Positions 1 to 64,000 of a stretch of 64,000 nucleotides of DNA are shown piece by piece (the first letter of the stretch is position 1; each line of letters begins with the position of its first letter). Both the position numbers and the translations under genes were made by a program. The DNA comes from Glandiceps talaboti (lineage: Eukaryota > Hemichordata > Enteropneusta > Spengelidae). Below the pieces are notes generated by a model that was given only the letters and a program-made list of their open reading frames with translations, made no database searches and was not told the origin of the DNA. The stretch spans positions 24,050,449 through 24,114,448 of the forward strand of contig NC_135553.1 of assembly GCF_964340395.1 (NCBI RefSeq). Direction: 5' to 3'.

Positions 1-375
1 TGTCTGCAATTTCGATATAGCACATAATAGTTTCTTTTGTCTTAAGTTCCGCATTGTTTGTTTGAACTTGATTTACTGCTAACAAAGGCTATACAAATAC
101 AACCGGAGATCAATTTCACACCCTCATTGTTATTGCCAAAAAATACTTTTCTGCATTGTTTCATCCAGTTGTTTTCTTTTGTTACTCATGTTTCATTGTA
201 TCTAATTGGAATCTCTTGGTTTGTGTTCAAACTTGTATATTGGTTTTGTTAAAGTGCTTAGATTAAGACAATAGAATCCATTAAATCGATACCATATTGG
301 TTTTCTATCTGCAGTTTATGCTTTCCATGTACAAAATATCTCAAGTTCATTTCTACGGTTGGAATGTACTAGTAT
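1..375. other. AT-rich DNA, no gene recognised
   Basis: No convincing coding region, RNA gene or repeat boundary is visible. An open frame at 58-252 has no recognisable motif and hydrophobic, T-rich composition. The stretch may belong to the same old LINE whose 3' coding end follows at 376, but I cannot show this. Confidence 0.4.
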
Positions 376-785
376 GTGACAACTTCATTAGATCCTATCT
401 TAAAGGCACAGAAAAAACTTGTTCGCATTATTACTTTTAATGATTCTTTTACCCATAGTAAACCCCCTTTTCACACTCTTGGCATTCTTGATATTTATAG
501 TCAATTTAAATGTCAGATTTGTATATTTATTCACGATCTTATTATTAATAGACTACCAAGACATTTCAGCGATTATTTTTCATTCATTCAACATAGCAAC
601 CAAACAAGATCGGTGACGAATTGTAATATTTCCATACCAAGGAAAACGTTCACTCTTAGCCAGTACTCTCTAGACTACCATAGTGGTAAAATCTGGAATG
701 ACGTCTCACACGATACGTAACATCACCAACAGAAATGCTTTTAAATCAGCGACCAAAGAGTACTTTCTTATCAGACAATAAACTT
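376..785 (+). pseudogene. LINE ORF2 C-terminal fragment (CR1/L2-like), degraded
   Basis: The translation reads KAQKKLVRIITF, then HTLGILDIYSQFKCQICIF, then IWND. This is the usual pattern downstream of the reverse transcriptase domain in CR1/L2/Jockey-type LINEs (an LQRKxIRxI-like start, then L.IL.i...y.lqi). The frame is open from about 376 to the TAA at 718-720. It continues one frame over as NITNRNAFKSATKEYFL to about 780, so at least one frameshift is present. No RT catalytic motif is included and there is no start codon (the first codon is GTG). It is a 5'-truncated, dead remnant just outside the histone array. Clade assignment is by pattern only. Confidence 0.55.
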
Positions 786-1232
786 GCATATTCTGTAAGA
801 CATTACCAGTCTTATCAAATTTTGGCCTGTGGATGCATCAAACTTCACCAAAGTTTTATTATATGTTTCCTTCCACCTGTTTTATATCTTTTGACTGAAC
901 TAATTTTTTTGTGTGTAAATACGGTATGTTGTAATTATTCCATACTTCATAGTTACTGTAGAGCAATTGTATATCAGAAAGAAGTTTATTATTTTGTATT
1001 TATCACTCTAAAATATCTTAAACGAGATATATATTATGTTTTCAAAAGGCGTTTCTCCAGAGCTTGACGTAAAATGAGGATCCTGTAATAGAAGTAAATG
1101 CTTACATTCTTATTAGCTGAGGCAAATCTACCAATAATCAATTAACAATTTGTTGTTTCCAGAAATCTTAAAATCACGGCTTGGGATCCCAAGTGCGAAT
1201 TCCCAAGTGGTGAAGCTGTTTTGTGAAAAAGA
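786..1232. other. left edge of histone repeat and H4 upstream spacer
   Basis: Similarity to the DNA upstream of the other H4 genes begins at about 965, with a motif block containing AGAAGTTTATTATTTT that recurs near 6027, 10617 and 19257. Before that the sequence is A/T-rich with no recognised gene. The histone repeat therefore starts near 965 in this window, next to LINE debris. Confidence 0.5.
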
Positions 1233-1700
<468 letters not shown>

Positions 1701-1727
1701 ATCCAACTACAAAAACCCAAACCAAAC

Positions 1728-1743
1728 GGCCCTTTTCAGGGCC
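1728..1743 (+). terminator. histone 3' stem-loop of H4-1, with downstream purine element
   Basis: GGCCCTTTTCAGGGCC forms a perfect 6-bp stem with a TTTC loop, flanked by AAAC and ACCACA. This is the SLBP-binding 3' processing signal of replication-dependent histone mRNAs. About 12 nt further, the purine-rich AAAAAGAGAA (1756-1765) fits a histone downstream element for U7 snRNA. Confidence 0.95.
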
Positions 1744-1765
1744 ACCACATCCTCCAAAAAGAGAA

Positions 1766-3380
1766 CTACCGAATCTGACTAAAGTAGTGTACATTTGTTG
1801 ATACTTCCTCCAAGTTTCTAACTTGAAGTTGCACAGACCCACACGAAAAGTGAATAAAGAACAATCCCAACATGATCTAGAAACTTCAACGAAGTGATTG
1901 TTTGATTATGACCTAGGTTAGACTGAAGTAAACAAACGAAATATATACTAATACCAATATCAGCAGTACAGCATGGCAAACATCCATGAACAACAGAGTA
2001 TAACTGCATATCAATATCAAATGATCATTTCATATTTTAGGAAACCCATTCTGATTCTTGTTGATATTAATATGGAATTACTCTGTTGTTCATGTTTGTG
2101 TTTGTCATCTTTATCAGTCTTATTAATAAATATTGTTCTTTGTTTATTTTGTGTATATATTGTCCATTGCGAACTAAGCCCTAGACCGAGTGCTGATGTC
2201 GAGTCAAACATGCTGTGAGAATGTTTGTTACTTAGGAGGTTACTATCAATCGAGTATCTGATTAGAATTTCGATTAAGTAGTGTCTGACCATCCATAGTC
2301 TGACTGATCTATAGGACAGCTGGTCTAGCCGTGGATGTCGAGACATGGTTATTTCAGTATGCGGTCCATGTATTGATGCACAACTGATATACAACTTACA
2401 AGCACACAGCTGACAATGAAGTCAAAGAAATACAATGGAAAGAAAGATTAGTAAATGCATAGTTAAACAATGCGAATTCTACATTATCACATGTAAAGCT
2501 ATTTCTCAACTAGTAGTGGATGTGATTCATAAATTAGATATCTGGTGACTAACAGTATGAATAAATGCTGACATTTGGTGCCCTCCTTGCTTTTTATTGT
2601 TCCGCTACATATTATGCCTAGAAGTTTGTATCACTCGCCCCCAGTCTCCGTCTCAGTCGAAAATTCAAGGTCTCAAAGTTCAAGTTTGTATTTGGAAGAA
2701 AGTTTCATCAGCTTGTGCATGTTTATGAATACATACATATAGTATTTTGTCATATATAGGAGATACCAAAATATATGGACAATTACACAGTACTTGGGTA
2801 TACGTATATACTAGTAGGTATATGAACACATACATACGGAATATAGATATATAAGTAAATCAATGTGGATACCGTTTACGTATATACACAGCCATGGTAT
2901 GTATGGCGCCTCCAATTTACTTTTACTTTATACTCCTGTTTTTATTCAGCGGGTTATACATTCTTTTGACTCTCGTCTGCCACCTGTTGATACTTAGGCC
3001 AGGTTGTTTGTCCTTGTTAGTCGGATCTACGGAGCGGTGCAAGCTATCCATGTACCAGTTGTATTTGTTAATTTACCGAGCCCAGGTCCGAGGTTTTCTT
3101 ACAAAACCATTATGTCATTTACTGTGAAATTTTTCTGAAATGTCCTTGGTCATTTTTATCAGTAAAATTAATAGTACATGTATATCAATACAACCATTTC
3201 TTTGTACGACTTTTATTAATTTGTTGTCAAAAATTAAATGATTCGCGTGAGTGTCATTCCTTTTGACCGTGTATTGTGTCGAAGAGATATAAATCGGAAT
3301 TCTTCAAGTTTGTATCAGAAAATACAATATATGATTAGAGCATTTAAATTGTGTATGCATTAGAGTCATGTTGTTTGGTT
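1766..3380. other. histone unit spacer between H4-1 and H2B-1
   Basis: No gene seen. The sequence recurs with small changes downstream of H4-2, H4-3, H4-4 and (partly) H4-5, for example the blocks around GACCTAGGTTAGA, GAACTAAGCCCTAG and GCTGACATTTGGTGCCCTCC. This copy lacks two insertions found in later units: the ~546-bp insert (empty site near 2334) and the 1.5-kb LINE (empty site near 3360). It therefore serves as the ancestral reference for the array. Confidence 0.7.
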
Positions 3381-3408
3381 TGGTAGTTCTCTTTTTGGAG
3401 GATGTGGT

Positions 3409-3424
3409 GGTCCTGAAAAGGACC
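3409..3424 (-). terminator. histone 3' stem-loop of H2B-1
   Basis: On the minus strand GGTCCTTTTCAGGACC forms a perfect 6-bp stem with a TTTC loop, about 30 bp past the H2B stop. The purine-rich downstream element lies at 3387-3396 (minus strand AAAAAGAGAA). The third stem pair is T-A here, where the H4 stem-loops have C-G. Confidence 0.94.
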
Positions 3425-3453
3425 GTTTGATTTGTGTATGTTGGGCATACGAA

Positions 3454-3822
3454 TTATTTGGAGCTGGTATACTTGGTTACGGCTTTGGTTCCCTCACTGA
3501 CGGCGTGCTTGGCAAGCTCACCGGGCAGCAAGAGACGTACAGCAGTCTGGATCTCTCTGCTCGTGATGGTGGATCTCTTGTTGTATTGGGCAAGACGGGA
3601 AGCTTCAGCTGCAATACGTTCGAAAATATCGTTGACGAAGCTGTTCATGATAGACATGGCCTTGGAGGAGATACCAGTGTCTGGGTGAACTTGTTTCATA
3701 ACTTTGTAGATGTAGATACCATAGCTTTCCTTTCTACGTCTCTTTCTCTTCTTGTCACCACTTCGTACAGCTTTAGCCTGACCGGCTTTCTTGGCAGCTT
3801 TTCCACTTCCCTTGGGAGGCAT
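3454..3822 (-). CDS. H2B: histone H2B, copy 1
   Basis: Core histone H2B, which dimerises with H2A in the nucleosome. The 122-aa protein starts [20 protein letters not shown] and ends [13 protein letters not shown]. The basic tail ([17 protein letters not shown]), the histone fold and the C-terminal AVTKYTSSK helix are intact. The frame stays open for 43 more codons upstream, but the MPPK methionine is the family start and the upstream part covers the TATA box, so I start there. Intronless. It is divergently transcribed from H2A-1 across 350 bp and followed by its own stem-loop. Family length is typical. Confidence 0.97.
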
Positions 3823-4172
3823 GTTTGATTTCAATCGGATGATGAGTTCAGTGTGTTGAGGCAATGCAAACGGTGCACTTTTTATAACCAAAGGAATGCA
3901 AATGAGGAATATTCTAAAGATGAATGAAGTGATAGGCGGGAAAGAGAACATTCAATAACAATTATCACCTTCTATTTATGCATTTAACTTCGCGCCAAAT
4001 CAACTCTTTGTCATTGGTTAGGTTTGCAGCTCATTACCAGTTCTTTGTATTGATTGGCCAAAATTGACTGTTAGCAGAATTCTCCCTTCGGCTATAAATT
4101 TGGACAGTTTGGTGGTAGGTTCAGTCATTTAACATCAGTAGACAGTACTCACGAAAAACCAACAAGTTCATC
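3823..4172. promoter_or_regulatory. divergent H2B-H2A promoter, unit 1
   Basis: Shared intergenic control region. For H2B (minus) there is TATAAAAA at 3879-3886. For H2A (plus) there is TATAAA at 4093-4098. Between them are two E2F-like sites, GGCGGGAAA at 3935-3943 and TTCGCGCCAAA at 3989-3999, and two inverted CCAAT boxes (ATTGG) at 4013-4017 and 4053-4057. All are retained at matching positions in the other two pairs, apart from the H2A-2 TATA box. E2F plus CCAAT suggests S-phase control; that is inference from motif and family knowledge. Confidence 0.8.
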
Positions 4173-4547
4173 ATGTCTGGACGTGGTAAAGCAGGTAAAG
4201 CTAAGGGTAAGGCAAAGAGCCGTTCCAGCCGTGCTGGTTTACAGTTCCCAGTCGGACGTGTGCACCGTTTCCTTCGCAAGGGCAACTATGCTAAACGCGT
4301 TGGTGCAGGTGCCCCAGTCTACTTGGCTGCCGTTCTCGAATACTTGGCTGCTGAAATCCTAGAGTTGGCAGGAAATGCTGCCCGTGACAACAAGAAGACC
4401 AGAATCATTCCACGTCACTTGCAGTTGGCTGTCCGAAATGACGAAGAATTAAACAAACTGATGGGTGGTGTCACCATTGCTCAGGGTGGTGTATTGCCAA
4501 ACATCCAGGCAGTACTTTTACCAAAGAAGACTCAATCCAAAAAGTAA
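4173..4547 (+). CDS. H2A: histone H2A, copy 1
   Basis: Core histone H2A, 124 aa, complete and intronless. It begins [20 protein letters not shown] and includes the AGLQFPVGR motif, the acidic patch ([18 protein letters not shown]), the [19 protein letters not shown] docking region and a short tail ending KKTQSKK. There is no H2A.X SQEY motif and no H2A.Z or macroH2A feature, so it is canonical. The ATG lies about 75 bp past the TATA box and is shared by the other copies. A stem-loop follows 30 bp after the stop. The H2B partner is divergent. This is the only copy with both TATA box and reading frame unaltered. Confidence 0.97.
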
Positions 4548-4576
4548 ATCGTATGCTATGCATACACAAACCAAAC

Positions 4577-4592
4577 GGTCCTTTTCAGGACC
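4577..4592 (+). terminator. histone 3' stem-loop of H2A-1
   Basis: GGTCCTTTTCAGGACC, perfect 6-bp stem and TTTC loop, flanked by CCAAAC and ACCACA. The purine-rich downstream element AAAAAGAGAA follows. The stem carries the same T-A third pair as H2B. Confidence 0.94.
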
Positions 4593-4599
4593 ACCACAT

Positions 4600-6230
4600 C
4601 CTCCAAAAAGAGAACTACCAAACCTTCAGTAAACACACCAATATTTCTTTTCTGATGTCTTGCCTCTTTTTAATACAGAGAAATACATTACACAATACGC
4701 AACAAAAATTAGGAAATAAAGAATGGAAATTGAGTTCATGGTACAAACAAGTACCAGTCCAAATACAATGATATGGTACCACACACTTTTCAACACAGGT
4801 GGACTTACTTGAGAATGGCACAACTTGAGTTCAAGTAAAAGGACAATTCTAAGTCTGGGTAAAACTTCTGCTTTATTTCAATAACTACGTTTGACCGCAC
4901 AGAGTCTTTTTCAAGGGCTAAAATACAAAAATAATATAAACTAAAATGGAAATTACTAGAAAAGAGTATGGTATCCTTAGCTTTACCCGTACTCTCTGCC
5001 ACACTCGTGACTATCATTTCTTGGCTTTGAAAGGCGCACAAAGTGCGCCCTGAGCGGCAAAGCCGCGAGAAGTGGGGGACTCGGGACTAGTCCCTCTCTT
5101 CTCGCGGCTACGCCGCTCGACATACATACAAAGATTAGGGATGATGGTCACGAGTCTGGCAGCAACAATATATGGCAATATAATGAACGTGAAAGGTAGT
5201 TTTCCACTCGCGTATGGTAATTTTTTATTTTATTTATATATTCAGGCAGTCTACACAGGTGACGGACACCTATAAACGTGGACCCCAAAACATATATACA
5301 GGGAAATAAAAGACAACCGGCAAACACTACAGTTACAATACATGTACAAGATGAATGGAAACACCTACAATTACAATAAGCCTAAATCTGTCTTGGAGGG
5401 GAAATTGCCAAATGTATAAATTACAAACAAAAAAAAACACAAAACAACGGTAATATCTTAAAACTACGAATAGAGGATATAATAGAAAGCTACAACAAAT
5501 ACTCAAATAAATACATTTGTAATCGCTTAATTTATTTATGTATTCAGGATATGAAAGTAAAGACACAAACAAATGGATCGAAAACTAGCTGCAATGTACC
5601 ATTAAATTTCCGCTGCACACAATTCAAATATATCTAGACCATACACGAAACGTAGGGTCTATGGTTTGATGGTACTGGTGCAGCGTAGTGTCTTTGGAAT
5701 GTTTGGATCCTAATTAAATGACATGGAGGGTTGATGGGGAAACGAACTCTTCACCTCTTGTAACCATAAACGTTTGAGAGAGATTTATTTATCGACTTTT
5801 ACTTCTGATTTGACTTTAGAATTATTAAAAAATTTAAAATCGTGTATATTTATGGTTAAATTACAACTACTCACAGTCCCCGATAGAGGGATTGTGAACT
5901 ACTGTTGCACATTAAGTCAAGTCGTGTGTTGGCCTATAGTTTTACGACATTGTAAATTTGATGGTGATGTCATTAATAATACTAACATTTAAAACTACTA
6001 ATATTGTCGGCTATAGGGATATCAGAAAGAAGTTTATTATTTTCTGTTTAAACACTCGAGATATTTATTATGTTTTGAAAAGGCATTTCTCCAGAGTTTG
6101 ACGTAAACTGAGGATCCTGTAATAGAAGTAATGTTTACATTCTTATTAGCTGAGGCATAATGAACAATCTACCAATGATAATCAACTAACAATTTGTTGT
6201 TTCGTGAAATCTAAAAATCACGACTTGGGA
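4600..6230. other. histone unit spacer between H2A-1 and H4-2
   Basis: No gene seen. It contains a GC-rich hairpin element (5033-5118) and an A-rich block (about 5218-5640) that recurs near 8458, 17098 and 30377. A further block (about 5639-6000) recurs near 10210 and 18850. The recurrences show it is ordinary array spacer that later units expanded. Confidence 0.6.
5033..5118. repeat. GC-rich double hairpin element
   Basis: First a perfect palindrome with 7-bp arms and an AAA loop (5033-5049, GGCGCAC/GTGCGCC). Then arms of 21 nt at 5052-5072 and 5098-5118 (GAGCGGC..AGCCGCGAGAAG and its complement, two central mismatches) enclose the palindrome GGGACTAGTCCC (5083-5094). Related copies occur at 8179-8250, 16764-16835 and 30045-30116. 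It is unusually GC-rich for this AT-rich DNA and resembles a foldback or MITE-type element. Confidence 0.65.
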
Positions 6231-6747
<517 letters not shown>

Positions 6748-6774
6748 ATCCAACTACAAAAACCCAAACCAAAC

Positions 6775-6790
6775 GGCCCTTTTCAGGGCC
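6775..6790 (+). terminator. histone 3' stem-loop of H4-2
   Basis: GGCCCTTTTCAGGGCC, a perfect stem as in H4-1, with the purine-rich element AAAAAGAGAA downstream. Confidence 0.94.
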
Positions 6791-7450
6791 ACCACATCCT
6801 CCAAAAAGAGAACTACCAAAACTAGCTAAGCTGGTGTACATTTGTTGTTGCTTCCCCCGAGTTTCTAACTTGAAGTTGCACAGACCCACACGAAAAGTGA
6901 ACAAAATACAAACCCAACATAATCTAGAAACGTCAACGAAGTGATTGTTTGATTATGACTTAGGTTAGAACGAAGTAAACAGACAAAATATATACTGATA
7001 CCAACAATATCAGCAGTACGGCATGGAGGAAATGCATGAACAACAGAGTATAACTGCATATCAAGATCAAATGACCATTTCCTATTTTAGATAGTCTAAT
7101 TCCTATACAGTATCGTTACGATTAATACCTTCATTCACAAAAAAAACCAAGACATGGTTATTTCAGTATGTGTTCCATGTATTGATGCATAACTGAGATA
7201 CAAGCACACAGCTGACAATGAGGTCAAAGAAATACAATGAAAAGAAACATTAGTACATGCATAGTTAATAAACAATGCGAATTCTACATTATCACATTAT
7301 CACATTATTATGTAAAGCTATTGTACATTATCACATGTAAAGCTATTGTAGTTGTACATTATCACATGTAAAATAGTGGATGTGATGCATAAATTAGATA
7401 TCTTGTGACTAATAGTATGAATAAATGCTGACATTTGGTGCCCTCCTTGC
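6791..7450. other. spacer after H4-2, with short local duplications
   Basis: No gene seen. Matches the H4-1 downstream spacer up to GCTGACATTTGGTGCCCTCC near 7428. Around 7285-7375 the motif ACATTATCACATGTAAAGC is repeated three times. After 7450 the match to other units stops, where the H2B/H2A part should be. Confidence 0.6.
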
Positions 7451-8100
7451 TGTTTATCTCCCATGACGTGTACTCGCGATAGAAAACATTAGTAAACATA
7501 TTGAGTATGCAGATAGAAATACATTTTTTTATTTTTTTATTCAGGTATACCAACGGGCATAAAGCCCATTTGCAGGCCCCTAGAAACAAATAAGGAAAAA
7601 CAAGCACTAAAAAGATAAAAACAAGGGATAGCAATAACAGAAAGAAGTGACATGACATAAAAGGCAAACACAGAAATAAAAACAACAAAACAGGTAAAAT
7701 TATTTAAAACACGCAGCCTGAAGCACACGCCGAAAGGCGGAAACAGGACTAAATAAATCTATGTTTGGATTTGCTTTAAATACGTCATTACAAGTGGTTA
7801 GACATGTTAAAATTGGGGAATATTTTCTCAGATTTACTCTGGAGGCACTGATGCGAAAGATATCAGTGGTTATTACGTATCTGTCTGCTCTGTACATTAA
7901 AAACAAACCTTGTACAAAATGGATGGACAATTATAGTATGAATTGACCAGTTTATAAACAAAAATAGCAGCTAAAAACTTTCGCCTCCTCACCAGTGGAG
8001 GAAGCTTAAACCTAGCACATAGCGAATCGTAATCTGTTGAAGTATATTGCACATTTGATTTAAAACATAACAATTTAATACATTTCTGCTGTACACGTTC
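7451..8100 (-). mobile_element. unclassified transposon remnant replacing the H2B/H2A block
   Basis: This segment has no counterpart in the other units. It occupies the place of the H2B/H2A pair between spacer blocks that end at about 7450 and resume at about 8100. Read on the minus strand there is a short open stretch (7700-7930) containing NLRKYSPILTCLTTCNDVF and PVSAFRRVLQAA, followed by a 3' A-rich tail (about 7521-7545 as T-rich on plus). That layout fits the 3' end of a minus-strand retroelement. I cannot name the family. Confidence 0.4.
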
Positions 8101-8178
8101 GACAAATCACAACACATGGAACTGTCAAATTGACACACATTAAATTAAACGATCGTCCCTCATCTTTGTATAAATGCC

Positions 8179-8250
8179 GAGCGGCTTAGCCGCGAGAAGA
8201 GAGATACTAGTCCCGACTAAAGTTCCTCACTTCTCGCTACTGAGGCGCTC
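8179..8250. repeat. GC-rich hairpin element, second copy
   Basis: Arms GAGCGGC..AGCCGCGAGAAG and CTTCTCGC..GGCGCTC enclose an ACTAGTCCC core, followed by ACGCACTTTGTGCGCC. Diverged copy of the element at 5033-5118. Confidence 0.55.
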
Positions 8251-8349
8251 AAGACGCACTTTGTGCGCCTTACAAAGGTCACGATCTGTCAGCGAGACTA
8301 ACGTACTATAAGCTTACTGCAACATGTACATGGCTATTAGTCTCGCTGC

Positions 8350-10690
8350 CACTCGGCATACATATATACAAAGATTAGGGACGATAGTCACGCGTCTGGC
8401 AGCGAGACTACATAGAACGTTATTAAAGGTACTTTTCCACTCGCGTATGGTAATTTCTTTATTTTATTTATTTTTTAACTTTCACAAAAGTCAGGCAGTC
8501 CACACATGTGACGGACACCTATAAATGTGGACCCCAAAACATATATGCAGGGAAATAAAAGACAACCGGCAAACACTACAGTTACAATACATGTACAAGA
8601 TGAATGGAAACACCTACAATTACAATAAGCCTAAATCTGTCTTGGAGCGGAAATTGCCAAATGTATAAATTACAAAAAAAAACAGAAATAATATCTTAAA
8701 ACTACGAATAGAGGAGATAATGGAAAGCTACAACAAATACTCAAATAAATACATTTGCAGTCGCTTAATTTATTTATGTATTCATGATATTAAAGTAAAG
8801 ACACAAACAAATAGATCGAAAACTTAGCTGCATTCTACCATTAAATTTCCGCTGCACACAATTCAAATATATCTAGTAGTAGGCTGAACTATATTATCTC
8901 AAATTGCGTCGATGACTATTATTACAAATATTTCACAAAACATATTCGCATGTAGGAAATGCTGACAAAGTGTCATGAGGGGTCATATTAAATAACTATA
9001 GTGGTAACATGTAGAACATTGGTATCGGTACGACTACATGAGATATTCATAAAATACTCTCTAAATTAACACGCGAAAACAATTGGTCGGTTATGGGTCC
9101 CAAGATATGCTGAAATTATTAGGAATTTGAATTACCGTACAATGAGAAGGTGACTATCTCATTTCCTTTATACAGATAACAAAGCTGTGATAATGATTTC
9201 TATCTTTAGTCGATCGGTGTAAGTTGGGTTATACGTCACCTGTCACCAATCTCGCATTTTCATTGGTCGAGAGCCCTGCAGATACACAGGCGTATTTTTC
9301 ACAACAGCCGTATTTTTGCTTGTTGTATCACGTGATCACTGCACGTCCCCTTGTAAACAAATCTAGCAGACAACTAGAGATCGAGCTATAACCAGCATTT
9401 CCAATGCCAAATTTGTTCTCAAGCGAACAAAATATCACCGTTGTATACATTGAAACAAGTCTTTGAACTGTACTTTTCATGTCACAGGGAAATAGTCAAA
9501 AATTCCACACACAACCGTGAAAGTCCAGTAACGGCGAACGCACGGTCGTCACGCGATCGTAAACATGAATTCCTAAATTTATGAAGGATATGAAAATTAC
9601 CACCACAGAGGGTGTAATTTTTGCTTAACTAGAACAACAAAGCATATCACGAACATTTATGTACATTTAATGGTATACAGTACGCAAAACAAAGACGTAC
9701 TCATTTTTCAGCTGATGGTTATAAGTTTGAATATATCGCTGAGTGATATGCAAATAGTAAACATTACGTCATACTACTGAGCAAACGCGCACTCTGATTG
9801 GATGATAAAGTTAAGGCTGACATGTAAACAACCGCATTGCAGTTATCAGAGAGGTGCGTGATACTACCCTCAACAGTATAACGCGGAAGTGATTTTATTT
9901 TAAAATGAAATAGCATTTTTAGACATTCAAAAATGAATTCATAGTCGCAGGTGACGTATAAGTATGTTATTTGCCAAATACTGTTCCACATCTTGCTGCT
10001 CAAGGTAATTTTTTCTGGTATAACGGCTCGCCTCCGGCTCTCCGTTATACCAGAAAAATTACCTCTCGCAGCAAAATATGGAACGGTATTTGGCAAATAA
10101 CATATGCTTATCTACATCAGTTCCTTTAGGATATCGATACCTTCATTTATTTGTATAAGTTGTACAATGTATAAATTTGATGTCAACGGAGAAATGATAA
10201 ATTTGACCATAGACCATACACGAAACGTACGGTCTATGGTTTGATGGTACTGGTGGTGGTGCAGCGTAGTGTCCTTGGAATGTTTGGATCCTAATTAAAT
10301 GACATGGAGGGTTGATGGGGAAACGAACTCTTCACCTCTTGTAACCATAAACGTTTGAGAGAGACTTATTTATCGACTTTTACTTCTGATTTGACTTTAG
10401 AATTATTAAAACATTTAAAATCGTGTATATTTATGGTTAAATTACAACTACTCACAGTCCCCGATAGAGGGATTGTGAATTACTTTTGCACATTTAAGTC
10501 AAGCCGTGTTGGCCTATTGCTTTACGACACTGTAAATTTGATAGTGATGTCATTAATAATACTAACATTTGAAAACTATTAATATTCTAAAATGTCGGTT
10601 ATAGGGATATCAGAGAGAAGTTTATTATTTTGTATCTAAACACTCTAAAATATCTTAAACGAGATATTCATTATGTTTTTAAAAGGCATT
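8350..10690. repeat. 2.3-kb spacer duplication, copy A
   Basis: Nearly identical, line by line, to 16981-19332 (offset 8640 through most of its length). Only scattered single-base differences are seen, for example near 8548, 9911, 10105, 10200 and 10384. No gene recognised inside. A 110-codon minus frame at 9764-10096 overlaps the hairpin below and is probably chance. It expanded the spacer relative to the first unit, which has only the flanking blocks. Confidence 0.85.
9963..10104. repeat. 142-bp imperfect palindrome
   Basis: Arms of about 64 nt start TATGTTATTTGCCAAATAC and end with the complement GTATTTGGCAAATAACATA. They close on CTGGTATAACGG / CCGTTATACCAG around a 15-nt GC-rich loop (CTCGCCTCCGGCTCT). 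A few mismatches interrupt the stem. Foldback of this length suggests a MITE core. A copy is at 18603-18744. Confidence 0.8.
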
Positions 10691-10960
10691 TCTCCAGAAT
10701 TTGACCTAAAATGAGAATCCTGTTACAGAAATAATGTTTACATTCTTATTAGCTGAGGCATAATAAATAATCTACCAATAATAATCAACTAACAATTTGT
10801 TGTTTCATGAAATCTTAAAATCACGGCTTGGAATCCCAAGTGCGAATGAACGAGCTTGGTGAAGCTGTTTTGTGAAAAAGAGCGGGAATTCCAACTCAGA
10901 TAATAGTGGTCATTTGCAAGTGTGAAAAGACGCTGTTTGATATTACGTTCGTCTCAGCTC

Positions 10961-10968
10961 TATATAAA
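10961..10968 (+). promoter_or_regulatory. TATA box of H4-3
   Basis: TATATAAA, 77 bp before the ATG, inside the conserved H4 promoter block. Confidence 0.8.
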
Positions 10969-11016
10969 CTATGGGGTAACGCTTGAGAAACCATAACAAC
11001 GTAACTCCCCAAGTGA

Positions 11017-11349
<333 letters not shown>

Positions 11350-11376
11350 ATCCAACTACAGAAACCCAAACCAAAC

Positions 11377-11392
11377 GGCCCTTTTCAGGGCC
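11377..11392 (+). terminator. histone 3' stem-loop of H4-3
   Basis: GGCCCTTTTCAGGGCC with the purine-rich downstream element. Confidence 0.94.
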
Positions 11393-11567
11393 ACCACATC
11401 CTCCAAAAAGAGAACTACCGAAACTAACTAAAGTAGTGTACATTTGTTGATGCGTCATCCAAGTTTCTATCTTGAAGTTGCACAGGCCCTACACGAAAAG
11501 TTAATAAAGTACAATCCCAACATAATCTAGAAACTTCAATGAAGTGATTGTTTGATTACGACCTAGG

Positions 11568-11611
11568 TTAGACCATGGAAGTATAACGTGGGTTATACTT
11601 CCATGGTTAGA
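11568..11611. mobile_element. 34-bp palindromic insertion flanked by TTAGA duplication
   Basis: A perfect palindrome with 15-bp arms (CCATGGAAGTATAAC and complement) and a 4-nt centre occupies 11573-11606. The 5-bp TTAGA flanks it at 11568-11572 and 11607-11611. H4-1 (near 1916) has a single TTAGA with no insert. This looks like a DNA transposon or MITE reduced to its terminal inverted repeats. Confidence 0.7.
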
Positions 11612-11979
11612 CCGAAGTAAACAAACGAAATATATACTAATACCAATATCAGCTGTACAGCATGGCAGACATGCATGAACAACAGAGTATAACTGCATAT
11701 CAAGATCAAATGACCATTTCATATATATTTTAGGAAACCCATTCTGATTCTTGTTGATATTAATATGGAATTACTCTGTTGTTCATGTTTGTGTTTGTCA
11801 TCTTTATCAGTCTTATTATTAAATATTGTTCTTTGTTTTTGTCTGTATATTGTCCATTGCGAACTAAGCCCTAGCCCTAGTGCTGACGATCAATCGAGTA
11901 TCGGATTAGAATGTCGATTAAGTGTCTGACCATCCATAGTCTGACTGATCTATAGGACATCTGGTCTAGCCATGGATGT

Positions 11980-12498
11980 ACTAGGCTCACTAATGGTCTA
12001 GCATTCTTGCAAATCAGAGTTGTGCTGTTACTTCTTCCGCGACACTGCGAAGCATCTTGGACGGTGCCGTAAAAGAGGATGTGGTTTACGACGATGTTGG
12101 TCTAGAAGAGAAGTTTGATCTTACGTAAACGCTAAAATTAATACGAAAGAATCTTGGACTGAAATCCTGGTTTCTACAACAAAGTTTAGTATTCTCCGTT
12201 TTTAGAGCGAGTGAAAAAATAGACTAAAAATACATCGTTGAGGGCATCGTTATCATCCGTGGAACTGGATAAGTAGAATGCACCCAACGACCGATCTTGC
12301 CAGTTTTACTTCAAAAGTGATAAGTTAAAATTAATACGAAATATATATTAATATTAATATGGATGTATTCTCTCTAACACCCACGACTTTAATAATAGTT
12401 AACAAAACAGTTCATTTCTACAACATACTTCCGTGATATAATCGAGCACCTGAATGTGTTTCGTTTATCGTTACTGAACTCATAAACATCCATATTGA
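11980..12498. mobile_element. unclassified insertion, unit 2 copy
   Basis: Present at this position and at 25272-25817, absent from the first unit, which reads straight through GTGGATGTCGAGACATGG near 2331. The insert includes the motif CTTCCGCGACACTGCGAAGC and no reading frame I recognise. In this copy the right junction has also lost about 24 bp between two GTATGT motifs. Confidence 0.55.
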
Positions 12499-13479
12499 AG
12501 TATGTGTTCCATGTATTGATGCATAACTGAGATACAAGCACACAGCTGACAATGAGGTCAAAGAAATACAATGAAAAGAAACATTAGTACATGCATAGTT
12601 AAACAATGCGAATTCTACATTATCGCATGTAAAGCTATTTCTCAACCGTAAAATACTAGTAGTGGATGTGATGCATAAATTAGATATCTGGTGACTAACA
12701 GTATGAATAAATGCTGACATTTGGTGCCCTCCTTGCTTTTTATTGTTCCGCTACATATTATGCCTCGACGTTTGTATCGATCGCCCTCAGTCTCCGTCTC
12801 GTTGAAAATTTCAGGTCACAAAGTTCAAGTTTGTATTTGGAAGAAAGTTTCATTCAGCTTGTGCATGTTTCTGAATACATACATATAGTATTTTGTCATA
12901 TATAGGAGATACCGATATACATGGACAATTACACAGTATGTGGGTATACGTATATACTAGTCGGTACATGAACACATACATACGGAATACAGATAAGTTA
13001 TTCAATGTGGATACGTATATACACAGCCATGGTATGTATGGCGCCCCCAATTTACTTTATACTCCTCTTTTTATTCAGCAGGTTATACATTCTTTTGACT
13101 CTCGTCTGCCACCTGTTGATACTTTATAGGCCAGGTCGTTTGTCCTTGTGAGTTGGATGTACGGAGCCGTGCAAGCTATCCATGTACCAGTTTTATCTGT
13201 TAATTTACCGAGCCCAGGTCCGAGGTTTTGTTACAAAACCATTATGTCATTTACTGTGAAATTTGTCCTTGGTCATTCTTATCAGTAAAATTAACAGTGT
13301 ATCAATACAACCATTTCTTTGTACGACTTTTGTTAATTTGTTGTCAAGAATTAAATGATAAGCTTTGGTGTCATTTCTTTTGACCGTGTATTGTGTCCAA
13401 GAGATATAATTCGGAATTGTTCAAATTTGTATCAGAAAATGAAATATATGATCAGAGCATTTAAATTGTATATGTATTA

Positions 13480-14978
13480 TTTTTCTGATCATTACCTGCA
13501 TGACCAATCGCTCCCTTCAAAATGGTACATTTCCAGATGTCTGGAAGGAGGCAACCGTCGTACCATTGGTCAAAAAAGCAGCTGGCGGTATAGACTTGTC
13601 TAATTATCGACCTGTTAGTAACCTGTCATTCATTTCCAAGCTAGTAGAACGGGTTGTTGTCGATCAACTCACCACTCACATGCAGATCAATGCCTAGCTA
13701 CCAGTTCATCAATCAGTGTACAGACAATATCACAGTATAGAGACTGTCCTCAGTAAGTTATGTCAGACATACTTGAGTGTATGGGTCAAAAACAAGTTGC
13801 ACTTTTGGTTCTACTTGATCTAAGCTCAGCCTTTGATACCGTTGACCATGCAATTCTATTGGAGACAATAGAACGCGAATTTGGAGTACAGAATGTCGCA
13901 CTCACTTGGTTAGCCTCTTACCTCACCAACAGATCACAGAAAGCCATAGTATCTGGCTGTTTATCTGAAAGTGTTCAACTGAAGTTTGGCGTCCCACAAG
14001 GATCATGCCTTGGCCCAGTCCTTTTCACGGCCTATTCGAGTACACTGTTTCGCGTCATAAACAACCATATGATTAATTCATACGGCTATGCTGATGATAC
14101 ACAACTTTTGAAAGCGTTTAAACCTCGATTAGATGATGAAACTGATGCTATAAAGTGTATATAGAGGTGTGTCGGTGACATACAAGCCTGGATGTTAACA
14201 CATAGACTGAAGTTGAATGAGAACAAAACTGAAGTTATGCTACTAGGGACAAAACAACAATCAGCTAAAGTAACAAGTAACCATATTACTGTCGGAGAAA
14301 ATCAGATCAAAATAGTTGACCATGTCCGCTATCTGGGAGGCTGATTCAAATCTATCGATGGTTCGTCATGTTAACCAAATCTGTAGGAAAGTCAATCATA
14401 ACTTATACAATCTCCGTCGTATCCGTAAATATCTGAATCATGCTGCAGAAAGCTTGTGAAACATTGGTCCATTCTTTAGTCAGTTCTCATCTTGATTATG
14501 CAAACTCCATATTGTATGGAATGCCAAAGTATTTGTTTGAAAGATTGCAGCGAGTACAAAATAATGCCGTACGAGTTGTAAAAGGTTTGAGGGAATAACT
14601 CAATCTCTTATTCAGCTCCACTAGCTGCCTGTCAAGGCACGAGTTGATTTTAAAGTAATTTTACTAGTTTTTAAGGCTTTGAATGGTAAAGCACCTTTGT
14701 ATATCCAGGATTCGTTCACACGTACCGTGACGTACCAACAATTCTCGTTACAATTTACGTAACGATTAAACAATATTATAAACTGTATTGATGTATTACC
14801 ACATGTCCTTTACTAAGTAGTCATTTTAGCCTTTTTGTAATTATTGTAACCAATTTGTTGTTTTTAGCTTTATTATATTGTTTTACCATGCTTTTAAATC
14901 TATTTTATGTACAGCGCTTTTGAATATTAATAAATAGAAAAGGCGCTTTAGAAAATAAATAAACGTTAAACTTTATTA
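13480..14978 (+). pseudogene. 5'-truncated CR1/L2-like LINE, unit 2 copy
   Basis: Remnant of a non-LTR retrotransposon ORF2. Reverse transcriptase blocks are readable in order: NYRPVSNLSFISKLVERVV, LLVLLDLSSAFDTVDHAIL (motif A), FGVPQGSCLGPVLF, YGYADDTQLL (catalytic YADD), and RYLGG. Further on come the post-RT motifs SHLDYANSILYGMPKYL, LQRVQNNAVRVV and LPVKARVDFKVILLVFKAL. Breaks include a TAG after MQINA, a frameshift near 13755, the TAG at 14161-14163, a TGA after RYLGG and a TAG in place of the usual W before LPVKARV. The 3' end (GCGCTTTTGA...AAGGCGCTTT then AAATAAATAAA) is typical of the L2/CR1 group. The empty site in unit 1 gives the boundaries. Confidence 0.85.
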
Positions 14979-15024
14979 GAGTCATATTGTTTGGTTTGGT
15001 AGTTCTCTTTTTGGAGGATGTAGT

Positions 15025-15040
15025 GGTCCTGAAAAGGACC
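15025..15040 (-). terminator. histone 3' stem-loop of H2B-2
   Basis: Minus strand GGTCCTTTTCAGGACC, perfect 6-bp stem, about 30 bp after the stop. It begins only about 50 bp from the LINE 3' end. Confidence 0.93.
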
Positions 15041-15069
15041 GTTTGGTTTGTGTATGCTGGGCATACGAA

Positions 15070-15438
15070 TTATTTGGAGCTGGTATACTTCGTTACGGCT
15101 TTGGTTCCCTCACTGACGGCGTGCTTGGCAAGCTCACCGGGTAGCAAGAGACGTACAGCAGTCTGGATCTCTCTGCTCGTGATGGTGGATCTCTTGTTGT
15201 ATTGGGCAAGACGGGAAGCTTCAGCTGCAATACGTTCGAAAATATCGTTGACGAAGCTGTTCATGATAGACATGGCCTTGGATGAGATACCAGTGTCTGG
15301 GTGAACTTGTTTCATAACTTTGTAGATGTAGATACCATAGCTTTCCTTTCTACGTCTCTTTCTCTTCTTGTCACCACTTCGTACAGCTTTAGCCTGACCG
15401 GCTTTCTTTGCAGCTTTTACACTTCCCTTGGGAGGCAT
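15070..15438 (-). CDS. H2B: histone H2B, copy 2
   Basis: Complete 122-aa H2B. It differs from the other two copies at residue 7: MPPKGSV instead of MPPKGSG (GGA to GTA codon), a change in the flexible N-terminal tail. The histone fold and C-terminal helix are intact. Start chosen at MPPK as in copy 1; upstream in-frame codons belong to the leader and TATA region. Divergent from H2A-2. Confidence 0.96.
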
Positions 15439-15785
15439 GTTTGATTTCAATCGGATGATGATTTCAGTGTGTTGAGGAAATGCAAACGGTGCACTTTTTA
15501 TAACCAAAGGAATGCAAATGTGGAATTCTAATGATAATGAAGTGATAGGCGGGAAAGAGAAAATTCAATAACAATTATCACCTTCTATTTATGCATTTAA
15601 CTTCGCGCCAAATCAACTCTTTGTCATTGGTTAGGTTTGCAGCTCATTACCAGTTCGTTGTTGTGATTGGCCAAAATTGACTGTTAGCAGAATTCTCCCT
15701 TCGGCTGTAAATTTGGACAGTTTGGTGGTAGGTTCAGTCATTTAACATCAGTAGACAGTACTCACGAAAAACCAACAAGTTCATA
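15439..15785. promoter_or_regulatory. divergent H2B-H2A promoter, unit 2, H2A TATA mutated
   Basis: H2B TATAAAAA is kept at 15495-15502. E2F-like GGCGGGAAA at 15548-15556 and TTCGCGCCAAA at 15602-15612 are kept, as are both ATTGG boxes. The H2A box reads TGTAAA (15706-15711) instead of TATAAA. Confidence 0.75.
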
Positions 15786-16160
15786 ATGTCTGGACGTGGT
15801 AAAGCAAGTAAAGCTAAGGGTAAGGCAAAGAGCCGTTCCAGCCGTGCTGGTTTACAGTTCCCAGTCGGACGTGTGCACCGTTTCCTTCGCAAAGGCAACT
15901 ATGCTAAACGCGTTGGTGCAGGTGCCCCAGTCTACTTGGCTGCCGTTCTCGAATACTTGGCTGCTGAGATCCTAGAGTTGGCAGGAAATGCTGCCCGTGA
16001 CAACAAGAAGACCAGAATCATTCCACGTCACTTGCAACTGGCTGTCCGTAATGACGAAGAATTGAACAAACTGATGGGCGGTGTCACCATTGCTCAGGGT
16101 GGTGTATTGCCAAACATCCAGGCAGTACTTTTACCAAAGAAGACTCAATCCAAAAAGTAA
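15786..16160 (+). CDS. H2A: histone H2A, copy 2
   Basis: Complete 124-aa H2A. It differs from copy 1 by one tail residue, MSGRGKAS for MSGRGKAG (GGT to AGT), which creates a serine. The rest of the protein is unchanged, with silent differences. The ATG, stop and stem-loop are intact. The TATA box is mutated to TGTAAA, so output may be reduced. Confidence 0.96.
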
Positions 16161-16189
16161 ATCGTATGCTATGCATACACAAACCAAAC

Positions 16190-16205
16190 GGTCCTTTTCA
16201 GGACC
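16190..16205 (+). terminator. histone 3' stem-loop of H2A-2
   Basis: GGTCCTTTTCAGGACC with the purine-rich downstream element. An AATAAA lies near 16273. Confidence 0.94.
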
Positions 16206-16763
16206 ACCACATCCTCCAAAAAGAGAACTACCAAACCAGTAAACACACACCAATATGTCTTGCCTCTTTTGAATAAAGAGAAATACATTACACATAGTTG
16301 TGAAAGTAATGCAGATACATTGAGAGCCAAGGTCATTTTTGCACCAAGTCCACTAAAGTAGACGGTGTGAACGACATCTACCAATAAAATGATTTGCTAA
16401 ACGATGCAGTGAATGTCAAAATACATTTTACCACTATGATTTTACATACAATACAGTGTTCCAGTACATGTACTATTAATTTCGCAGCCAAGCTAACAAT
16501 AATAATTTTCACCAAATGTAATAAAAATTCACCTAAAAATGGATACATATACAGAATACATGCCATAAGGGATCAAGAAATAGCAAAGCTGGCCAACAAA
16601 CGTACTAGTACTTGTAGGTGTATATACAACATTCCAGATTTCCATAGGAACTATCACAAATAAGAAACATTTAAATACAAAAAATTACAAAGCACAACAT
16701 ATGGAACAGTAAACTTGACACACATTAAATTAGACAATCGTCCCTAATCTTTGTATAAATGCT

Positions 16764-16835
16764 GAGTGGCTTATCCGCGAGAAGAGAGATACTAGTCCCG
16801 ACTAAAGTTCCTCACTTCTCGCGGCTAAGCCGGTC
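16764..16835. repeat. GC-rich hairpin element, third copy
   Basis: Arms GAGTGGC..ATCCGCGAGAAG and CTTCTCGCGGCTAAGCCGGTC, diverged from the 5033 element. A partial arm recurs at about 16938-16990 next to CATACATATATACAAAG. Confidence 0.55.
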
Positions 16836-18602
16836 AAGGCACACTTTGTGCGCCTTACAAAGCTCAGGGTCGCGATCTGGCAGCGAGACTAATGTACTAT
16901 AAGATTACTGCAATATGTACATGGCAATTAATATTTCTGCCAGACTCGGGACTAGTCCCTCTATCTCTTCTCGCGGCCAAGCCACTCGGCATACATATAT
17001 ACAAAGCTAAGATTATAGGGACGATAGTCACGCGTCTGGCAGCGAGACAACATAGAAAGTTATTAAAGGTACTTTTCCACTCGCGTACGGTAATTTCTTT
17101 ATTTTATTTATTTTTTAACTTTCACAAAAGTCAGGCAGTCCACACAGGTGACGGACACCTATAAATGTGGACCCCAAAACATATATACAGGGAAATAAAA
17201 GACAACCGGCAAACACTACAGTTACAATACATGTACAAGATGAATGGAAACACCTACAATTACAATAAGCCTAAATCTGTCTTGGAGCGGAAATTGCCAA
17301 ATGTATAAATTACAAAAAAAAACAGAAATAATATCTTAAAACTACGAATAGAGGAGATAATGGAAAGCTACAACAAATACTCAAATAAATACATTTGCAG
17401 TCGCTTAATTTATTTATGTATTCATGATATTAAAGTAAAGACACAAACAAATAGATCGAAAACTTAGCTGCATTCTACCATTAAATTTCCGCTGCACACA
17501 ATTCAAATATATCTAGTAGTAGGCTGAACTATATTATCTCAAATTGCGTCGATGACTATTATTACAAATATTTCACAAAACATATTCGCATGTAGGAAAT
17601 GCTGACAAAGTGTCATGAGGGGTCATATTAAATAACTATAGTGGTAACATGTAGAACATTGGTATCGGTACGACTACATGAGATATTCATAAAATACTCT
17701 CTAAATTAACACGCGAAAACAATTGGTCGGTTATGGGTCCCAAGATATGCTGAAATTATTAGGAATTTGAATTACCGTACAATGAGAAGGTGACTATCTC
17801 ATTTCCTTTATACAGATAACAAAGCTGTGATAATGATTTCTATCTTTAGTCGATCGGTGTAAGTTGGGTTATACGTCACCTGTCACCAATCTCGCATTTT
17901 CATTGGTCGAGAGCCCTGCAGATACACAGGCGTATTTTTCACAACAGCCGTATTTTTGCTTGTTGTATCACGTGATCACTGCACGTCCCCTTGTAAACAA
18001 ATCTAGCAGACAACTAGAGATCGAGCTATAACCAGCATTTCCAATGCCAAATTTGTTCTCAAGCGAACAAAATATCACCGTTGTATACATTGAAACAAGT
18101 CTTTGAACTGTACTTTTCATGTCACAGGGAAATAGTCAAAAATTCCACACACAACCGTGAAAGTCCAGTAACGGCGAACGCACGGTCGTCACGCGATCGT
18201 AAACATGAATTCCTAAATTTATGAAGGATATGAAAATTACCACCACAGAGGGTGTAATTTTTGCTTAACTAGAACAACAAAGCATATCACGAACATTTAT
18301 GTACATTTAATGGTATACAGTACGCAAAACAAAGACGTACTCATTTTTCAGCTGATGGTTATAAGTTTGAATATATCGCTGAGTGATATGCAAATAGTAA
18401 ACATTACGTCATACTACTGAGCAAACGCGCACTCTGATTGGATGATAAAGTTAAGGCTGACATGTAAACAACCGCATTGCAGTTATCAGAGAGGTGCGTG
18501 ATACTACCCTCAACAGTATAACGCGGAAGTGATTTTATTTTAAAATGAAACAGCATTTTTAGACATTCAAAAATGAATTCATAGTCGCAGGTGACGTATA
18601 AG

Positions 18603-18744
18603 TATGTTATTTGCCAAATACTGTTCCACATCTTGCTGCTCAAGGTAATTTTTTCTGGTATAACGGCTCGCCTCCGGCTCTCCGTTATACCAGAAAAATT
18701 ACCTCTCGCAGCAAAATATGGAACGGTATTTGGCAAATAACATA
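18603..18744. repeat. 142-bp imperfect palindrome, second copy
   Basis: Same foldback as 9963-10104, including the GC-rich loop CTCGCCTCCGGCTCT. Confidence 0.78.
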
Positions 18745-19320
18745 CACTTATCTACATCAGTTCCTTTAGGATATCGATACCTTCATTTATTTGTATAAGT
18801 TGTACAATGTATAAATTTGATGTCAACGGAGAAATGATAGATTTGACCATAGACCATACACGAAACGTACGGTCTATGGTTTGATGGTACTGGTGGTGGT
18901 GCAGCGTAGTGTCCTTGGAATGTTTGGATCCTAATTAAATGACATGGAGGGTTGATGGGAAAACGAACTCTTCACCTCTTGTAACCATAAACGTTTGAGA
19001 GAGACTTATTTATCGACTTTTACTCCTGATTTGACTTTAGAATTATTAAAACATTTAAAATCGTGTATATTTATGGTTAAATTACAACTACTCACAGTCC
19101 CCGATAGAGGGATTGTGAATTACTGTTGCACATTTAAGTCAAGCCGTGTTGGCCTATTGCTTTACGACACTGTAAATTTGATGGTGATGTCATTAATAAT
19201 ACTAACATTTGAAAACTATTAATATTCTAAAATGTCGGTTATAGGGATATCAGAGAGAAGTTTATTATTTTGTATCTAAACACTCTAAAATATCTTAAAC
19301 GAGATATTCATTATGTTTTT

Positions 19321-19332
19321 AAAAGGCATTTC
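19321..19332. repeat. target-site duplication, left copy
   Basis: AAAAGGCATTTC directly before the LINE. The same 12 bp recurs at 24375-24386 after the poly(A) tail. The unoccupied site is seen once at 10680-10695 upstream of H4-3. Confidence 0.88.
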
Positions 19333-19832
19333 GGTCACGTGATGTACAGCAAACTGTTCGCTTGCATGTTCAGATCGCTCTACAACTATTTCTGTGTATT
19401 TCATTGAAATCAGCAAGCTAGTCTTTCTCAGCACATCCGTTGTGTTAGAAAACCATGGGAGTCTCCGTTGAAGTCTGGAGAGCCAAGATTGGGACTTTCA
19501 CTCATCCTAAAAACTGGAGAGATATTCAACTGCACTTGTACAGTCCTTTTTCAAAATGGTCATATGCAAATCAGCTTGCCTACAGAACGATCGCCTGTGT
19601 CGTCGTGGTATGGTATGTGGTTGCTTGCACGGACATACTACTAAACTGCGTAAACATGTCGTCATTATGGCTCCAAGAAAATGGTATGTTGCTACTAGAT
19701 GAAAATTATGATTCTTGTACTGAACGTGAAATTGGTCATTCTGCGAACTTTTCGTTTCAAGAAACCAACAGTGGCACTGACTTTGGAATGTACTCACAGG
19801 TGCCATGTTTGGCATCTGTCATCAGTAAGCCA

Positions 19833-19886
19833 TTAGTCAAAAAACTTTTGCAGTTAGCCGGTGACATAGAACTAAACCCCGGTCCC
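19833..19886 (+). other. 2A-like ribosome-skipping motif in ORF1
   Basis: Codons 127-144 read LVKKLLQLAGDIELNPGP. This satisfies the D(V/I)ExNPGP consensus with a preceding helix-forming leucine-rich stretch. 2A-like peptides cause the ribosome to skip the final Gly-Pro bond, releasing the upstream peptide and continuing from Pro. Such motifs are known in ORF1 or N-terminal positions of some non-LTR elements (trypanosome L1Tc/Ingi, sea urchin, amphioxus, molluscs). Activity of this one is inferred. Confidence 0.85.
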
Positions 19887-20290
19887 CAGTCTGATGTTAT
19901 CGATGCAATGGAGTCTATTAAAGGGGAATTATTAGCGCAAATAAACAAGGTCGGTGAGCAACTTAGTCGTGAGATGTCTGTTTTGAATGACAAGCAAACT
20001 GTTGTTCAAAGAACTTGTGACGGTCTTAGCCATAAGCTGTCAGAACTTCAACAAGTGACACAAAAAATGAGTTCTGAAATAAATGACCTTAAAGAAGAGA
20101 ATAATGTCACCAGACTTGACATTGATGCTATCGACCAGAAGGTAGAAAGTATGATGGAACAACTGAATGACATTGAGAGGGATACAGACAGTCTTGAATC
20201 GTTTTCGAGAAGAGACAATGTCCGACTGTATGGGATAACAGAAGAACCAGGAGAGACTTTTGATAGTATAAAAGAAAAGGTTGTGTCAAT

Positions 20291-20344
20291 CTTGAATGAA
20301 ACAGTTAGAGGTAAAACCTCTTGAATGAAACAGTTAGAGGTAAA
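20291..20344 (+). repeat. 29-bp-period direct duplication inside ORF1
   Basis: The 25-nt segment beginning CTTGAATGAAACAGTTAGAG occurs at 20291 and again at 20320, separated by ACCT. It introduces the TGA that interrupts ORF1. Confidence 0.85.
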
Positions 20345-20783
20345 TCGGGACATCGTCCGAGCCCATCGCACCGGCATCCGACGTGGCCCGCAACCAAGAC
20401 CAACATTAGTCAAGTTCCATCATGGTGCAGACAAAGTGACTGCTCTCGCTGCAAGGGATGATCTAAAGAAAATAAATGTCGGAATTGGAAATGACTTAAC
20501 GAAACGACAACAAAAAACACTTTCCAACTTGAGAAGCCAGGGCAAAAAAGCATACTTTAAAAAGGGCAAATTGATTATCGAAAACAATGATGAACATATT
20601 GCGCAACAGAATGCACAAGAAGTTGCTGTTTCAAGTATTGTCGGGAGTACCGAAAGTCAGAACCCTCGGAAAACATACAGGCGAGGTACAGTCTCCATTG
20701 CACCACAGCGTCCGTTTACAAGATCCCGTACTAGAGAACCAGAGATGTGCACATCCGAATAGGGAATCGGCCACGGCTCAAAA

Positions 20784-23700
20784 ATGTTGAAAATCATGTT
20801 TTGGAATGTGAGAGGACTCAAGAACAAGATTAAAGATTTTGACTTTGCGAACTATTTGTTACTCAATGATGTAATTATTCTAGTGGAAACCTGGGCGGAA
20901 AGTGATATGGAATTTGACGATATATTTCCGGGTTTTAAAGTTTTCAGTAAATATCGTCCAAGAAAAGCAGCTTCTGGTAGATATTCCGGTGGTATCATTA
21001 TTATTGTAAAAGAAAATATTTTGCCTTATATTACACCAGTCAGATGTGATATGAAAGATTGTCTATTCCTTCTCATAAATGGAGATTTAATTAGCAATAT
21101 CAAAGACATTTTAATTTGTGGGGTATATATACCCCCAGAAAAGTCAACATATTATCACAATTTGCAGTCGGAAAATGGTGTTGACTTATTTGAAACCCAA
21201 TTGTTAGAAGTTATTTCTAAACTGCCAGATGTAGACATCATTGTGGCAGGGGATTTCAATGCACGTACTGGCACTGAAGCTGACTACATTGTTGATGATG
21301 ACCCCAAGTATGTAGTCAATGATATGCCTAATTATAATACAGATTGTTTCAATATGCCCCGCACTTCAAAAGATAACACAGTAAACATTTTTGGTCGCAC
21401 CTTACTCACTGCTTGTTCTACGTATAGTTTGCATATTTTAAATGGTAGATCGGGGTCAGATGCTAATAAAGGTGATTTCACTTGCATTTCACACAATGGG
21501 GCTAGTGTCGTTGACTACATCTTGGTTTCCACTCAAATGTTTAATGAGATTCATGATTTCTCTATTGGTTTACGTACTGAATCTGATCATTTTCCACTTC
21601 ACTTTAAGTTATCTTCAGTTTTATGCCGTCAGTTAGAACCCAGGATCCTGCATAGGCCTATTGCAGAAAAATACATTTGGAACGAGGCTCAGAGAAATTC
21701 TTTCATTAATCATTGTCAGTCAGATTCCGCTACTGCTCTTTTAAACAATTGTAGTGAGAATGTCAATATTGAGGTAGACGATTTTGTGTCAGCCATTCAA
21801 CATATTTTTGATGACGCAGCATCTAAGTGTAATATGGTCAAGAAAGTGTACAGCTTGGGTAAAGAACGCCAGCGAAAACAACCCGATTGGTTTGACTCAG
21901 AGTGCAAAAAATTAAAATTGGAGAAGTTTAGGTGCTTGAGGAAATTTCGCTCTGAGGGTAACGTTTGTTTTCTCAATAGTTTTAAAAGACTGAGATCAGA
22001 GTTTAAAAATATGTGTAATGTAAAAAGACTAAAATTTCTTGATACTCGTAGAAAGCAGTTGGCTACTTCTATCAACGACCCAACCCGTTTCTGGCATACT
22101 CTCCATAAAATTACTACTTTTAGAACACGCACCCCTTCTCTTCTGCCAGATGTTTGGTTCAATTATTTTAGTAAGCTGTTCCAAAATGATTCTGAACCCC
22201 CACCTTTTCATTTATCGGATGATTTTACCCATTTGTTAGAATCTACAGTTGATGACGTTTTCCCTATTGAAGGAGATTTGACCTATGATATTCTGAATGG
22301 TCCTATTACAAACGAGGAAATTTTATGTAGTATTGCAAACCTGAAAAATGGTAAATCACCAGGACCTGATAAAGTTTTGGGCGAATTTATGAAGACCTGT
22401 TCACATTTTCTTGTACCATATTTAAATGTTTTGTTCAATAGAATTTTAGACACTGGGTTATTTCCAACAGAATGGTCAAAAGCTATAATTGTACCTATTC
22501 ACAAGAAAGGACCTATTAATGTACCAGATAACTATAGAGGTATTTCTCTTTTAAGTATCTTTAGTAAAATATTTACCTGGATTTTAAACAGGCGTCTTAC
22601 ATTTTGGGCAGAGGCTTTCGATAAAATTGACGAAGCGCAAGCTGGCTTTAGACGAGGTTATTCTACTGTCGATAATGTATTCATCCTTCAGTCAATTATC
22701 CAGAAGTATCTGACAATGAATAAGGGGAAATTCTATTGCGTATTCGTCGATTTTTCTAAAGCGTTTGACACGGTTGAACGTCAGAGGTTATGGTATCTCC
22801 TTGAAAGGTGGTGTGAAGGGAAAGATGTTCAGAATGCTTAACAGTATCTATAACAGTGTCAAGTCTTGTGTGAGAACAGGTGATGGTAATACTGAATATT
22901 TTAACTGTCACAGTGGCGTACGCCAAGGGTGTATGCTTAGCCCCTTCTTATTTTCATTTTTTATCAATGAATTAGCAAGGGAAATCCATGTTACTGGCCA
23001 GCGTGGAGTGCAGCTGTCCCCAGACTTAGTTGAAATCATGTGTTTACTATTTGCAGACGATGTTGTAATGTTTTCTGACACAATTATAGGACTTCAAAAA
23101 TTATTAACCACTCTAAGTGAATACTGTAGTAAATGGCAGATGACTGTCAATTTATCTAAGACAAAAATAGTAGTTTTCAAAAATGGGGGATTTGTGTCAA
23201 AGAGAGAAAAATGGGTTTTTAACGGGAAGGCACTTGAAGTTGTTTCATACTACAAATACCTAGGATTATTGTTATCATGTCGTTTAAAGTGGTTTCAAGC
23301 CACCAAATTGCTATCACAACAGGGCAGAAAAGCTTTTATAAACGCCTGGAGCAAGTGTAATAGAGTTGGTACCTTGTCATATGATACTTTCTTTAAGTTG
23401 TTTGATTCAATGATTTCACCAATTTTGACGTATGGATCTGAACTATGGGGTTTTCAAAGTTACTTGTCACTAGAAAGGGTACAGCTTTTAGCATGCAGAA
23501 TATTTTTAGGGCTTCCACATTGCGCTCCAAATTGTGCTGTTCTTGGTGAATGTGGGAGATACCCAATATATCTAATAACAGCAAAAAAATGTATTAAATA
23601 TTGGGCCAAACTTGTAAATATGCCAAATTATAGATATCCAAAAAAAATGCTATAATATGCTTTACCAAATTGAAAACTCTGGTTTAAGATCTAAGGGTAC

Positions 23701-24259
23701 ATGGGTCAGAGAAGTACGAACCTTACTCTCTATTTCTGGTCAACAAGATGTATGGGACGCACAGGAAGTTGACAATATAGACCTTTTTATAGGCACATTC
23801 ACCACTAGATTTAAACAGTTTTTATTTTTAAATTGGCACAGTGAAATATCAACCTTAGATAAACTAGAAAATTACAGAAATTTCAAATCCCTGCTGCAAC
23901 CTGAAAAGTATTTGTTCTCTGTTACCATTGACAAACATCGGAAGATGTTAGCACGTTTCAGGTGTTCTGCACATTGCTTAAAAATCGAAAGTGAGAGAAA
24001 ATATGGCATAGAGAGACAGGATCGTATTTGTAAACTTTGTGATTTTAGAGAAGTTGAGGATGAATTCCACTTTCTTCTGAAATGTACCTTTTTCAACCAA
24101 TATCGCAACAAATATATTCCTGCCTATTATTATTCACCACCATCCTACGAAAAGTTTATTGAAATAATGCATAGTGAGAACGGAGATATATTGCAAAAGT
24201 TGGCTGTATTTCTTTTTCATGCTCTTTCTCTGAGGAAAGAAGCAGATTCTTTGTTGTGA
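20784..24259 (+). pseudogene. LINE ORF2: endonuclease-reverse transcriptase, two frameshifts
   Basis: Enzyme for target-primed reverse transcription. The APE-type endonuclease comes first: MFWNVRGLKNK, LVETWAE (metal-binding Glu), VAGDFNART, VVDYILVS, ESDHFPL (catalytic SDH). The reverse transcriptase follows: LKNGKSPGPDKV, IVPIHKKGP, NYRGISLLSIFSKI, DEAQAGFRRGYSTVDN, VFVDFSKAFDTVERQR (motif A Asp), GVRQGCMLSPFLFSFFINE, LLFADDVVMFSD (catalytic FADD), LSKTKIVVF, YKYLGLLLS. The C-terminal domain has CX2CX9HX4C (CKLCDFREVEDEFHFLLKC). Frame breaks occur near 22803-22815, between LWYLLE and GGVKGKM, and at an 8-A run at 23640-23647 where 7 would keep the frame (then TGCTATAAT). ORF2 follows ORF1 by 21 bp. 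Confidence 0.9.
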
Positions 24260-24374
24260 GCGACATTTTGTTTTCCTTTTTTCTGCTTTTAACAAGTGAA
24301 TGTAATTATGTAAATGTATTGCATTTTGGGCCAATGGCCATGGACTGCAATAAACGACCTATATAATAAAAAAA

Positions 24375-24386
24375 AAAAGGCATTTC
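24375..24386. repeat. target-site duplication, right copy
   Basis: AAAAGGCATTTC directly after the LINE A tail. The first four A's merge with the tail, so GGCATTTC is the unambiguous part. Confidence 0.85.
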
Positions 24387-24654
24387 TCCAGAATTTGACC
24401 TAAAATGAGAATCCTGTTACAGAAGTAATGTTTACATTCTTATTAGCTGAGGCATAATAAATAATCTACCAATAATAATCAACTAACAATTTATTGTTTC
24501 ATGAAATCTTAAAATCACGGCTTGGGATCCCAAGTGCGAATGAACGAGCTTGGTGAAGCTGTTTTGTGAAGAAGAGCGGGAATTCCAACTCAGATAATAG
24601 TGGTCATTTGCAAGTGTGAAAAGACGCTGTTTGATATTACGTTCGTCTCAGCTC

Positions 24655-24662
24655 TATATAAA
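24655..24662 (+). promoter_or_regulatory. TATA box of H4-4
   Basis: TATATAAA 77 bp before the ATG. The whole conserved H4 promoter block lies between the LINE and the gene, so it survived the insertion. Confidence 0.8.
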
Positions 24663-24710
24663 CTATGGTGTAACACTTGAGAAACCATAACAACGTAACT
24701 TTCCAATTGA

Positions 24711-25043
<333 letters not shown>

Positions 25044-25070
25044 ACCCATCTGCAAAAACCCAAACCAAAC

Positions 25071-25086
25071 GGCCCTTTTCAGGGCC
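25071..25086 (+). terminator. histone 3' stem-loop of H4-4
   Basis: GGCCCTTTTCAGGGCC with the purine-rich downstream element. Confidence 0.94.
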
Positions 25087-25271
25087 ACCACATCCTCCAA
25101 AAAGAGAACTACCGAAACTAACTAAAGTAGTGTAAATTTGTTAATGCCTCCTCCAAGTTTCTAACTTGAGTGCTGATGATCAATCGAGTATCGGATTAGA
25201 ATGTCGATTAAGTGTCTGACCATCCATAGTCTGACTGATCTATATAGGACAGCTAGTCTAGCCATGGATGT

Positions 25272-25817
25272 ACTAGGCTCACTAATGGTCTAGCATTCTT
25301 GCAAATCAGAGTTGTGCTGTTACTTCTTCCGCGACACTGCGAAGCACCTTGGACGGTGCCGTAAAAGAGGCTGTGGTTTACGACGATGTTGGTCTAGAAG
25401 AGAAGATTGATCTTACATAAACGCTAAAATTAATATGAAAGAATCTTGGACTGAAATCCTGGTTTCAAAAACAAAGTGTAGTATTCTCCGTTTTTAGAGC
25501 GCACACAGTCAAGTGAAGAAATAAACTAAAAATACATCGTTGAGGGCATCGTTATCATCCGTGGAACTGGATAAGTAGAATGCACCAAACGACTGATCTT
25601 GCCAGTTTAACTTTAAAAGTGATCAGTAGATTATAGCGAACAGGTTTACTTGGCATAAATATGGATGTATTCTCTTTAACACTCACGATTTTAATAACAG
25701 TTAACAAAACAGTTCATTTCTACAACATACTTCCATGATATAATCGATCACCTGAATGTGTTATTTCTCTTCAGTATCGATTACCGTTACTGTACTCATA
25801 AAAATCCGTATTGAAGT
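25272..25817. mobile_element. unclassified ~546-bp insertion, unit 3 copy
   Basis: Flanked by ATGT on both sides (25268-25271 and 25818-25821). The first unit reads GGATGTCGAGACATGG with no insert. Same element as 11980-12498. No coding region or terminal inverted repeat recognised. Confidence 0.55.
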
Positions 25818-26830
25818 ATGTCGAGACATGGTTATTTCAGTATGTGTTCCATGTATTGATGCATAACTGAGATACAAGCACACAGCTGACAATGAGGTCA
25901 AAGGAATACAATGAAAAGAAACATTAGTACATATATGCATAGTTAAACAATGCGAATTCTACATTATCGCATGTAAAGCTATTTCTCAACCGTAAAATAC
26001 TAGTAAAGGATGATGCATAAATTAGATATCTGGTGACTAACAGTATGAATAAATGCTGACATTTGGTGCCCTCCTTGCTTTTTATTGTTCCGCTACATAT
26101 TATGCCTAGACGTTTGTATCGATCGCCCTCAGTCTCCGTCTCGTTGAAAATTTCAGGTCACAAAGTTCAAGTTTGTATTTGGAAGAAAGTTTCATTCAGC
26201 TTGTGCATGTTTCTGAATACATACATATAGTATTTTGTCATATATAGGAGATACCGATATATATGGACAATTACACAGTATGTGGGTATACGTATATACT
26301 AGTCGGTACATGAACACATACATACGGAATACAGATAAGTTATTCAATGTGGATACGTATATACACAGCCATGGTATGTATGGCGCCCCCAATTTACTTT
26401 AATTACTTTATACTCCTGATTTTATTCAGCGGGTTATACATTCTTTTGACTCTCGTCTGCCACCTGTTGATACTTTATAGTCCAGGTCGTTTGTCCTTGT
26501 GAGTTGGATGTACGGAGCCGTGCAAGCTATCCATGTACCAGTTTTATCTGTTAATTTACCGAGCCCAGGTCCGAGGTTTTGTTACAAAACCATTATGTCA
26601 TTTACTGTGAAATTTGTCCTTGGTCATTCTTATCAGTAAAATTAACAGTGTATCAATACAACCATTTCTTTGTAAGACTTTTATTAATTTGTTGTCAAGA
26701 ATTAAATGATAAGCTTTGGTGTCATTTCTTTTGACCGTGTATTGTGTCCAAGAGATGTAATTCGGAATTGTTCAAATTTGTATCAGAAAATGAAATATAT
26801 GATCAGAGCATTTAAATTGTATATGTATTA

Positions 26831-28298
26831 TTTTCTGATCATTACCTGCATGATCAATCGCTCCCTTCAAAATGGTACATTTCCAGATGTCTGGAAGGAG
26901 GCAACCGTCGTACCATTGGTCAAAAAAGCAGCTGGCGGTATAGAGTTGTCTAATTATCGACCTGTTAGTAACCTGTCATTCATTTCCAAGCTAGTAGAAC
27001 GGGTTGTTGTCGATCAACTCACCACTCACATGCAGATCAATGCCTTGCTACCAGTTCATCAATCAGCGTACAGACAATATCACAGTACAGAGACTGTCCT
27101 CAGTAAAGTTATGTCAGACATACTTGAGTGTATGGGTCAAAAACAAGTTGCACTTTTGGTTCTACTTGATCTAAGCTCAGCCTTTGATACCGTTGACCAT
27201 GCAATTCTATTGGAGACAATAGAACGCGAATTTGGAGAACAGAATGTCGCACTCACTTGGTTAGCCTCTTACCTCACCAACAGATCACAGAAAGCCATAG
27301 TATCTGGCTGTTTATCTGAAAGTGTTCAACTGAAGTTTGGCGTCCCACAAGGATCATGCCTTGGCCCAGTCCTTTTCACGGCATATTCGAGTACACTGTT
27401 TCGCGTCATAAACAACCATATGATTAATTCATACGGCTATGCTGATGATACACAACTTTTGAAAGCGTTTAAACCTCGATTAGATGATGAAACTGATGCT
27501 ATAAAGTGTATATAGAGGTGTGTCGGTGACATACAAGCCTGGATGTTAACACATAGACTGAAGTTGAATGAGAACAAAACTGAAGTTATGCTACTAGGGA
27601 CAAAACAACAATTAGCTAAAGTAACAAGTAACCATATTACTGTCGGAGATAATCAGATCAAAATAGTTGACCATTTCCGCTATCTGGGAGGCTGATTGGA
27701 TTCAAATCTATCGATGGTTCGTCATGTTAACCAAATCTGTAGGAAAGTCAATCATAACTTATACAATCTCCGTCGTATCCGTAAATATCCATTCTTTAGT
27801 CAGTTCTCATCTTGATTATGCAAACTCCATATTGTATGAAATGCCAAAGTATTTGTTTGAAAGATTGCAGCGAGTACAAAATAATGCCGTACGAGTTGTA
27901 AAAGGTTTGAGGGAATAACTCAATCTCTTATTCAGCTCCACTAGCTGCCTGTCAAGGCACGAGTTGATTTTAAAGTAATTTTACTAGTTTTTAAGGCTTT
28001 GAATGGTAAAGCACCTTTGTATATCCAGGATTCGTTCACACGTACCGTGACGTACCAACAATTCTCGTTACAATTTACGTAACGATTAAACAATATTATA
28101 AACTGTATTGATGTATTACCACGTGTCTTTTACTAAGTAGTCATTTTAGCCTTTTTGTAAATATTGTAACCAATTTGTTGTTTTTAGCTTTATTATATTG
28201 TTTTACCATGCTTTTAAATCTATTTTATGTACAGCGCTTTTGAATATTAATAAATAGAAAAGGCGCTTTAGAAAATAAATAAACGTTAAACTTTATTA
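26831..28298 (+). pseudogene. 5'-truncated CR1/L2-like LINE, unit 3 copy
   Basis: Same insertion as 13480-14978, copied with the unit. The reverse transcriptase is open from MINRSLQNG (about 26850) through NYRPVSNLSFISKL, LLVLLDLSSAFDTVDH, FGVPQGSCLGPVLF and YGYADDTQLL to the TAG at 27513. This copy lacks the TAG and frameshift near 13695-13755 in the unit 2 copy, so those arose after duplication. The TAG after DAIKCI, the TGA after RYLGG and the TAG before LPVKARV are shared and older. A deletion of about 36 bp near 27790 is private. The same L2/CR1-type 3' end is present. Confidence 0.85.
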
Positions 28299-28344
28299 GA
28301 GTCATATTGTTTGGTTTGGTAGTTCTCTTTTTGGAGGATGTAGT

Positions 28345-28360
28345 GGTCCTGAAAAGGACC
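28345..28360 (-). terminator. histone 3' stem-loop of H2B-3
   Basis: Minus strand GGTCCTTTTCAGGACC, perfect stem. Confidence 0.93.
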
Positions 28361-28389
28361 GTTTGGTTTGTGTATGCTGGGCATACGAA

Positions 28390-28758
28390 TTATTTGGAGC
28401 TGGTATACTTCGTTACGGCTTTGGTTCCCTCACTGACGGCGTGCTTGGCAAGCTCACCGGGTAGCAAGAGACGTACAGCAGTCTGGATCTCTCTGCTCGT
28501 GATGGTGGATCTCTTGTTGTATTGGGCAAGACGGGAAGCTTCAGCTGCAATACGTTCGAAAATATCGTTGACAAAGCTGTTCATGATAGACATGGCCTTG
28601 GATGAGATACCAGTGTCTGGGTGAACTTGTTTCATAACTTTGTAGATGTAGATACCATAGCTTTCCTTTCTACGTCTCTTTCTCTTCTTGTCACCACTTC
28701 GTACAGCTTTAGCCTGACCGGCTTTCTTGGCAGCTTTTCCACTTCCCTTGGGAGGCAT
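28390..28758 (-). CDS. H2B: histone H2B, copy 3
   Basis: Complete 122-aa H2B, identical in protein to copy 1 (MPPKGSG tail). Start at MPPK; 48 further in-frame upstream codons cover the leader and TATA region and are not coding. It keeps its TATAAAAA at 28815-28822 and its stem-loop, although its divergent partner H2A-3 is broken. Confidence 0.97.
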
Positions 28759-29105
28759 GTTTGATTTCAATCGGATGATGATTTCAGTGTGTTGAGGCAA
28801 TGCAAACAGTGCACTTTTTATAACCAAAGGAATGCAAATGAGGAATTCTAAAGATGAATGAAGTGATAGGCGGGAAAGAGAAAATTCAATAAGAATTATC
28901 ACCTTTTATTTATGCATCTAACTTCGCGCCAAATAACTCTTTGTCATTGGTTAGGTTTGTAGCTCATTACCAGTTCGTTGTTGTGATTGGCCAAAATTGA
29001 TTGTTAGCAGAATTCTCCCTTCGGCTATAAATTTGGACAGTTTGGTGGCAGGTTCAGTCATTTAACATCAGTAGACAGTACTCACGAAAAACCAACAACT
29101 TCATA
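28759..29105. promoter_or_regulatory. divergent H2B-H2A promoter, unit 3
   Basis: H2B TATAAAAA (28815-28822), GGCGGGAAA (28869-28877), the TTCGCGCCAAA block (28923-28933), two ATTGG boxes and an intact H2A TATAAA (29026-29031). The promoter is sound although the H2A it serves is frameshifted. Confidence 0.75.
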
Positions 29106-29442
<337 letters not shown>

Positions 29443-29471
29443 ATCGTATGCTATGCATACACAAACCAAAC

Positions 29472-29487
29472 GGTCCTTTTCAGGACC
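29472..29487 (+). terminator. histone 3' stem-loop of the H2A-3 pseudogene
   Basis: GGTCCTTTTCAGGACC, unchanged despite the broken coding region. Confidence 0.93.
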
Positions 29488-30044
29488 ACCACATCCTCCA
29501 AAAAGAGAACTACCAAACCAGTAAACACACACCAATATGTCTTGCCTCTTTTGAATAAAGAGAAATACATTACACATAGTTGTGAAAGTAATGCAGATAC
29601 ATTGAGAGCCAAGGTCATTTTTGCACCAAGTCCACTAAAGTAGACGGTGTGAACGACATCTACCAATAAAATGATTTGCTAAACGATGCAGTGAATGTCA
29701 AAATACATTTTACCACTATGATTTTACATACAATACAGTGTTCCAGTACATGTACTATTAATTTCGCAGCCAAGCTAACAATAATAATTTTCACCAAATG
29801 TAATAAAAATTTACCTAAAAATGGATACATATACAGAATACATGCCATAAGGGATCAAGAAATAGCAAAGCTGGCCAACAAACATACTAGTACTTGTAGG
29901 TGTATATACAACATTCCAGATTTCCATAGGAACTATCACAAATAAGAAACATTTAAATACAAAAAATTACAAAGCACAACATATGGAACAGTAAACTTGA
30001 CACACATTAAATTAGACAATCGTCCCTAATCTTTGTATAAATGC

Positions 30045-30116
30045 TGAGTGGCTTATCCGCGAGAAGAGAGATACTAGTCCCGACTAAAGTTCCTCACTTC
30101 TCGCGGCTAAGCCGGT
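30045..30116. repeat. GC-rich hairpin element, fourth copy
   Basis: Almost the same as 16764-16835 (GAGTGGC..CCGCGAGAAG and CTTCTCGCGGCTAAGCC arms), in the unit 3 spacer. Confidence 0.55.
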
Positions 30117-30299
30117 CAAGGCACACTTTGTGCGCCTTACAAAGCTCAGGGTCACGATCTGGCAGCGAGACTAATGTACTATAAGATTACTGCAATATGT
30201 ACATGGCAATTAATCTTTCTGCCAGACTCGGGACTAGTCCCTCTATCTCTTCTCGCGGCCAAGCCACTCGGCATACATATATACAAAGCTAAGATTATA

Positions 30300-30880
30300 G
30301 GGACGATAGTCACGCGTCTGGCAGCGAGACAACATAGAAAGTTATTAAAGGTACTTTTCCATTCGCGTATGGTAATTTCTTTATTTTATTTATTTTTTAA
30401 CTTTCACAAAAGTCAGGCAGTCCACACAGGTGACGGACACCTATAAATGTGGACCCCAAAACATATATACAGGGAAATAAAAGACAACCGGCAAACACTA
30501 CAGTTACAATACATGTACAAGATGAATGGAAACACCTACAATTACAATAAGCCTAAATCTGTCTTGGAGCGGAAATTGCCAAATGTATAAATTACAAAAA
30601 AAACACAGAAATAATATCTTAAAACTACGAATAGAGGAGATAATGGAAAGCTACAACAAATACTCAAATAAATACATTTGCAGTCGCTTAATTTATTTAT
30701 GTATTCATGATATTAAAGTAAAGACACAAACAAATAGATCGAAAACTTAGCTGCATTCTACCATTAAATTTCCGCTGCACACAATTCAAATATATCTAGT
30801 AGTAGGCTGAACTATATTATCTCAAATTGCGTCGATGACTATTATTACAAATATTTCACAAAACATATTCGCATGTAATT
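30300..30880. repeat. left part of the 2.3-kb spacer block, rest deleted
   Basis: Matches 17018-17594 closely, then jumps at about 30879 (after ATTCGCATGTA) to sequence equivalent to about 19215, near the H4 promoter. About 1.6 kb including the 142-bp palindrome is missing. The junction is A/T-rich, with repeated ATTAATA. Confidence 0.7.
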
Positions 30881-31293
30881 AATACTAAAATATTAATAAT
30901 AATAAAAACTATTAATATTCTAAAATGTCGGTTATAGGGATATCAGAGAGAAGTTTATTATTTTGTATCTAAACACTCTAAAATATCTTAAACGAGATAT
31001 TCATTATGTTTTTAAAAGGCATTTCTCCAGAATTTGACCTAAAATGAGAATCCTGTTAAAGAAGTAATGTTTACATTCTTATTAGCTGAGGCATAATAAA
31101 TAATCTACCAATAATAATCAACTAACAATTTGTTGTTTCATGAAATCTTAAAATCACGGCTTGGGATCCCAAGTGCGAATGAACGAGCTTGGTGAAGCTG
31201 TTTTGTGAAAAAGAGCGGGAATTCCAACTCAGATAATAGTGGTCATTTGCAAGTGTGAAAAGACGTTGTTTGATATTACGTTCGTCTCGGCTC

Positions 31294-31301
31294 TATATAA
31301 A
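31294..31301 (+). promoter_or_regulatory. TATA box of H4-5
   Basis: TATATAAA, 77 bp upstream of the ATG in the conserved H4 promoter block. Confidence 0.8.
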
Positions 31302-31349
31302 CTATGGGGTAACGCTTGAGAAACCATAACAACGTAACTTTCCAATTGA

Positions 31350-31682
<333 letters not shown>

Positions 31683-31709
31683 ACCCATCTACAAAAACCC
31701 AAACCAAAC

Positions 31710-31725
31710 GGCCCTTTTCAGGGCC
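31710..31725 (+). terminator. histone 3' stem-loop of H4-5
   Basis: GGCCCTTTTCAGGGCC. The downstream element follows ATCCTTCAAAAAGAG, with one C-to-T change from the other copies. Confidence 0.93.
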
Positions 31726-31729
31726 ACCA

Positions 31730-33438
31730 CATCCTTCAAAAAGAGAACTACCAAAGCTAGCATAACTAAAAAAAAGTAGTGTACATTTGTTGCTTCCTCC
31801 AAGTTTCTAACTTGAAGTTGCTAGTTGCATAGACCCACACGAAAAGTGAACAAAATACAAACCCAACATGATATAGAAACTTCAACAAAGTGATTGTTTG
31901 ATTATGACTTAGGTTAGACCGAAGTAAACCTGACGGAATATATACTGATACCAATATCAGCAGTACAGCATGAACAACAGTATATCTGCATATCAAGATC
32001 AAATGACCATTTCATATTTTAGGAAACCTGTCACCAAAAAAAAGGATAAACAATTGGAAATGCCAAACATATTGGGTAAGTCGGCCCCCGTCGAACAGTT
32101 TTTTTTTATTTTTTCTTGAGTTTTTTCCTGTTGAATGAAGTCAATGTAGAAGAATAGCATATTTGTACCTCGGGCATAATTTACGGAAAAGTTAATGATG
32201 ATTTACAGTGTTTTGACTTATTTTTAATAATGTACAACCAGTGACATAGACACTATAGGTTGTTTAGACAGAACGAATGGGGTATATCTATATTTTCTGT
32301 TGGAACACAATAACTTGGTTTGTGTATTGAGTCATCTATACTTGACATGTCTGTTTCTACTGCACTGTGAAATAATAGCAATGTTTATCACTGTTCAACG
32401 TGATTGAGTGAAGGATCCTGCTGTGTGTTGTGTCTCTGTTATTATTAGTCTAGAGTTGAAATGTGTCTATCTTTGTGTCAAAAACGTAATGTCCCATGAG
32501 TGAAACACCATGCCAACATCATTTTAGCTGTAACTCAAAATATTACTCAGAAACGAATTTAAAGTTAAATTTAATTTAACTTTCAATGTTATTTACAAAT
32601 AGAAAGCATTTTGAAATACATATACATCTTTGAATACTTTCCAAATTTCTGTGAAAGTTACTTCTTAGAACATTATTTACAAACAGTTGTTAAATTTCTT
32701 GGCATCTGAAAAACATAGGTTAATTGTATTGTCATCTTGATATGCAACACCAAAACAGCAATGAAACAATAAACTTGATCAAGTAGAAATTACTACAGTG
32801 ACAATCAAGATTCGGCTTTCTAAGAGAGATATAAACTAAAACTATAGTTTTCCGATATTGTACTGGTAGATTACACAAGTGTGTGATAGCAGTGTCTCTG
32901 TTGTGAAAATATAATCATCCTGTATTCTAGATAGTGTAAACACTGGAAGGCTCCAAAAATGTACACTGCAGGATCATGAAATGCATTTTACTGTGAATGT
33001 AATAAACCATTGTCTATTGTCACAGCAATAATTTTAGTGTGGTCTGAGGTAAGTCGAAACATCTATTGCCATTGTCATAAAATTACTAAAACGTTTACAA
33101 ATACTGGAATGTTTCCAAAAGCTGTCAACTTGAACTTGATTGAATCCTGAACTACTTGTATGTTAGTTGGTGTTCTGAGATTCAGAGTAATGTCCGCCTT
33201 CACCCAGTCACTCAGACTAATACTTCGTATGAATCACCATAACGTAAGTTAAGGGACTGAACTTCCCTAGAAAATGTGTCCTGGCAAAATCCTGTTTCCT
33301 GTACAACAAACACACGTAACAATATAACGAAAAGAAAATTCTATACAAGTATCATACAGTTATAGTCTGTAAGATACGATATTCATGCCATGCTAACACC
33401 AGGGTTGAACAACATGACATATCTTGGTCTATAAACAG
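31730..33438. other. array edge and intergenic DNA before ZDHHC4
   Basis: Histone spacer similarity stops at about 32029 (after ATTTTAGGAAACC). Beyond it the sequence is unrelated to the array. It contains a degraded dispersed repeat (32150-32340, shared with 54498-54765 and 56871-57093). The region should hold the ZDHHC4 3' UTR (minus strand). No other gene seen. Confidence 0.5.
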
Positions 33439-33678
33439 TTATTGCCTTTTCTTTCTTTTCTTTGAGGTCAAAGGCCAAACGACTTCGCCTACATTTGACA
33501 GAATTCCACGACTGTATCCTGTCTTTTTTCTCTTCTTTTGTAAGTTGTCTGGTAGAGATTTCCACCTTTCATTTGTTGTTTGGTTTGTAAACATCAGATA
33601 AACATGGTAAGATGTAAAACCGCCAACCAAGAAGAACAACAGGAAAACTGCAGTGAACATAAACACAAGTCTTGGGTG
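33439..33678 (-). CDS. ZDHHC4: ZDHHC4 coding exon 5 (last)
   Basis: The acceptor TTTCTACAG precedes HPRLVFMFTAVFLLFFLVGG, the last membrane segment. Then TNQTTNE carries the TTxE motif. A basic cytosolic tail ends KKRKKRQ and a stop at 33439-33441. Phase 0 entry. Confidence 0.92.
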   Translation of the reverse strand, partial: HPRLVFMFTAVFLLFFLVGGFTSYHVYLMFTNQTTNERWKSLPDNLQKKRKKTGYSRGILSNVGEVVWPLTSKKRKKRQ

Positions 33679-36600
33679 CTGTAGAAATAAATGCTGTACA
33701 AAAGGAAGGAGGAATACTGAGATCAGTTTCTTTGCTAGTAATTTAGATATTTGTCCTGTTTCCAGTTTTGGTCATCTGTCTTTGCAAGCTAACAATTCTA
33801 GTGCATTGTTAATGAAAGATAAACAAGTCTTTCATAGAAGGTACAGACTTAACATTATGCTGTTATTATGCATTGCTATGGGTTACGTGATAATTATCAG
33901 AAATTGAATATACAAAAATGTGAAGCTTCACCAGTTGTAACTTTTGAGATGTTTCTATTACTGGTATTTCATTCTTCTATGGGCATTCTCATCAACTATG
34001 TTTCTACTGAAGCTTGCTAGGCATACTACAGATATTAATTTGTTGTGAAGACACAATATCATGTAAATTTAACCCTAATCCTGCCATGACCATGGTCCTT
34101 TACATGGAATTGACCTTGGAGAGGGTTAACGATGGAGCCTTGACTGACAGACAGTCGAGTAATAACAAATAAAAACATACCTGAAACATTATAGAGAAAG
34201 TCACTGGATGGGGTTTGTTGTCATCTCCAATATACCTTGCATTTTGAAGTCCTGAGACAATAATGATATACTTGAGAACCCAGGCTATGACGTATGCCAA
34301 GCATAAACAGCCAATAGAGAGTGTTATTAAGTAGCCCTGGAAGTACACTGCATTCAGTCCACCAACACAGTTATTAACCCAGGAACAATGATGATCAAAA
34401 CGATGCACACATCGATTACAAATTGCTGTGAAGGGTAAAAAAAGGACATGCCTTCAAGTTTTGAATCTGCATTTCACATTCACAGCAAATTACAAACAGC
34501 TATGTGGCTGATAAATATAGATGAAGTCATGTCTTCAAAAGCCCATCCTTAATATATTATATTTCAGGCCATGGCTTGAATCCAATGATCTTGTATTCCT
34601 ACTTTGTTATCAGTGGTGCCACTGGCATTGAATTGAATTGAATCATTCTTTCATTCAGAATCAACTTTTCCAATAACTGTCTGAAAGTTGTTTTTCACAA
34701 TGGCATTTGTAAGGTAACAGAGCCCCATCATGTGAGTGCAAGTGTGGTGTACTTGGGGTATTTGCATGGCATTGAGCACTTGCAGTGTTCTCTGCAGTCA
34801 CAAAGTGAATGAAAGGACAGCAGAAAACACTCCAAGTTGAAATACCCAAGTACCCACACTGCACTGGCCCTCATATGGCATGGGGTAGTTATTACAACAT
34901 ACGTTTATCAAAAAAAATTCTGTAAAAATTACAATGTGATCATGCAATTTTGTGTGCAAGGAACACGCTTATTTCCATTTCATTTGCATGCAGGTATGTA
35001 ATAATGTTTTCGGTTTTGCACTGCGGTGCAAATACCATTAGTATGCATTTGCACCACTGTGCAAGTGATCACTGGCATATAAGTAACAATAGTAAAGTTA
35101 CTTGCAATTTGATTTTATTGCTGGTCATTAAGGAATGTGTATCGTTCAGTCTCTTTCATATTCCTTCATTTAGTTCAATACAGTTGTCATACACCACACG
35201 TGCCTATAGTTACTAGATGTGTCAATTTCATTCCAAATCCACCTGTTATAACTCACCACAATGCTTAGATCTTGCTGGTTTCACCAGTTCACATGTTCTG
35301 CAAGTGCTATTCTTTTTGTAAAGGACGCCATCATAGTTATAAATGTTTATATACTGTCTGTGACTGTCAGCTGTGATCTCACCAGGATCTGTACGATAAC
35401 TTTGGATGAAATAGTACAGGTTGACTGCGAGGACAAAATATGGCCCAACTGTCATCAGATATCCAAAGTTGTAGAGACTAGCCACTGGTAAAGCATCAAT
35501 GGTGAACTCAGTATACAAACCAACAACCAGAACTACATACAACACTTGCATAAAACAATTTCTATGGGGAAAAAGTAACATGTAATCATCAGATATACAT
35601 GTCCAAATATTAATTCTGCATCACAATATGGAACACCTGACTGTCAATTTTTTTGCATTAATTCCAAAAGTTTCTATATCTGACTATATCAATTTTGACA
35701 AAAACACATTGGTAATATAATTCAAATCACCATACACAATCTCACACAATGAGAATGAGATGAAATGAATTAAATGATTTTCTGTCAAATGTTGTGCTTT
35801 CATAGATATTAGCTGTCTTTCCTCTTACAGGGTTCAGCTATATATATGTTCCTTGTATGAACTCATTTAACAGAGTAAAACATGCATAGGAACACTAACA
35901 TTCATAAGTACTGTAATAGTATACTGAAGTCAAAAAGTTTGCCATCATGGAAAACGCCTTCACAATGGCATATTTCATAACGATACACAGATCTTGAAGT
36001 ATCATTCTCAACATTATGACTCACTAGTATTAACCCAAAGATTTATCTCACTATATCAAGCTGTCCAAACCAAAAGCGAGTCTCCAGACAAAGTGACCAT
36101 TGATTGATGAGTCTAACACTTCATACTACAGATTTTATATTCATACCTGGTGTACAGAATCTTTATCAAGATATGCCTGCATTGCTGGTGTATTGATGTA
36201 GGTAGACAATGTTCTGGCCACCACATGAAAAACTGGGAAGAAAGTTATAAAAGAAAATGTTAACATATGCAATTAAGAGTTGGCATGCTGATAGAATACT
36301 TCTACACAGATAAAGATACATATTTTGGAAAGGAGATATCGACTTTTGGCAGACATCTCTTCAGCATCATTAGGTGTGTATCACTACATGCTGACATCTC
36401 CTTCAAGTTTTTAATCTAAATTAAGTTACAAAACAAGTATGAATTCTACTACCCGTTCACAAGAAAACAGTGACATAAAGTGTAAACACTGTATAAGGAT
36501 AATGGATATAATTTAAAGATGTAATGTACAAGAAATAACAATTTTGTACTCTCGGTTAAAAGAATGTGTGTTTATTTGTTTTGCTGTACACCCAATCTTT

Positions 36601-37590
36601 AATTATCTTTACTAATTGTTTTTGCATTGTAAAATTATTGTAAGAACTGTTTATAATAAAAGTATCTATAACAGATTGAATAATGTAAAACCAGAAATAG
36701 AAATTGTAATTTGAAAGCTTGTGCTGATAAATTGTATGCTAACCTAAATACAACACATCTGGAAAGAAATTAATCATTGGGACTCATGCTGCAGTCAAAT
36801 TAACCACTCAGTATGGTAAGTGATAGATATGAAGATTGTATACATACATGTAGGTCTAACCTTACCCAATCTAATTAAAATCTGGTGTAGTGAACGTAGC
36901 ACAATTTCTTTAGTTTTCTATTTCCTATGTTTAGTATTATTTGTTCTTTTTTGTACCACTAGTAAATGCCTTTGTTCCTACACATGACACACTACCATAG
37001 AGTTCACATTCAAATTCCGTATTTATGTGTAGCCAATCAGAATCCGTCTTACAATATAATACACAAGGACTGAAATTGAAACAAAGAAAACCAAACAATA
37101 ACAATAACATGATTGTCTGTGTTCTATACTCAAGCTCTTTTCAAACAGAGTATTCTGAAGTGCTGTACCCATATGTTTCGGCATAAGACAAGTTGGTTGA
37201 ATAAATCCATTCAGTGCTTAGGATTTGAAGGTAAACTCCTATGGTATTGTGTCAGATGTACGAATAAAGTGGTCACCCACAGAACAAAAAAGAACATAGG
37301 AAACAGAGGTAAACAAAGAAATCGCGCCAAGTTCACTACATCAGATTTTATAATCAGACCCCTATTATAAAGTTTAAGACAAACTGTGACATGTATCACT
37401 TGGATATTACATATAAGCAACACAAAATGTGTAATGATGAAATTTGTGCAAACATACTTACTCTAATTGTGGCATCTCTAAGGTTTCCTATGTAACCATG
37501 GCGATGATATTTACTGTCTCCAAGTATCAAGATATAACTAAACACTACAAATGCAACACTATACAAGACCACTAAGGTTAAGAAATCCAT
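33439..37590 (-). CDS. ZDHHC4: palmitoyltransferase ZDHHC4 (five coding exons)
   Basis: DHHC-family S-acyltransferase that attaches palmitate to protein cysteines, expected in ER/Golgi membranes. Coding exons on the minus strand: 37590-37462, 36232-36147, 35561-35257, 34425-34181, 33678-33439. All junctions are GT..AG and phases agree, giving 334 aa (the human protein is 344 aa as I recall). An N-terminal membrane segment (3-23) starts MDFLTLVVLYSV, which aligns with the human MDFL start and fixes the ATG. Then come YTEF, a DPG motif (TDPGEI), and the cysteine-rich domain CRTC..KPARSKHC..CNRCVHRFDHHC. The catalytic DHHC is at 184-187, followed by SWVNNCVG and the TTxE motif TNQTTNE. The protein ends KKRQ, a KKXX ER-retrieval signal. 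It is head to head with the delphilin gene. Confidence 0.93.
34181..34425 (-). CDS. ZDHHC4: ZDHHC4 coding exon 4 (DHHC active site)
   Basis: Begins after CCCTTCACAG, completing a split Ala codon, then ICNRCVHRFDHHCSWVNNC with the catalytic cysteine, a membrane segment (GYLITLSIGCLCLAYVIAWV), and ends SIMFQ before GTATGT. Confidence 0.94.
34715..35080. repeat. foldback dispersed repeat in ZDHHC4 intron
   Basis: A foldback (34715-34891, ends TAACAGAGCCCCAT and ATGGGGTAGTTA) plus a second block (34958-35080, with GGTATGTAATAATGTTTTCG and GCACTGCGGTGCAAATAC). Both blocks recur in opposite order and orientation at 44680-45005. Non-coding, probably a non-autonomous transposon. Confidence 0.6.
35257..35561 (-). 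CDS. ZDHHC4: ZDHHC4 coding exon 3
   Basis: Starts with the A of a split Arg codon after CCCCATAG. NCFMQVLYVVLVVGLYTEF and VGPYFVLAVNLYYFI are two membrane segments, followed by TDPGEI and the first half of the cysteine-rich domain (CRTCELVKPARSKHC). Ends at G before GTGAGT. Confidence 0.93.
36147..36232 (-). CDS. ZDHHC4: ZDHHC4 coding exon 2
   Basis: 86-bp exon between CTTCCCAG and GTATGA. Only the frame reading FFMWWPEHCLPTSIHQQ..ILYTR links the phases of exons 1 and 3, and it matches human ZDHHC4 at PEC-L and the TRN junction. The other two frames fail. Confidence 0.82.
37462..37590 (-). CDS. ZDHHC4: ZDHHC4 coding exon 1
   Basis: Encodes MDFLTLVVLYSVAFVVFSYI, the first membrane segment, then GDSKYHRHGYIGNLRDATIR before GTAAGT. 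The ATG directly follows GACAACCAG, a possible acceptor. The frame is open further upstream, but homology begins at MDFL. Confidence 0.88.
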
Positions 37591-37784
37591 CTGGTTGTCA
37601 GACACATTGTTGATAATAAATGCATTGGATTTCACACTTGAAACTGTTGAAGAAAATATGGAAACTATCAAAATTGTGATTTTTATTAAACAATCCACTT
37701 CTACTAGCAGCACAAATTGTAGCACTGACATTTTTTTTTTTTGTGTGTGTTTTAACATTTTTCTTTTCTCTTTTCTTCACTTTC

Positions 37785-37831
<47 letters not shown>

Positions 37832-37908
37832 TGACAGACAGACATGACACGCACACATGCACGTAGGCAGGCAGGCAGACAAACAAACAAACAGACAGGT
37901 AGGCAGGC

Positions 37909-37965
<57 letters not shown>

Positions 37966-38055
37966 TGACACGCACGCATGCACGTAGGCAGGCAGGCAGA
38001 CAAACAAACAAACAAACAGACAGACAGGTAGACAGACAGACAGACAGACAGACAG
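37785..38055. repeat. CAGA/GCAGGCAGA simple repeat arrays
   Basis: Three blocks of (CAGA)n separated by two near-identical spacers that contain CATGACACGCACRCATGCAC and GGCAGGCAGACAAACAAAC. The block-plus-spacer structure is itself duplicated. It lies in the presumed 5' UTR intron of ZDHHC4. The cysteine/serine/valine-rich open frames here are artefacts of the repeat. Confidence 0.9.
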
Positions 38056-38232
38056 TCTGCAGTACCCATGATCTACACACTATATCAGTGATAGTATCAC
38101 GTCAACAACAACATTATTTTACGATACAGGTCATCACATCAGCCTCTTTCACAATTTATTCTTTTTGATATTTTCATCCACTACCACCGTTATCGATATA
38201 AATTATCAATGCATCTATATCTACGTGTTTAC

Positions 38233-38370
38233 CTGTATTCAAAATCTCGACCGGAAAAGCAGAACCTTCATAAACACAAGTAAAACTGGTCGTTCAAGTC
38301 CCAGGAGCTAGGAAGTTGAGAATCGTCTGCACTTTTCTCTGACTTTGTACTTCCGCTTCCGCCACAACAC
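38233..38370 (-). promoter_or_regulatory. probable ZDHHC4 5' noncoding exon and promoter
   Basis: On the minus strand ATACAG followed by GTAAAC at 38232-38227 is a good donor for a noncoding first exon that could splice to the acceptor just before the ATG at 37590. The doublet ACTTCCGCTTCCGCC (38349-38363) reads GGCGGAAGCGGAAGT on the minus strand: two ETS-type sites, common in TATA-less housekeeping promoters. Inferred, not proven. Confidence 0.45.
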
Positions 38371-39449
38371 CCTAACTGAATCTATTTTCGCCACACTGAC
38401 TCCCTAGGCAGATTAGACATTTTGAATAATGGCTGGTACGATGAACATCAACGATTTTCCTCCATGTTTATACGCTGTATAGCCATTTTATTAGAAGAAA
38501 AATGTATTAATACTCACAATGATAGATCAGCGGACAGTTGAACATTAAAATCAAGGTAGGTAAACCAGCGAGAAATGGTTAAACTCATATTTTCCGTTGC
38601 ATCACTTCTTTGTAAAAACCGTACATCGCATTGCCATTGATGATGGATGGATATGTGTACGTTTTGTATCGATTTTTCATTTACTTTCATTCACTCGGAC
38701 CACCTGTTAAAGATATGCTAAAAATAAGACACACCCGCACACTATATAAAAGTTTAATCACTGTAACGTTATATTATATGTATTGTCTTTTGCCAACGTT
38801 TAGTGTTCTAGCGTAGTTTGCAAACGTATGTAACATTGTAAGAGTAGTGAAAGTGAAAAACGGTAACATGTATGAAAGCGGTACCGTTGCCTCATAATAT
38901 CGATGTGATTTCTACATCAGTGCAGCTGCATGCAATGGAGGCGATATGAGTCAGACACGGCCGTGGAAACAACTCGTAGTAGAAAATCGGTTTCGGATTT
39001 CGCAAACATTTTGATTATAGCTTATTTTACAATGTAATTATTCTGCAGTGCTAATTGGAGGTCTGACTATTTCACTGGGTTGCCCGACAACCGAGATGCC
39101 GTGTATTGTTTCTGTCCCATAGAAATGTAAATAGGTGCGTGGCGAACCATAAGAAAACCCATTTCGTTCACAATAGATTACGTGTACAGTTAGAACACTT
39201 TAATCTAATTCACAGTGACAGAAACACTATAATTATCTATGGATCTGTGACAGAATGTAACGCAATCATGTAATATTTGACCCTCAGTGAAATATTGTAA
39301 TTGTAAGCATTCCATATCAGAAAATCTCCACTGCCAGAAGGCATTATTTTTTGTCACAATTTCTGGAGATCATATTTCCATAATCCCTGACTGATTGTAG
39401 CTTGTGTTTTTGTTACTCTGTTAGAAGTTCTTGACACCTTGCATATAAA
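38371..39449. other. intergenic region between head-to-head genes
   Basis: About 1.1 kb separating the presumed ZDHHC4 start from the delphilin ATG. No gene or strong TATA box seen. A possible 3' splice site (TACTCTGTTAG at about 39414-39424) just before the delphilin start suggests a noncoding first exon further upstream. Confidence 0.45.
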
Positions 39450-40019
39450 ATGGCACCAAGGAGCAAAAACGAACACTGGCCAGAAGCCTTTGGCTTCAAA
39501 ATAAGTGGAGATGCACCATGTTATATCATCTCTGTGGAAGATAAAAGTCCAGCAAAGCAAGCAGGTCTGCAACCAGGAGATCAGTTGGTAGAGTTGGATG
39601 GACAAGACGTCACAACAATGTCATCCGGAGAAATAAAAGCTCATGCAAAAAACTGCCCTCAGAGCCCACCAAATTTAGTTGTCGTATCATGCCTAAAGAC
39701 TGTACAGATTATTCGTGATAAGAATGGCAAGTTTGGTTTAACGTTGATTGGTGCTGGACCTGTGTATGTGCAAATTGTGGAAAAAAATGGAGCAACAGAA
39801 AGAGCAGGAGTCAAAGTGGGAGACATGGTTTTAGAAATTAATGGAATCAGTATTCAACATTCAGACACTGCCAAGATGTTCGTCAGAGGTGCAGAGAAAC
39901 TTAATATGCTAATTATACCAGGTGCAAAACAAAAAGCAATGAAAAACAGATGGAGTAAGAAAACTTCACCAATGACACCAAAGGATAGAAACAAAAGAAC
40001 TAAAGACTTTTTTAAGAGG
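39450..40019 (+). CDS. GRID2IP: delphilin exon 1: PDZ1 and PDZ2
   Basis: 190 codons encoding two complete PDZ domains in one exon. The carboxylate-binding loops are FGFKI and [14 protein letters not shown] and GDMVLEING are the usual beta-strand motifs. A lysine/arginine-rich linker ends TKDFFKR before GTAAGT, phase 0. Translation past 40019 is intron. Confidence 0.88.
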
Positions 40020-41375
40020 GTAAGTTGGAGTTTTGTATTGCTGAGATCGAAGTGTGTGTTTGTACCTATAGATGAACCACAAAGGAAGCATATAGAGGCT
40101 TGCAGCATTGATGTTTACAGACAATATCATATCTTTATCAGCATAACACAAATACAACTAGATGTACTTTCATTTCCTTGAAGTGAGTAATAATAATAAA
40201 ATACATTATTTGAGCAACCTAAGATAATATTATAAATTCAAGGTTACTCAAATAAGTATTACAGTACTAAAGGAAATGAAGCACTTCTTTCCATTGAGAC
40301 CCTCAAGCATCACAACAATCATACAATATGATAAAAGTAGGTAAAATGACACTCAATACACTAAGCAAAAAGATAGACAACAGGGAAAGCTACAAAATTG
40401 ACATAAAGTCACAAACGAAAAGTGAAACTGAGAGACAAGCAAATATATCAAAATGTACATCATGCACACGTTGAACGGGAAAATGCAAACTAAGTTATGT
40501 AACATTAAAGAAACAAGACAATGAAAATACAGTTGATGACTTAGTGCATGGCTACATGTGCTGCACATCCTAATAGTGGGTTTTGTACAGGCTTTTTAGT
40601 GAAATCGTATTTACAATATGCCACATTATTTTCATGACTTGGCTCCTGTCACGGATATCAGCCGAGCCACAGCTCCGATGTACCTATGCTAGTTCAGTGT
40701 ATCTCACTAAATTCCAGGTATAGATTTTATTACATCTCTCCATATTTACAACTATACAGGTAATGATGTGGAATATTTCTACGCTAACATTAACATGAAA
40801 ACTTAATTTTGATTAAAATTTGCAGGAGAGGGATTAATTTATTTATCATATTTACTGTATATAAAATACTAGAATAGTAAATCAAAAAGAGGCCCTATTA
40901 CTAGATTTGGTTTTATTAGAATTCCTGAAATCATTCCCATAACAAGACATCTGACATATGAAACATAGTAGCATGGCGTCCAGGTTTGATACCCTGTAGA
41001 CAAATTGTAGACAAATGTAGGTTTGATACACAGATTATTAATATATAGCATGGTTGTCCAGTAGACAATGACAGCATTTACTCAAGGGTTATTGGATAAG
41101 TAGTCCTTAGTGTCCAATAAGTGCTATAGCAGTTATTTACCAATACAGCACTGTAGTACAAAGTAATAACAACATGATTGTAAATGTGGTCTTCCATTAA
41201 ACAGTAAATCATATATTTTCCAGTGAAAACTGTAACATTTTGTGTTTACATAGCAAAATAAAATAACCATAGAGTACAAATATACAATTATACAATTATA
41301 CACAGTACTCATTTTCATGAAATCCAGATTTATAATTTATATCAAAATTTATATATATATAAATATAAATTATAT

Positions 41376-41472
<97 letters not shown>

Positions 41473-41512
41473 TTTGATATAAATTATAAATCTGGATTTC
41501 ATGAAATATTAT

Positions 41513-41582
<70 letters not shown>

Positions 41583-44500
41583 ATATGTGATTTTAGACAA
41601 CAGGTAGTTATTTATATTTCAAACAAAATCTACACCAACAGCTATGACCGAGAAGTAATTTGTAATTGATAGCCATACATTCAGCTGATTACCAACACTT
41701 TGAAAAAATGATACATGCAGCTACAACATATAGTCAGTGTCTTTTTTTTTATTTATGGTATGAAATGTTCAAAATAAATGTAGTAAATCAGTTCATACAT
41801 TTTTTTTGCGCATAGCCAGGTGATTGAACTCTAATTGTGACACACAGTTATGGACAATTTAGTTCATTTTGTTTTATAAATAAGTTAGGGTGTGTCCCTG
41901 AAATATTTTTAACTCGTGTGGGTCAGGGAGGGATAGTGTTGTTTCTTTGACAACAATGCTCATTTTTTGAAAGATTTAACAATTATTTATGAAATTTTGG
42001 TAGATTTCTTCCTAAAATTGAGAATCTTAAAAGCTGTTGTCATATCCAATGCCTGGTACATTTCAGATTTCATCATGTCTTTTGAAATGAACAAGCTGTT
42101 GTTTTGTATTGACATGAACGCACTGTTTACATTGCATAGTGAAAGGTGATACTGCATAAATATTTGCTGTCACTGTCAACACTGCCAGACTTGACATGAA
42201 GAACAAGATCAGTAACCATTTAAAGTCAACATTCTAAATCACATAAACAAATTTTATTATGAGCATTTCATTCAACAATGAATTTAACTTTTTTAGCTTC
42301 CGTTGTTGTTTTATTCCTATGCAGTCAGTCATATCGGACCAACCAAGCTTCGGGTGACTAAACCATGCTTTGGGTCAACCAAGCTTTCTGACAAAAAAAA
42401 AAAAATGAACCCAAAATAGATGTATGAACTGAAGCTTAAATTTACATTGTTACAGTGACTCATCATTTGGGTTGTAACATTTTACATAGAGTCCAACTCT
42501 GTGCACCATGCTCTGAATTGTACATACTATGTATGGTTATTTCTTTGTAAATGACTTCAGGTATACAGAACCAGTATATACATAGCCTAGTTGTTGTTGT
42601 TGTTGTATTTTATTTATTAACGTGTCCTATGTGGACTTAAAGTATACATTTGTTTATATGATCTGGTACAATTGTTCATAACACTTGCCACATCCAGCCC
42701 CTTGGGCTTATAAGACACAAATCCAATTTTTGCAAAATAAATAAATAAATACATAAAGAAAGAAACATTTTTTTTTTCAAGTGTGAGGAGTATATCTTAC
42801 AAATTATACATTTTCTCCTTTCTCTTATTATAAGCATCAAAGATAAAGTTTGCCAACAGGTCAGGTGTTTTGATCATCAATAGTTCAATCTTATCGATAA
42901 TTTGAAAAGCACTGAAATCTGGGTATAAAGCACACACTCTACTAAATAAGGTATCTCTTAAAGAATTATACAGACAGCAATCAAAAAGAAAGTGTTTCTC
43001 ATCTTCAATTTCTGATCCTAAACAAAAATTACAGGTTCTATCCTCCACTGGTAGCTGTTGAAATCTACCTGTTTCTATTTTTAAAGGTAAAATGCCAGTT
43101 CTAAACTGAGCGAGAATAGAGCGTTTCGGTCTTGACAATGGTTGCAGTAAATAATTTTCTGTTTCATATTTTTTCTTGAAAGAAACATAAGTTCTTAACT
43201 TGGGTTTTCTACACACATCAGTAAACCACTTCCTTTCAAAAGTCTCTTTTAACTTACAAGAGGCATCATCCAAATTTAAAGCTTCAAGATTGAAAAACTT
43301 ATTTTGTAAATTAATATTTCTGAATACATTAGCTATGTCATAAGACCAATTCTTGTATCTATCTCTTAAATTGTAATCCCACAAAAAGACAGCTTTAGTG
43401 ATTCTATCATTTGACATCTTAACCACTCTATTCCAAAATCTGAGAATATTCAGTTTATGTCTTACATTAGATGAAGTCCAACCCATGTCACCATTTATGG
43501 CAAGTTTTGGTGGTATCTAGTCGTGTGGTGATATTGACTTTTGTTTCCAATCACGCCTAGCATTTCCCGCAATGGTCATGTATTCAAACCTAAAATTAGA
43601 CGATTTCCTGCAGTGACAGTCAACACACCACAGAGTCCATCATAATGAAATCTATCTCTTTGTGATTGGCCACTCCTGTCGACTGAGATAGGTTTATCTC
43701 TTTGTGATTGGCTACTCCTGTCTCCTGAGACAGGTTTATCTCTTTGTGATTGGCTACTCCTGTCTACTGAGACAGGTCTATCTCTTTGTGATTGGCCACT
43801 CCTGTCTCCTGAGACAGGTTTATCTCTTTGTGATTGGCCACTCCTGTCTACTGAGATAGGTCTATCTCTTTGTGATTGGCCACTCCTGTCTCCTGAGACA
43901 GGTTTATCTCTTTGTGATTGGCCACTCCTGTCTACTGAGACAGGTCTATCTTTTTGTGATTGGCCACTCCTGTCTCCTGAGACAGGTTTATCTCTTTGTG
44001 ATTGGCTACTCCTGTCTACTGAGACAGGTCTATCTTTTTGTGATTGGCCACTCCTGTCTCCTGAGACAGGTTTATCTCTTTGTGATTGGCCACTCCTGTC
44101 TACTGAGACAGGTCTATCTTTTTGTGATTGGCCACTCCTGTCTCCTGAGACAGGTTTATCTCTTTGTGATTGGCTACTCCTGTCTCCTGAGACAGGTTTA
44201 TCTCTTTGTGATTGGCTACTAGCTCCTGTCTACTGAGACAGGTTTATCTCTTTGTGATTGGCTACTCCTGTCTCCTGAGACAGGTTTATCTCTTTGTGAT
44301 TGGCTACTCCTGTCTACTGAGACAGGTTTATCTCTTTGTGATTGGCTACTCCTGTCTACTGAGACAGGTTTATCTCTTTGTGATTGGCTACTCCTGTCTA
44401 CTGAGACAGGTCTATCTCTTTGTGATTGGCTACTCCTGTCTACTGACACAGGTCTATCTCTTTGTGATTGGCTACTCCTGTCGACTGAGATAGGTTTATC

Positions 44501-47500
44501 TCTTTGTGATTGGCCACTCCTGTCGACTGACACAGGTCTATCTCTTTGTGATTGGCTACTCCTGTCTACTGAGACAGGTTCAAAATATTCATCATTGAAC
44601 TCTACAGATCCATCTCCGAGTTGGTTCAAATCAATACATAAAGTAAATAGCATTAATTATTACATACGTACCAGAGATTACTTCTATCAGTACGCACTCG
44701 TATTTGCACTGCAGTACAATACCGAAAACATTATTGCATACCTACATGCAAATGATATGTAAATGAGCATGCAGTCATTGGCTACACATGACATTGCGTG
44801 ATTGTGCTATCATTTTCATGATTTTGTGGAAATTTGCCATTTCATATAAACATATGTAATAATAACAGAACCCCCATGACACTTGAGTACCAGTGTGGGT
44901 ACTCGGGTATTTCAGTACGGGTGCAGAGAACACTACACACACTCATGCAAATACCCTGAGTACATCATACTTGCACTCGCGTGTCAGGGGGTTCTGTCAT
45001 ATTATGCAAATGCTAGTTGTCATGGGAGACGATAGTCAAAATCCCCACGACGAGCTATGTGTATGTGTACTGTTAAAAACAATTTCTATGAATATGCAAA
45101 TTGTTGATTTAAAATTGCTGATTAAAAAAGCAATGGCAAAATGTTTTCCACAAGTGAATGACCAATATCAGTAGATATCAGGAAAGTTATTAATTATGAA
45201 GTCTTTCCATTAAAGTATCTTATTTTCAGAAAAATTACATAAAATTATATAACATTAAAGTTTGGATTTCATCCAGATAGTATTTGAGATGATTGTACCA
45301 AAAGTCCTACTATTTAATTTTAATAGACAACTGAGATATTATACCAGTACAGATTATTTTCATGACATACAGTATTCTCTTTGGGCTAATTTGTCAGTGA
45401 AAGTTGTCTTACCAAATTTCCTCTGAGTCTTACAGATATAAAAGTAAAATTTCAGATAGGAGTACAAAAGGAGAGGTGTGACAATGTCCACCTATTATGA
45501 TAATGGGAGAAAATGGATTTCACACCTACACTTCACACACAGCCTGTATACATTTAAATATGCATATTACAGCATTGTACAGGATTTTTTTTCATTTTTT
45601 CATGAAAACATAGTTAATTTATCTTTGTTTCTGCCAAATTTTGTCACAATCCAATGCAGTTTTCGGCCATGTTTATGATGTTGTCTGATATTGTATGAAT
45701 TCTTGTTTCAACTTTTTGCAGAAAAACTGCCTTTAAGATATAAGATATGTAAACTCTATGCAGTGCTCAGGAAAATGTATTATGTTTATATGATAAAGTG
45801 AGACATCAGGGAGGAAAGGTGACAAATAAAACTCTCTACTGCATTTGTTTGTTTGTAATAAGGCAAGAAAACTGGGATATTTCAAGTGGGTCTAGACTGT
45901 ATTAAGATACGTCATGTTTTTCAGCCCTGTCAGACTTATATAGCTGATAGTGTGGCACAAAAAAATAATGTCATATCTGACCAGACTTAGATCTGTCATA
46001 CTGTTACATTTATTTTGAATTTAAAAGATGCATTATTTGTTTGTTACTAGGTTGATGAGGTACTACATAATGACCCCGCTAGAAAGGACGCCTTACTGGC
46101 ATTACTCAAGCAATATGCAAAGGATAAACGTATTGAACATCTCGCCAGAACTCTCATGATGTTACTTAACACACCAGCACAAAGACAGCTCCTACAGGAA
46201 ATAAGGTAAGTTGTATCAAACAACAGTGTCTCCTATTGGCCAGAGTACTTTCTATAATTAAGGTTGGAGCTGGCATCAGCTAATCCTATCTTGCCTTATA
46301 TTTAGGCATTTGCACAATATGTAAGAAGCCTTGATGTGAACTTTGACCCAATATCAACACTACTTTTACTTTTCTGGTTTACATAATGTCTTTTACACTT
46401 ACATAATGTTGATTATGAATATAAGAGAATGATCCAATTTTATATTGTTTACCATACATTGTATTTTCTGTAAAATAATCGTTATTGTTACATCACTGAA
46501 AAATGGCATCTTTTGATCAAAAGAACCAAATTGCAAAAAGTAGATGAAATTAGATATTTCTGTTCTTTGACCAGATATTCCAAACTATCACACAGTAATA
46601 GTCATTATTATAAAATCTTCAATGTTAACAAGCATGTAAATATAATTTGAAATCATCATGCCACCTGTTGCATGGCATCTTGTCAACGTTTTACCTGAAA
46701 ATTAGGCTCAAAGAAATCCACTCTTGTGTGAATTTTACTGTTGCTTGTTCCTTGCCCAACATTTAGCTATTGCTAAATATTGGTGTATACGGGCAAGATA
46801 CTTGTAAGGGATGGTTTGGCATGTGCATAAACATCCAAAAGGTGAATGCAAATACACATGTATGGTTAGCAACAAGACTATACCTTGGCAACAGCCAAAT
46901 TATAGCATATATGGTAAAGTTAACAACAGGGCTGGATAGGCAACCAAATAAAGAGAAATAAAAATATAAACAGTTGTACTACAATGCATTGGCATTATTT
47001 TTTGAATTTTCACTGATTCTTCCACAATTTAAAATTCAAAAAATTAAAATAGCTGATAGGATAGCTGAGATGGGTAAGTATATATAGTGATAGTCCTTCA
47101 AGACTACAGATAGGGTAGTATTTAGCTTCCCCAGACTATAGCAGTCAGTGTTACTGCAGTTACACAAGTGATAAATGGTTGAATGTTACAGTAGTAAACC
47201 ATACACTAGATAATACTGATAAGACATCAACCAAAATTTGACATTTTGTTTCCAAAATACATTATTAGCTGAAACTTTCATTTATGATTGTGAACCTAGT
47301 CTAGAAGACTATCCATGGCTTTGAAATTGAATCTCCTGTGAAGAGAGATCTTGAGATTTGAAACCATTTTAACATCTTGAGTACTGTGAACAACACCACA
47401 GGAGAATCCATGAGCATTCATTCTAGAAGGTTCATTATATGCCTAGTCAGCTAGTTCCTGATGGATAGTATTCCATATATACGTTATCTTCATACGATAC

Positions 47501-50500
47501 ATATGGTCCGTCAGTAACTAGACAAATATATGCTTGAGAAAATCGACCAGAAATAAAGAAAATGATAACTTTGTGTTCCTGATTATGTCACTGTAATCAA
47601 AATATAATGTGTTCCCCAATGAGATAATGAAATAAACAGATGACTTAATTGTAAGTAGATTTACAATTAGACTGTACATTTAGTACTGGTAACAGCTTGT
47701 AAGCTTCACTGTGTCTGTAGGCCAACAAATTAATTTCGGCAGACAACAAAATGTTGTCTGGTTACTGTACATAATTTTTTATAGTTACAGAATTGATTAT
47801 GATATCAATATCAAAGATTAGCATTTCGATTAATTTTTGAAATTGTATGTATTTATGATGGAAAAGTGAATTAGATGATACAACAATACATTTTTGAAAT
47901 TAATAATTCCCTCTTATTTAAACTCATTTTCGATGAACTCAAACTTTGAATTGTTCTTTTTTGTTTCATGGTTATACATTTATTAATTTACATTTATAAC
48001 AGGTAAAATTATTTTTAAATTTATGACCACTGTAATCTCGTTTCGAACTCAAGGGGGGAGCTTAATTTTTGATTTTTGATTATTTTTTTATTTAAAACAA
48101 AAACAAAAACAAAAACAAAAAAAACCCCACACATTTCTTAACTATAGCAGTTCATTATGAGTGGTTTCAGTGAGTATAGAATGCAGAAGTGAAGGAAAGA
48201 TGCCCCAAAAGGACATTTAGAAAATGTTACCTTCCCCCAACAAATATAAAAGAATGTGCATTTCTTTGCCACTCATGCAAAGCTTCTTGTTTTGTTATTG
48301 ATTCCCAACATACATTTGTAAAAGGCAAAAGTCATTTTTAAACCTCCTTCACTCACACGGTTAAATTTGTATCTTGAGTCGCCAGCCACTTTTGATGCTC
48401 TGTCCAGGTGAACTAAAACAATAGATGATGCTGTCAACTTTAAATTATTAAAAACAAATGTTGTATTTAAATTTAAGTGACAGTTTGACCAATTAGTGTG
48501 ATGCTTGTTATGTAAGAATGGTGCCATAAATCAATAAGTTTCCTGAGTCACAGAGGTGTGGACAATGAAAAGTATCCGCGTTACTCAGTGAATGGGATTT
48601 AAAGACTGTAGTAGGCACGCTAACTTTTCCTGGGAAAATAAGTTAGCTTGTGATGCCAGTTTTGATGGACAACATCAAATGTCTACCTGTCTGTTTGAGA
48701 TAGTGGATTTTAAATGTAATTGTCGCCTGCTTGTGTAGTTCGGAATTGTGGAAAAAATTATGGAGGGGCGTTACGTGAAACGCTCAGAGAATGCTATGGG
48801 CAGTGCACAGCATATACCACAGAAAATGCTACAAGTACGACAGCCAGGGGAGTATGCGACAGTGAAAGCTCCATGGAAGTTGAAGGTTCATTATGGAAAG
48901 AATATCACACATCCATGCATGTAGGCATTTTTCAGTAACTTCTCAATTTGATGTCCAAGCACCTGGCAAACATACATACACATTAGACTTTCTTGAAATC
49001 ACGTCATCATCAGCTGAAAGTCTCTGCATTTGTTCATTGATAATGACATCCAATGCTGTTTCTGTAAACAAGTGAAGTAAAAGGGATAGTGACGTTTTCA
49101 CAGACCGATCTCAAGTTTAATAAGTGCTAACCAATGAATGCCATTTTAGAAGCATGACACTAGTGAAAATAAGATTAAGTTGAACTTCTTACTTTCCAAT
49201 CTTTGAAATGGAACTCCTGTGGGGAAGCAGACTGTACCACAAGTACACAAAGAACAGTTTGTCTTGAAAGTTTCTCTTATTCTGGTCAGTTTTTGACAAC
49301 CGTTTATGTAGAACTGTTGTAAATGTCACTGCAGTCCAAAATTAACCTGAAATTTATCAAAAATTATTGATAAAACTGAAATTTTGGTCTGTAAAATTTG
49401 ACAGAAAGTTTCTAGTAGTTGTATAGTTTACAGGACTTGATTACAGGTAAATGTTTATGCTACAACTCATCAACACAACTTTCAGATTACTCCGAGGCGT
49501 GGGGGTTGACCCAAAAATTAAATGATCCTTTTTAAGAGATCATCTGGTCTTATACACTACAGAACTTACACAATTTTTCATCCTGTTTCTTCTTTTTTTT
49601 CAGGATTTTCATCCCACCGATGCACAGAGAAAAATTTGATAAGACCATTGCTAGGATGAATCAACAACCTGCAAGGCCTGTTGATGCACGACACCTCGCA
49701 CCACAACAGGGGAGAAAAAAGTAAGTTTAGTGATGTTCACTGAATTCCTGTAGCTGTAAATGTGACACTGGTATTTATATCTTGTTTTTTGCTCTGTCTC
49801 TAACATAGCATATTAACTATCATACTTTGCTAAAACATGACTAAGTCCCAGTAATTGGCTGGGCTGTACTGTATGCCACAAACAAAACATGTTATTTTAC
49901 TGAAAAATAATCATAAAACATGGGAAAAAATTTCACTTCCTAGTATGATATGTAAAGAACCCAGTATGTAAGACGACAAAACAAAATGTTTACAGTCTGG
50001 CATTTATTTATTTTCATGTTTGTCAACACTGTTGAAATCATGATAGTATTGCCCTTTACTTTTGCATAACTTGTAAATATACATATAAATGTACACATGT
50101 GTTGTTTGGAAACCTGCAAAAATACAATAATCGGATTGGCAAATACCCCTACTGATGTATGCCCACTGTTACTGTACATATTACTGAATTTTAATGAGGG
50201 GAATTTCATTTCATCTTTAATTTCATTTTTAATAACTGGAAGTAATACAACAGCTGTTTTGTTTAAATAGTCTTGTTCAACAAAATATGTTATTTTTGAT
50301 AATTTAAATGTCAACTAAAATTTATGCATAATAGTATAAGTTTTCTGACCTATGGTTGGCCTGAGGTCAACTTTATTAAATGGTTGCTATGACAACTTGG
50401 CATCATATGTCTGTTGACAAGCTGTTTCTGTGGAGAGATTAAATAAAAATATTCATATTTCAAAGGTATTTTTGTTATTTTATGTAATGTTGTAAAAAAA

Positions 50501-53500
50501 TGAAAATATTGATATTTCAAGTTTTGTAATTCTGTAAATGGTCAAAAAAACAACATGTCAGATATGTCACATCTATGAGGCAAATGTTCATATTATGTTT
50601 TAATAATGTATTGTACCTCAGGGCCAGAGACTTATGACCTAATTTGTTCACAAAGGTGCAATTTGCATAAAAATAAAGGCGTTCATTTGCATTGTTCTGG
50701 ATGTGGATGTGAAAATAGCAGGGTATATGTTTGGAATTCATGTACACAAACGTTTCAATTTACATTCAAATTACAAATATTGATCGGCTGACTTTGTAGT
50801 GAAAAGAGCAGATGCTTTCACTTTTACAAAATGACCAACTCATAGCGACCATCCCATCTGTATAACATGCTGACTACAGCAAAACAAAAAGAATTCTACC
50901 TCAAAAAAAAAAGATGTCAAATATATATATATAGTTTAACTTTGTCTGTTGCTTTACAAGGTTCCTGTGTGAAATACTGTTACTGTATTTTTCTTGTGTT
51001 ATCATTCGTCAAATTTTGAAAATCAGTTTTGAATAAAGTTTTGATTGTAAAATTGTAAATGAAAGAACGGTAGTCACGTAACCAAAGTACATGTACATTA
51101 TAATATAAAGGTATGTCAGGGGTAGAAGTCTTGCATGATATATTGTTTTTATCACGAGACATATGTTTCTTGTCCCTAAAATGACCTTACTTGGATGCTT
51201 CCTCTTAGCTCACGCCTCAGGTACGACAGTTTTGAATTGACACTTTTGTAAAGAAAACATATTAATTTCACATATTTTTAAAAAATTTAAAAAAATAAAA
51301 TAAAAAATTTGCAGCTATTGACTTGGCAGATATTTTTTTCAAAATAACAGGTATTTCTTAAAAATTGTTATGATGTACTTTTGTCTATTGTAAAATTTAG
51401 CCGCAGTAAACTTTAGTGTTTATAATATAATTTAATATCAGACAAGAATTGGAACTCTTATTGCATGATTCTTGCTATCTTTCACAGCAAGCCATGTATT
51501 TATAGTGTTTATTTATCATCAATGATTTGGTGTAGGATATTGCTAGTATTCATTGTAACTCAGTGCTGAAAATTACAAAACATCTTCTTTGTTGTCTGCC
51601 TGAACGTAAATGTCATGGTAGAACAATACTAATCAATATTTTAAATTCCAACTGTGACACACCCACAGTGTGTTAAAAACACCATTATGCCATGCAGTAA
51701 GTAGTAGTAACTGTACTGACAGTGATACAGTATTTTTGAGAACCCAAGCATAATTTGGTATCTTGTTTTTCCACAGGGTTGTACGGATTGTGCGGACAGG
51801 TGGTGTGTTTGGGTTTACATTAACAGGCCAGAATCCAGTCATCGTAGAATCAGTAGACCCAGGTAAAGTCACACATCACAGTTCCTGTTTATTTCATAAC
51901 ACTAATGACAACACACATGTTATAAAGTACTCTCTGAGTATAATAACCCTGCTAATATACCCCCAGTCATTTTCTGTGTGTGACCGTTTCCATGACGATA
52001 ACACTGGCCGTAATTAAGTTGAGACTGATATGTTGTTGTATTTTAAATGATTAATACTGATGGTGTGGTCTGGTGTAAGAAATCATTTTCTGACTTGAAA
52101 TTAATAGTTGTATTGTGTTCATCAGAACTAATTAAGATATTACATTAAGGCTGAAGGTCAAAATGTCTACCAGTACTTTGTACTAATACATTCATCACTG
52201 ACATTTACATCCTTTAGTAAATGATACACACAAAATGGGATAATGAATTTTGTCTAGCCAATGCAGGCACTTTTGTTCATGTTATCACATTAAAAACTAA
52301 GGAACAAAAAAACACGTCAAAAATTTGAAGAAAAATTTTTTTTTTAAAAACCTAGGGACATTTTCAAGTGACATTACCATATTAACGATGTAGGTGGTTT
52401 AGTTCACAGTTTATCACATTAAAAACAGATGACGTTTTAAGTTTGTAAATGTATGGTTGATGCTAAGGTTTACTTTATTATCAACCCATTGCACTCCCTT
52501 TACCATTGTTTTAAGTCCTATTGTTTTCAATGTAAGGCTGATCACCAGCTTGGTTTATTACACCGTACTCAAGCCAAGTTATCGTCTTTGAACAGAAAAT
52601 ATAGATTATGCCCTGGTCGTTCTACAGTGTTTGATATATGAGTCAAAACATTCCAAATCGCCATTTGTTTTCCTGTATAGTGACAAGGCCCCCTTAGGTC
52701 ACTCATATTTTCCTTGGCTGAATGAAGAAAAATATTGGAGAATAATATCTAATTACAAACTGGCTAAATTAGATAATAGATTGGAATAGCATGAAGTGTT
52801 ACAGAACACCAACATCAGAATTTATAGATCATGATAAATGCATCCTAAGAAACTATGTCAGTCTCAAGCAATTTAATGGTTCTAAACAAAACAATTATGG
52901 CTTAACATTTTTTCATGTCAGTGATATTTATTCCACCTTTTACTACTGACTAATATATAGTAATAACATTATGTTAGATGACTGACTAAACTGACAATAT
53001 TGCATACCATTGAGTACATGACAGCAATCCAACCACTCTCAAGTAATTTCATCAGTGATTGTAGCACTATTAAGTACATTGTATATATCAAACAGTTTTG
53101 TCTCTCTAGTGTTTTGGACATATACAGAACATTTAGATACTCCTGCTAGTTTTCACAAACACTGTCGTTCTTTCTCAGTTTCAAGTCAAGATAACTTTAG
53201 TTATTTATTTCCATACCATTTATACAAATTCTCTAAAGGGTTTTTGGAATTTTCTGTGTTTAATCTGGGAGCACAATTAATAAAATAAATCCCTTGGGAT
53301 TCATAATATGTGGAAAGTAATAGTAACACTTTGATTAAAAAAACAAAGAAAAACTCTAAATAAAAGGACAACATGAAACATACTTGTTACTTGTTCATGG
53401 GTATCGACAATGTACCATTTCAAAACAAAATTGTATGGTTAGAATTGATATGCAGTAGACATACCAAGACTCATAATCATATTGTACTTTATGGTGAACA

Positions 53501-56500
53501 GTTTTATATGAAAATATACACACACAGCTCAAAATGCATGTTTCACGTATTGAACAGGAAATTTTCAAAAAATATTCTTGTAAAACTTATGAAATATATG
53601 GCAAATAGTAAAATACTTTTTAAAATCAATTTGTATTCAGTGAACAATTTGAAATGTATTTTGCTGTTTGTAGTCTTGGTAACATTAACATCAGCCAATC
53701 ATAATCCAGTCTGACTTCAGTGTTTGTATTACACAGTCTGCTGATATCACGTCATTGTTTGTTTCAGTACAAAACACCATGATAATACTAATTCCTAGCT
53801 TTATATATCTTGTGTAGTCATGTGTGCGGATTAAGAAAACTTACCGTAGTTAGATACAAGTGATGCAGATGAAAATAACAATCTGTCTGGTGTCAGATTT
53901 AAGGACTTAATTTCATCCTGTGTCAGTCTGTTAGTAATCCTCTTTCTATGTGGAGGGGTAGTGGGTATTTGTTAGCACTCAAAATATATGTATATGGATG
54001 ACAGTGGGTATTTATTTTGGATTTTTATTCCTAAAACAACTCTACTGTGTTTTCCTATTTGAAAAAACAATCTGATACAACAATAGCCAAGTCATTGTTT
54101 GCAACTCAATAAATCATTGCAAAATTTAAAAATGGGTACTACATGTTTGTTTTATCATAATAATACAATAATGGATTCTTCAGACACTTTCTAGGTTTTT
54201 TTTGGAATTTATTTTAAAAAAGGATTTTAAAGAAATATTCATGTGAAGTGCAAAACAATTCTTGAATTTTAAGTATTTAATGTTTAAAGTGAATTTGGTA
54301 GCGAAGAATGATAATTTTATTTTGCTTTTATTTGTTTTTAACACATTCATTTGCTAAGATGATTTTATTAGTAATTATATTTATGTTCTTATAAATTATA
54401 TATATTTATATACATTATATACAATTAGATGTTATTCCCCAATATTTTTCTTCGTTCAGATAAGGAAAATACAAGACTTACGGTATAGTGACCTAAGGGG
54501 TCATTGTCACTACTCGTCTAGCAACTCATAGTGAAAAAAACTATTAGGTCATGAGTTTTTCCAGCTAGAGTAACAAAAAATATAATGAACAATATAATTA
54601 TACCTCCTTAAGCATAATTTATGAAAACTTGAGGAAAAATATCTCATATCTTGAGCACTGCAGAACCAGTGACGTAGACACAGGTTGTCGTTGCATAGAA
54701 TAACCAGGGTATATAATCCATATTTTCTGTTCACAGACAATAACTTGGCTTGTGCATGGTATAATAACTGTACAATGTAGTATCTATATGAATTTAAATA
54801 TTTACAATCACTTACTAAATGTTTGCCAAGGAATTATAGCTGTTGTAATTTAAGTACAGAACATACTGTAACAGCATTATTATTAGTTATTATGCAAATG
54901 CACAATTACAGCCAGATATTAATTGAAATCATATACTTTTTTGTTTGACGCTTGATTTTTCAGCATTCTTTAATGTCAAAGTTTCGATTAGGGGTTATAG
55001 CACAGTAGGTGATAGACTTTGTGTATTTTGTGACCAAAATGCTATAGAAAATGAGATTCACTTTATTTTACATTGCAGTCTTTATGATGGAATACGTAAT
55101 ACTTATATTAACACAGAAAATAACACCTAATACATCACACTGTCAGACAATGAGAAATTAAAGTACTTGATGACAAATAAGGTTAAGAATACAGCAAAAT
55201 GTATTGAAGCAGCTTTTTTAAGACGGAATGAAACTTTGTATAAGAGTTTATTTATTTTTTCTCACACTAAATGTACAATTACTTTATTTTCACTGTAAGC
55301 TCTCTATATTGCCAATGTATCTTATTTTTTTGTTCAAGGTGATTTATAAGAGAGGGAGGTGTTTTATTACTTCATGTCACTATTATAATAATATTAGAAA
55401 ATAATCTACTACTACTATTAAGTTTGAAATTCACAATTTAATCAGTGACGTACAATTTGGGGTTTTTTCTGATTGACTCTAGGTGGACCTGCCTTGAAAG
55501 GTGGATTGATGCCTGGTGATAAGATTCTAGAACTGAATGGTTTGGACGTAGCCAAGAAAACCCACAGTCAGCTGATAGAATTGTTGAAAGGTAGCGGTAA
55601 TACACCAACTTTGGTTGTCCAATCACAGGCACCCCCGCCACCAAGAGTGCGTGAAGTTCCAGGTGAGAATCAATAAAACAGTTTAAATTTGATTTTAGTT
55701 TTATATACAAATGAAAATTTATCTATGTTGGTGAAACAATTTTTGTATCGATGTAATGTTTCAAACACAACATAGTGAAATTTTCGACTGAACACCTCAG
55801 TCTATGTCAACAGATTGACCCATTAGGCCAAAAAAAAAAAATAATTGTGTGTTTCCAATAACATGGCCTCAGAAAATAGGATAGGTAGGTTGAGATTTTA
55901 TTTTATTTTATTTTGTCTTTTTAATTATTTCCTTTTTTGAAAAATATTGCTTCTACTGAAAAATAAACAAAATGTTGGTCAGAATACCCCTTCTGTGATA
56001 GTTTGATGAAAAATGTACAGACATCGCTGTGGAAAGAAAACAGATATATATGAAGGTCAAGAAGACAAAGAATTTCTTATCTTTTTGTTTTGAATGTTGA
56101 AAATAAATGTTTAGGGTCGGAGGCTTAAGTTAGGGTCAGTCTGGGTACGGAAACACACATTTTTTTTTATTTTGCCTTACTCAAAACATATGACCACACA
56201 GACATGTGGGCAAAAGAAGGGGTCAAAATTGATGTTATTTTTTTATTTTTAATATTTCATTTATCCACAAAGTATTTGACATTAGAAGTCTTCATTGTAA
56301 ATTGAAAAAACTGGCAAGCTGATGTGTTCTTTAGTAAGCCGTAAGAACATGTTTATTTGACAAGTATTTTACATTTATCTGTTGCACTATCTTTATCCTA
56401 TTATGTAGATCATTTGATGTTTGTTTTACCCTCCCCTACCCCTCCCCCTCCCCCTTATTTGTGTCAATATTCCCTACATCTATACCCTTTGAATAATTGC

Positions 56501-59500
56501 ATGTTGGCCGTTAAACTGTGATGTTGTATAATTGTTGTAATTATTACAATTTTCTATAGATCAATAAAATTATTAATGAGTTTGTCCTCAAGCTATTGTA
56601 ATATATTAAAATTACTTCCTGTTATCAAATTATTCTGTAGACTGGTAATTGTTGTAAAAATAATAAATTTGGCCAGACTAGATTCTTTTTCATTTAAATA
56701 AATGCTTTGATGGCATACTGAGGTATTTAAATGATTGAAATGATAGTACCCTGAAGTGTACAAAATGTTAGGAGACATCTATACAGTGTTGAAAATATTA
56801 TATAAACCTGACCCAAAGTAAGAAATTTCAATTGAGTGAGTTGTGTACATTTAGATAGCCTGACTTAATGGGGCCTTGTCACTACTCGTCTATTGATTTG
56901 TAGTGACAAACCCTTAGGTCACGAGTATTTTCCAGCTGAATAAAATAAAATATTCAGGAATAGTATAATTATACCTCCTCAAGTATAATTTATGAAGGCA
57001 TTTTGGAATGTTTTGACTCATTTTTGGAGTACCAGAAAATCAGTTATGTAGACACAGGTTGTCATGACGTAGAATGACCAGGGTATATAATCCTAAATTA
57101 TATATATGTCTAATTATTTATATGGTAACCCAAACTGTAGGTATTATAGGAGGAAAAAGGGAATTTGAAATGTCAGGAGATAGAGGACAGGGTTAAAGGT
57201 ATAATGAATATGAAAGCAGAACTTGACTTAGAGCAGTGTATGGTACTGTTTACCGCACACAAATCACACAGTGATTCAAAGCACAGGAATAGGAATGGTC
57301 CCATGTTAATGTTTTTAATGGTGATAAGTAGGTGAAATCTACCAGAATTCCCATGTCTGATATTACCAAGGTATCTGCCAATATTATGGTACAAAGTAGG
57401 TGAAATCTACCTGAATTCCCCTAGTCTAATATTACCAAGGTGCCCTGCCAATATTATGGTACAAATTATAGATTGAAGTCTTCACAAATTTTATCAGATT
57501 TAAATAAAGTATTCCAAAAGCTGTGAATTACATTATTAGCAAAACTACTCAATCTTGCAATAAACAGGATGAGATTAAACTGACTGTTTACAAAGTAAAT
57601 GCTAATCTAACAGTAGATTTAATGTACGTCAGTATTGCTTGTTGTTATCACTGGGTTTCAAACAGCTGTAACAACTGGTGTCTGCAAGCAAATTTCTGCA
57701 CCTGCTTGTTTTTATTATAACTTTCTTGCATGGGAATGGCTTTCTTTCTTTCTTTGCAGCTTTCAAACATCTCACTTACCTTTCTCCGAGCATTGCATCA
57801 TCAGAAACATCCTCTGAATGGTTCCCAGATATCCAGCCAGTCCAATCCACTGTACTCAATCAAAGTGTGAAGGAAGACTTAACCATATCAGGTGTATCCA
57901 GACAACAATTGGTACATGAAGGAAGGAACTTGAGAGAAATGGTATAAACAATATTTCCCTTCTTTTTTTTACCCTTTTCTGTATTGCTACTGAATGGAAA
58001 GAGTACATATAATTTGTTTGTCCTTTTGTCATAAGATATTTTCATACTCAAAGTTTTGGTCTGCCTTTGCCCAAACATTGTTGTTTCTTTGGTTCAAAAA
58101 TATTTTGAGGGTAGAATGGAAAACTGACATGTTGCTGCTCAAACATCTGACTCGATCGCCCTGACATTTAAAAATACAATGGTTGGATAGAGAAATTTAA
58201 AGATATAGGGCATATGACTTGCCAAAATATAGTAATACTTAACACTAACGGTCAACCAAACATTTTGACCCGGCCTAACTTAATGACGACCATTTTGATT
58301 TTCACCAATTTCCAAACATTTGGCCTGGCCTAACTTATTGATGACAGTCATTATTGTCACCAGTTTCCAAACATTTTGACCTTCGCCAGTAGATGTTGTT
58401 TGAAGATTTATTTGAAATGATATAAAAAATATGATGATGGTGTATGTCTTTAGTCTGTATGCACTGCTGACCAACAGTTCTTATTGTTTTATTATCAGCT
58501 ACAACATCACTTAACACCCAGAGAGAGAAGTCATGTGAAGACCTCACTACAAACCTATGCTGATACAAGGTAAAAAGATGGAATGCTAATGATCAATGTG
58601 TTGTAATACATTCAGATGTACACTTGACGCCATCTTGTGAACTGGAGTATTGTTTCCGTCAAAACCAGATTAAAATTTAGAAATGTTTCTGTATGTTTGT
58701 GGAATACAAGTTATGATGTATGACAGAAAGGATATCTTGATTAACTTTTGTTTCATTAGAATTGATGAGTTTCAGTGCCTATATGCCGGATGAAGATTTG
58801 GTATTTATTTTGGATTTTTAATTTATAAAACAATTTTATAATGGTTTCCTACTTGAAAAATCAATGTAAAACAACATAGGCCAAGTCCTTGTTTGTAACT
58901 CAATAAATTGCAAAATATTAATAAATGTGTAAAATGTTTGTTATGGTACGTACAATAACTTTTTACGCATTTTTAGCTCTTTTGCCATTTATTGAGTTAC
59001 AAACAGTCAGACTTGGTTTGTGTTGTTTCACATTGATTTTTCAAGTAGGAAACCATGATAAAATTGTTTTATAAATTAAAAAGTCCAAAGTAAATACACA
59101 ATCCTCATCCATATGGGTTGTCAGTTATTTTGTTATTTTCTAAATACATGAATATGCCAAATCTATTCCATCACCAGAACCTGAAACAAAAAAATTGTAT
59201 AAACTAGTATTTACAGTTTTACAAATAATATTTTGATGACAATTTTGATTCTTTTTATTGAGGAAAAAATCATAATAATTGTGAAAATTATGAAAATAAT
59301 ATTTTCTGAAAACATCATGATATTTGTGAAAAACCTAAAAATAATATTTTCTGAAAAAAATTATAATATTTGTGAAAAACATGAAAATAATATTGTCTGA
59401 AAAAATCATAATATTTGTGAAAAACACGAATCATTTTGTCAAGATATATATTTATCCTTGGGCAGCGTTCTTATGAATCATTGAATGATATCGAGTAAAA

Positions 59501-62500
59501 TGTACATCCTCACTTCCGACACACAAACCCATCATTACGTACTTCCGTACACCCACACACACTGAGTTTTCATTATGTCTGTATAAACAGCTACAGTAGT
59601 CAAATAAATCATGGAAATCTAAGGAAGTACTAGTGACAATTATAACATGTTGCCTGTTTATTTCATTTTCTGACCATCACCCTTTATTTCATAAATTTCA
59701 AGTTAATGACAAGAACTCTACATCTTTTAAAATTGTCGTTATCTGAAGTAGAGTTTTATCACTATCTGTCATAGTAGATTTAACAACCATCTGAATTCTT
59801 AGTTGATATTATGACTTTCACTCCATGCACTGCACATACATTACTATAGGCACACTAGTCTAACTGTAGACTTCAAGGACTATAACCACAACACTATTCC
59901 GCTATCCTAACTGACATTTTGATTTTTTTCAATTTTTGCTGTCCTCTTGTCTACTCTGACTCCTATTTTGAGCTGGTCTTAAATGGCATTCTGCTATAGA
60001 CTGTGATTGGTCGAATACATAATTAGACATATTTAAATTATGTAATCAGTATATGTAAATATGACATCAAATTCTATTCAAATTTACACAATGTTTTGCA
60101 CACATTATGTGTATGGCGAGGCATGGCTTAATACCAGCTCGAAATAGGAGCCAAAGGTAGACTAATGGAAGGACAGCAAAAATTCAAAAAATCAAATTGT
60201 TGGGATATTGGCATACATGTAATGTAGTAGTAATTATTTCTTCATGTTTACTGTTAGGCTGTAGGCACACATGAAAATAAGTCAATCTTCTTGTTCTATT
60301 GTGACTGTCTAGCATGAGGTAAAATGCTATACAGTTACTGAGAATGTTTACCTGTTATTTAAAAATCGCACACACTAAAACAAGTTTTTAAGTTGTTCAT
60401 TAGAAATATGTAATGCTCTGTATAATATTTATCTTGACCTGTTGTCTAATATTTCTTGATCTCACTGTTAAGTAATATTTATACTGGCATATTACGTAGA
60501 CATGTAAAATCAACAGTATTGGCAAAGAATACCAGCAAATGTTACAATTTACCGCATGCAATAATAATCACAAATATTCACAGGATGTTTTAGTATTTGA
60601 TTAAGAGTTCTACACATATGATCTAATGTTTGCACACTAAAGGGTGACATGAATTTAGCAGTGCGTTATCGTTATTTCATTTTCAGCTTTGTAGAATTTG
60701 TTTTCTATTTTTACTAGGTTGTCTGTTTTGAAACATTAATTATATATGAGATAGATAAATAAAATAAAATTGGCAATGGACAAAGACAATTTTATTACAA
60801 GAAAATAAAATTTTATTACGATTTCCCAAGGGCTCACTGATGAAATGTAAAGTATCATGTTTTGAGGGGGGAAAGTATGTTTCATCAAAAATTTCATGGA
60901 TTTTCATGTTTCACTATATATTATCTAGGACAAGAAAATGGTTTATTTTTTTAATATTATTATGAAAATAATGTCAATCTGATCAATAATTCATTTTTGA
61001 AATAAATAGCCTTGGTAGAAAGACATATATTAATTCATTTAATACATGAGAGAGTATTTTCTTGCAAAGGCTTCCTTCTCAATCCAGTACACTAACACGA
61101 TCGTTTCCTCTTTTTTTCAGGAACCTAGATGGTCTGATAATAGACCTGTTCCCAATATTGGACACCCCAGCTAAGAAAGGAGTGTGGTATTACATCATTC
61201 AAGTACTGCCATCAGATCAACAAGTGGCATGCTGGAGGAAAGTTCTGTATTTGATGGATAAGCATGCAGCAGGTGTGTACCACCCCTAAATTATGGTTTG
61301 GTCCAATTGTCATTGATTCTAGATCAATGCATTTGATGTTATAGGGGTGGATAGAGGTCTGCTCCCAGACTAAAGATTCTCTTAAAATGTAACAATGTTG
61401 CAATATTGTTTCAAATGTAAAAACTCATCCAAACTAACTTTCTGGTGATCTTTAGGAACAAGATGGCAGCAAAAAAAATATCATTTTTAGTCCTAAAATC
61501 ATCAAAGATTTGCTTTCGAGTCATTGTGAAAAAAGTTATTCACAAAATAACATTGAAAAATGTCTTGTTTCTTTGGATGATCTGACAATATATGATAGAG
61601 TTTGCTATAAATGAAAGAAACTCACAATAACATAATTTAAATTTGTTTTTCTTTCCTCGAAGTGATTGTGAATATAAATTTAAATTATGTTATTGTGAGT
61701 TTCCTTCCTCTGCATCATTATAAATGCTCATTTCTCTAATAACCGATTCCCAAGTTGGCCACCCTTTCTGTAGGGAGACCTGTGAATCTATTTGAGATCC
61801 TCTAAGGTTGAAAGATAAAGCATTAAAAAAATGAGTTGGCTTCTCACCACTTCCTCAAGAAAAGAAAGTACACATCAGAAACAATTTATGGTATCTACCA
61901 GTTGGTACGTTAGCTCAGCTGGTTAGAGCATGCTGACTAGTGTTTAGTGGACATGAGTACAATTCCTACATGTGTTGCTTTTCTTTCATTTTATAATATA
62001 ACAAATATATGAGAGTATACGCTATTGCCTGGGTACTAGTAGACATCTATTACCCTGACGGTTGTTGAAGCAATTATTTCCCAGGACTGAAGCTATGGGA
62101 AATAGTTGCCACTTAACAGGGCGAGGAGTAATATGATATCTACTAGCTAGTGCCCAAATAGGGCCAGGTAATAAGTGTTTTATAACACATCACATTCTCA
62201 GGTACATATTCGTTCCATAGGCAAGCAAATCCTCGATAAGACTTCTGTGCAATATGAATATTACCCTAGAGAAAATAGAATGTGACTAGTGCCCCAATAT
62301 GCAAATTGAAGTCACTATGGATCAACAGTCCATGTCATGTGATACAATCTAAGCCAATCACTGAAGCTGATAATGTTATATTACAGATAGAGCATATGGT
62401 GGTGCTAGGAGAAAGGGTCTACACTATAGTCCCTGGCAAGGTATCAATCACCCAGAAGAAACATACAGCAAGTCACCTTTCTCTGCACGTAGTGGACGAT

Positions 62501-63044
62501 ATGATGTCACACCAACTAGAGGGGATGTTATCTATAAACAAGATAGTGAGTTTGTACCAGGTAATACCTATATTCTAATATTTGTTTGTGTGCATATATG
62601 TGTCTGTCCGTCTGTCTGTCTGTCTGTCTGTTTGTCTAGAGGGTATACTATCATCTCTGGTGATTTTGTACCAGGTATTTACTATATTCTAACATTTGTT
62701 TGTATGCATATAAGTGTCTGTCTTCTCTGTATTTTTTGTCTATGTTTGTAATTGATGTACATTTATGTCTAAATTTATGTGTTAGTATTTGTGTGTGTGT
62801 GTCTGTCTGTCTGTCTGTGTATGTGTGTTCAATCCTAACCCTCAACCATGGCACATTTACACACAAAGTATATTTTTCATTATATTTTTTTGTTGTTGAT
62901 GTCTTTTGTCTGCCAATACAAGTAAAATTTCCATGTGAATTTTTCATGATTTATTGTTTTACTTTCATACAACAGTTGCCATAGCAGCAGCATTGTTAGA
63001 CCTAGAGAAGAAAGACCAGTCACTAACAAGGAGATCACTGCCAT
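39450..63044 (+). CDS. GRID2IP: delphilin/GRID2IP-like PDZ-HHD scaffold, 3' end beyond window
   Basis: Scaffold protein of the delphilin family (vertebrate delphilin binds glutamate receptor delta2 and actin). Exons: 39450-40019, 46051-46205, 49604-49720, 51777-51862, 55483-55662, 57760-57941, 58499-58569, 61121-61272, 62387-62560, then probably 62976-63044. All have GT..AG borders and compatible phases, about 585 codons. Domains: PDZ1 (about 8-80, [11 protein letters not shown]), PDZ2 (about 89-170, [14 protein letters not shown]), harmonin-homology HHD1 (about 191-260, [16 protein letters not shown] to [11 protein letters not shown]), PDZ3 (282-360, [16 protein letters not shown]), HHD2 (about 427-500, [22 protein letters not shown]). 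WPEAFGF, the VDE-start HHD1 and IFIP fit delphilin rather than whirlin or harmonin. FH1/FH2 would lie beyond 64000. Good Kozak (AAAATGG). Confidence 0.85.
41313..41506. repeat. 194-bp palindromic AT-rich repeat
   Basis: Arms of about 48 nt (TTTCATGAAATCCAGATTTA at the left end; its complement at the right end) flank a long (AT)n centre. The arms appear perfect, so the whole can form a cruciform. It resembles palindromic AT-rich repeats. Confidence 0.85.
41516..41577. repeat. (CA)n and (CATA)n microsatellite
   Basis: ACACACAC followed by CATACATACATA, then a few TA repeats; immediately right of the AT palindrome. Confidence 0.9.
42797..43486 (-). pseudogene. LINE ORF2 C-terminal fragment with CX2CX9HX4C
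   Basis: 229 open codons. They begin [20 protein letters not shown], continue with [20 protein letters not shown] and end with a zinc knuckle ([19 protein letters not shown]). Same spacing and flanking pattern as the ORF2 C terminus of the 5-kb LINE (CKLC..HFLLKC), so the same superfamily but a different, old family. 5' truncated; no RT retained. Followed on the minus strand by a short A/T-rich 3' end. Confidence 0.7.
43651..44580. repeat. 42-bp minisatellite, about 22 copies
   Basis: Unit TTTATCTCTTTGTGATTGGC continuing CACTCCTGTCTCCTGAGACAGG. Each unit carries an inverted CCAAT (GATTGGC) and an 8-bp-arm palindrome (CCTGTCTC/GAGACAGG). Variants alternate at fixed positions (TCC/TAC/CGAC, GGCC/GGCT). 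Because 42 is divisible by three, a frame stays open on both strands. One 4-bp insertion near 44217-44222 breaks register. Open frames here are not credible genes. Confidence 0.93.
44680..45005. repeat. foldback dispersed repeat, second copy
   Basis: Inverted relative to 34715-35080. A block with GCACTGCAGTACAATACCG (about 44710) comes first, then a foldback from 44866 to 45003 (ends AACAGAACCCCCATGACAC and GTGTCAGGGGGTTCTGTCA). It lies in delphilin intron 1. Confidence 0.6.
46051..46205 (+). CDS. GRID2IP: delphilin exon 2: HHD1, first part
   Basis: After [45 protein letters not shown], helical harmonin-homology domain. Ends in AG before GTAAG; the split Arg completes in exon 3. Confidence 0.88.
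46206..49603 (+). other. delphilin intron 2, no gene recognised
   Basis: AT-rich intron. A (CAAAAA)n-like run occurs at 48098-48122. Open frames at 46770 and 48720 show no family motifs. No repeat shared with other parts of the window was seen. Confidence 0.5.
49604..49720 (+). CDS. GRID2IP: delphilin exon 3: HHD1, end, and linker
   Basis: After [29 protein letters not shown], then [20 protein letters not shown]; ends in AA before GTAAGT. IFIP followed by a charged helix is the typical end of a delphilin HHD1. Confidence 0.88.
51777..51862 (+). CDS. GRID2IP: delphilin exon 4: PDZ3, N-terminal half
   Basis: After [27 protein letters not shown] and [14 protein letters not shown] is the ligand-binding loop. 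Ends in G before GTAAAG, splitting PDZ3 at the same place as many PDZ genes. Confidence 0.88.
53992..54124. repeat. single arm of a foldback repeat
   Basis: 133 bp matching one arm of the element at 58781-59114 (ATATGGATGA at the left end, CAATAAATCATTGCAAAA at the right end, GTATTTATTTTGGATTTTTA inside). Confidence 0.65.
54498..54765. repeat. dispersed repeat family, copy in delphilin intron 4
   Basis: Shares CATTGTCACTACTCGTCTA, TATAATTATACCTCCT and GTAGACACAGGTTGTC with 56871-57093, and its right part with 32150-32340. A shorter match (TAGTGACAAGG..TTAGGTCACTC) is near 52679. Confidence 0.55.
54945..55250 (+). pseudogene. LINE ORF2 C-terminal remnant with zinc knuckle
   Basis: [20 protein letters not shown] then [22 protein letters not shown]2CX9HX4C with the same spacing as the 5-kb LINE and the 43-kb fragment. 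It continues one frame over as [15 protein letters not shown] and [11 protein letters not shown]. Only the last ~100 codons remain, with a stop and a frameshift. Confidence 0.65.
55483..55662 (+). CDS. GRID2IP: delphilin exon 5: PDZ3, C-terminal half
   Basis: After [28 protein letters not shown], then [20 protein letters not shown] and a proline-rich linker ([11 protein letters not shown]). Ends in G before GTGAGA. Confidence 0.9.
56871..57093. repeat. dispersed repeat family, copy in delphilin intron 5
   Basis: Related to 54498-54765, with the same block order (CACTACTCGTCTA, CCTTAGGTCACGAG, AATTATACCTCCTC, AGACACAGGTTGTC, GGGTATATAATCC). Non-coding. Confidence 0.55.
57760..57941 (+). CDS. 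GRID2IP: delphilin exon 6: linker and start of HHD2
   Basis: After [30 protein letters not shown], then WFPDIQPVQ and [11 protein letters not shown] before GTATAA. Serine-rich linker; RNLREM begins the second harmonin-homology helix. Phases fit exons 5 and 7. Confidence 0.82.
58499..58569 (+). CDS. GRID2IP: delphilin exon 7: HHD2, second part
   Basis: 71-bp exon after [32 protein letters not shown]; ends in AG before GTAAAA. LTPRER is typical of a harmonin-homology helix 1-2 turn. Confidence 0.84.
58781..59114. repeat. 334-bp foldback element with 135-bp arms
   Basis: The left arm 58781-58915 and right arm 58980-59114 are inverted copies (ATATG..GGATTTTTAATTTATAAAAC and complement), with some mismatches and a ~64-bp loop. 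A lone arm is at 53992-54124. Likely a foldback MITE in delphilin intron 7. Confidence 0.75.
59266..59430. repeat. about 46-bp tandem repeat, 3-4 copies
   Basis: Imperfect repeats of AATAATATTTTCTGAAAA followed by ATCATAATATTTGTGAAAAA. Intronic, non-coding. Confidence 0.7.
61121..61272 (+). CDS. GRID2IP: delphilin exon 8: HHD2, end
   Basis: After [28 protein letters not shown], then [20 protein letters not shown] and [12 protein letters not shown]; ends in G before [20 protein letters not shown] parallels [14 protein letters not shown] of HHD1, which supports a second HHD. Confidence 0.86.
61617..61703. repeat. perfect 28-bp inverted repeat with 31-nt loop
   Basis: Arms 61617-61644 (GAAACTCACAATAACATAAT...) and 61676-61703 are exact complements. 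Intronic hairpin in delphilin, unrelated to the other foldbacks here. Confidence 0.85.
61904..61985 (+). repeat. tRNA-derived SINE or tRNA pseudogene head
   Basis: GTTAGCTCAGCTGGTTAGAG is a near-perfect Pol III A box and D-arm. GAGTACAATTCC about 35 nt later is a decayed B box (expected GGTTCGAATCC). Acceptor stem pairing and anticodon arm are poor, so this is not a working tRNA. Confidence 0.55.
62387..62560 (+). CDS. GRID2IP: delphilin exon 9: linker
   Basis: After ATTACAG, phase 1 continues from exon 8 as [19 protein letters not shown], then [20 protein letters not shown] and [11 protein letters not shown]. Basic and polar linker. The donor GTAATA follows CCAG; GTGAGT at 62547 is an alternative in the same phase. 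Confidence 0.72.
62560..62690 (+). repeat. tandem partial duplication of the exon 9 end plus TCTG repeat
   Basis: The exon 9 end and following intron (GAGTTTGTACCAGGTAATAC, TATATTCTAA, ATTTGTTTGTGTGCATATA) recur at 62664-62712 (GATTTTGTACCAGGTATTTA and so on). Between them lie (TCTG)n and CTAGAG, which could act as a 3' splice site for a 31-33-bp mini-exon (about 62643-62673) in phase. Confidence 0.5.
62976..63044 (+). CDS. GRID2IP: delphilin exon 10 (provisional)
   Basis: Between CATACAACAG and GTAAGT. Entered in phase 1 from exon 9 it reads [20 protein letters not shown]. In another phase it reads [17 protein letters not shown], and that frame would join a further candidate exon at 63332-63379 (APVLPRNKNVEINAVQ). 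The frame is therefore unresolved. The FH1/FH2 exons should follow beyond the window. Confidence 0.4.
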
Positions 63045-64000
63045 GTAAGTAACACTATCACATGAATTCGCTATGATTTTGACAAAGACATAGTTATAAA
63101 AATTGATGGTTCAAACTGTACATTACAGCTGGTACAAACTCCATGATGGTTAGGAACAGACTACTGAATCAATATAGACACTGTCAGGGAATACTCTGTT
63201 ATTGAGAAATAGATAAAATTAGAGAAATCGTCACATTCAGTACGTATATATGCTTATTAATATTTAAAGTTTACTATGAACCCCTAGGTTACTGAATAAA
63301 TAAACTTGAATCTTGTTGTTTGTTTTATCAGGGCCCCTGTGTTACCAAGAAATAAAAATGTAGAAATCAATGCAGTTCAGGTTTCCTGCAACATATTAGA
63401 GAGAATCCCTTAGTTAGGTGTCATATCAATTAAATTCTTTGTTTGCCATCCACATAAGGGTAGGTTTGTTGGTAGATTTAGAAAAAACGAACACATTTCA
63501 TTTTGCTCAAAATTTCAGTGCAAGACTGTATTTCATACTGTTGTGAATGGAAAGACCCTTCAAATATCTTCAGAACAACTACACATATATCTATTTTAAG
63601 ACAATCAAACTTTGGGCTTTGACATTTATACTGCACCAGTGTAGTTGATTTAGGTACAAACAGAAAATGGATGAACAGAAAAATGACTTTTACATGATAT
63701 GTTAGCATTGTGTATTTTTTCTGTGTTTATTTTTTCTCTGTCTGCCTGGTAGGTTCTTGGTAAATTCAATGACAGCAAACAAAGTATTTAATTGATGGAG
63801 CTTTACTGAGTATTCAGAACTCAGAACAGTAATAGTGTTTGTTATATAGAGTCTAGTTCATGTACGATACTAGCTACGAATGCATCACTCTCTCATATAG
63901 TCAAAAAATGTGCCATTATTCTGGTTAAACCCCATGCTGGGCAAAGGGTTAACGGCATATTTCAATAGTAATCCATCACAAATTGACAGGCAGTTATAAT
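63045..64000 (+). other. delphilin intron or unresolved 3' region
   Basis: Apart from the short candidate exon at 63332-63379, nothing recognisable. AT-rich, no repeats shared with the rest of the window. Confidence 0.4.

Follow-up and report, generated by a model that had tools for sequence, protein, structure and literature searches.

The LINE copy and its genomic surroundings

The window examined in this work is the whole 64,000-nucleotide stretch of Glandiceps talaboti contig NC_135553.1. Within it lies a 5.04-kb APE-type LINE on the + strand (19333-24374), flanked by a 12-bp target-site duplication in which AAAAGGCATTTC (19321-19332, +) is repeated exactly at 24375-24386 (+). The open portion of its ORF1 frame (19455-20324, +) encodes 289 residues and begins with the N-terminal motif MGVSVEVWRAKIGTF (19455-19499, +), for which the consensus is MG[VI]x4[WY]RxxIGxF, followed by a transmembrane-like segment at residues 45-63 (19587-19643, +) and by the 2A-like peptide LVKKLLQLAGDIELNPGP (19833-19886, +), with a predicted break between G143 and P144. 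The product that would start at Pro144 (19884-20321, +) comprises a coiled coil and a stretch that we take to be RRM-like. For this product, which the initial annotation had described as a coiled-coil and RNA-binding protein, the coiled coil finds some backing in Pfam matches to coiled-coil-type families, all below the cut-off, and the RNA-binding part is putative; these were the only families among ORF1 Pfam matches up to E 0.05, PF02994 (transposase 22) being absent. The ORF1 frame stops in a period-29 tandem repeat (20290-20344, +; extent judged by eye), and the remainder of ORF1 (20325-20762, +), which has no Pfam match and is presumably CTD-like, lies in a different frame.

ORF2 is represented by an APE endonuclease with the first part of a reverse transcriptase (20784-22841, +; PF03372 and PF00078), the rest of the reverse transcriptase (22825-23655, +; PF00078), and a C-terminal region (23657-24259, +) with a weak zf-RVT match below the cut-off. 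The matches to PF03372 and PF00078 are above cut-off and identify the element as an APE-type non-LTR retrotransposon; the best PDB match of ORF2 is a reverse transcriptase (E 1.2e-37), with L1 ORF2p and then R2 entries next, and a comparison of the first and last 400 bases recovered no long terminal repeats, the longest common exact string being 10 bases. Because ORF1 stays open only to residue 289, in the period-29 repeat, and the ORF2 frame is split in three, the window copy is dead. Two further insertions, on C20 (L009) and C2 (L010), are 99.2% identical to it over about 5 kb, contain one copy of the period-29 repeat where the window LINE has two, and retain open frames for both ORF1 (431 aa) and ORF2 (1165 aa). 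They are flanked by repeats of their own (ATAGATAATCC and ATTATTTTTAAGTA, respectively), and from these near-identical open-frame insertions we infer recent movement of the family.

Judged from five + strand copies of the histone H4 core in the window (at 1437, 6484, 11086, 24780 and 31419), the LINE is inside a histone gene cluster, and an intact H4 frame (24732-25043) is found about 350 bases downstream of it. Peptide contexts at 12163 and 14701 reappear about 13.3 kb further on (at 25455 and 28021), which suggests a duplication within the window. A second reverse transcriptase fragment is present at 26706-27515 (PF00078, E 1.7e-24). Elsewhere in the assembly, contig C40 contains cox1 three times at a spacing of exactly 15,435 bases, which probably reflects concatenation of mitochondrial sequence during assembly. 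The mitochondrial contig reads TGA as Trp, and its gene order, Met-nad2-Asn-Trp-Ala-Cys-Tyr-cox1-Ser-Asp, is chordate-like and would suit cephalochordates or other deuterostomes.

The 2A-like motif and its conservation among genomic copies

The 18 codons at 19833-19886 share the frame of the ATG at 19455, and their translation bore out the reading of GDIELNPGP as a 2A consensus match, as well as the position of the predicted split. DIELNPGP (19863-19886) fits the core (D/G/C/N)(V/I)ExNPGP, and the hexapeptide LLQLAG, which precedes p12 = D and accounts for the leucine-rich stretch noted ahead of the motif, fits by eye the Leu-rich upstream classes ending in (A/S/C)G that are given in the available part of PMC12846837. 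NPGP occurs once in the six frames of the window, and an order-1 Markov simulation (150 runs) yielded 0.23 NPGP and 0 DxExNPGP per window. Genome-wide (590 Mb), the D[VI]ExNPGP codon pattern gave 105 matches, 100 of which have listed places, compared with 0 for the reversed pattern. On these simulated and reversed counts a chance match was rejected, its likelihood being negligible.

The motif is also retained by copies that were selected in other ways. Among 83 genome matches to the window ORF1, 20 high-ranking ones were taken by similarity of ORF1 around the 2A rather than by the motif itself, and 19 of these have D[VI]ExNPGP, the exception being L016 with NLGP. A leader-only query (residues 1-126, 2A excluded) identified 42 genomic places. 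The canonical core is kept in 18 of the 19 leader-bearing copies with a stop-free frame of at least 240 aa (a cut picked after viewing the list, the 19, all of them read, including several near-identical copies of one family), L016 again being the exception; the initial annotation's expectation that intact copies should conserve NPGP is thus largely upheld. Across 12 diverged long leaders, with pairwise identities of 24-93% (median 33%) and a linker just before the 2A that varies in length and sequence, NPGP is found in 11. Four of these 12 (L057, L073, L074, L078) were first fetched via the motif, all four also being found by the leader-only search, and the fairer figure is 7 of the 8 long leaders picked by ORF1 homology.

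The other 23 leader-only rows lack a 240-aa frame, and some of them were read, the descriptions of decay referring to those. The motif is kept in L011, L024, L049 and L057, and decayed or cut copies have NRGP (L082), NSGP (L085) or NP followed by a stop (L083). In L091 and L092 similarity stops before the 2A, and in L089 decayed 2A-like segments, repeated in tandem, come after a leader copy. Similarity is lost inside the 2A in L084 and L087, after GDIE and GDVELN, and in L027 the 2A and body lie behind an unrelated sequence that is endonuclease-like by eye; these breaks may reflect recombination at the 2A or coincidence.

The NLGP of L016, an open-frame copy, is what might be expected if the motif were not StopGo here and ORF1p were a single membrane-anchored fusion. 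The canonical core and known upstream class argue against that reading, as does conservation at the amino-acid level that is focused on the residues needed for skipping, and we consider it very unlikely.

The leader as a conserved protein domain

An alignment of 11 long leaders, from which L018 (C at 21) was excluded as a near copy of L012, contains 13 invariant positions in 84 columns: M1, W8, R9, I12, G13, F15, P18, W21, W35, R44, C48, W72 and L73. From about residue 85 to the 2A, the leaders are highly variable in both sequence and length. Among 18 representative leaders, third positions vary in the codons of the N, P, G core and of conserved start-motif residues. We estimated dN/dS for 12 leader pairs; five between-family pairs gave 0.31, 0.31, 0.35, 0.17 and 0.23 (the last a short-leader pair) at dS of 0.9-2.2, which is near saturation in the informative pairs. 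One closer pair gave 0.48, two were saturated, and four were very close with too few changes, two of them having dN/dS above 1 on few changes and two no synonymous change. Given the low between-family ratios and the third-position variation at conserved residues, the leader very probably constitutes a protein domain maintained by purifying selection. Since third codon positions vary, DNA-level constraint (a promoter or start context) was set aside as the source of the start motif. N-myristoylation of the MG start, which is subject to a rule on position 6, was likewise set aside by eye, this position being mostly Glu or Gln.

The leader could alternatively be functionless, with the 2A just stripping a vestigial N-terminus, in keeping with the high variability between about residue 85 and the 2A. 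This is difficult to reconcile with the invariant residues of the 11 aligned sequences, with the between-family dN/dS of 0.17-0.35 and with a start motif that is common to short leaders, and we regard it as unlikely. Searches with a profile of residues 1-84 retrieved no PDB match up to E 1 and no Pfam family above the cut-off (two families were each matched by one of the 11 members, best E 0.082); against IMG/VR, 17 pattern stretches were obtained and none was confirmed.

The strongly hydrophobic stretch reported for the N-terminal peptide corresponds to residues 45-63, with a mean Kyte-Doolittle hydropathy of 2.28 that was reached by 9 of 1000 shuffles (run on the identical L009 leader). All 12 long leaders have a hydrophobic 19-mer beginning at residue 45-48, with mean hydropathies of 1.5-2.5 that between 0 and 172 of 1000 shuffles reach. 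In complete leaders the charge flanking the segment is 0 to +2 before it and -1 to -3 after it. Sequons are found in 8 of the 12 long leaders, lying ahead of the segment in two (one in L016 and the only one in L074); those of the leader with the break at Pro144 are at 67 and 98. Because these flanking charges are small and sequons precede the segment in two leaders, a putative N-in/C-out topology is weakly supported. Single-sequence AlphaFold2 modelling of the window's 289-aa ORF1 gave a low-confidence helix at 37-76 and a mean pLDDT of 46.4, and therefore no fold search was made. The initial annotation had left open what the N-terminal peptide does and whether its hydrophobic part targets membranes; its role can now be narrowed to that of a conserved domain, very probably under selection, with one transmembrane-like segment.

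Long and short forms of the leader

With small deviations, the consensus MG[VI]x4[WY]RxxIGxF also opens leaders of 58-72 aa, whose hydrophobic stretch continues into the 2A. Among 56 distinct leader rows, 27 have the start motif, of which 16 are long and 11 short, and three further short leaders have it as well (L088, L094 and L095). Many of the 29 rows without it are cut or frameshifted upstream, and in some (e.g. L037, L059, L061 and L064) the leader is longer and the motif is absent. The hydropathy of the short-leader stretch, which overlaps the 2A's own Leu-rich helix, is reached by more than 100 of 1000 shuffles in 8 of 11 cases (overall range 4-382).

Where downstream sequence suffices, short-leader loci are LINEs. 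Endonuclease-like stretches (24-33% identity, E 3e-5 to 3e-35) occur about 800-1040 bases past the 2A in L031, L033, L034, L035, L047, L048 and L058; the L033-L035 copies are without the start motif, which L088 of the same family has, and L056, though sharing its leader with L058, has no endonuclease match. Overall, 28 of 69 loci have such a match, and of the 41 that do not, 20 have only about 0.5 kb of downstream sequence. Downstream bodies of at least 95 aa fall mostly into one similarity cluster (36 of 40, near-duplicates included), among them those of the short-leader loci L031, L047, L048, L056 and L069. In a tree of 19 ORF1 bodies, in which several branches are long, the leader must switch at least twice between its long and short forms, so that it has changed form or been swapped within this LINE group.

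These leaders are N-terminal and hydrophobic and end in a 2A, as do dual-targeting 2A signals. The leader may thus be mainly a signal, partial skipping giving cytosolic as well as membrane or secreted ORF1p, as in sea urchin NLR leaders. According to the available text of PMC4981915, the 26-aa sea urchin NLR 2A signal works in this way, with skipping of about 80% (a qualitative estimate), and the short leaders have the same layout, their hydrophobic stretch running into the 2A. In the long leader, however, the transmembrane-like segment lies about 80 residues upstream and the leader has its own conserved domain, which is more than a signal needs; we consider a mainly signal-like role possible but rather doubtful.

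In two loci, L061 and L067, a leader that is signal-like by eye and a 2A are directly followed by endonuclease-like sequence (for L061, PF03372 at E 0.0015, below the cut-off). At these loci it is apparently ORF2, and not ORF1, that the 2A precedes.

A proposed mechanism for ORF1 expression

The sequence, its conservation, protein-level selection and the co-occurrence of leader and 2A are established; skipping, insertion into the membrane, the topology and any part that the leader plays in bringing LINE RNPs to membranes are inferred. We think it probable that ORF1 encodes two products that are split by StopGo (2A), with the leader targeted to the ER and the RNA-binding protein freed. The first product would be the leader of about 143 aa, made up of the conserved start motif, a single transmembrane-like segment and 60-90 variable residues, and the second a coiled-coil RNA-binding protein beginning at Pro144. 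Between the end of the segment (63) and the break (143) there are about 80 residues and, given the length of the ribosome tunnel, the segment would be out of the ribosome and SRP-bound before the 2A acts. The ER would then be the site of translation and the leader would be inserted N-in/C-out, with the 2A cutting the leader away so that the RNA-binding protein is not pulled to the membrane, and with incomplete skipping leaving a membrane-anchored fraction of ORF1p. In this manner the leader could tie LINEs to membranes without permanent tethering of ORF1p. The ER step has less support, because the flanking charges are small and because, in the portion of PMC5478143 available, human L1 retrotransposition is described as not dramatically affected by glycosylation and Golgi inhibitors.

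More tentatively, a whole animal LINE group may carry a dedicated and conserved membrane module composed of the MG..WR..IG.F start, the transmembrane segment and StopGo, with a long and a short version found on diverged ORF1s, that would bring mRNA to the ER, release ORF1p and allow RNPs to be assembled on membranes; we place this proposal a little short of an even chance. If true, the use of membranes by LINE RNPs would become directly testable, in that a Pro-to-Ala change should keep ORF1p tethered and removal of the transmembrane segment should free it. Furthermore, about a hundred natural 2A sites with varied leaders are available in one animal genome.

Relation to known 2A and LINE systems

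Non-LTR retrotransposons of the APE type that bear a 2A reportedly include L1Tc of Trypanosoma cruzi, described by Heras in 2006, and elements of animals, described by Odon in 2013. In agreement with the initial annotation, the available text of PMC4981915 states that 2A-like sequences were known earlier in LINEs, and the elements it cites resemble the present one in having an in-frame 2A-like sequence in an APE-type LINE. They differ, in a comparison made by description only, in that the 2A of the present LINE closes a conserved leader, about 143 aa long, with a transmembrane-like segment and a start motif common to short leaders. A search by titles and abstract starts found no conserved membrane leader before a 2A in LINE ORF1. 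The terms '2a peptide' and 'transmembrane' were not found in the part of PMC4120745 that was available. The presence of 2A in LINEs is thus known, and the leader looks like a new variant.

The sea urchin SpNLR2A (Roulston 2016, PMC4981915) likewise has an N-terminal hydrophobic leader ending in a 2A, and in the sections available skipping is described as deciding the targeting of the downstream protein, the signal acting when skipping fails. That leader has 26 aa and belongs to host immune genes, whereas those described here have 58-157 aa, belong mostly to LINE ORF1 and begin with MG..WR..IG.F, the long form having a separate transmembrane-like segment in addition. Viral StopGo motifs 2 and 6, as far as PMC12846837 was accessible, share the D(V/I)ExNPGP core, p12 = D and an L-rich hexapeptide ending in (A/S/C)G, and a motif-6 example is reported there as active in reticulocyte lysate. 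Those motifs are of RNA viruses, with p15 = S linked to them, whereas the present one is in a retrotransposon and the window copy has Leu at p15. The esterase-type ORF1s of CR1 LINEs and ZfL2-1 (PMC5478143, in part) resemble the present ORF1 as devices possibly linking LINE RNPs to membranes, with the difference that they use a lipid-binding enzyme domain in place of a separable transmembrane-like peptide. From ESCRT and esterase-type ORF1s, the same source argues in its available part that membranes are part of LINE replication, without pinpointing which membranes, if any.

A separate 2A-bearing repeat

A different repeat accounts for a large share of the genomic pattern matches, 31 of the 100 listed places having one common 23-base core that derives from it. 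Eleven were read (L029, L030, L040, L041, L043, L044, L045, L046, L050, L052 and L054). The L045 frame has no Pfam match. In comparison with L029, the matching length is about 3.0 kb in six copies (96-98%), 2.1 kb in one and 0.8 kb in three (94%). The repeat encodes a hydrophobic stretch and then a 2A, after which just 34-60 residues remain (...GKFAI[IV]GSIHQG...), and where the leader is complete it has a related start, MGMCVQQYRQSVGSF.
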